This document shows positions 1-39,791 of a stretch of 39,791 nt of DNA, piece by piece. The DNA is taken from NCBI GenBank assembly GCA_024225195.1, contig JAAEMV010000592.1:1-39791 (forward strand). Reading direction: 5' to 3'. This DNA is from Planctomycetaceae bacterium (GTDB lineage Bacteria > Planctomycetota > Planctomycetia > Pirellulales > Pirellulaceae). The translations under genes were made by a program, and so were the position numbers. The notes under the pieces are model-generated. The model did not search any database and had not been told where the DNA came from. It was given only the letters and a program-made list of their open reading frames with translations. Every line of letters begins with the position of its first letter. Position 1 is the stretch's first letter.

Positions 1-2919
1 ATTTTCGGTGGGACCTCAGTCGTTGCATCCAACGATGACTTGCAGGGGTTCTTGAATCAAAATTGTCTCGCTTGCCACGGTGCAAAGCGTCAGGAAAACG
101 ACCAGAGGTTTGATAATCTTGGGGACGATTTTTCGAAGGTCGAAAACCTTGTTGTCTGGCAGGGAATTCTTGATCAATTGAATCTTGGTGAAATGCCACC
201 AGTCGATAGTCCTCAGCCTTCTCGCGAGGCGACGACGCAGTTTATCGAACGGTTGAGTATCGAGCTTAAGTCAGCTTATGCTGCTCAGCGGAGCACGGAT
301 GGGAAGGCAGTTTTGCGAAGGCTAAATCGTCATGAATTGCGGAACACGTTTCGTGATTTGCTTTATCTCGATGGTCTGATGTACCGACCTGGAGTTGCGA
401 ATACGAGGCTTTATGACAACAACGGAAATGGCCGAGTCGAGCACACAGCTGACGATCCAGTTCGTTTTTTTCCGGCGGACGAAGGCGAAGATGGTTCCGC
501 CAATATCGGCGAGAAGCTGGTAATGTCGGACTTTTTGCTGAACCTAATCTATGGAGCGGCGGACGAGTCGATCGCCGCAGCAACCCATCTGGGAATAAAG
601 CCAAACGTTAAACCAAAGCGGTTTGGTGCTCCGCTTTACAAGCGAGGTGCCGGGGGACTGGAGCGGATTGCTGGCGAGAACAACTTGCAATTTGATTCAC
701 TTTTTCGAGGTGCCTCGTTGAGGATCGACGGATTAAGTCGGGTTGGGGTTTCCGCTCGTTATCGAATGGAAGTTGAGATTTCTGCGGAGAATCAGCACCA
801 TCCGTGGAGAGAGCTGATTTCAACTCAGCAGGATGTGCCTTTTCGAGTGAGCGTGGAGCTTGCCAAAGGTCGCAACGAGATTCCAATCGCAAACTGGAAG
901 ATTCCTGCCGATGGTCGCATTCACAAGTTTTCCTGTGAGTCCTGGATTGATGGAGACTGGGCTCCTCAGTTGACGTGGCAAAATGGTCCTACGTCTCGGG
1001 AATTGCAAACAGAGCGGTTGGTTAAAACGTACTTGCCAAGTCATTATTTGGAACCTCTGAAACAATCGCAGTTTTCCGACAAAGTTGAATTCGATGACGC
1101 ACGTCGTAACCGAACTCGGGCGATGGAAGAGGCTCTGTTGGAGAATTACATGGGGCCTTGGGTCAAGATTCATAGCGTGACGTTGGTGCCATTGATTGAT
1201 TCGTGGCCTCCTCCAAGCCATCGAGCGCTTTATGGAGATGGGGTGGGCGATGCAGATGAAGTCCAAAAACTACTTTTGCGATTTGCTGAACGAGCTTTTC
1301 GGCGGCCAGTATCAAAAAAGGAAATGAAGCCTTATGTAGAATTAGTTTTGAATGCGATTGAGGAAAACCAGGGGGGAGCGATTGAGGATTTAAAATACCG
1401 GCTATATCAGGGGCGGTGGAGCAAGCTGCCAGATTTTGATGCTCTTAAACCGGTCACGGAGGGAGTGTTTGCGAGCGGACTGATCGATCTCAATGTGTCT
1501 CAAACGAAAGATTATTTTGGGCTCGTAGTTGAGGGGAAGGTAAAGGTTCCTGAATCTGGTGAGTACTCGTTTGAGATGGCATCGGACGATGGTGCTCGAA
1601 TCCTTGTTGATAAAAAAAAGGTGGTTGAGCATGATGGTTTACATGGAGCCACACCGAAAATAGGACGCGTGCAGTTGGAGCCAGGCACGCATGATCTCCG
1701 CGTTGAGTATTTTGCTTTTGGTTCTCCCAATCGTTTTCGGGCGAGATGGTCAGGTCCAGGCGTGTCGCCGACTCCCTTGTCGTTTGACAGTCAAAGCTCA
1801 AAAAGCGGTGGAAGTGCGAACTCGCAATCGAACGGAGTGGTCGGGGCTTTGCAGGATGGCTACCTTGCGATTTTGTGTTCACCTCAATTTCTTTATCGCA
1901 GCGAGGGTTCAGGTGCTCTCGATTCGTATGAAATTGCATCTCGATTAAGCTATTTTTTATGGTCTTCTATGCCAGATGAAGCACTTTTTGAGTTGGCAGG
2001 CAAGGGTTTGCTCAGTGACCCTCGGGTATTGGCGCAGCAGGTTGACCGCATGCTCGATGATGAAAAGGCAAAATCATTTGTGCAGAACTTTTCAGCCATG
2101 TGGTTGCGGTTGGATAAGCTTGGGAAGATGCCGCCATCGGAGCAATTCTACCGAAACTTGAATGTCGAGCAGTTGATGATCAAACAGGTCTCTCGATATT
2201 TTTCGGACGCGGTATTAGATAACGCTCCGGTCAGTCAATTGATTGACTCAAGATATACCTACATGAATGAGGTTCTGGGTAAATGGATTTACCGTCGTGA
2301 GGATATTCGGGGGAGTGAATTGCGGAAAATTGAGGTGAGCGATCCACGGTTGGGTGGGATTTTTATCCTGCCGGGAGTAATGACTGCGACCGCCAATGGG
2401 GTTGATACCTCCCCGGTTGTGCGCGGGGTTTGGGTGCTGGAAAACGTCCTTGGTTCGCCGCCCTCCCCTCCACCGCCCGATGTAGAACCGCTCCCCACGG
2501 ACACGCGGGGAGCGGCGACCATTCGGGAACAATTGTTGTTGCATCGCAAGCATGAAGCGTGCAATGGTTGCCACCGGAAAATTGATCCAATGGGGTTTGC
2601 ATTTGAGAACTTCGACCAAGTTGGACGCTGGCGAGATAAGTATCCAAGATCCAAAGATCTAATTGATGCCTCGGCGACGATGGCGAACGGGACATTGGTA
2701 AAAGATATTGTTGAGTTTAAGCAAATGCTTCTGACGCGGGAGGAGGATGTAACCCGCTGCCTTACCGAGAAACTGTTGAGTTATTCCAGTGGTAGGTTCA
2801 TGGAGCCTGTAGACCGGGGAGAGATCGATCGAATTGTAACCGATCTAGCGGAATCGCAGGGGGGCGTTCGTGATTTGATCAAGCACGTTGTGCAGAGTGC
2901 GATTTTTTTAAACAAATAA
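1..2919 (+). CDS. Planctomycete secreted cytochrome-like protein (DUF1587/DUF1595/PA14/DUF1592/DUF1588/DUF1585), 5' partial
   Basis: The frame is open to base 1, so the true start and most of the signal peptide lie left of the window. Near the N-terminus is a CLACHG haem-binding motif (about window residue 23). It is followed by a DUF1587-like RRLNRHELR segment (about 105), a DUF1595-like LLLRFAERAFRRPV segment (about 425), a PA14 domain (about 465-580: SGEYSFEMASDDGARILVD and RVEYF), DUF1592 (about 620-745), DUF1588 (about 760-855, with PVVRGVWVLENVLG and a second motif CNGCH) and DUF1585 (about 870-955). The family is known from planctomycetes as exported proteins, often next to DUF1552 partners; its biochemical role is not settled. 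PA14 domains commonly bind carbohydrate, so a polysaccharide-linked redox role is an inference. No DUF1552 gene follows; the next gene is convergent. Confidence 0.93.
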   Translation: MFGGTSVVASNDDLQGFLNQNCLACHGAKRQENDQRFDNLGDDFSKVENLVVWQGILDQLNLGEMPPVDSPQPSREATTQFIERLSIELKSAYAAQRSTDGKAVLRRLNRHELRNTFRDLLYLDGLMYRPGVANTRLYDNNGNGRVEHTADDPVRFFPADEGEDGSANIGEKLVMSDFLLNLIYGAADESIAAATHLGIKPNVKPKRFGAPLYKRGAGGLERIAGENNLQFDSLFRGASLRIDGLSRVGVSARYRMEVEISAENQHHPWRELISTQQDVPFRVSVELAKGRNEIPIANWKIPADGRIHKFSCESWIDGDWAPQLTWQNGPTSRELQTERLVKTYLPSHYLEPLKQSQFSDKVEFDDARRNRTRAMEEALLENYMGPWVKIHSVTLVPLIDSWPPPSHRALYGDGVGDADEVQKLLLRFAERAFRRPVSKKEMKPYVELVLNAIEENQGGAIEDLKYRLYQGRWSKLPDFDALKPVTEGVFASGLIDLNVSQTKDYFGLVVEGKVKVPESGEYSFEMASDDGARILVDKKKVVEHDGLHGATPKIGRVQLEPGTHDLRVEYFAFGSPNRFRARWSGPGVSPTPLSFDSQSSKSGGSANSQSNGVVGALQDGYLAILCSPQFLYRSEGSGALDSYEIASRLSYFLWSSMPDEALFELAGKGLLSDPRVLAQQVDRMLDDEKAKSFVQNFSAMWLRLDKLGKMPPSEQFYRNLNVEQLMIKQVSRYFSDAVLDNAPVSQLIDSRYTYMNEVLGKWIYRREDIRGSELRKIEVSDPRLGGIFILPGVMTATANGVDTSPVVRGVWVLENVLGSPPSPPPPDVEPLPTDTRGAATIREQLLLHRKHEACNGCHRKIDPMGFAFENFDQVGRWRDKYPRSKDLIDASATMANGTLVKDIVEFKQMLLTREEDVTRCLTEKLLSYSSGRFMEPVDRGEIDRIVTDLAESQGGVRDLIKHVVQSAIFLNK

Positions 2920-2921
2920 TC

Positions 2922-2956
2922 AAACGTGGATTGAGTCTGTCTCTCGGGCCACGTTT
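2922..2956. terminator. Hairpin between convergent genes
   Basis: The inverted repeat AAACGTGG (2922-2929) and CCACGTTT (2949-2956) lies between the stop of the haem protein at 2919 and the leuB stop at 2955-2957. A short T/A-rich tract follows on the plus side. It may end transcription of both genes, but there is no long U-run, so the terminator call is tentative. Confidence 0.4.
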
Positions 2957-4037
2957 ATTTAATGCCGGCAACCACCGCATCGCCCATCTCTGAAGTGCCG
3001 ATGACGTTCTCTCCCTCGCGAGCGATGTCTGCAGTTCTTAATCCACTTGATAATACGTTTTTGACTGCGTCCTCGATTCGTTGCGCATCGACACTGTTCT
3101 CAAAAGTCGTTCTCAGCATCATGGCTACAGATAGAATTGTCGCTAGAGGATTGGCTATGTTTTGCCCAGCGATGTCAGGGGCGGAACCATGAACCGGTTC
3201 GTACATGCCTTTGTTGTTTGAGTCCAAGGAAGCTGAGGGCAGCATTCCAATCGAACCGGTTAACATTGAGGCAGCGTCGGAAAGGATATCTCCAAAGAGG
3301 TTTGTGGTCACAATCACATCGAACTGTTTTGGAGCGCGAACCAGTTGCATGCAGGCATTGTCAATGTACATGTGAGAAAGTTCAACTTCTGGATAGCTAC
3401 TGCTGACGTCAGTAACGACCTCCCTCCACAGTTCAGAGACTTCCATCACGTTAGCTTTATCGACGCTGCAAACACGTTTGTCGCGTTGCTGAGCAACTTG
3501 AAAGGCAGAGTGAGCAATCCGGCGAATTTCCGGCTCACGGTAAACCATGGTGTTATATCCAATGCGGATACCATTCTCATCGGTTGTCATTGCCCGTGGT
3601 TCGCCGAAGTAAATTCCCCCCGTCAGTTCGCGCACGATCATTATGTCGAGGCCTGAAACCACTTCGGGTTTGAGGGTCGATGCGGATGCCAACTCCGGAA
3701 ATAGTAGAGCTGGTCGAAGGTTTGAGAATAATTCGAGTTCACTTCTCAGGGACAGCAGAGCTCGCTCGGGGCGGTGCTCTCGCGCAATCTTTTCCCATTG
3801 CGGGCCACCAACGGCACCTAGTAGTACCGCGTCGGATTGACGTGCCAGTGCCAGTGTCTCAGGTGGCAAGGGATGCCCGTGTAAGTCATAAGCAGTGCCA
3901 CCGACGGGAGCGGTGGTGCATTCTAAACCGGTTGAGAAATCTGAATTTAGTTTTTCAAGAACGCGAATGGCCTGTTGAGTGACTTCATGACCAATTCCGT
4001 CCCCGGGGAGAACTGCAACGGTACCTGATTTCTTCAT
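2955..4037 (-). CDS. leuB: 3-isopropylmalate dehydrogenase
   Basis: Catalyses NAD-dependent oxidative decarboxylation of 3-isopropylmalate in leucine biosynthesis, in the cytoplasm. The 360-residue length is normal for LeuB. Visible hallmarks are the N-terminal [11 protein letters not shown] strand-loop, the substrate region [12 protein letters not shown] (the usual LeuB signature rather than isocitrate dehydrogenase), the active-site lysine in VDKANVM, the metal site around [23 protein letters not shown], and the NAD-binding [12 protein letters not shown] loop. The ATG start at 4037 has an AGG about 5 nt upstream. It lies 54 nt downstream of the ApgM-like gene on the same strand, so it may be the last gene of an amino-acid biosynthesis run. 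leuA, leuC and leuD are not in the window. Confidence 0.97.
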
Positions 4038-4091
4038 CTTAACCTGATCCTGAAAATCGAATTGTCGTAATTGAGACGATGCGTGAACGCA

Positions 4092-5297
4092 CTATTTTAA
4101 GAAAAATGGCATCAATTCCCAGCCATTGAGCATTTCTATTTGGCTAGCTTCCGCATTGGATTCGTTGTAGTTTTCAAATTGATCGGCTGAAATACCTGTT
4201 CCACAAATTGTGAACGGAACGTTGCCGTGGGTATGCGTTTTTGTACTGAGGTAAGTTGGATGGTCAGGTGTTACGAGGATTCTGAATTCCTCGCCACTTG
4301 CTTGAAGATGTTCGAGGACGGGCCCAACTATTTTGTTATCGATTTCTTCGAGCGACGTGATTTTTTTATTGAGGTCACCCTCGTGAGAAGATTCGTCGGG
4401 AGCTTCTACGTGGACGCAAACCAGATCATATTTTTCTAGTGCGTCGATTGCAAATTTCCCTTTGGCTGCGTAGTCGGTATCAGTGTAACCCGTCGCTCCA
4501 GGAACCTCGATGCGATCCCAGCCAATCAAGGCGGCGAGGCCGCGAAGTAAATCAACTGCGGTTATCATTGCGCCGTTGAGCCCATGAAGCTGACTGAACG
4601 AAGTCAAGTTTGGCCGTTGACCTAATCCCCATAGCCAAATATTGGTGGCGGTGAGTTGGTCGTTACTTTGGCGGGTATTGTTTACGGTGTGTTCAGAAAA
4701 CCAGTCTGTACTTTGATTCATTAAATCACAAAGAAGGTTGCTGCCCGGCCCTCGCGGGAAATCTTCTGCCACTGATTTATCGGATAGGTCATGCGGAGGT
4801 GTCGCTCTGGTCTCATTGGAAAAGGGAGCTGGAGAATCGGGTGTGCCCCGAAACATTAGCAAGTTTCGGTAGCTAACACCGGGAATGAATTCCAGTTGGG
4901 AATTGGTGCAATTCTCCTGAGCAGTTTTTAAAAGTTCTTTCGCATCTTGGGATGAAATATGGCCGGCTGTAAAGCTCGTCATTGTTTGGTCGGTAACCGT
5001 GACGAGGTTGCAGCGGATGCACCAGTCATGTTCGCCCAGTTCAATACCCTGTGCCGCCGCTTCCAGTGGTGCTCGGCCAGTATAATTCTTGATGGGGTCG
5101 TAGCCGAGCAGGCTCATGTTAGCGACACTGCTGCCGGCGGGCAGGTGGGCGGGCGTGTGATTGGCCGAACCTACAATTCCGCTGGCCGCAATTTTGTCCA
5201 TTGCAGGAGTCGCTGCTGCTTCGAGTGGTGTTTTTCCATCGAGCTCTGTTTGAGATTCGTCTGCGCATCCATCAGGAATAATGATGACGTATTTCAT
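4092..5297 (-). CDS. ApgM-like phosphotransfer enzyme, probable homoserine kinase (TIGR02535-type)
   Basis: A 401-residue member of the alkaline-phosphatase-fold, cofactor-independent phosphoglycerate mutase (ApgM) superfamily. The N-terminus carries the metal-binding IPDGCADES strand. The motif PAGSSVANMSLLGYDP holds the nucleophile region, and EAPDESSHEGD and TPDHPT are further metal ligands. The family splits into true mutases and a subgroup proposed, from gene neighbourhood, to be homoserine kinases. Here it sits directly after homoserine dehydrogenase (95-nt gap) and no GHMP-type thrB is visible, which favours homoserine kinase (homoserine to O-phosphohomoserine). The start was set at ATG 5297 because the preceding 13 codons back to a TTG at 5336 are not family-like and the fold begins at MKYVIIIPDG. 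A glycolytic mutase role cannot be excluded. Confidence 0.88.
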   Translation of the reverse strand: MKYVIIIPDGCADESQTELDGKTPLEAAATPAMDKIAASGIVGSANHTPAHLPAGSSVANMSLLGYDPIKNYTGRAPLEAAAQGIELGEHDWCIRCNLVTVTDQTMTSFTAGHISSQDAKELLKTAQENCTNSQLEFIPGVSYRNLLMFRGTPDSPAPFSNETRATPPHDLSDKSVAEDFPRGPGSNLLCDLMNQSTDWFSEHTVNNTRQSNDQLTATNIWLWGLGQRPNLTSFSQLHGLNGAMITAVDLLRGLAALIGWDRIEVPGATGYTDTDYAAKGKFAIDALEKYDLVCVHVEAPDESSHEGDLNKKITSLEEIDNKIVGPVLEHLQASGEEFRILVTPDHPTYLSTKTHTHGNVPFTICGTGISADQFENYNESNAEASQIEMLNGWELMPFFLK

Positions 5298-5392
5298 AAT
5301 TGGTTTTGTGATCTTTGTGTGAGAGTAAAGCCACAATGAATCAGCATCATGGCCGCCACTTATTAAATCGACGTGAGCTTCACAAGAGAGTC

Positions 5393-6691
5393 TCAGCTCA
5401 GAATTCTAAAACGTTCCGGAGATTCGGCAACGGTAGGCATGTCGGCAATTTGCTTCATTGCTGCACGAGCTGATGATTCCTTGGCGGCATGCGTCATAAT
5501 CACGATCGGGACGGTTCGTTCACGCTCGTTTTGGGTTTCGTGCTGATAAACTGACGCAATTGAGATTCCATGTTGCCCCAACCGGCCTGTGATTTGCCCC
5601 ATGACCCCCGGTTGATCAACGACATCGAATCTCATGTAATACCGGCCTTCGAGATCGCCAGGTTCGGCGAAATCGACTCGTTTATGGCCGTCTGCCCATA
5701 ATTCGAGGGTTTTAAATGTAATCGCCGTGCGTCCCACAGCAGTATCAATCATGTCAGCTACGACCGCTGATGCGGTTGGCATTTGTCCGGCACCTTGGCC
5801 ATGAAAAAATACCGGACCGACTGCATCTCCAACGACGCTAACGGCGTTGAAATTCGCTTGAACCTCGGCGAGCGGCTTTCCAGTTTTCACCAACATTGGC
5901 GACACCATCAATTGAATACCGTCTCCAGCTAGTTTGGCGAATGCGATTAGTTTGATTCGATAACCAAGATGTTTTGAAAATGTCAAATCACGATCATCGA
6001 TTGAGTCGATTCCCCGTCGAGGAATATCGGACCAGTGAACGCGGGCTCCAAAGCAAAGGTGAGCCAGGATCGCAAGTTTTTGGGCAGCGTCTGTACCATC
6101 GACATCCATGGCGGGATCTGCTTCGGCTAATCCCTGTTGTTGGGCTAGAGCCAGAGCTGTTTGATAGTCGCCACCTTCGCTGTCCATCTTGGAAAGAATA
6201 AAATTACTCGTTCCATTGAGGATCGCATGGAGTGATTCAATTTGGTTGGCGGATAAGCATTGGCTGACGTTGGTAATAATTGGAATTCCGCCGGCAGCGG
6301 AAGCTTCAAAGGCAACAGAGCGGCCTAATTGTCGGGCGCGATCAAAAATTTCCGGCCCGTGCTCTGCCAATAAGGCTTTGTTGGCAGTGACTACGTCTTT
6401 TCCGCTTTCGAGTAACTTCAAGATGATGGACCGGGCCGGTTCAATGCCACCAACGAGCTGGGCGACAACCTTGACTGAATCGTCGTTGATCACCTTATCG
6501 AGATCATCTGTAAGAATGCCCGCAGGAAGATCAACATCTCGCGGTTTGTGAATATCTTGCACAACCACATGACTGAGCCACAGCGTGCGCCCTGCGTGAC
6601 GTGCGGTTCGATCCCCGTGGTCGAGTAGTAATTGAGCTACGCCCTGCCCGACTGTCCCCAATCCGACAATCGCTACGCCTGTTTTATTCAT
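5393..6691 (-). CDS. hom: Homoserine dehydrogenase with C-terminal ACT domain
   Basis: Reduces aspartate semialdehyde to homoserine, the branch point to threonine and methionine. At 432 residues it matches the monofunctional bacterial form. It shows an N-terminal Rossmann motif VAIVGLGTVGQGVAQ, the catalytic-domain stretch NGTSNFILSKM and the region GLAEADPAMDVDGTDAAQK typical of Hom. The C-terminal ACT domain (about residues 350-430, beginning YYMRFDVVDQPGVMGQI) normally gives allosteric feedback by threonine. No aspartokinase is fused or adjacent. It is the first gene of the minus-strand run hom, ApgM-like, leuB. The ATG at 6691 has no obvious Shine-Dalgarno sequence. Confidence 0.97.
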   Translation of the reverse strand: MNKTGVAIVGLGTVGQGVAQLLLDHGDRTARHAGRTLWLSHVVVQDIHKPRDVDLPAGILTDDLDKVINDDSVKVVAQLVGGIEPARSIILKLLESGKDVVTANKALLAEHGPEIFDRARQLGRSVAFEASAAGGIPIITNVSQCLSANQIESLHAILNGTSNFILSKMDSEGGDYQTALALAQQQGLAEADPAMDVDGTDAAQKLAILAHLCFGARVHWSDIPRRGIDSIDDRDLTFSKHLGYRIKLIAFAKLAGDGIQLMVSPMLVKTGKPLAEVQANFNAVSVVGDAVGPVFFHGQGAGQMPTASAVVADMIDTAVGRTAITFKTLELWADGHKRVDFAEPGDLEGRYYMRFDVVDQPGVMGQITGRLGQHGISIASVYQHETQNERERTVPIVIMTHAAKESSARAAMKQIADMPTVAESPERFRILS

Positions 6692-7012
6692 TTATTCAGC
6701 AGTTTGTTTGGCTTCGCAAATTAAAATAGTGAATGACAATGTAGGGCGAGTCTAGGTTTTTCTCAAGCGACATTGGCAGACTTCAGTGCTGTGAATGTTG
6801 GATATTGGGCGTTATCGAATGTTTGTCGACGTCGCGTAAGTTTTAAGATGGTTGAGGATATTGAGGCAAACCTGCTGGACTTTGCTTGATTGCTGCGTTC
6901 GGTCTGGAATTTGAAATTTGTAATGTTTTTTTGCAGGAAATAAGGAAAAACCATTTCCAATCCGTTATCCTGTGAAAGGGGCATGATCCAAGCCGTACCG
7001 TATGGTGATAGC
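6692..7012. other. Divergent intergenic region between hom and the AraC-type gene
   Basis: About 320 bases between divergently read genes, so both promoters should lie here. It is AT-rich. I see no convincing gene: the two overlapping short minus-strand frames have no family resemblance. I also see no clear operator repeat or threonine-type attenuator. An AAGGGG at 6976-6981 sits too close to an ATG at 6983 to be a good ribosome site. Confidence 0.5.
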
Positions 7013-7984
7013 ATGAAAATTCAAACGATGACACAAATTATAACGGACCCTTCCAATTGGGACGGTTCGTTGTTTGGGACATCGTTAGAGTTGGTTCAGC
7101 TAACGGGAGCGGAGTTTCGGAGTACGCAAACTGTCATTGAATTGGGTGGAATCAAATTACTGAGTTTATTTGTTAATCAGTCGATTGTGGTCCGATCGCG
7201 GCTGCCGGCTCTCCGGTACGTCGCTACGTTGTTCGATACAGCGCACGGAGGGCATTTTGCTGGCGAGCGAATTGACGCCCGTCGCGTGTTTGTCATGCCT
7301 CCAACTTTTGATTTTGATAGCTGCATTAGCGACGGTGCATTTTCCTCCAGTTCGATCTTTGTTCCTCCCGAGCAACTTGAGCCGTACTACCAGACTCTAT
7401 TCGGTGAACCGCTTGTACAGAGTTCGACTCTTCGCAGCGCTTTGATCGATTTAGAGTCGAGTTATTGGGTAGCGAGTTGGCCAGATTTTATTCATCAATT
7501 TAATTCTCACGGATTAGAGGGTGAGCAGAGGTTAAAAATTCAAGAAGCATTGCGTGATCGCGCGCTAATGCTGGTCGCCTACTCGCTCCGCCGTTCCATT
7601 ATGGAAGAGCATCCTGAAATTGAAGTTTCGGAAAAGCCAAAGGGGTTAGCGAAATCACGAGCGCTCGTTCGAGTCGCTGAGGATTATTCCAAGGCGCGAC
7701 CGGAAGAGCATTTGAGGATGGTTGACCTTTGTGAAGCAACCCAGGTCAGTGAGCGGACGTTGCAGTATGCTTTTAAAAAATGTCTTGGTATCTCGCCGAT
7801 GAACTATCTAAAACGTCACCGATTACATCAGGTCCGGCACAAGCTCAAGCAATGTCGATCAGAGGAAACGACGGTGACGTCGGTAGCGTGCCAGTTTGGG
7901 TTCTTTCACTTTGGTGATTTTTCGCAATCGTACAAGACTCAATTTGGTGAGTTGCCTTCGGAAACATTGCGTCAGGTAGGCTGA
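7013..7984 (+). CDS. AraC-family transcriptional regulator
   Basis: The C-terminal ~100 residues form a standard AraC/XylS DNA-binding domain. The first helix-turn-helix is in LRMVDLCEATQVSERTLQYA and the second in TSVACQFGFFHFGDFSQSYK, followed by the usual FGELPSETLR end. The N-terminal ~200 residues are a likely effector or dimerisation domain of unknown ligand. The start was placed at ATG 7013, which has GGTGA 4 nt upstream; an in-frame ATG at 6983 would add 10 residues. The gene converges on the dihaem-cytochrome gene with a 35-nt gap and is the only specific regulator near the aldehyde dehydrogenase cluster, so control of that cluster is a reasonable but unproven guess. Confidence 0.92.
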   Translation: MKIQTMTQIITDPSNWDGSLFGTSLELVQLTGAEFRSTQTVIELGGIKLLSLFVNQSIVVRSRLPALRYVATLFDTAHGGHFAGERIDARRVFVMPPTFDFDSCISDGAFSSSSIFVPPEQLEPYYQTLFGEPLVQSSTLRSALIDLESSYWVASWPDFIHQFNSHGLEGEQRLKIQEALRDRALMLVAYSLRRSIMEEHPEIEVSEKPKGLAKSRALVRVAEDYSKARPEEHLRMVDLCEATQVSERTLQYAFKKCLGISPMNYLKRHRLHQVRHKLKQCRSEETTVTSVACQFGFFHFGDFSQSYKTQFGELPSETLRQVG

Positions 7985-8019
7985 AACTAATTGCCTGCAA
8001 AGTTCTTATGAGCGAGCGA

Positions 8020-9162
8020 TCAGTCAGCTTGCATCTCTTTGATCCAAGTTCGAATAAGCGCGAGGCCTTCATCGTGAACCAGCGATTTTCCAAATTCGGG
8101 CATGATCTCTCCTGAGTTCGTCGTCCGCATTCGGTATTCAAGAATGGATTCGTCCGGTTTGCCTGGTACGATTCCGTATAACCTGCCTCCCGTTCCTTTT
8201 CCGGCAGCCACCGGAATTTTAAAGGTGCCTAGGTGAAAGGGATTTGTCTCTTCTATGTTCAGGTGGAGTCCCGAGTTTCTGGCCGGCCCGACTGGGTTGT
8301 GGCAGTGGGCACAATTGACTTCGAGGTAGGATCGGGCGCGATGATCGACCGAACCAGTCGACTCATCATTCCAAACGGCAAGCTTGGGGATTTCAGATAG
8401 TTCGGGAAGTCCGTCAATTAGTCCGATGTTTTCCCAGTGTTCCAGTTGATTTTTCTGGCTTCCCCGAACTGCAAGGTCGCGGTTTAAATTCGCCGCTTTG
8501 GGGCCAAGGGGATGCATCTCCGTATCCGTGTGGCAGCGTTTGCAGTCATTTAGATTGGGCACCAAATGTGAATTGGAACGGGACTTTCCATCGCTGTGAA
8601 TCCACGAGACATCGACGGTTGCTCCGATAACGGCGAGGTCTGCATCTGTTTGCTCTGAATTCCATAGGTACGGAATGCCTACCCATCCTTCCGGTCGATG
8701 CTCCATAATTCTGGTTTCGACAAGTTGTCGAGACGACGAAGCATCAGTTAGGTCGCGGGCGTAATAAAACGTCTTCGCAATTACGGTTCCGACGGGAAAG
8801 TCGAGGGGGCCGCCTGGCTTGTAGTTGATTCGCGTACCCGGTGGTAACTTGATCAGTCGCTGTTTTTGAGAGTAGTCGCTGAACAGCGGTGTATTCAAAT
8901 CGTATTCGATAACTTCACTGGCAGGCCTCAGTTCTTCCATTGGCATCTGAAAGATGCCGTAGTCTGAAAGCTTGGAGGGATACTTACTCAGACGACTTTT
9001 CGAAAGCTCTGCCGCTGCATCTTGAGTTGTGCCGTCGGGAGAAGGGGCGACCTCAGGACCCTTCTGTTCGCACCCTAACAAGGTAATTATCAGCAGCAGT
9101 GCAATCGGAATCCAATTGGATTCCGAGATTTGACTCGACGGTTGTGAGTGGGGTTTGAACAC
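8020..9162 (-). CDS. SO2930-family dihaem c-type cytochrome, lipoprotein (TIGR03806-like)
   Basis: A 380-residue exported protein. The N-terminal hydrophobic stretch ends in the lipobox LLGC, so it should be lipid-anchored. It carries two haem c sites, CKRCH (about residue 205) and CAHCH (about residue 285), separated by a region without other obvious cofactors. Family knowledge: this protein class was defined together with a beta-helix partner (TIGR03805), the two genes being consistent neighbours; the electron donor is not known. Here the partner is directly upstream on the same strand with a 55-nt gap. The GTG start at 9162 has no strong ribosome site. It is the last gene of the aldehyde dehydrogenase/beta-helix/cytochrome cluster. 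Confidence 0.88.
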   Translation of the reverse strand: MFKPHSQPSSQISESNWIPIALLLIITLLGCEQKGPEVAPSPDGTTQDAAAELSKSRLSKYPSKLSDYGIFQMPMEELRPASEVIEYDLNTPLFSDYSQKQRLIKLPPGTRINYKPGGPLDFPVGTVIAKTFYYARDLTDASSSRQLVETRIMEHRPEGWVGIPYLWNSEQTDADLAVIGATVDVSWIHSDGKSRSNSHLVPNLNDCKRCHTDTEMHPLGPKAANLNRDLAVRGSQKNQLEHWENIGLIDGLPELSEIPKLAVWNDESTGSVDHRARSYLEVNCAHCHNPVGPARNSGLHLNIEETNPFHLGTFKIPVAAGKGTGGRLYGIVPGKPDESILEYRMRTTNSGEIMPEFGKSLVHDEGLALIRTWIKEMQAD

Positions 9163-9217
9163 TGTTTGTAATTATCAGTCGGATGCGGTTGAATTCAAGG
9201 CCAAGCTTGCAAACTCC

Positions 9218-10519
9218 CTATTTAACGCCTTTAATCGTGACCGTTTTGACTGGGGGTAACGGGTTGGTGAACCCTGTGATGTCGGTTGTCATGTTGGGTT
9301 GTTTGCCGGCAAAGAGCGTCCCCAGGTCAAGATTGACAAAAGTTGCCTTGCCATTGTCGATGATGGAAACACCAAGTTCGGCGGGTAACTTTCCATCCAC
9401 CAGCTTTGTTTGATTTAAAATGCCGTCATAAACAATGTCTGGTAGGTTCTGCCCTGTTGCCTCGGTGAACATTTTAAACTGCTCTCCCTGAGCGTTCGAA
9501 CCGCCATTTTTAAAGGTATTGTTTTTGACTGAGATTGCTTCTGGATAAGGGTCGTACTGGGCGTCGTCGAACTGCCGCTGTGTCGTCAGAAAGCTGACAA
9601 TTAAACATCCTGCTCCGGCGTTACCATCGAAAGTGTTTCCAGTTGCTTCGACGCGATCGTTCGCCATGATCATTAATCCAGTTCCTGGCGGTACCGTCGC
9701 GACCATCGCTCCCTCTTTTGCAAAGTTTTCATGGTTGTTGGCAGTGATTGTGTTGTTGAAAACACGACAGTCGGTCCCGTTTTTGATGGTCAGGCCCGGT
9801 AATGAGAAGACCAGAATACCACCTGTATTATTTTTGCTTACGTTGTCATAGACATCGGCACCGATGCAATTTTCGATTTCAATGCCTGCGACATTCTCTT
9901 CCGTCACGCAATTTCGAACGATGACCTGTTTGGATTGCCCGACGTAGATGCCTGCGTCGGAAGCGCAGTTGGCGACGCAGTTTTCAATAAGCACGTCGTT
10001 CGAGAGTACAGGGTATAAACCGTAAGCACCATTCTCTGAAGATGGTCCGTTTGTCCACCAGGTGCGAATGCGTCGCATCGTGAGTCCGTTGCAATCCTGA
10101 AGTTTTATTGCGTCGCCAGGCGTATCTTCGATTGTTAGATCCTCAATCGTAAACCGGTCGGCTTTGACTTTGACCCCTTCGCCCCCTTTGCCATCTTTAA
10201 ATTTGGCAAAGTTAAGAATGGTTTTTTCCATTCCTTTTCCGCGGATGGTCACATCTGCAACTCCATCCAATGAGAGCGTACTATCAAACTCAAATTTACC
10301 CTCGGCGAATTCAATGACATCGCCCGGTTCGGCAAGAATAAATGCTTCTTGGGCTGTCGTTTGGGCGTCTGCACCTGGCGTGATTACGATAGTCGCAGTG
10401 CCGGGGGAATCGGTTGTTTCATTTTTTGTCGGTTTCGCCGTCGGAGGTGAAGAAGGTTTTTCACAGCCGCCGACAATTAGTGTGGCGACCAAAATGATCG
10501 CAGTTAATAGGTTTTTCAT
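9218..10519 (-). CDS. Parallel beta-helix repeat lipoprotein (TIGR03805-like, SO2931 type)
   Basis: A 433-residue exported lipoprotein with N-terminus MKNLLTAIILVATLIVGGC. The body is a right-handed beta-helix: regular short repeats such as VLIENCVANCASDAGIYVG and QVIVRNCVTEENVAGIEIEN (NosD/pectate-lyase-like coils) run from about residue 60 to 330. Such folds bind or process polymers, or act as scaffolds; no catalytic residues can be assigned by eye. The start was placed at ATG 10519 because AGGA lies at a suitable distance upstream and the preceding six codons are Lys/Arg-rich filler. The gene is between an aldehyde dehydrogenase (66-nt gap) and its usual dihaem partner, so the lipoprotein pair probably works together at a membrane. 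Confidence 0.87.
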   Translation of the reverse strand: MKNLLTAIILVATLIVGGCEKPSSPPTAKPTKNETTDSPGTATIVITPGADAQTTAQEAFILAEPGDVIEFAEGKFEFDSTLSLDGVADVTIRGKGMEKTILNFAKFKDGKGGEGVKVKADRFTIEDLTIEDTPGDAIKLQDCNGLTMRRIRTWWTNGPSSENGAYGLYPVLSNDVLIENCVANCASDAGIYVGQSKQVIVRNCVTEENVAGIEIENCIGADVYDNVSKNNTGGILVFSLPGLTIKNGTDCRVFNNTITANNHENFAKEGAMVATVPPGTGLMIMANDRVEATGNTFDGNAGAGCLIVSFLTTQRQFDDAQYDPYPEAISVKNNTFKNGGSNAQGEQFKMFTEATGQNLPDIVYDGILNQTKLVDGKLPAELGVSIIDNGKATFVNLDLGTLFAGKQPNMTTDITGFTNPLPPVKTVTIKGVK

Positions 10520-10585
10520 TTTCTTTTTCCTGAGCATTTGTTGGCACCGGATGCTGAGTGCAACTCTTGTGTTTTGCTAATCCTG

Positions 10586-12271
10586 CTAGCCACGCAGTGC
10601 GTGAAAGAACAGGCGAGGCAAGCGTGTGATAGATGGTTTTTCGTAAAGTTTCAGTAACGACCAGCCAACTTGAGTGGCTGTCTTATGAGAATGAAACCAA
10701 ACCGGTTTAGGTTGGCTGCAGAGAGGTCCGCGAAGTACAGTTTTCTCAAAGTTTTTCAAACAGAATGTATTGTGGACGTGACCAATCCCGCTTTGAGGTG
10801 TTTTCAAGTCAGAACTTGGGTGTCCTCCCCAAGGCGGTGTCATCAGTCCATAGACAACTCCTGCCCACTGGTTGACGCACACCGAGCCGTAACGCAATTT
10901 CGAAATAGCTTTTTCCAGAGCCAATGTTTCTTGGTTTTCAAATGATTTTGGCGCTGTGATTGTGGCACATAGGGTTCCAAAAAGTTTATCGTTGACGAAT
11001 TCGACAGCAGTGTTAAGGAATTCGACCGGATCGCTGCCCGGTAGCATTGTCTCGGCACACACGCAGACAAACGATTCTTCTTGGAATAGGTGCGCTGCAG
11101 ATTTGGGGTCGGTGTTTTGAATTAACGTCCAAGGAAGTGCGGGGGATGAAATCGCCATCTCGCGACCGGCATTGGCGCGTTCAAATCGTTCGCGGGCTCC
11201 GGGGTAGTAAGCGTGCCGTGGAGGAATGTTTTTTAACAGCGTTTCGACTCGAGCCAAGAAATCAGAGCGTTGCGGCCAATCGCTACTGGTCACAATCATT
11301 TTGGTGGCAACACAATTGAAGGATGCGTTGTTTACGATGGAGGCAGCAACATGTTCGGCTTGAGATTGGAGTTGGCGATTTGTGTATTTACCGGGGACAA
11401 CAATCCAAGGGGTGACATTTCCAAGTTCACTGGTAATTGGTTTGTTAACGAGGGGATCGTTATTGGCCATGCGATTGGCTCGTTCATCCGCGTTCCCCCC
11501 CCAAACAATGGCATCATGCGTATGATGCGATCCGGTAACATGGAGTGAGTTGATTTCCGGATGGCTGACGATTGCTTTTCCGACTTCATTGCCGCCGCGT
11601 AAAATTTGGAGCAATTGTTTTTCTATTAACGGGGCAAAGACTGAGGTGAATGTAGAGTAAAGATATTCGTTAACGGGATTAAGTTTTAGGAGAACGACCT
11701 CGCCATCGTGAAAGATTTTATAAAGCATGTCGGTTGCCGGGATCGCGCTGACATTCCCAGCTCCCAAAACGCCTGCAATTTTTCCATTACCCAGAGTATT
11801 TTGATCGGAGGGGAGTTCGGCAAAAAGATCGTGGTCATCGTGCTCAGGATTGAGCCAGACTTCTGCGGAAAGCCCTCGGAAAATTAATGGATCGAATAAA
11901 CTTCTCACGGGCAGGATCGGGACGCAGGTTCGGCCAATCTGGTTGCAATGGGGTGAACTCGGCAGTTGGGGTTTGCCCGCTTGCTCGACATCTTGAAATA
12001 AGCGAGAGAGCAGGCGTAGGTATCTAAGTAAGGTGGCTGGACCCGCGAGAATTTCTTCGGCAGCTGCGGGTTGCGTTAGTGAAACTTGTTTCGCATTGCA
12101 GGTCACCTCGACCCATTGTTGAGCGAAATCAGGAATATTGGCTGCACAGGCATCAATTAGCTGACGACGCTGTTTTAACGACATCGCCTTTAGGTCTTGA
12201 GCGCCTTGTTTCAGCTTTAGAATGGTGGAATCTAATTCCACTTGAGTTTCTGACGTTGCAGCCGCGTTCAA
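10586..12271 (-). CDS. Atypical aldehyde dehydrogenase family protein
   Basis: A 561-residue member of the aldehyde dehydrogenase superfamily, longer than the usual ~490. Recognisable parts are the nucleotide-binding stretch GVLGAGNVSAIPATDMLYK (about 168-187), the general-base glutamate in TSELGNVTPW (about 281) in place of the common ELGGK, and the catalytic cysteine in NNASFNCVATK (about 319). The GAGN motif and spacing resemble the CoA-acylating/acyl-reductase branch more than classic aldehyde dehydrogenases, so the direction and acceptor (NAD, CoA or acyl group) are open. A TTG start at 12271 is supported by AGGA at 12280-12283 with an 8-nt spacer. It leads the cluster with the beta-helix and dihaem lipoproteins. 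Confidence 0.85.
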   Translation of the reverse strand: MNAAATSETQVELDSTILKLKQGAQDLKAMSLKQRRQLIDACAANIPDFAQQWVEVTCNAKQVSLTQPAAAEEILAGPATLLRYLRLLSRLFQDVEQAGKPQLPSSPHCNQIGRTCVPILPVRSLFDPLIFRGLSAEVWLNPEHDDHDLFAELPSDQNTLGNGKIAGVLGAGNVSAIPATDMLYKIFHDGEVVLLKLNPVNEYLYSTFTSVFAPLIEKQLLQILRGGNEVGKAIVSHPEINSLHVTGSHHTHDAIVWGGNADERANRMANNDPLVNKPITSELGNVTPWIVVPGKYTNRQLQSQAEHVAASIVNNASFNCVATKMIVTSSDWPQRSDFLARVETLLKNIPPRHAYYPGARERFERANAGREMAISSPALPWTLIQNTDPKSAAHLFQEESFVCVCAETMLPGSDPVEFLNTAVEFVNDKLFGTLCATITAPKSFENQETLALEKAISKLRYGSVCVNQWAGVVYGLMTPPWGGHPSSDLKTPQSGIGHVHNTFCLKNFEKTVLRGPLCSQPKPVWFHSHKTATQVGWSLLKLYEKPSITRLPRLFFHALRG

Positions 12272-12367
12272 TTCGATCGTCCTGTGTTATTGAAGGCAAT
12301 TCGCAATGTAGAGAACCAACGGAGGCGAAGCAACGCCTAGGAGAACTCTCTGTGTTTGATTCACTCG

Positions 12368-12403
12368 GTTGGCCGTCAAATCTTAATCGATTCAACGGCC
12401 AAC
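12368..12403. terminator. Hairpin downstream of the minus-strand DUF1559 gene
   Basis: A perfect 9-bp inverted repeat, GTTGGCCGT (12368-12376) with ACGGCCAAC (12395-12403) and an 18-nt loop, lies about 64 nt past the DUF1559 stop and before the aldehyde dehydrogenase start. No U-run follows on either strand. It may be an mRNA 3'-end structure or a processing site rather than a classic terminator. Confidence 0.35.
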
Positions 12404-12466
12404 TTAGGTGAATTCTAATAACAACGTTGTTGGATTTCACTTGGCGGTAAACGCCAAACTGAAAAA

Positions 12467-13498
12467 TTACTCCAACTCAAATACTTCTCGGCCCTGAATA
12501 GTAGAAATGGCCTGGTAGACTTCAATCGAAGGGTTCGCGAGAAACTGAACCGAACCGTCACCGAGGGCAAAGTTTGAACCTCCAGGATGGTTACTTCGGA
12601 AGTTGCTTGTCGAATCATTATCGTTAGCGGTACCGCCAGCAGTACCTGCGAAACTAGAATCATCAATCAAAGATTCGGTAACTGGATTTTTGTTTAGGTA
12701 ATCAGCCGTGGACGCGAAAATACTGGTTCGCGGTGAAAGGCCTTGAGACTGAAAGATCGTGCTGTTCGGTTGGGGAACAAGCCAAGGTTGCATCGCAGCA
12801 ACTTCTCCGCCGAATGCATCCATTGCCGGTGGACCCTCACTGCCTTGTCCAACGGAAACTTTCCAGTCTTTTCCTGTCGCTCCCTCTCCGATGCCGATCG
12901 TGTTACTCGAGCCATCGGTGATGTCGCTGAATTTAACTTTCATACCGATGTCAAACATCCCTTTTCCTTGGAGCGAATACGGTTGGTTACACCATTTGTA
13001 ACCTGATCCACGAGAAAGGACGTATGTGGTGACACCGTAGGTGTCGCCGATCGGAAGTCCCAGTGCTTGGGCAAGGTAACCAAATTCAGGATCTTTGACC
13101 GGACTGTCACCAACATTCGATGGGCAGAAAAATGAATTAACAGGTGTGCTCGCGACCTGAGCAGTTTGCTGTTCCCAAGGACGTGTGAAATCGATCAGGT
13201 TCTGCAGGTTTTCTTGTTCGATAAATGGCAGTGTTGAAGCGAACGCACTCATGTAGAGGTTAGTGTTGGGAAGCATGGTTCCGAATTCAGCTTCGGCACC
13301 CATGGGAAAGTACTTGTAAGCACTTTCGTAGTTATGCATCGCGAGCATAACGTTTTTAAGATTGTTCGCGCATGAAATGCGGCGGGCGGCTTCTCTGACT
13401 TGTTGAACCGCTGGTAGCAGCATCCCGATTAAAATTCCAATAATCGCGATGACAACTAACAACTCAACGAGTGTAAAACCTCTTTTGGTTTTTCTCAC
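12467..13498 (-). CDS. DUF1559 family protein with prepilin-type N-terminus
   Basis: A 343-residue planctomycete-type pseudopilin. The short basic leader MRKTKRG is followed by FTLVELLVVIAIIGILIGML, with the +5 glutamate and hydrophobic helix of type IV prepilins; cleavage is expected after the glycine. The family signature LLPAVQQVREAARR follows. The C-terminal part has the H-x-GG...DGSVQFL motif usual for DUF1559. Known family facts: very large paralogue families in planctomycetes, function not established. The GTG start at 13498 is set by AGGAG at 13506-13510 with a 7-nt spacer. A second DUF1559 gene is divergent to the right. Confidence 0.95.
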   Translation of the reverse strand: MRKTKRGFTLVELLVVIAIIGILIGMLLPAVQQVREAARRISCANNLKNVMLAMHNYESAYKYFPMGAEAEFGTMLPNTNLYMSAFASTLPFIEQENLQNLIDFTRPWEQQTAQVASTPVNSFFCPSNVGDSPVKDPEFGYLAQALGLPIGDTYGVTTYVLSRGSGYKWCNQPYSLQGKGMFDIGMKVKFSDITDGSSNTIGIGEGATGKDWKVSVGQGSEGPPAMDAFGGEVAAMQPWLVPQPNSTIFQSQGLSPRTSIFASTADYLNKNPVTESLIDDSSFAGTAGGTANDNDSTSNFRSNHPGGSNFALGDGSVQFLANPSIEVYQAISTIQGREVFELE

Positions 13499-14187
13499 CT
13501 TGCTTCTCCTTTTCTGAGATCGAGCGTCGTGCTGCCAGGCATGAACAGTTGGCAGCGAGGGATGGAAGTAAAAATAATTAAGGAATCGTCACATTTGAAA
13601 AAGATTCTTTGAGATGAATCTAATCTAATTTAGCAGCGAGGCTATCGGAATTCCGCAACGAGGATATTTATATCAACAATGGCGATCTTTAAGGGTTGGA
13701 TTGCGTCCCTTGATGGTGTTTTGGATTGTTTAGCGGCAGCCAATTGGTTTTTTGTCTGATTACGTTCTTTTTGGGGGGGCTAAAAACAAGACATCCCTGT
13801 TGGAGGGGGCTCGGGCTGGGTGATCCGAGGTGAGGTTGAGCGTTTGGGGACGTGCGGGGGCAAAACGAGAGGACGTTTTTAAGGCACTAATGGAGCTCAA
13901 GAATGTGGCTTGCTGTGTAAGACGCTATACTTCAGTTCTGAAGCAAAATCATCGTAGTCGTGAATGAGTCGAGGCAATTTGACGGCGACGAGAGACGCCA
14001 TTTTTGCTCGCTAAAAGAGTGGTGGTGTTTAGAGCGGTGCCTAAACGTGATGATAAAATACGGTTTGTTTTTTGGGGAAGGAATGTAATAATTCCTTCCG
14101 CAGCCAAATCGGACTTCATTGCCCATACTCAACATTTTGTCTCAACATTTTATCTGATCACAATTGTGGCGAGTTACTGAATTTTAT
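13499..14187. other. Gene-free region between divergent DUF1559 genes
   Basis: About 690 bases without a convincing gene; a 67-codon minus-strand frame at 13932-14135 has no family-like features. The middle (about 13770-13870) is rich in G-runs on the plus strand, including a run of seven Gs. Two 13-bp tandem units lie close to the rightward gene. Promoters of both flanking genes should be here, but I cannot identify them with confidence. A small RNA is possible but not supported. Confidence 0.5.
14128..14153 (+). repeat. Two tandem 13-bp units upstream of the second DUF1559 gene
   Basis: CTCAACATTTTGT (14128-14140) is followed directly by CTCAACATTTTAT (14141-14153), with one mismatch. They end 34 nt before the ATG at 14188. 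A direct repeat in this position could be a regulator binding site or a replication-slippage product. Confidence 0.6.
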
Positions 14188-15213
14188 ATGCAAATCGTAA
14201 GCTATCCCAAACGCGGTTTTACGCTCGTTGAATTACTGGTTGTGATCGCGATTATCGGCATTCTAATTGGGATGTTGCTGCCAGCGGTTCAAATGGTGCG
14301 GGAAGCTGCTCGTCGAACCGCATGCCTCAACAATGTTCGTCAGGTTGTTCTCGCCGCTCACAACTTTGAGTCAGCTTTTCAGCACTTTCCACCAAGTTTT
14401 GAAATAGAGTCCGGTAGTGTGTTGTCTGGAAATAACGGGTCTTGGTCGGTTCACGGAAGATTGCTACCTTTTTGCGAGCAAAGCAATTCGTACAAGGCTG
14501 TTGATCTCAATATCGCTTGGGACGCCCAGCTCGATACCGGTGTGCCAATGCTGAGAATTCCGATGTATCAATGCGCAAGCGAAGTCAACGACCGCGTCAG
14601 GACTGATTCCTCGGGTAACCCGAAAGTTTACCCACAAAATTATGGATTTAATTTCGGCACGTGGTTGGTTTACGATCCCGTCAATGGGCGGCGAGGTGAT
14701 GGAGTGTTTTATGTCAATAGTAAGACTCGTTTCGGCGGGGTTACAGATGGCGCGAGCCAGACGCTTTGCATTGCCGAGGTAAAAGCCTACACCCCATACA
14801 TTCGAAATACCCAAGACCCTGGTCCTGAACCGCCGGATTCTTCGGATGCTTTTTCCGGATTCACCGGACAGTTGAAGCTAGGAATTGGCTTGCAGAGCAA
14901 TACGGGGCACACGGAGTGGTGCGATGGCAGAGTGCATCACTCTGGTTTTACGACTGCATTCACACCCAATACAAAAGTGCCTTATCAGCATCAAGGCAGA
15001 ACCTACGACATTGATTTTAATTCAGTGCAAGAGGGGAAACGCAGCGATCAAGCGAGCTATGCGGCTGTCACCTCGCGGAGTTATCACTCGGGTGGCCTGG
15101 TCAATGTTGGACTAATGGACGGTGCGACTCGTACCGTCTCAGACAAAATTGAATTAGGGGTCTGGCGAAGCCTTGGCACCGTCAGCGGAGGTGAGATTGT
15201 CGGTGAGTTCTAG
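14188..15213 (+). CDS. DUF1559 family protein with prepilin-type N-terminus
   Basis: A 341-residue paralogue of the DUF1559 protein on the other strand. The leader MQIVSYPKRG precedes FTLVELLVVIAIIGILIGML and then LLPAVQMVREAARR, so it should enter the type IV pilin-like export and processing route. The C-terminal half has the family's YHSGG...LMDGATRTVSD motif. ATG 14188 was preferred over an upstream in-frame TTG at 14164 because the leader then has the usual short basic form; neither has a clear ribosome site. The N-terminal helix is nearly identical to the paralogue's while the rest diverges strongly, which is usual for this family. Confidence 0.94.
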   Translation: MQIVSYPKRGFTLVELLVVIAIIGILIGMLLPAVQMVREAARRTACLNNVRQVVLAAHNFESAFQHFPPSFEIESGSVLSGNNGSWSVHGRLLPFCEQSNSYKAVDLNIAWDAQLDTGVPMLRIPMYQCASEVNDRVRTDSSGNPKVYPQNYGFNFGTWLVYDPVNGRRGDGVFYVNSKTRFGGVTDGASQTLCIAEVKAYTPYIRNTQDPGPEPPDSSDAFSGFTGQLKLGIGLQSNTGHTEWCDGRVHHSGFTTAFTPNTKVPYQHQGRTYDIDFNSVQEGKRSDQASYAAVTSRSYHSGGLVNVGLMDGATRTVSDKIELGVWRSLGTVSGGEIVGEF

Positions 15214-15376
15214 TTCTAAAGTACAACAATCTTCCGCCGCCTAAATTTAAGGATTTCTGCGGGTAATTTGGGGTTTTGATGCCCTTTCACGAAAACCCGT
15301 AAATTGCTATCATTGGAGCCTCGCAGTTGACGATCAGATGTTTTTTTTGGTCGAGTCCATGCGATATAAGAAATTC

Positions 15377-15465
15377 GGACGGATGGCTGAGTCTGGTCGA
15401 AGGCACCGGTTTTGAAAACCGGCGACGTGGTAACGCGTCCGGGGGTTCGAATCCCTCTCCGTCCG
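15377..15465 (+). tRNA. tRNA-Ser (anticodon TGA)
   Basis: A class II tRNA of 89 nt. The acceptor stem GGACGGA (15377-15383) pairs with TCCGTCC (15458-15464), with G as discriminator. The anticodon stem CCGGT/ACCGG encloses the loop TTTGAAA, giving anticodon TGA, which reads UCA and related serine codons. A long variable arm and the T-loop GTTCGAATC follow. CCA is not encoded. A T-rich tract (CTTTTTC) directly follows and may end transcription. Confidence 0.97.
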
Positions 15466-16090
15466 CTTTTTCTTTCAATTGGTAAGTGCATTAAACTTGC
15501 CACGCTAACTGCCGCCTCAGTATCGGCCTCTCTCAAACGCAATTGTTCTTCTGCTTGGTGAACCAGTCTGCCGAACGATTGTCCCTCGGTTTTGGTTCGG
15601 TGAGCCAATGATTGAGTGTTTTTTTTAACAGTCTCGGGACTGCGTAGGCGGCCTGTGTGCTAACTCCGTGTGCTCCTAGGTCGTGTCCGCTCATGATGTG
15701 TGCTTTTTGATTCAAACTTTTGATTCAACTAATTGCCCGTTGCTTAATTATTCAAAAGAAAACCTTGGATTCGATTTGTTGGCAGTAAAGCAAAACATTC
15801 AAAGTTTTGTTGTTCAGGAGTGGCCGTTTGGCTGCGGGTTTAAAAATATGGCGTGGGTCGCAAAGAGGTGTTAAAGTAAACTGTTGATAGAAGTCGGCAA
15901 TCGTTGGATACTGATCGCTGGCCACTCTTTAGTTTTCGTCCATTTTGTTTTCGTCAATTTAGTTTTGCTGATGGGAGATTCCCATCGTAGAACTGAGGTG
16001 CGAGAGCGCCCTTTCATCTGGGTTGTCCACTGGTCATTGTGTAATCACCAGTTTATTCAGAAAAATAGATCTCAACGTTTGCCAGGAATT
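15466..16090. other. Gene-free stretch between tRNA-Ser and the PVC dehydrogenase
   Basis: About 625 bases with no convincing gene. Several in-frame codons upstream of 16091 are open back to 15884, but the encoded stretch precedes a normal signal peptide and is not family-like. It contains TTGCCACGCTAAC at 15497-15509, which recurs in the intergenic palindrome near 19650. The promoter of the downstream gene is expected here but was not identified. Confidence 0.5.
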
Positions 16091-19000
16091 ATGACTTATT
16101 CTTCAAAATCAATACTGAGAACCAACCTATTGCGTTTTCTTGTTTTCATTTTGCCAGCGGTGTTTGTAACAGCGACCGTTCACAGCGACGAAAAATTTGA
16201 ATTCAAGAAAAATGATATTGTCGCGGTTTACGGCAACGGTTTAGCGGATCGAATGCAGCATGACCCTTGGGTCGAGACCGTGCTTCAGAGTCAGCTAAAG
16301 GGGAAGAACGTCAGTTTCCGAAATATGAGTTTTTCGGGTGACATGGTCAATCAAAAACCTCGGAGTAAGGGGTTCACTAACGACGAGGAATACTTGCAGC
16401 TTGTCGGGCCTGACGTCGTCTTTGTTTTTTACGGTTACAACGAGTCGTTCGCAGGTTCGGAGGGCGCTGAGGCTTACCAAAAGGAACTTGTTAAGTTTGT
16501 TAATCGATATAAGAAACTTCGAAAGGCAGCAGGCAAGAGTGTCCGGTTTGTTTTGTTCAGTCCGATTGCTGCTCAGAACACAGGGGATCCACTCCTCTCG
16601 GATGGCGTAGCCCTAAACAAAAACTTGGCGGCGTACACCGAAGCCACTCAGAAAGCTGCGAGCGAAACAGAGGCGACGTTTGTCGATTTGTACACTCCAA
16701 CAAAACGATTGTTTCAAACAAGTGTAAAGCGATACACGCTCAATGGGATACACCTCAACGCGTTGGGTTACAAGAAACTTGCAGGCATTGTTTCGGAGGC
16801 GTTGCTAGGTAAGAGTATGCCGGCAGAGGATTCTTTAGGGAGTCTTTACGCAACGGTCAAAGACAAAAACTGGCACTGGCATAACCGCTATCGGGCTACC
16901 GATGGAAATGATGTTTGGGGTGGTCGTTCGACGTTGACGTTTGTGGACGGTCAAAGCAACGCTGATGTTTTGAAGCACGAACTCGTGATGCTTGATGTGA
17001 TGACTGCCAACCGAGACAAAGTAATTTGGGCTGCTGCAAACGGTAAAAAATTGGTTGCAGATGACAGCAACGTTCCTCCGCCGGTAAAAGTCATTTCTAA
17101 TGTGGGAGGCGGAAGTAAGAGTTCTAGCGCTGAAAAGGAGGGAACTCTCGCTTACCTAAGTCCTGAGGAGAGCCTTGCCAAGATTAAGGTGCCAGAGGGC
17201 TTTGAGTTAAATGTATTCGCCTCGGAGGAAATGTTCCCCGATTTGGCCAACCCCGTGCAAATGCAGGTTGATACCAAGGGGCGGCTTTGGGTGGCAAGTT
17301 GGAATACTTATCCCAAGTGGGAACCGCTTAAGGAGATGAATGACAGCCTCATGATTCTTGAGGACACTGATAACGATGGTGTTGCGGATAAAAGAAAGAT
17401 ATTTGCTCACGTCCACAATCCGCTTGGTTTCGAATTTTGGGGAGGCGGAGTGTTGGTCACTTCCGGTCCCGACTTGTTGTTTTTGAAAGACACCGATGGC
17501 GATGACAAAGCCGACGTGCGGTTTCCAATTCTTCAGGGGCTTGGCACGTCAGATACGCACCACGCGGCAAACAATCTAATCATGGGGCCCGACGGCGGTA
17601 TTTACTGGCAGAGCGGGATTTTCCTTGTTCACAACCATGAAACGCCATGGAAACGGAACATGACGACGGGCGGTTCGGGAATGTATCGCTTCGACCCGCG
17701 GACGTTCTCAATTACCCCTCACGCGGCGAATTCACCCAACCCTCACGGTACTAGTTTTGATTACTGGGGTTACTGTTACGCTAATGACGGAACCGGCGGA
17801 CGTTCTTATCAAGTCCGTCCGGAGGGTAACGGATTTAAGATGCATCCATTGTTGGTCAAGGAATTTCGTCCTGTGGCCGCGGATGAGATTTTATCCTCGG
17901 AGCATTTTCCCGATGAGATGCAGAATGATTTTCTGATTTGTAACTGCATTGGTTTTCTTGGCGTCAAGCAATATGTGCTTGATCGCGAGGGCAACGGCCG
18001 GAATCGAAAGTTTGGCGACGTTTGGGGTACTCCCGGTGTTGAGTTACTCAATAGTGAAGATCGAAATTTCCGTCCAACGGATGCCATTATTGGTTCTGAT
18101 GGAGCGTTGTATGTGTCGGATTGGCAAAACGCAATCATTGGTCACATGCAGCATAATATTCGCGATCCAAATCGCGATCATTTGCATGGTCGAATTTTCC
18201 GTTTGACCGTGAAAGACCGCCCTTTGCAAAAGCCTGTTAAAATTCATGGACAGCCGATTGAAGCTCTGTTGGAAAACCTCACACATAAAGTCGATGGTGT
18301 GCGGCAGCGGACGCGAGTCGAGTTAAGTGCTCGCGACGGAGATGCGGTAATCTCGGCAACTCAAAAATGGATGAGGGATTTTGATCCGAATGATGAAACC
18401 GAATCGCACCATCTTTTAGAAGCACTTTGGTTGCATCAGCAGCATCACGTGCGGGATGACAGACTTTTGGAATCTTTACTGAGCTCAAAGGTTGGGCATG
18501 CGGCAATGGCAGCCAAAACCGTCAAGCATTTTTGGGACAACGTGGACGTCAAAGGGGCGACTAAGTTCGCTGCTCCTGCCGCATCTCATGTTGTGAAATA
18601 TACACCCCCTAAACACCTCAAGGCTGCCGATAAGAAAGTTTATAAGCTGGGATCTGAGATCTATCAGCGAGAATCACATTGTGCGACTTGCCATCTAAAC
18701 GATGGAAAAGGCAACTCGAACGTTTATCCACCGCTTGTTGGCAGTCCTTGGGTTCTCGGAGACGAGGATCGCTTAATCAAGATGACATTGCATGGTTTGT
18801 GGGGGAAAATGAAAGTTAACGGGAAGACTTACGATCCGGCTCGCGGCGTACCTCCCATGACTGCATTTCGCTCAATTCTCAAAGACGAAGAACTTGCTGC
18901 GGTACTTACGTTTGTGCGAAATACCTGGGGCAATCAAGGTTCTAAAATCAAGCCCGAAGACGTGCGACGAGTTCGAGAAGCCACGGAGAAACGAACGACG

Positions 19001-19591
19001 TTTTGGACTCCTGACGAATTATTGGCTGAGCACCCTTTTGGGAAGGCTGAACTAGCAATGGATCAGGCAGGAACCGAGGTTGATGAATTTACAAATGATC
19101 AACTTGAAAAAGAATTACTCGCTGCCGACCCCACTGAACTCGCACAGATTGCAATATCAGAGGGAAATGCAAATCGAGGTAAAGCTCTCTTTTATCAGTC
19201 GGCAGCGGCATGTTTCGCTTGTCACGATCCAGGGAATGGTGCACCCCAGGCTGGTCCTGATCTGAAAGCACTGACGACCTCTTTGACTCACGAAGAGTTG
19301 GTTGAGTCCATTCTCTATCCTTCGAAGCGAATTGATAAAGAGTACGCTCAGGTCAAGGTGCTGACTCTCGACGGTGTCTTGTACACAGGTATTCGCGTTT
19401 CAGAAACAGATGATGAGTTCGTGTTGCGAAGTTTGGCTCAGCCGAAGCCGATCGTAATTAAGCAAGATGACATCGATGATGTGGTCGAAGCGAAGACGTC
19501 ATTGATGCCTGCGAACCTCGTAAAGGCCTTGAAAAACCGCGAAGAATTCAATGACTTAATGAAGTATGTGATTGAAGTCAGGAAGCAGTAA
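16091..19591 (+). CDS. SGNH-like/PVC-type membrane-bound dehydrogenase/dihaem fusion protein
   Basis: An 1166-residue exported protein, start ATG 16091. A signal peptide (about 1-36) is followed by a degenerate SGNH-hydrolase-like domain (about 40-245; VYGNG at 46-50, GYNES about 115, [10 protein letters not shown] about 218). Next is the PVC-type membrane-bound dehydrogenase beta-propeller (about 355-740; [20 protein letters not shown] and [13 protein letters not shown]). Two haem c sites follow: CATCH at 864-868 and CFACH at 1041-1045, the latter in a Pirellula/Verrucomicrobium-type haem domain ending about 1160. Family knowledge: planctomycetes and verrucomicrobia carry many such proteins, thought to oxidise sugars or alcohols in the periplasm; substrates are mostly unknown. 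The classic serine nucleophile of the GDS block appears to be missing. Confidence 0.93.
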
Positions 19592-19626
19592 TCGCTGCAG
19601 CGATCTGACATCGCTTGAGGGCGTTG

Positions 19627-19671
19627 GTAGCCGGGGTAACCGCCGCGGTTGCCACGCTAACAGGCTTTTTA
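19627..19671. repeat. REP-like palindrome between convergent genes, possible terminator
   Basis: GGTAACCG (19635-19642) pairs with CGGTTGCC (19646-19653) around a 3-nt loop, with one G-U pair. Flanking bases GTTGGTAGC and GCTAAC can extend the stem imperfectly. A run of five Ts follows at 19666-19670, so it may end transcription of the PVC gene. The core TTGCCACGCTAAC (19649-19661) also occurs at 15497-15509, which suggests a dispersed intergenic repeat family. Confidence 0.5.
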
Positions 19672-19762
19672 GTTTTCGGTTTAGTTCTGCTTTGACAGTA
19701 ATGACGTCAGGAGTAGGGCCTTTTTGGGCGCCCTCATCAGACTCGTTTGCCAATCTGAGCGG

Positions 19763-22393
19763 TTACTTCGCCGTGTCCGCTGGGAACAGTGGGAGCAAGT
19801 GATCGACGATCGCCTTGATTGGAAGGTTGATTGATTTTTTGTTGTGAGCGGTGGCGACGGCCACCAGATTAAGCTCCGGAAAAATCGACATGTACTGCCC
19901 ACCTGCTCCGATTCCGCTGAAAAAATTTATCTCGGGTTGAGAACTTCCAATGCTGCGGTTGTGGAAGAAGTAGAAATAGCCGGCCCCTTTGTTGGGATCC
20001 ATCACTTGAGCAATGTAGTCTTGGGAAAATAGTTGTTCCCCGTCGTGTGAGCCGCCTTTTAAAACGGCAATACCAAGTTTGACCAGGCTCCGTGAGGTGA
20101 AACTGCTTCCTGCTCCGCATTTGGGAATCCCACAGCTTTGGTTTTCCCAAACGTAACTGAGTTTAAGTTTATCGGCGATTTCATTCTTGATAAATTTTTG
20201 CACGTTGGAATTAGTTTTAATGTCAATCAGCATCATGATCATCGAGGGATCGACACCGGAGTATTTGTAGGTTTTACTCGCCTCAGAAATGGGGGCAGTT
20301 ATTTCGAATAGTTTTTGAAAGTACGCCTGTTTTTTAAAGTCTGCTCCAAGTGTGTTGACCGCTTTTGGGTCTTCAAACCGAAGCCCTGATTTCATCATCA
20401 ATGCGTCGCGGAGTGTAATCGATTCAACGCCTGATTGAATCTTGGTGCGATCAATTTCTGGCATGAAATCAATGATGGGTTGATCGAGGTCAGTCATCTT
20501 GAAAATCCCCAACTGAATTGCTCTGGCAAGCGTGAGTGAGGTTAACGTTTTCGTGACCGACATTGCGTAATGCGGTGCGTCGACGCGTCCGTGACGGTTG
20601 TACATCTCAAATACTAGTTTGCCGTCTTTCCAAATAAGTATGCTGTCCAGGTCTTGGTAGTTGCCGGCTTGATCAGCGGTAACCAGCGCCTTCACGGCTG
20701 ATTTGGTGAAGGGGTGATCCAGTTTGCCGACCTCGAGGCCATCGTTAAGATTGAGTGGCGCGACGCTGACGTAGGCTTTTTCTAAATCGGGAAGTTTTTT
20801 TTGCGCTTGAAATGTCTGTTTTTCGGCAGGGAATTCTTTTGAAAGTCTCGGGATGTCATCCTGCTGTGCCGCCTTATTTACAGTGGTTGGCGGCTGCCTT
20901 TTTTTTTCTCGTGGCGGTTGAGGTTCAGTTGAAGTTTCGCGACTAGGGCAACGGCCATCGGTTATAAATGGCGAGGCTGGTAGTCCCTCAAGATTGATTA
21001 GGCTGATTTTTGGATCGGGATTCGGCTTCCTAAATAAGTAGCGGACGTGAACGGGATTGGAAACCGACGGAGAAGAAACCACAACCGAGTCATTGACAAT
21101 TCTGGCATCGGCGTCGAAGTACTTTCCATCGGCCCCGGAAATTTCAAAATAGTTGAGTTGGTCTCCCCCTTCGGCATTCGCAAGACCACTTCCGATGTGG
21201 TCAAAGGTAAGCGTTGCTTGCTGGTTGCTGATGGAGACATTTTTTAAAAGAGGCCCGGAAAAAACAATGTCCGTTTTGCCATAGTCCTTTGCGAGTGCCC
21301 AGAGAGACAGTCGTTCTCCGGCGTGGCGTTTCTCAACTGGGTGTAAGCTGGGGCCGTGATCATAAAAAACTGCCATTCCAGTGTTCACGCTTTGATCCAG
21401 TGCCCGCCGCATTCCGTCTCGCAACCAGGGCCACTCATTACTGGTTTGGCTCGAACGATTGGTGGTCGGTTTGGCTTGAGTTGGAACTTGCACATAATAG
21501 AACGGAAAATCGCGGACATCCGTTTTTGCAGATTTTGCCCAGATTTCCCGCCATGTTTGGATTAAAAAAGGAAGTAGTTCTTTATATTCCCAGCCAGTAA
21601 ACGCTTTTGCATTTCGCTCGCCTTGGTACCAAACGACACCCCGAAAAGCGAAAGGGATAATTGGGCTAATTTTGTCCTCAAATTGGACACCGGGGTTTCG
21701 GTTTTCCTGTTCGTCATTCCAGTCAGCGGGAATGTTGAGACGCTTTCGAATTACTTCCGATTGCATCTTGGGGAGCCACGCCTGAATCGGTGTTCCGGAG
21801 TTGTAACGAAGGATCAAGCCGATCGGAATATCTAGTTTTTGGTAAAGTTCGTATCCAAAATAGAATCCAACTCGAGAAATGGAACGTTGTGATCTTTCAT
21901 TAATGCCCTCCCAGCCTCGTGGAGTTGAAACTCGAAATCTGGAAAGATCAGAATTGAGGATCTCGGCTGGAATGAATCGGTTCTTGTTTGGATTGAAGGA
22001 ATCCGCCATATTTGATTGCCCGCTGCAGAGCCACACCTCCCCAACCAAGACGTCATTTAAGATCAATTCATTTAAGCCCTTTACCGTCAGTCTGCTTCCT
22101 TTTGAGGACGTGGAGAGCGGTTTTAGCTTGATCATCCACTTGCCGTTTTCGCCGGCGGTTGTCGAGTGTTGTTGTCCCGCAAATTGAACAGTCACTGCTT
22201 CACCTGGATCGGCTGTGCCCCAAATGGGAACTGGCAGATTACGCTGCAAAACCATTCCCTCACTGAACACATCGGGTAGAACAATGTCAGCGGATGCGGT
22301 CGTTGGAATGCAGGCGCACGCTAAAAACAACACAGCGCAGGCAAATTTGCCGATGCTTCTATTGTGAAAGACATTCAGGGGATTTTTATTCAT
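19763..22393 (-). CDS. Sialate O-acetylesterase-like/serine beta-lactamase-like two-domain fusion
   Basis: An 876-residue exported protein with a signal peptide about 1-35. The N-terminal half is a SASA/9-O-acetylesterase-type SGNH esterase: GEVWLCSGQSNM with the presumed nucleophile Ser127, NSGTPIQAW near 200, VVWYQGERNA near 255, and LHP with His351. A Pro/Lys/Gln-rich linker (about 480-530) leads to a beta-lactamase/class C-like serine hydrolase domain (about 540-876) with SVTK (Ser about 612), a YSG where YxN is usual (about 711), and a GAGGQ strand near the C-terminus. Expected role: removal of acyl groups from carbohydrate outside the cytoplasm by two different esterase folds. The start ATG 22393 has GGAACGAAG upstream. 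The PVC gene converges from the left. Confidence 0.9.
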   Translation of the reverse strand: MNKNPLNVFHNRSIGKFACAVLFLACACIPTTASADIVLPDVFSEGMVLQRNLPVPIWGTADPGEAVTVQFAGQQHSTTAGENGKWMIKLKPLSTSSKGSRLTVKGLNELILNDVLVGEVWLCSGQSNMADSFNPNKNRFIPAEILNSDLSRFRVSTPRGWEGINERSQRSISRVGFYFGYELYQKLDIPIGLILRYNSGTPIQAWLPKMQSEVIRKRLNIPADWNDEQENRNPGVQFEDKISPIIPFAFRGVVWYQGERNAKAFTGWEYKELLPFLIQTWREIWAKSAKTDVRDFPFYYVQVPTQAKPTTNRSSQTSNEWPWLRDGMRRALDQSVNTGMAVFYDHGPSLHPVEKRHAGERLSLWALAKDYGKTDIVFSGPLLKNVSISNQQATLTFDHIGSGLANAEGGDQLNYFEISGADGKYFDADARIVNDSVVVSSPSVSNPVHVRYLFRKPNPDPKISLINLEGLPASPFITDGRCPSRETSTEPQPPREKKRQPPTTVNKAAQQDDIPRLSKEFPAEKQTFQAQKKLPDLEKAYVSVAPLNLNDGLEVGKLDHPFTKSAVKALVTADQAGNYQDLDSILIWKDGKLVFEMYNRHGRVDAPHYAMSVTKTLTSLTLARAIQLGIFKMTDLDQPIIDFMPEIDRTKIQSGVESITLRDALMMKSGLRFEDPKAVNTLGADFKKQAYFQKLFEITAPISEASKTYKYSGVDPSMIMMLIDIKTNSNVQKFIKNEIADKLKLSYVWENQSCGIPKCGAGSSFTSRSLVKLGIAVLKGGSHDGEQLFSQDYIAQVMDPNKGAGYFYFFHNRSIGSSQPEINFFSGIGAGGQYMSIFPELNLVAVATAHNKKSINLPIKAIVDHLLPLFPADTAK

Positions 22394-22455
22394 CTTCGTT
22401 CCGTGGAAAAACGTTTGCCCAGTGGTGTTGGAGTTTAATGGTATGCAGATGCAAA

Positions 22456-22836
22456 CTAGATGTTTTGAGCTGTGAGATAATTGGATAAAAGCTCAAAAGT
22501 TTTTGGTGTGTCAAGCGTTGCTTTCCCGAATCCTGGGTTCGCACCTGCAGCAACCGCAGCGTCCTGAGCTTCCTGGTAATCGGAAATGATCATTGTAGGT
22601 GTGCTCTCGGTCTGCGGATTGGATTTAAGCTCATGAAGGATGGCCATTCCTTCAGACCGGTCCAGGTCCATTAGTCGATTAATCAAGATTAGATCGTATG
22701 GTTGATCGAGAGCGCTCTGAATTGCGTCGTCGAATAAGTCAGCTCGATGGATTTCAATGTTGTAAATTTTTGAGAGGACGAAACTGATCCGTTGGAAGTC
22801 AAAATCGCATTGGCCAACAATTAGTAATTTTTGCAT
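22456..22836 (-). CDS. Single-domain receiver-like protein lacking the phosphoacceptor aspartate
   Basis: A 126-residue protein with the length and alternating pattern of a CheY-type receiver domain: MQKLLIVGQCDFDF, then YDLILINRLMDLD, then TMIISDYQEA and GFGKA. The position after strand 3 that normally holds the phosphorylated Asp is Asn53, while Ser85 and Lys105 fit the conserved Ser/Thr and Lys. The acidic pair after strand 1 is also weak (C10, D11). It is therefore likely a phosphorylation-independent pseudo-receiver used as a protein-interaction module. No output domain and no kinase are nearby. It ends 62 nt before the esterase fusion on the same strand and could be co-transcribed with it. 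Confidence 0.75.
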   Translation of the reverse strand: MQKLLIVGQCDFDFQRISFVLSKIYNIEIHRADLFDDAIQSALDQPYDLILINRLMDLDRSEGMAILHELKSNPQTESTPTMIISDYQEAQDAAVAAGANPGFGKATLDTPKTFELLSNYLTAQNI

Positions 22837-22935
22837 GAGCTTGCCGATGTGTGGTCTGAGAAAAAAAGAGATTTGCCTGATTTGCGGCGGAGTGTACCAA
22901 TTGGCACGGAGTCAATCGTGGTGGGTGACTCCAAC

Positions 22936-23811
22936 TCAAACTGTGCAGATGGTAATACCTTGTTTGAGCGACTCTAGCGGGTTGGAGCGTGAAGGTATAA
23001 ATTCCTGCCCGACAAAGCCAGTGTAGCCGGTATCCCGAATTGCCCGCATGATCGCAGGATAAAAAAGCTCCTGTGATTCGTCGATCTCATTTCGTCCGGG
23101 GACTCCACCAGTGTGGTAATGGCTAATGTAACGATGCGATTTCGTAATGGTGCCAATGACATCGCCTTCCATGACTTGCATGTGATAGATGTCATAGAGC
23201 AGTTTGAAATTATCGCTCTCAATGAGATCGCATAATGCGATTCCCCAGGCACTGCGATCGCACATATAGTCTTCGTGGTCAATCTTGCTGTTCAGCAATT
23301 CCATTGTTAGCGTGACGCCCAGTTTTTCACAAAGCGGTAAGATTCGTTTTAAGCCATCGGCGCAATGTTGAAGGCCTTCTTCGTCACTCATCCCGTCTCG
23401 ATTGCCAGAAAAACAAATTACATTCTTGGCCCCTGCGTGAAAGGCGTCTGTGATTTGTTCACGATAGGCGGCTTCAAGAACGTCGTGGTATTGTGGGCGA
23501 TTCCAAGCGAGAGGGATTCCACCAACCTCTTTCCCGTCAGCGGCCATGGCAGTCGGGAACGTGACCATCGCACATTGCATGTCAAACTGATGAAGGGTGC
23601 CAATTTGTTGCGGCGTCAGTAATTCAACCGATTGAAGTCCAAATTGCTTTCCTTCACGGCAGAGATCTTCGAGCGGCAAGGAGTCATAGCACCATTGGCA
23701 AACCGAGTGGCGGATATAATTTGCATCGCGGGTACTCGCTGGTTCATCAGACTCTAATCTTGCAGCGATAGGTGAGATGAAACATTCCGCTGATTTTAAT
23801 TCGTTATGCAT
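22936..23811 (-). CDS. Hydroxypyruvate isomerase-family TIM barrel (sugar phosphate isomerase/epimerase superfamily)
   Basis: A 291-residue xylose-isomerase-like TIM barrel. The metal-ligand motifs of the Hyi-type subgroup are visible: TMELLNSKID (Glu), LLYDIYHMQVMEGD (Asp and His), HYHTGGVPGRNEID (His, Arg) and FVGQEFIPS (Glu). Known members interconvert hydroxypyruvate and tartronate semialdehyde, or act on related ketoses; substrate cannot be set from sequence alone. The N-terminus carries about 30 extra residues (MHNELKSAECF...) before the first barrel strand. There is no obvious signal peptide, so it is cytoplasmic. It follows the RimK-like gene by 26 nt on the same strand. Confidence 0.88.
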   Translation of the reverse strand: MHNELKSAECFISPIAARLESDEPASTRDANYIRHSVCQWCYDSLPLEDLCREGKQFGLQSVELLTPQQIGTLHQFDMQCAMVTFPTAMAADGKEVGGIPLAWNRPQYHDVLEAAYREQITDAFHAGAKNVICFSGNRDGMSDEEGLQHCADGLKRILPLCEKLGVTLTMELLNSKIDHEDYMCDRSAWGIALCDLIESDNFKLLYDIYHMQVMEGDVIGTITKSHRYISHYHTGGVPGRNEIDESQELFYPAIMRAIRDTGYTGFVGQEFIPSRSNPLESLKQGITICTV

Positions 23812-23837
23812 GGCTCTATTTGGATCTCGAAATGAAG

Positions 23838-25043
23838 TTAGGGTGAGGGCGATTCCGATTGGGAATCGGGCGGAAGCTTTTTGAGCACCGGGCGGCGATT
23901 TCGTCGTGTTTTCTTTGGGACAAGTTCCCGCATGGATTCAAGCTTTCCAAAACAAAGGAGGCGATCCTCTGGTTCTAGCGTCCGATCCGATCTGGGGTTG
24001 GGAATAACCTTTCCGTCACGATACAGCGTCAGTGCATTAATGTCACGATCCTCGAAGCCCGAGGCATTGATTCCTTGACCAATATACTTAGAACCGTCAG
24101 GAATGTGTATTTCGGTAACTCCATAACCACGGCTGACGGTTAGTCGCTGTCTCAGGTCAATTTCGGGAAAGTCGACTTGCGCGGCGATATAGTCAATGAT
24201 GGCGCCGGCGATGTCTAGCTGCAAGCAATTCTCGATCCCTTCGAGCCCCGGAGATGAATTGATCTCTAGGATTTGAGGCCCGTCGGCTCCTTCGAGCATG
24301 TCGACCCCAGCGACGCGGAGGCCAAGGATCTGGGTCGCACGGACCGCCGTTTCGCAATAGTTTTCGTCGAGGATTACTCGTTCGGTTTTAGCGCCTCGGT
24401 GGACGTTACTTCTGAATTCTTGCCCCTGGGCAACCCGTCGCATGGCTCCGATCACCTGATCGCCTACTACAAATGCACGAATGTCTCTTCCCTTACTTTC
24501 GGAGACGAACTTTTGAATGAGGACGCTTTGCTTCTGGCTTTGCAACAGTTCAATGATACCCTCTGCTGATTGCTGGGTTTCTGCGAGGAGGACTCCAATT
24601 CCCTGTGTGCCTTCGAGGAGTTTAATAATAACGGGAGCTCCGCCAACCCTTTCGATCGCCGGGAGAACATCTTTTTTATCTCGCACGAAAGTTGTTTCGG
24701 GGATGCCAATTTGATGTCGGCTCAGAATTTGGAGGCATCTCAATTTATCTCGAGAATTTGTCACTCCAGCTGCGGTGTTGGTACAGAAAATATCCATCTG
24801 CTCAAACTGACGCAGGACTGCTGTGCCAAAGTAGGTAATCGAGGCACCAATTCTCGGGAGTACTGCATCGTAATCAGAGATTGGTTTTTGACGATAAAAA
24901 AGAGCTGGATTGCCTGCTGCGACGTCGATTGAAAACTTAAGCGTGTTGAGGACCTTGCAGGCATGCCCGCGATTGGTTGCGGCCTCGACTAGCCGGCGGG
25001 TGGAATAGCAATTCGGACTGGTGGAAAGGATACCTAATTTCAT
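23838..25043 (-). CDS. rimK: RimK-type ATP-grasp alpha-L-glutamate ligase with C-terminal RCK_C/TrkA_C-like domain
   Basis: A 401-residue protein, about 100 longer than E. coli RimK. Residues 1-295 are a RimK ATP-grasp ligase: MKLGILSTSPNCYSTRRL, TNSRDKLRCLQIL, APVIIKLLEGTQGIGV, ESKGRDIRAFVVG, SNVHRGAK and the metal site LEINSSPGLEG. RimK adds glutamates to the C-terminus of ribosomal protein S6 in Proteobacteria. Residues about 297-373 match the RCK_C/TrkA_C pattern: YGVTEIHIPDGSKYIGQGI, then YRDGKVIPNPRSDRTLEPED, then LLCFG. That domain binds small ligands in K+ transport regulators. A basic, Ser/Pro-rich tail ends the protein. The ATG 25043 has AAGAG upstream. It lies 2 nt after the RimB-like gene, so translation is probably coupled. 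Confidence 0.9.
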   Translation of the reverse strand: MKLGILSTSPNCYSTRRLVEAATNRGHACKVLNTLKFSIDVAAGNPALFYRQKPISDYDAVLPRIGASITYFGTAVLRQFEQMDIFCTNTAAGVTNSRDKLRCLQILSRHQIGIPETTFVRDKKDVLPAIERVGGAPVIIKLLEGTQGIGVLLAETQQSAEGIIELLQSQKQSVLIQKFVSESKGRDIRAFVVGDQVIGAMRRVAQGQEFRSNVHRGAKTERVILDENYCETAVRATQILGLRVAGVDMLEGADGPQILEINSSPGLEGIENCLQLDIAGAIIDYIAAQVDFPEIDLRQRLTVSRGYGVTEIHIPDGSKYIGQGINASGFEDRDINALTLYRDGKVIPNPRSDRTLEPEDRLLCFGKLESMRELVPKKTRRNRRPVLKKLPPDSQSESPSP

Positions 25044-25045
25044 AG

Positions 25046-25513
25046 TTAGCTCTTGTTAGTTTTCTTTTTTCGCTTGGGCTTACCACCATAAAATGATCGT
25101 CCTGCATCGACGATGAATTTGCCGCGAAATGCCTCTCGACCGAGTAACATTCGAAATCCCATTTCTGAGCGATTCGCAAGCGTCAATTCAACCGGCCAAA
25201 CTTCACCAAGTAAAGACACCACGCTTGAAATCACCGGACGATTCGTTGTTTTCCCCGACGAGCTTCTTACGAGTCGAAACTCTTCGATTTTTGCCTGTGC
25301 TGAAACAAACCGTTCAGGGAAACGATGATAGGGGTGTATTTTGAATCGAGCGTATGGCAGTCCATCCAGTTCGAATTCCTCAACGTCCGTTGCGTGCAGC
25401 GATGAGGAGCGCGCTCCGGTATCAACTTTTGCTTTAATTCGTTTGATTCCGAGGTCTGGCAGGCCGACCCATTCGCGCCAGCCAATAATCGGTAAATTGG
25501 TTTGAGGGTTCAC
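25046..25513 (-). CDS. RimB-like retropepsin-type protease (PF05618, 'ATP-dependent zinc protease')
   Basis: A 155-residue single-domain protein. The hallmark is KAKVDTGARSSSLHA with an aspartic-protease-like DTGA at 31-34, followed by GLPYARFKIHP and the second half NRSEMGFRMLLGREAF. Family knowledge: these proteins sit next to RimK-type ligases, and in Pseudomonas RimB is reported to act on glutamylated S6, opposing or trimming RimK products. Here it is the first gene of a tight pair, its stop lying 2 nt before the rimK start. The GTG start at 25513 gives MNPQTNLPIIGWREWV, as expected for the family. The C-terminus is Lys-rich. Confidence 0.9.
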   Translation of the reverse strand: MNPQTNLPIIGWREWVGLPDLGIKRIKAKVDTGARSSSLHATDVEEFELDGLPYARFKIHPYHRFPERFVSAQAKIEEFRLVRSSSGKTTNRPVISSVVSLLGEVWPVELTLANRSEMGFRMLLGREAFRGKFIVDAGRSFYGGKPKRKKKTNKS

Positions 25514-25774
25514 GTTAATTCAGTTTCTTCAGAGGCATTGAAAAGCTGCATAAATACTAGTCTTTTTTATGTTTTTTTCGACCATCATTTACGGATTCCA
25601 TCAATCTGACTCAGGGAATTTTCTGCGAATTCTAAGTTTATTAATAAAATGAGGGGGTCTGATTCACAAGGCTCCGGAATGGTAAACTGTCGGCGGAAAG
25701 ATGGTGTGCCGGTTTCCTGGTGTCCGCTTCGCTAAAGGGGTGGTAGTGTCGGTTTTATTTGAAGGCAAGTGAAA

Positions 25775-26743
25775 ATGATCAAGCGGATTTTGATTGCTGG
25801 TGGTGCTGGTTTTTTAGGATCTCATTTGTGTGAGCGTCTGGTAGAAGACGGGCACGATGTTATTTGCCTCGATAATTTTTTTACTAGCCAAAAATCCAAT
25901 GTTGCTCATTTATTGAATCGAGCTAATTTCGAGCTCATTCGTCACGACGTCGTGGACCCAATTCTGTTGGAGGTCGATGAGATTTACAATCTCGCATGCC
26001 CTGCCGCGCCGGGGCACTATCAATACAACCCGATTAAGACGATGAAGATATCGATCCTCGGTTCGATTAATTTGCTCGGAATGGCAAAGCGTTGCAATGC
26101 AAAAATTTTCCAAGCTTCGACGAGTGAAGTTTACGGTGATCCAGAAGTTCATCCGCAACCGGAATCCTACCGAGGTTGCGTAAACCCGATTGGTTTGCGA
26201 GCTTGTTATGATGAAGGGAAGCGAGCGGCTGAAACGCTTTTCTTCGATTATCATCGAATGAATAAGACGAATATTCGGGTTGCTAGAATCTTTAATACGT
26301 ACGGCCCACGAATGCATCCCTTCGACGGTCGCGTGGTGAGCAACTTTATCAGACAGGCGTTAAGCGGTCAGGATATCACGATTTTTGGAGATGGAAATCA
26401 AACTCGTTCCTTCTGTTACCGGGACGATTTGGTCGAAGGCTTCATTCGTCTAATGGAAGCGCCTAATGAAGTTGTAGGTCCTATCAATCTTGGCAATCCG
26501 GGCGAGTACACCATCAAGCAATTGGCCGAACTTACCATCGAAATGGTTGGTAACGACAATAAGATTATTTATGAACCGCTTCCACCGGACGATCCGACCC
26601 GGCGGCAACCGGACATCACGTTGGCTCGTAAATATTTAGACTGGGAGCCCACCGTTTCCCTCCGAGACGGTCTGTCCAAAACCATCGAGTGGTTCAAGAC
26701 GATTAATGCGGACGACTACCGACCGCCAACTCCTAACTTTTGA
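25775..26743 (+). CDS. UDP-glucuronate decarboxylase (UDP-xylose synthase)
   Basis: Extended short-chain dehydrogenase of 322 residues that converts UDP-glucuronate to UDP-xylose with bound NAD+. It shows the [10 protein letters not shown] nucleotide loop, the catalytic [16 protein letters not shown] segment, the YxxxK pair in CYDEGK (Tyr145, Lys149) and the UXS-typical [18 protein letters not shown] and [14 protein letters not shown] motifs. ATG 25775 was chosen because AAGG (25762-25765) sits 9 nt upstream; a GTG two codons earlier at 25769 is too close to it. UDP-xylose feeds cell-surface glycans. It leads the plus-strand run and is 69 nt upstream of the PQQ-propeller gene. Confidence 0.94.
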
Positions 26744-26812
26744 TTTGCTCGGATAGTTTGAGTTGCAATCGCTTGATTTGACTTTTAAACAAAAACAATT
26801 AGAGGATCGACG

Positions 26813-28165
26813 ATGTTAAATCAGTGGGATCGAGTCCAATTCGCAGGAATTTTCAATTCTGCAATTCTGAAGATTGTTTGCTTCGCTGGTTTGACCTTAT
26901 TGGCAGGATATTTACCTGCCGATGATTGGACTCAATGGCGGGGGAACAACCGCGATGGAGTATGGCATGAAACTGGTGTAATTACTTCGTTTGAAAAATC
27001 AGATTTAGAGCCTCGCTGGCGGAGGCCAATTGGGACAGGTTATTCCAGTCCGACTGTTGCCAAAGGCAAGGTCTTGTTGATGGACTTTGATGAAGCCAAG
27101 CAAGATGAATCGGTTCGATGTTTTGACGTAAAAACTGGAGATGCGCTTTGGAGTCACACTTACCATTCTGAATACCGAATCAGTTATACCGCTGGTCCCA
27201 GAGCTGCCGTCACAATTGTTGGAGATCGAGCGTTTTGTCTAGGTGCGATGGGGCGATTGCATTGCCTCAATCTTAATGACGGGACTGTCTTGTGGGAGAA
27301 AGATCTGGACAGCATCTATCGGGTATCTGCTGACCGCCGAATGCCAATCTGGGGGATCGCTTCGAGTCCGATTGCCGTTGGGGAAAATTTAATCATTCAA
27401 CTTGGAGCAAAAGAGGCCTCGGTCGTGGCTTTTAATCAAGAGACGGGTGACGAGGTTTGGCGGTCGTTGAAAGATCGCGGGCAATACTCCTCGCCGGTGC
27501 TCGTCAAGCAAAATGGAACGGACGTTTTGGTTTGCTGGACGGGAGATGGGGTTGCCGGTTTGAACCCGGGCACTGGGATTCCTTATTGGCAACATCCTTT
27601 CAAACCGACGCGAATGCCGATCGGAGTTGCGACACCGGTCGTCAATGGAAATAAAATTTTCCTGACCTCTTTTTATGACGGGGCAATGATGCTTGAGATG
27701 TCAGAGACATCGATGGAAGTGAAGCAACTGTGGCATTTGATTGGCCCCAATGAGAGGAAAACTGCAGCTCTGCATTCGATTATCAGTACGCCAATCTGGA
27801 TCGGTGACTACATCTACGGTGTGGATAGTTATGGCGAGCTTCGCTGTCTTAGAGCCAGCGATGGGGAGCGGGTTTGGGAAGACTTAACCGCGGTGGAACG
27901 TCAGCGTTGGGCGACGATTCATTTTGTTGCCAATGGTTCCAATACTTGGATGCTTAATGAGCAGGGTGAGCTGATGATTGGGAAACTTACGCGAGATGGG
28001 CTTGAAGTCACTTCACGTGAAACCATTTTGACGCCAGATCAAATGAGAACTCCTAACCGGAAAGGCGGGGTGTGTTGGTCTCATCCGGCGTTTTCAAATC
28101 GATGCGTTTTTCTTCGCAATGATCGTGAGTTGATTTGTATTGACCTTGCTGCTCAAGAAAAGTAG
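26813..28165 (+). CDS. Exported PQQ-like beta-propeller protein (BamB family)
   Basis: A 450-residue protein with an N-terminal hydrophobic segment (about 18-36) that should export it. The mature part opens with DWTQWRGNNRDGVW, a phrase common in planctomycete BamB-like proteins. It continues with repeated beta-propeller blades carrying the PQQ-repeat pattern, for example VRCFDVKTGDALWSHTY, LHCLNLNDGTVLWEKDLDS, VVAFNQETGDEVWRSLKD and LRCLRASDGERVWEDL. These repeats are structural; no calcium or PQQ-binding active site can be claimed. GAGG lies 7 nt before ATG 26813. Function is unknown: it could be outer-membrane assembly, a sensor or a scaffold. Confidence 0.9.
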   Translation: MLNQWDRVQFAGIFNSAILKIVCFAGLTLLAGYLPADDWTQWRGNNRDGVWHETGVITSFEKSDLEPRWRRPIGTGYSSPTVAKGKVLLMDFDEAKQDESVRCFDVKTGDALWSHTYHSEYRISYTAGPRAAVTIVGDRAFCLGAMGRLHCLNLNDGTVLWEKDLDSIYRVSADRRMPIWGIASSPIAVGENLIIQLGAKEASVVAFNQETGDEVWRSLKDRGQYSSPVLVKQNGTDVLVCWTGDGVAGLNPGTGIPYWQHPFKPTRMPIGVATPVVNGNKIFLTSFYDGAMMLEMSETSMEVKQLWHLIGPNERKTAALHSIISTPIWIGDYIYGVDSYGELRCLRASDGERVWEDLTAVERQRWATIHFVANGSNTWMLNEQGELMIGKLTRDGLEVTSRETILTPDQMRTPNRKGGVCWSHPAFSNRCVFLRNDRELICIDLAAQEK

Positions 28166-28194
28166 CCGGTTGAGTTTGCGAATAGGTACTAATA

Positions 28195-28200
28195 AAGGAG
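28195..28200 (+). promoter_or_regulatory. Ribosome binding site that fixes the oxidase start
   Basis: AAGGAG ends at 28200. A TTG immediately after it at 28201 has no spacer, while the in-frame TTG at 28207 has the usual 6-nt spacer. The oxidase is therefore taken to start at 28207. Confidence 0.7.
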
Positions 28201-28206
28201 TTGGGT

Positions 28207-29376
28207 TTGCCGGATCAATCGACTGTTTATGACTGCATCGTAGTTGGCTATGGCGGTGTGGGTAGTGCGTCACTGATGGCGGCTGCTCAAAAAGGGTGGA
28301 ATGTACTGGGGATCGATCGCTTTGGTCCGGCTCATGATCGTGGCAGCTCTCACGGGCAGACCCGCATTATCCGCCGTGCTTATTTTGAGCACCCTAACTA
28401 CGTCCCCCTGGCTAATCGAGCCTTCGAGATGTGGGACGATCTCAACAAGCGTCATCGCACGTCGCCTGACAAGAAGGAACTGCTGACTCAGACGGGTTTG
28501 CTTCAGATGGGGCGTAAAGATAGTGAGCTAATTCAGGGAGTGGTTGCCAGTGCTCAGGCTCATGATTTGAAAATTGAGCATTTTACGCCGGATGAAATTC
28601 GCCAGCGATTGCCATTGTTTAAAATTCCCGACCATTATGTTGGCGTTTTTGAACCCGGCGCAGCTTTTCTGAGGGTGGAGCTTTGTGTGGCGGCAATGAT
28701 TCAGCAGGCCGTCAAGAACGGAGCTGAACTAAAATCAAATCACTGTGTCGAACATTGGGATGTTGATGAGCAGGGTTTGGTAACGGTAGAAACTGACCGT
28801 GGGATTTATCGAGCTCGGCGGCTCGTGATTGCGGCTGGAGGTTGGAGTGAGCCGTTGCTAGGTGATTTAGATTTGGGGCTTCAGCTTCTTCACAAACAAC
28901 AGCAGTGGTTTCAGTTGGATCGGGTTGACCAAAAATTGGAAAGTCAGTTCCCCTGTTTTCTTCTTGAGGAGGATAACGGCGACTGTTTTTATGGTTTTCC
29001 CGAAATTGACTATTTGGGGATGAAGGTTTGCGAGCACACGGGTGGAGTTCCGGTAAATTGCCCGGCTGATGTCGATCGAGGATTGGATGAGGCTCAATTA
29101 ATGCGGACTCGCCAATTCATGAGGGATCATTGTAATTATGGTAAAAGCCGATTGGTGCACCATAGTGCCTGCGTTTATACAATGTCTCCTGACGGTCATT
29201 TTTTCGTTGATCGGTATCCTGGTTTTTCCAATGTCGTATTCGCAGCAGGTCTGTCCGGCCATGGATTTAAATTTGCCCCCGTGTTGGGGAGTTATCTCGT
29301 CGATTTGCTGGAAGGGAATCAGACGTCCGAATTTGATTTTCTGAAGATTGGGAGCCGTGCCAGCAAAGGTGGCTAG
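28207..29376 (+). CDS. solA: N-methyl-L-tryptophan/monomeric sarcosine oxidase-like flavoenzyme
   Basis: A 389-residue member of the SolA/MSOX family, which oxidises N-methyl amino acids, releasing formaldehyde and hydrogen peroxide. The FAD-binding Rossmann motif VVGYGGVGSASLMAAAQKG is at the N-terminus, followed by the family-typical GSSHGQTRIIRRAYFEHPNY. The cysteine in SACVYTMSPDGHF (Cys321) is placed where family members carry covalently bound FAD, so the flavin is probably covalent. GLSGHGFKFAPVLG near the C-terminus closes the FAD site. The start is the TTG at 28207. The exact amine substrate (N-methyltryptophan, sarcosine or another) cannot be told. It lies 41 nt after the PQQ-propeller gene. 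Confidence 0.9.
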   Translation: MPDQSTVYDCIVVGYGGVGSASLMAAAQKGWNVLGIDRFGPAHDRGSSHGQTRIIRRAYFEHPNYVPLANRAFEMWDDLNKRHRTSPDKKELLTQTGLLQMGRKDSELIQGVVASAQAHDLKIEHFTPDEIRQRLPLFKIPDHYVGVFEPGAAFLRVELCVAAMIQQAVKNGAELKSNHCVEHWDVDEQGLVTVETDRGIYRARRLVIAAGGWSEPLLGDLDLGLQLLHKQQQWFQLDRVDQKLESQFPCFLLEEDNGDCFYGFPEIDYLGMKVCEHTGGVPVNCPADVDRGLDEAQLMRTRQFMRDHCNYGKSRLVHHSACVYTMSPDGHFFVDRYPGFSNVVFAAGLSGHGFKFAPVLGSYLVDLLEGNQTSEFDFLKIGSRASKGG

Positions 29377-29533
29377 GTTTTGGGATTTGTTGAATTGAAG
29401 AGCGCGAGTAGTATCATGCCAATGGTTCGGAGCCGCGAGTAAGCATCGTTTGTTGTTTTGAATTCATGTCGTCCGAATTTTATTTCGGGTTGGCGAGTCA
29501 ATAGAATTTACTAGATTCAGGATTGGGGTTTTC

Positions 29534-30925
29534 GTGTCGAAGGATCGGAATGTCGATGTAGTGGTGATTGGCTCGGGCCCCGGTGGAGAGGGGGCTGCGA
29601 TGCAGCTAGCCAAAGCTGGAAAGCGTGTTCTGTTGGTTGAGCGATACGACCGGATTGGTGGAGGTTGTACTCACTGGGGAACGATACCGAGTAAGGCTTT
29701 GCGGTATTCTATTAACCGTTTGACTGAGGCGCTCAACAATCCGCTGTTCCAAGAGTGTGGGGTCAATGTAAAACCGAGTGTTGCCGAGTTAACGCGGGCT
29801 GCGAAGGAAGTGATTTCAAGCCAGGAAACGATGCGTCGCAATTTCTACACTCGCAATGACGTTGAAGTGGCATTTGGACATGCTCGATTTGAAGATGCCA
29901 ACACGATTTCGATCAACGAGGAAGATCGGGTTACTACCGAGAATGTTGTGATTGCGGTTGGCTCACGCCCCTATCATCCCGAGGGAGTGGATTTTTCTCA
30001 TCCCCGGATTTTTGACAGTGACACCATACTTAAGTTGGATCATAAACCGCATTCCATTACAGTTTTGGGCGCCGGTGTGATCGGCTGTGAGTACGCTTCG
30101 ATGTTTCGCAACCTGTCAATCAAAATAAATCTCGTAAATAGTCGTAGTGAATTACTTGATTTTCTGGATGATGAAATCAGTGATGCCTTGAGTTATCACA
30201 TGCGTGAACATGGTGTGGTCATTCGTCACAACGAGAGTTTCGAAAAAATTGAAGCGTTGGACGATGGAGTGATTGCTCACATGAAGAGCGGAAAGCACTT
30301 CAAAACCGATATTCTGTTGTGGGCTACAGGTAGAACCGGAAACACTCAGGATTTGGGATTAGGAAAGATAGGTCTGGTGGCTGACAGTCGCGGTTATCTT
30401 GAGGTCGATGATTGTTTTCAGACGGCTTGTGAAAATGTATTTGCCGTTGGAGATGTTATCGGATTTCCTTCGCTCGCAAGTGCGGCTTACACCCAGGGTC
30501 GAGCAGCTGGGATGCGCATTCTTGGGATGGACGAAGCTCAGTGTAAGTTGGCCAGTGAAATTCCGTCGGGGATTTATACGAGTCCCGAAATTAGTTGCAT
30601 TGGGAAAACAGAAAAAGAGTTGACGGAAGAAAAAGTGCCTTATGAGATTGGAGTCGCTAATTTCAAGAGTTTAGCGCGTGCCCAAATTTTGAATCAGCGA
30701 GTGGGGATGCTGAAGCTCCTGTTCAACCGAGATACCCTTGAAATTCTTGGGATTCACTGTTTTGGAGCAAGCGCTTCCGAGATTATTCATATTGGTCAGG
30801 CAATTATGAATCAGAAAGATGGCGCTAATACAATTAAATATTTTACTGAAACGACATTCAATTACCCAACGATGGCGGAAGCCTATCGCGTTGCCGCGCT
30901 CAATGGATTGAATCGATTGTTTTGA
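29534..30925 (+). CDS. sthA: Soluble (Si-specific) NAD(P)+ transhydrogenase
   Basis: A 463-residue FAD enzyme that moves hydride between NADPH and NAD+ in the cytoplasm. It belongs to the dihydrolipoamide dehydrogenase fold but lacks the redox disulfide: the motif reads [16 protein letters not shown], with Thr50 in place of the second cysteine, exactly as in SthA. Other landmarks are [18 protein letters not shown] (FAD), [15 protein letters not shown] (NAD(P)), the [17 protein letters not shown] flavin strand and the C-terminal [12 protein letters not shown] and [19 protein letters not shown]. The start is GTG 29534, with no strong ribosome site. A gap of 157 nt follows the oxidase gene, and a clear terminator lies 20 nt downstream. 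Confidence 0.96.
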
Positions 30926-30945
30926 GGATTGGGTTTTTCGAACGT

Positions 30946-30977
30946 AAAAAAAGCCTCTCGTGAATCGAGAGGCTTTT
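30946..30977. terminator. Strong bidirectional intrinsic terminator
   Basis: A perfect 10-bp stem, AAGCCTCTCG (30951-30960) with CGAGAGGCTT (30966-30975), has a 5-nt loop TGAAT. On the plus strand it is followed by TT, and on the minus strand by a run of at least seven Ts (the A-run from 30946). It lies between the convergent sthA and the Cys-rich gene and should end both transcripts, more strongly the minus-strand one. Confidence 0.92.
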
Positions 30978-30998
30978 GCTTGTTGTGAGGTAGACTTT

Positions 30999-31574
30999 TT
31001 ACTTAGTTGGCGCAGTGAAATCTGTTTCTTTTCGCAACCTCAGTTTGGAATGTGAAGCCCGGATGATTGGTGGTAAGGGCTGGATCTTTCTTTTTGTTGT
31101 CGCTGGCTCAATGACCGTTGCCGTTTTATCGGCGGTCGATGCGGGTTCGCTAGTCTTGGCGACGGACCACTTGTAAGAACAAGTTGGGCATTCGTAAGTT
31201 TCTTTCTTCAACACCTTAATTGTCTTCGACTTGGAAGTGGTGGGGGGATTGCATTTGTGCCAAGGCATGCGGACGGCAGGAACGCAAATGACTTTTTCCT
31301 CGACCTTGAAACAGGTTTTCTTTTCTGTGGATGGTTTGACCTCCAACAAGCAGTCTTCACAGGCACATTCTGGACAAGCGACGCGAGAGGATTTTCGTAA
31401 TCCAATTCTTTTGAGTCCACAGCTCGCGTCATCGCATCCACATTCGGTCGTGGTAAGCTCGACCTCTTGAGCGCTGCTTAGGTTTATGGAGAGGTTTGCG
31501 CTGAGGGTCACTGATACTGCGATTGCTAAAGCAGTGCAGGTTTTTATTCCGTATGTCATTGTTCCGTATGTCAT
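30999..31574 (-). CDS. Secreted Cys-rich planctomycete hypothetical protein
   Basis: About 190 residues: a signal peptide (ending near LSSAQ) and a mature part with cysteine pairs and knuckles: CGCDDASCG, VACPECACEDC, KKTCFKVEEKVICVP, and YECPTCSYKW near residue 135. The last looks like a zinc-ribbon half. Similar short exported Cys/Lys-rich proteins are common in planctomycetes, without known function. Three starts are possible: GTG 31583, ATG 31574 and ATG 31559. The last two are the first codons of a 15-bp in-frame tandem repeat (MTYG-T-MTYG-I), so the true start is uncertain by up to eight residues. The gene reads toward the strong terminator. The upstream porin gene ends 60 nt before it. 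Confidence 0.8.
   Translation of the reverse strand: MTYGTMTYGIKTCTALAIAVSVTLSANLSINLSSAQEVELTTTECGCDDASCGLKRIGLRKSSRVACPECACEDCLLEVKPSTEKKTCFKVEEKVICVPAVRMPWHKCNPPTTSKSKTIKVLKKETYECPTCSYKWSVAKTSEPASTADKTATVIEPATTKRKIQPLPPIIRASHSKLRLRKETDFTAPTK
31545..31574 (-). repeat. 15-bp tandem repeat duplicating the start codon
   Basis: Read on the minus strand, ATGACATACGGAACA is followed by ATGACATACGGAATA, one mismatch. Each unit begins with ATG in the same frame, and the GGA of the first unit lies 3 nt before the second ATG, where it could act as a weak ribosome site. Confidence 0.75.
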
Positions 31575-31633
31575 TATATTCACTTGTGTCTTTTAGGGAT
31601 TAATCTGTCGGTTCGGAAGCGCGGTGTGGTCAA

Positions 31634-33169
31634 TTAAAAATCGACCATTAGTCGGACACCAGCAATTTGGTAGTTCCCTTGTCCGGCCGCTTGAGCACCA
31701 GAGTGAATGTCGCCGAGAATATAATTGAACTGCATTCTGGCGTGAGAGTTCCAGTACCAATTCATGCCAAAGGTGTATGAATCAGCATCGCCCCCGAGGA
31801 CGTTGTCGTCATTGAGATCTGCGTGCGAATAACGGAAGGCGACTTCCCAGGCACCCAAGCCTTTTTGGCGGCAGCCATCACAATCTCGCACCATAAAGAA
31901 ATTTTCAAATGGCTTTAACCGTCCGAGCGTGCCAGTTTTACGATCCCAAGGGTGGTGCTCTCCAGTTAACACATAGGCGACTTGTGTGTAGAGTCCGTTG
32001 AAAGTGACGTTCGGGCCAAATGCCGGGCGTCGTTCAACCTTGGTTTGAAGGTACTCAGATGTCCAACTGAAGGCGCCAATGTTAACAACCGATTCCACTC
32101 CAAAGACGGAGTTTCTGTCGGCGCCCGCGATTCTATCTGTGTTTAGCCAGCGACTGTTGGTGCGTGCTTCTGGGCGTGTGCGATAACGGGCCTGATTGTT
32201 AGTAGGCGAGTTGCCATCGGGAACCCCAAAAGAGGTGCTGGCTGCGAGATGAATATAGCCGCGTCCTCCCGAGGCTTCGTCGTACCAAGCGGTTCTTGCT
32301 AATCGGCTCGCAAATTCAGGTTGATAGTGATCGCCGATGTAACCGGATTTGCTCTGCGTCAGCTCTTGGTTCCAGACTCCAAATCGCCAGTTCCATCCCA
32401 AATCATCGGAGTAGCCGTTACTTGAAATTCCCATTCTTCGAGCATCCTGGTTAATTGCTTCGACGATGAACGGACGTTCGATGAAAATGTTGTAACGACT
32501 ACTGTTCAAATGGTCTAATCCGTAAGGCCGCTTTTGATTTCCAATTAAAACAGTTCTGAATAAGGGCAGCTCTTTGAAGCCAATGAAGGCGTCGCGGTAG
32601 GAAGTTGCCACGCCTCCCGCAAATTCCCATTCAAATTTGTAGAGCATGTTGTCATTGAGATCCCCCGATACTCCGAGCCGCATTCGGCGGAAATTAAAAC
32701 GGTCCTGTGGATTGCCACCGGCTTCCAAGGGGAACAGTGTCTCGTCAACATTTGGGAATGCCCAATAGTCAGTATGAATTCGACCAAAGAGTTTGAGTTT
32801 AGGACTCTTGTGGCCATGAACTACGTACCCCGGAGCGGCTGATTCTAATTTGTCGATCGAGTCCTCTTGAGCACTCAGTGTATCCTCAAAAAAGGAGAGA
32901 CGCTTTCCTAAGGTGCTCTGTTCATCCAGGGGTGACGGGTCAGTTTTTAACTTGTTGGCGACGTCGACTTCAAGTTCTCTCAGACGAGCCTCAAGCATTT
33001 CAATTTTCTTGGTTGCTTCATCCTCTTGTTGGCTAACGAAACTGTAGGCGGCACTCGAAGTTGTGAGCCCTGAGGTGGCGGTTTGCTGGACCGGGACGGT
33101 CTGCCCAGTCAAGAAGTTGCAAAATCCACAGACAACCAAAAGTGTTGAGATAGAAAATTTCGCTAGCAT
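31634..33169 (-). CDS. OprP/OprO-like porin with N-terminal coiled coil
   Basis: A 511-residue outer-membrane protein. ATG 33169 gives a normal signal peptide (MLAKFSISTLLVVCGFCNFL) and has GGA upstream; a TTG at 33190 would add seven non-signal-like residues. After the signal is a charged coiled coil (about 45-90: EATKKIEMLEARLRELEVDV). This is followed by the phosphate-selective porin barrel (about 110-511) with RIHTDYWAFPN, FNFRRMRLGVSGDL, KFEWEFAGG and the end GVRLMVDF, whose C-terminal Phe is the usual barrel-insertion signal. Family members are anion channels, phosphate or polyphosphate selective in Pseudomonas. Substrate here is not known. No pho-type genes are close. Confidence 0.93.
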   Translation of the reverse strand: MLAKFSISTLLVVCGFCNFLTGQTVPVQQTATSGLTTSSAAYSFVSQQEDEATKKIEMLEARLRELEVDVANKLKTDPSPLDEQSTLGKRLSFFEDTLSAQEDSIDKLESAAPGYVVHGHKSPKLKLFGRIHTDYWAFPNVDETLFPLEAGGNPQDRFNFRRMRLGVSGDLNDNMLYKFEWEFAGGVATSYRDAFIGFKELPLFRTVLIGNQKRPYGLDHLNSSRYNIFIERPFIVEAINQDARRMGISSNGYSDDLGWNWRFGVWNQELTQSKSGYIGDHYQPEFASRLARTAWYDEASGGRGYIHLAASTSFGVPDGNSPTNNQARYRTRPEARTNSRWLNTDRIAGADRNSVFGVESVVNIGAFSWTSEYLQTKVERRPAFGPNVTFNGLYTQVAYVLTGEHHPWDRKTGTLGRLKPFENFFMVRDCDGCRQKGLGAWEVAFRYSHADLNDDNVLGGDADSYTFGMNWYWNSHARMQFNYILGDIHSGAQAAGQGNYQIAGVRLMVDF

Positions 33170-33435
33170 CAGTCTTATTCCGTCGAGCAAAGGTATAGTT
33201 GGATACTTGCATAATCGGAATGAAGCTCATTAATTACGTAGACATAATTACCATCAAAAACAAATTTTTTGAAATCTTAAAATAAGTTCCCCAGGTCCTC
33301 CTCGAAATAACCGTTAAATTTTACCTAGCTTTCGTAACGGTCAAAATGTCGTAACTCTCCCTGCGGCCTGCTTGGAGCTTGGTTCGTTCCGCAGAGGTAA
33401 GATCAACGCTTGATTCTGGCCACACTTTGGTGGTG

Positions 33436-34314
33436 TTATTTATCGCGAAGGATTTCTGCGGTGCGCTGTGCGATCAGTTCAATCGATTGTTCGGAGAGGT
33501 GCAAACTACCTTGAGTAGAGGCTTCGGAAGCAGGAGGAACTTGAGAAGGATTGGCAGCACTCGGGTGACTGGCAAATGCAGTTTGTTCTATTTCAGATTG
33601 TGTCCAAGACGATTTAAACGAAGCGAAGTCAGCAATGTTTTCTTTTGCATCAACTGACTCTGAGCGGGGATCAGAAAATCCCCAGTCCTTTCTCATCGCG
33701 AGTAACTCGCGACCTTTTTGAAGGGGCAGATATTTAATACCGCCCAGTTGTTTGGCAAGAATCAGGATTCGGCAATAGGCATCCAGTATTTCCGTGAGCC
33801 AGTAAGCAGTCTCAAGATCCGATTCGTAACTGACCGTGCCATGGTTTGCTAAGACGATAATGTTTGTTCTGTCAACAAACGGAAGAATCGTATCGGCAAA
33901 ATTTTGACTGCCAGGAGTTTCATAGGCGGAAATTGGAATCTCGCCCAGGAAAATATCCGGCTCGGGTAGAACGCAATTGGGAATAGGTTCGTGGGCGACT
34001 GCGAATGCGGTTGCATGAGGCGGGTGGCAATGGACGATGCTGTTAATGTCGTCTCGGTGTTTGTAGATCTCGATGTGGAGCAAAACTTCACTAGTTCGTT
34101 TGAGTTTGCCGTCGATTTGTTGCCCGGACATGTCAACGGTGCAAATGTCATCAGGAGTCATGAAGCCTTTGCAGTGCCGAGTCGGAGTGCATAAGACCCG
34201 ATTTTGATCGATTCGAATCGAGATATTTCCTTCGTTGGCGGCGGCAAAGTCTTTGGCATAGATGCGTTTGCCGATGTCACAGATGAGTTGCTTTTTTGCT
34301 TCAATATCAATCAT
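33436..34314 (-). CDS. Class II aldolase (fuculose/rhamnulose-1-phosphate aldolase type) with C-terminal tail
   Basis: A 292-residue zinc aldolase of the FucA/AraD fold; the catalytic domain is about 1-213. Visible zinc and catalytic residues are Glu76 (TSEVLLH), His95 and His97 (VHCHPPHATAF) and His158 (LANHGTVSY). The enzyme probably splits a deoxyketose-1-phosphate into DHAP and lactaldehyde, or a related pair. The normal FucA length is about 215. Here a Ser/Pro/Ala/Gln-rich linker (about 216-270) ends in a short amphipathic helix (272-291, LHLSEQSIELIAQRTAEILR). This layout is that of encapsulation peptides on aldolases of planctomycete microcompartments. No shell-protein gene is in the window. 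Confidence 0.92.
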   Translation of the reverse strand: MIDIEAKKQLICDIGKRIYAKDFAAANEGNISIRIDQNRVLCTPTRHCKGFMTPDDICTVDMSGQQIDGKLKRTSEVLLHIEIYKHRDDINSIVHCHPPHATAFAVAHEPIPNCVLPEPDIFLGEIPISAYETPGSQNFADTILPFVDRTNIIVLANHGTVSYESDLETAYWLTEILDAYCRILILAKQLGGIKYLPLQKGRELLAMRKDWGFSDPRSESVDAKENIADFASFKSSWTQSEIEQTAFASHPSAANPSQVPPASEASTQGSLHLSEQSIELIAQRTAEILRDK

Positions 34315-34404
34315 TAAAGTCGTCGCCTATTGTGGAAAGAAAATTGAGCTTTAGTGAGGCAGTTAAAGAACAGCTGCGAGCGTTGAGTTGCAATTGAATG
34401 GGAG

Positions 34405-35031
34405 CTACCGTTTCGAGATTTCGACACAACGATCTTTAATCACAACGTTGCCTTCAAGGATCGCGTTGATGACTGCTGGATACACTTGGCATTCCTTTTC
34501 AAAAATACGCATGGCCAGTGTTTTTGCAGTATCTGTTGTTTTGACCGGAACTGTTTCCTGCGCGATAATTGGGCCGTGATCGTATTGGTCGTCAACATAA
34601 TGGACACTACAACCGCTCAGCTTGCACCCGTAATCGAGCACAGCTTGGTGAACCTTTTGTCCGTAAAATCCCTTGCCGCAAAAAGCGGGGATCAAACTCG
34701 GATGAATATTGATGACTCGATTTTCGTAGGCAGGGGGGATGGTCAGCCGACGAAGGAATCCCCCCATTACGACCAAATCGATATTCGCGGATTGGATCGC
34801 TGAAAAAATTGCATCGCTGAAATCCGTAACGTTGTCGAATTCTTTGTGGCTGACAACCAAGTGAGGGATGTTGGCTTCGGAAGCGTACGCCAATCCACCC
34901 GCAACCGGATTGTTTGAGATCACCATTTCAATTTGTGCGTTGAGCTTTTGCTCATGCCGCCATTGAATTAAGTTCTTCAGGGTCGTTCCGCCGCCGGAAA
35001 TTAACACTGCAATTTTATTGCCATCAGGCAT
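34405..35031 (-). CDS. purN: Phosphoribosylglycinamide formyltransferase
   Basis: Transfers a formyl group from 10-formyl-tetrahydrofolate to GAR in purine synthesis. The 208 residues match PurN. Visible motifs are [18 protein letters not shown] (phosphate loop), [25 protein letters not shown], the catalytic Asn-His-Asp set with [17 protein letters not shown] and [23 protein letters not shown] 35031 has AGGA at 35037-35040 with a 5-nt spacer; a TTG one codon earlier is less likely. Its first codons overlap the last eight bases of ileS in another frame, so translational coupling is likely. Confidence 0.96.
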
Positions 35032-38000
35032 CAACGTCCTCCGTCACCTTGATGAAAATTTGTAGTTGGCCATCGCCAACGTTGCACTCTTTTGCATCAG
35101 ATACATCTGACGGTTCTTCAACGCCCAAACGAGCGGCGAGCGTCTCGCCTTTTAGATACGCGGTGTTTTCTAAAATTGCCTGTTTCAGTTCCTCCGAGTC
35201 GGTGACGAGATTCAACTCGATGCGATCGGATCGTTCGAGATCGAGTTCCTTACGTCGATCCTGAACAAGACGATTGACATCCCGAGCGAGTCCCGAGCGG
35301 ATTAACTCCGGTGTTAATTCTGTGGCAAGGACGATTACGGCTTGAGGCCCCTGTGCCGCAGCCCAGCCGTCATTTGCCTGAAGCCGGACTTCAACATCGT
35401 CTTGGTCGAGTGCAATCACCTGATCTTCAATGGTGAGTGAGGACTGTCGTGTTTGGGTCAGTTCGGCGAGCATGGCTGCACCGTCTGCCGCCTGAAATGC
35501 CGCTTTGAGCTTGGGCATTAATTTGCCAACGCGTGGCCCAAGGCGTTTGAAATTTGGAACGACTTGGTAGGTGACAAATTCACCTGCATCGGTCGTATAG
35601 GTCACCTGATTAACATTGAGCTCTGTTTTTAGCAATTCGTCGTGTGTTTCAAGCCACGCTTGGTCGTGGGGTTCATTGAGGACGACCGTTACCCCTGAGA
35701 GTGGTTGCCTAACTTTTAATTGAGCATTCATTCGAGCGGAGAGACCCGATGAGGCGATTTCACGAAGCAGTCCCATTCGACGAGATAGGTCTTCATCGAT
35801 CATCGCTGGGTCAGGTGTTGGGAAATCACACAGATGAACGCTCTCAGTAGCACGCCCCTCAAACACACTGCTGAGGTTTTGCCAAATGGTTTCAGCCATA
35901 AATGGAACAAATGGTGCGACCATTTTCGCGGTGGTCGTTAGGCACTCGTAGAGCGTCCAGTAGGCGTCGAGTTTCTCCGGAGCTGACTTGTCTTTGGACC
36001 AAAATCGATCCCGGCTCCGTCGGACGTACCAATTGCTCAGGGCGTCAACAAAAGCGGTAATCTGAGTGCAGGCTCGGTAGTTGTCATACTGGTCCATGGA
36101 CTCAATGACGACGGACAGAGTGCGGTGGAGTTCGCTTAAAATCCAGCGATCCAGTTCACTTCTTTGGTCAACTGGTCGATAGCCTTGGCCATCAGAGAAG
36201 TTGTCTGCTGCTAGTTGGTCGGGATTGGTGAGTGAGGCAGGTGAGAATCCGTCGAGATTGGCATACTGGATGAAAAATCCGTTGTAGACGTTCCAAAGCC
36301 TCAATAAGAACTCAGGAATACTCTCTTTGATCTGTCGTTCACTGTATTGGATTGAAGTCCACGGTGGTTGTTTCGCGAAGAAATACCAGCGTAATGCATC
36401 GGCTCCGTACTGGTCAAAAATTTCCTGAGGTGCCCGGTAGTTGCGTAAACTCTTGGACATCTTTCCGACGGTTTGTGTTGTTTTTGTCGGCGCTGCTTTT
36501 GCCTCTTCGGGCGTAAGGTAAATGTTTTTCTCTTTGTCCTGCCACCATTCCGAAAGCATCAAACCGAGCACGATGCAGTTCTTGAAGGGGTGTGGATAGG
36601 GGATCGCTTTGTGCGTCTCCGACGTTTGGTCACCAAAGAGTAAAGTGCTGATTGCTAATTGACTGTAGAACCAGCCGCGAGTCTGATCGAGGGCTTCGCT
36701 AATGAAGTCCGCCGGAAACTGGGATTCGAATTTTTCTTTTCCTTGATGCGGATAGCCCCACTGAGCGAACGGCATTGCTCCGCTGTCGTACCAGCAATCG
36801 ATCACTTCCGGAACGCGATGCATTCGCGCCCCTTCTGCGAATGGCGAGTCATAGGAAATGTGGTCGATGTAGGGTTTGTGAACTTTGAGGTCATCGGGGA
36901 GTTCTGGATTGGCTGCCTTGGCTGCTTCCCAGACCTCCATCCCGGTTGCTCCCGGTTTTAATGTCAGTTCGTCCCAACTGCCGACCGCTTCAAATTTTCC
37001 AGTGCTTTCGCACGTCCAGATTGGCAGCGGGGTTCCCCAGTATCGTTCTCTTGAAAGTGCCCAGTCGACATTTGACTCGAGGAAATTACCGAATCTTCCG
37101 TCCTTAATGTGTTCCGGTTGCCAGTTGATCTCGCGATTGTTTGCGAGCATCTGATCTTTAAATTGAGTCGTCCGGATGAACCAGCTTTCCCGAGGGTACT
37201 GAATCAGCGGGTCATCATCGGCTCTCCAACAGAAGGGGTACTCGTGTTGGTACTGTTCTTGGTGGTAGAGCTTGCCATTATCTTTGACATGGCGGGTAAT
37301 GGGCTTGTCTGCGTCTTTGACCCATTGTCCTTCGTAATCTGGTGCTTCGTCGGTGAACTTTCCGTTGGGGCCAACGGCGCAAATCATCTTGGGCCCCTGC
37401 CCTGGCTTGTACCGAGCCTGTTCGGCAACGAGTAGTTCGTAATCGACTTCACCGAAGGCTGGAGCTTCGTGAACCGCACCACTTCCACTATCCGTTGTCA
37501 CGAAGTTCGCAGCGGTCACGCGCCAAGCGAGATGTTCTTCTGTTCCGTCTAGTAGTTCGCCAGTGAGATCAGCTTGAGTTTTGTAATAGTAATCGAATGG
37601 GGGGACGTAGCGTTCTCCGACGAGGTCCGATCCCATCTCGACTGATTTGACTTCGAGTTCACGTTTAACTTTCAAGCTCATCTTCTCGACGAGGTCTTTT
37701 GCAAACACGATGTTTTGATCCAGCTCCGCATCGTACACCGTCACGTATTCGATTTTCTCGTTGACTGCGGCAAATTGGTTACTCGGTAACGTCCAGGGAG
37801 TCGTCGTCCAGACGAGTAGGCTCGTATTCTCGCGATTGACTAATGGGAACAGCACATAGACCGAAGGGTCCATCACGGTTTTGTAACCCTGCCCGACTTC
37901 ACCACTGCTAAGTGCGGTTCCACCTTGTGCCCACCACCAGATTATTTTGTGGCCTTTGTACAACAAGTCCCGGTCAAAGAGGTTTTTGAGTGACCACCAG

Positions 38001-38476
38001 ACGGACTCGACGTAACTTTGGTGGTAGGTAACGTAAGCGTCATCCAGTTTCACCCAAAACCCAAGCCGCTCAGTGAGTTTTTCCCAATCCTGCATATACT
38101 GCCAAACTGATTGCTGGCATTTCTGGATAAAGGGTTCGACTCCGAACTCTTCAATCTCCTCTTTGGAGTGGATTCCCATTTCTTTGCAGACTTCGACCTC
38201 GACGGGAAGCCCGTGTGTATCCCACCCAGCTTTTCGTTCGCAATAAAAGCCACGCATCGTTTTGTAACGGGGAAACAGGTCTTTGATTGCTCTGGTTAGG
38301 CAATGACCGGGATGTGGTTTTCCGTTGGCAGTCGGCGGACCTTCGTAGAACACATAACGTGGTCCATCTGTCCGCTGTGCGAGAGATTTGTCATAGATTT
38401 CGCTCTCACGCCAAAAGTCTAAAATTGCCTCTTCTTGTTTGGGAAAACTAGGTTTGTTTTCAAAGGGGCGGAACAT
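35024..38476 (-). CDS. ileS: Isoleucyl-tRNA synthetase, long (eukaryote-like, type 2) form
   Basis: Charges tRNA-Ile. The 1150-residue length and the overall sequence character fit the long IleRS class (type 2) rather than the ~940-residue E. coli type. The class I signatures are HPGH (residues 55-58, in [11 protein letters not shown]) and KMSKS (672-676, in GKMSKSLRN). The editing CP1 domain ([15 protein letters not shown]) and the anticodon-binding C-terminal part are present. The start was moved to ATG 38476 because AAGGA (38484-38488) lies 7 nt upstream and homologues begin with a similar [16 protein letters not shown]; an ATG at 38503 would add nine residues. It overlaps purN by 8 nt at its 3' end. 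Confidence 0.96.
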
Positions 38477-38837
38477 GCTGGAATCCTTCAGCGGAGTAGA
38501 CATATCTCAAAGCTCGCGAGCGTATAAACAGTTCAACATTGAAAATAAAACGCGAATTCGATGGCAAGTTTTTTCAGGACGAGATTTCAAAAAAATATCG
38601 TTTTTGCCGAAGTTCCGCGCAAGATAGTATCCCCAAAGAAACGTCGTATGTAAATGACGGACTCTGCCAAAGCGAGTCGGGATAGACTGGTAAAATCAAC
38701 GATCATCGAAAGGATTGTAATATTAGACCAATCCCAGCACCTTAATCGGGCGCCTGGCCCAATCTCTTGGTTAGCAGGCCAGGATTGACTGGCCACAGCA
38801 AGAAGTGGCTTCCTTAGTTTCGTACCGCGAATCTAAG
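38477..38837. other. Gap between ileS and the acidic protein gene
   Basis: About 360 bases without a convincing gene; a 69-codon frame at 38587-38796 shows no family-like features. GGCCAG (38777-38782) and CTGGCC (38789-38794) form a short hairpin downstream of the acidic gene, without a T-run. The ileS promoter should lie in the left part but was not identified. Confidence 0.45.
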
Positions 38838-39170
38838 TTAACGCTTCTTTTTATTCGAGTCTTTTTTGCTTTCCGCCGATTTTTTCGGAGGAGTCGCCGC
38901 TGGATTGGTAAGGTGACCAAATTCTTTGTCGAATTCGGTGCCGTACTGATCATCTGCAAGATCGTATTCGCCTTTGATTTCTTCTTCGAAATCGTCATCG
39001 AAATCTTCATCAAAGTCGTCTTCGTCGATCTCATCAATGATTTCGATTTCGAGATTATCAATTGGTTCGGCGGAAACATCCTCAATTGAATCGTCAACCG
39101 CATCGTCCTCGGACGTGGTTTGATCGTCGCCCGGAGTGTCCAGTGGATCTACAAGATCGTCATCTACCAT
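38838..39170 (-). CDS. Very acidic small protein with basic tail, unknown function
   Basis: A 110-residue protein that I do not recognise. By direct count 42 residues are Asp or Glu, mostly in residues 3-80 (for example IDEIDEDDFDEDFDDDFEEE). A short hydrophobic-polar stretch then leads to a Lys-rich end (PPKKSAESKKDSNKKKR). There is no signal peptide or cysteine. An AGAG lies about 6 nt before ATG 39170. The strong charge separation suggests a disordered protein that could bind basic partners such as ribosomal or nucleoid proteins, but that is inference. It is read in the same direction as ileS, about 360 nt upstream of it. Composition this biased can arise by chance in a noncoding frame, but the complementary strand is less gene-like. 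Confidence 0.7.
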   Translation of the reverse strand: MVDDDLVDPLDTPGDDQTTSEDDAVDDSIEDVSAEPIDNLEIEIIDEIDEDDFDEDFDDDFEEEIKGEYDLADDQYGTEFDKEFGHLTNPAATPPKKSAESKKDSNKKKR

Positions 39171-39655
39171 TTTTTCTCTGCCTCGTTGTCATGTGAAATT
39201 GAAACTCGCTCAATTTCAGATCAATTATCACCGTTACTCATCGAATCGATAACGAAATCGACTGATTGCGTATCGCTAAAGGGTATGTGGACACGGACGG
39301 ATGTCAACCGACATCGGGGAATGTTCGCAAAAATAGTCGAACAACCGGCGAGATTTGAGTTTTTGAGCTATTTGGGCCTTGGATATCTGGAAGACAGTCA
39401 CTGCTTTTACCATGGCATCGTCGTTGCTGATTTAATTTGTATGGGGCGGCTTAAATGGTACGAATCGGAACGATCGTTGGTCAGTAATCTCAGGTCAGAA
39501 TACGAGGCTGGGATTGATTCAGCGGAAACGCTAAGTGACCCCAGAGAGCATCGATTGAGCCTACAAGTCGTCGTTTGACAGGAAGATTGTGTACCTAACG
39601 AAAAACAGGGCCAGTAATCATTACTGGCCCTGTCCAACACGGGGTGAGAAAGTCG
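39171..39655. other. Stretch without a confident gene
   Basis: About 485 bases. A plus-strand frame could run from ATG 39282 to 39578 (98 codons), but it has no recognisable motif and no ribosome site, and is not called. The part next to 39170 should hold the promoter of the acidic-protein gene. The right end holds a strong hairpin. Confidence 0.45.
39600..39633 (-). terminator. Intrinsic terminator for a minus-strand gene at the right edge
   Basis: An almost perfect palindrome at 39605-39633 has 14-bp arms (ACAGGGCCAGTAAT and its complement) around a single central base. On the minus strand it is followed by TTTTT (39604-39600, extending the A-run), and on the plus strand by no T-run. It therefore ends transcripts arriving from the right. 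Confidence 0.85.
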
Positions 39656-39766
39656 TTATGGTGTGACTTCCCGCCACGCCAAACGATAGGCCGGGTTTGA
39701 GGGGGAGTGAAACTCAATTCGTTTTATCCACTCTAACTTTGATAAAATAGAACGGTTAAACCGGTT
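39656..39766 (-). pseudogene. 3' end of a minus-strand reading frame, interrupted or frameshifted, unidentified
   Basis: A minus-strand frame ends at TAA 39656-39658, 22 nt before the terminator hairpin. It encodes a coding-like end, FHSPSNPAYRLAWREVTP, preceded by ILSKLEWIKRIE. Going upstream it meets an in-frame TAA at 39767-39769, and no ATG, GTG or TTG start lies between. Either the gene is broken or frameshifted, the sequence has an error, or this is chance. I cannot name a family. Confidence 0.35.
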
Positions 39767-39791
39767 TTAATGAAAGCTCAGATTCCAGCTG

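Follow-up and report, generated by a model that had tools for sequence, protein, structure and literature searches.

A RimK-family glutamate ligase with a fused RCK_C domain, encoded beside a RimB-like protease in a marine planctomycete

We found that contig JAAEMV010000592.1 of the marine planctomycete Planctomycetaceae bacterium encodes a RimK-family ligase with an additional C-terminal RCK_C domain (Table 1; the window is the whole stretch of 39,791 nucleotides that was analysed). Elsewhere RCK_C is met chiefly in potassium channels and in transporters; here it is fused to a RimK ligase. We put at about one half the probability that this protein is a glutamate ligase controlled by its RCK_C domain, with a product trimmed by the retropepsin encoded next to it, and that the pair serves ion or osmotic balance. 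An earlier note on this DNA had described a RimK ATP-grasp domain and an RCK_C pattern in a single protein, and a DTGA-type protease gene ending just upstream. Both observations were confirmed, the first by PF08443, PF02080 and the predicted fold and the second by PF05618 (3.6e-31) and the position of the aspartate. Automatic domain databases should list the RimK-RCK_C architecture. A literature search, which left most subscription papers outside its reach, found no description of RimK joined to RCK_C or TrkA, and the accessible part of a paper on RimK that covers planctomycetes (PMC4431377) contains neither RCK nor TrkA.

Table 1. Genes and protein domains at the RimK-RCK_C locus, in window coordinates.
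Feature	Positions	Strand	Remarks
RimK-RCK_C ligase gene	23838..25043	-	401 aa, ATG start, stop included; homologues align from residue 1
RimK pre-ATP-grasp domain (Rimk_N, residues 1-93)	24765..25043	-	PF18030 4.4e-36
RimK ATP-grasp domain (residues 98-286)	24186..24752	-	PF08443 7.1e-58
Conserved linker with FPEID-x-RQRLT (residues 288-306)	24126..24182	-	per-column conservation
RCK_C (TrkA_C) domain (residues 307-376)	23916..24125	-	PF02080 6e-7; 54/54 members; fold matches
Basic tail (residues 377-390)	23874..23915	-	at least 5 K/R in 51/54 members; low pLDDT
RimB-like retropepsin gene	25046..25513	-	155 aa; start codon GTG; DTGA aspartate is D31; end lies 2 nt upstream of ligase gene
Hydroxypyruvate-isomerase-like TIM-barrel gene	22936..23811	-	26 nt downstream of ligase gene
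Receiver-like protein gene	22456..22836	-	after the hydroxypyruvate-isomerase-like gene; also in L035-L039

The RCK_C assignment rests on both sequence and predicted structure. The TrkA_C profile PF02080 covers residues 309-374 and scores 29.7 bits, a slim margin above the cut-off of 27, and it is matched by every one of the 54 aligned members, the window protein included (E <= 0.001). The predicted strands of the domain start at residue 307, so the bounds first proposed, residues 297-373, were right to within about 10 residues. A profile of the segment matched the RCK_C domains of KtrC (3.1e-6), KtrA (3e-5), KhtT (3.9e-5) and MthK (4e-4) in the PDB and, more weakly, that of BusR (0.0099); phmmer with a single tail sequence returned no PDB match. 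When the segment was folded alone, the best of five models had a mean pLDDT of 87 and the other four 73-75. Foldseek placed MthK at the top for this segment (1.3e-5), with KhtT and BusR among the best matches, and VIA-align gave Z scores of 8.8-11.1 among the 50 matches listed, all of them identifiable as RCK proteins from the title or, for PH0236, from the entry. By profile and by fold, this is thus the domain of KtrA/KtrC, KhtT, MthK and BusR. Except in BusR, where it sits on a DNA-binding regulator, its hosts among these are potassium transport proteins, whereas here it sits on an amide-forming enzyme.

We then compared substitution rates between close pairs of members. For the linker and RCK_C domain, dN/dS was 0.000-0.060 in seven of eight pairs, the eighth having no usable dS; the catalytic part gave 0.011-0.039 and the short basic tail was looser, at 0 to 0.25. 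In four of the seven usable pairs dS exceeded 1, so those ratios are rough. The RCK_C extension is under purifying selection and not drifting. Profile, fold, the presence in 54/54 members and dN/dS together rule out a chance match or a frame artefact. The basic tail, with a median of 7 K/R per 14 residues (n = 54 members) and low model confidence, might hold polyglutamate or RNA.

The remainder of the protein is a RimK-type ligase. It scores 244 bits against TIGR00768 (RimK family alpha-L-glutamate ligase; cut-off 143.4) and 195.8 bits against PF08443 (cut-off 21). Residues R98, D99, K100, K141, D248, E260 and N262, which we take to be the ATP-grasp catalytic positions, are invariant across the 54 members. 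RimK was the best structural match of the whole-protein model. The E. coli and Pseudomonas enzymes (PDB 7qyr, 7qys, 5zct, 4iwx) have the same pre-ATP-grasp and ATP-grasp domains in the same fold, at 40-51% identity in structural alignment, but their chains stop near residue 300, where the window protein adds the linker, the RCK_C domain and the basic tail.

The adjoining protease scored 119.5 bits against the RimB equivalog NF052261, below its cut-off of 200, and is therefore called RimB-like. D[TS]GA is present in 105/105 RimB-like ORFs, some of which are the same gene in overlapping loci, and the window genome has a single PF05618 match. A ligase adjoining a DTGA protease, and a catalytic-type aspartate at position 31, are shared with RimB, the rimABK system and RimBK as described in the accessible part of PMC11957791; in RimBK the protease is fused to RimK, whereas here RimK is fused to RCK_C. 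According to the same source, RimB trims polyglutamate, and RimK also makes free polyglutamate, a synthesis that RimB stimulates. No EAL domain was reported in the 26 window proteins scanned. The earlier note had suggested that the RCK_C domain replaces RimA. This idea found no support: in P. aeruginosa, rimK is generally encoded with rimB (PMC10092738, from excerpts), so a ligase-protease pair without an adjoining rimA says little.

To place the fusion among its relatives, we surveyed bacterial genomes for the ligase. At 1e-20, 164 of 392 planctomycete genomes had a match, and by manual count from the table 69 of the 392 carried the extended form, defined as an alignment reaching residue 374 or beyond at >=51% identity; the other planctomycete matches listed end by residue 316. 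The extended form was found in 2/398 Pseudomonadota genomes, one being the seed, and in 3/150 genomes, again including the seed, of a Gemmatimonadetes phylum set (G810, which holds L072); this and several other phylum labels rest on MAGs, in which binning errors are possible. All of these counts scored few candidates per genome (<=4 in most planctomycete and Pseudomonadota rows), with weak matches partly listed. A planctomycete-only trait is ruled out by the gammaproteobacterial strains Pseudohalioglobus sediminis (L095), P. lutimaris (L105) and HTCC2148 (L102). We also considered a plasmid-borne gene and rejected it, as none of the 36 plasmid records with a match reached 80% coverage of the query. 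Two RimK rows that extend past residue ~316 run into unrelated sequence behind a stop: L158 and L159, Pseudomonadota loci with matches to residue 336, were rejected as split RCK_C forms and are plain RimKs.

A quick tree built from the catalytic part alone, with 54 extended and 26 short rows, required one label change between the two forms, and RCK_C was thus most likely gained once and then kept, defining a conserved subfamily; the SH-aLRT value of the split, 92, lies below the starred level. Four rows were left out of the extended set, namely L002 and L005, which duplicate the window, L088, whose frame breaks near residue 274, and L082, whose 5' end is cut; the short set consisted of 20 hand-chosen planctomycete loci and six Pseudomonadota loci. 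The question raised earlier, whether all RimKs of this type carry the extension, has a divided answer: inside one clade they do, but the other planctomycete and Pseudomonadota RimKs listed, the two rows above aside, reach no further than about residue 316. A starred set of 19 rows mixes proteobacterial with planctomycete members, which suggests transfer of RimK-RCK_C between the two groups. At least 29 of the 69 planctomycete genomes with the extended form also list a short RimK-family match (manual count), and this co-occurrence suggests that short and extended RimKs do different jobs.

Next, we examined the neighbouring genes at the best 80 of 341 loci, a set that leans to extended forms because the linker and the RCK_C domain supplied two of the six search peptides. 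A RimB-like ORF was present in 59 loci, in 45 as the immediate upstream neighbour in the same orientation, and an AstE/AspA-type ORF in 52 (50 without ORFs overlapping the ligase). Ion-channel or transport ORFs were also seen (MscS 14, CorA 12, MgtE 6). These loci are related, 33 of them have shortened flanks, and the loci themselves supplied the models used to detect the gene classes, one member of each class being checked with Pfam. The 47 full-flank loci gave RimB 33, AspA 30, MscS 10 and CorA 9, and 20 divergent planctomycete loci gave RimB 9, AspA 13, MscS 3, CorA 2 and MgtE 1. A whole-genome baseline was available for MscS alone: 17 genomes, 83.7 Mb in all, contain 98 such genes, so that chance would put ~1.1 in the 80 loci against the 14 seen. 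MscS was found in 4/19 loci after thinning to <84% identity (0.26 expected) and in 3/20 of the divergent planctomycete loci (0.29 expected). The baseline was counted with PF00924 and the loci with our own models; since the models differ and the loci are related, we give no P-value. Both Pseudohalioglobus loci read mgtE, corA, mscS, rimK-RCK_C, rimB, aspA, with other ORFs interspersed.

These neighbours, RimB, an AspA-type deacylase, MscS, CorA and MgtE, are a hint that polyglutamate is controlled by ions or osmotic state; the related Rlo proteases act in osmotic stress, as stated in the accessible part of PMC12239564. The neighbours do not single out the RCK_C form. At 20 short-form planctomycete loci we counted CorA 4, MscS 1, RimB 14 (12 under a stricter count) and AspA 9 (8 stricter), so that with CorA as frequent there, the ion-flux neighbours appear to go with RimK-RimB-AspA loci generally. 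In the window's own clade, neither AspA nor ion channels lie beside the ligase-protease pair, and a full-length AspA-type match is absent from the window genome, where the best hit scores 45 bits over positions 1-106 of 192.

We propose that the ligase would attach L-glutamate through alpha linkages, either at the C-terminus of a protein or on a free chain of polyglutamate, that the fused RCK_C domain would control this activity, and that the adjacent retropepsin would trim the product. Given that RimK forms tetramers (PMC10092738, from excerpts) and that RCK_C domains pair, the tails would form RCK_C pairs on the tetramer, through which the binding of a ligand could be relayed to the active site. 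The same excerpts report that c-di-GMP stimulates Pseudomonas RimK, at a site that could not be resolved. Here the ligand would be an ion or a common metabolite, not c-di-AMP in general, and the enzyme would help to balance ions or osmotic pressure, polyglutamate being its product or a counter-anion, or else would glutamylate a protein. An allosteric small-ligand switch is plausible. The ligand switch of the earlier note thus stands as far as an RCK_C domain fused to RimK beside a RimB-like protease goes, and finds no support where it invoked c-di-AMP generally or the replacement of RimA. The fuller version, in which RCK_C responds to some ion or metabolite, c-di-AMP excepted, and thereby adjusts the level of polyglutamate, as counter-anion or protein tag, for ion and osmotic homeostasis, is a tentative one on which we would not yet bet. 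If true, an enzyme would join transporters and the regulator BusR among the hosts of RCK_C, polyglutamate would be tied to ion balance, and glutamate polymerisation would become part of ion and osmotic homeostasis. For the question of how RimK-type glutamylation is controlled, the fusion offers a known sensor fold that can be detached from the ligase, purified by itself and used in ligand screening.

The RCK_C domain could instead act as a pairing module only, which makes the RimK tetramer more stable or provides a docking site for RimB or the ribosome without binding a small ligand. Such a role would suit the tetrameric state of RimK and the RCK_C domain of BusR, which the published excerpts describe as dimeric without ligand. 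We recognised no ligand motif in the RimK-RCK_C tails, and several of their most constant residues are, on our own reading, common fold positions. However, RimK already tetramerises when no RCK_C is present, which leaves little for pairing alone to contribute. R354, C364 and K367, conserved in 48, 53 and 49 of the 54 members, respectively, differ in the aligned stretches of KtrA, KtrC and KhtT, which suggests a family-specific site, for which these three residues are the first candidates. Known RCK_C domains are mostly sensors, and we counted this against pairing as the sole function, which we regard as rather unlikely while keeping it in serious contention.

Binding of c-di-AMP, as in KtrA, KhtT and BusR, would tie glutamylation to a potassium messenger; c-di-AMP, named in the earlier note among the ligands of RCK_C domains, was the natural first candidate. 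KtrC, KtrA and KhtT are the closest solved RCK_C domains by sequence, and a diadenylate cyclase (PF02457) was present in 31 of the 36 genomes searched, all planctomycetes among them and the window genome included. However, the cyclase was found in none of the five gammaproteobacterial genomes with RimK-RCK_C, three of which are named strains, despite RCK_C segments 67% (L095) and 69% (L094) identical to that of the window. The published signature of c-di-AMP-binding RCK_C domains, (I/L)(I/L)X2DX1RX5N(I/L)(I/L) (PMC10117811, from excerpts), was absent from all 124 distinct tails of other members, in strict or loosened form, and by eye it does not fit the window's own segment either (I325-N326, E331). 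In its strict form the signature fits KtrA but not KtrC, and on our own reading of the published residues, the accessible part of them, the BusR pocket does not fit it although BusR binds c-di-AMP, so the signature is not decisive. The pocket segment is also one residue shorter than in all five of the best solved relatives among the matches listed, and excerpts of PMC10092738 report that c-di-AMP did not stimulate Pseudomonas RimK, which is without RCK_C. On the cyclase distribution and these comparisons, c-di-AMP is unlikely as the general ligand, though it may still act in planctomycetes; overall we consider its binding here improbable.

Finally, we assessed ribosomal protein S6, the target named in the earlier note. 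The window protein scored 299.9 bits against the S6--L-glutamate ligase equivalog NF007764 (cut-off 331) and three other extended members scored 325.3, 317.1 and 324.8, so that all four tested fell below the cut-off, by a small shortfall in three of them; both short planctomycete RimKs tested passed it, at 432 and 471.7 bits. This spoke against S6 as the general target. The S6 of the window genome has an acidic tail ending in ...AETVAAE and is a possible acceptor. Among 31 host genomes of the extended protein (the window's own, 28 planctomycetes and two gammaproteobacteria), S6 ends in Glu in only 8, the own one included, and in Asp or Glu in 13; both counts are 5/20 in planctomycetes without a RimK match at 1e-20. 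With 8/31, a Glu-ended S6 is no general feature of RimK-RCK_C hosts, and S6 would not be a safe substrate to assign. An ordinary S6 ligase with a neutral extension, although the catalytic part is ~50% identical to Pseudomonas RimK and the S6 tail of this genome would suit such an enzyme, is improbable in view of these scores, the S6 counts and the selection acting on RCK_C.

Several further genes were observed in the window and in related genomes. The hydroxypyruvate-isomerase-like gene lies downstream of the ligase also in the near relatives L035-L039. The receiver-like protein encoded after it scores 23.1 bits, below the Pfam cut-off of 30.2, and by eye has Asn at the expected phospho-acceptor Asp position. 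Further along, the ORF at 19763-22393 (876 aa) joins a SASA (sialic-acid-esterase-type) domain to a beta-lactamase-type serine hydrolase domain. The window genome has a second RimK-RCK_C gene (L001:1210-2421, contig C78), 68% identical to the window's, with a permease/HMA-like ORF on one side and a branched-chain-aminotransferase-like ORF on the other (by eye) and no protease within the short flank examined. A third, short RimK-family gene (L003:1471-2337) stands beside what is presumably a methenyl-tetrahydromethanopterin cyclohydrolase gene, a neighbour that makes it a conceivable C1-pathway enzyme ligating glutamate to a pterin. Another planctomycete contig (G278:C15) carries two RimK-RCK_C genes ~29 kb apart (L116 and L117), and in two planctomycete genomes (L143, L144) a short RimK lies at the end of a much longer open frame of 822 and 845 aa.
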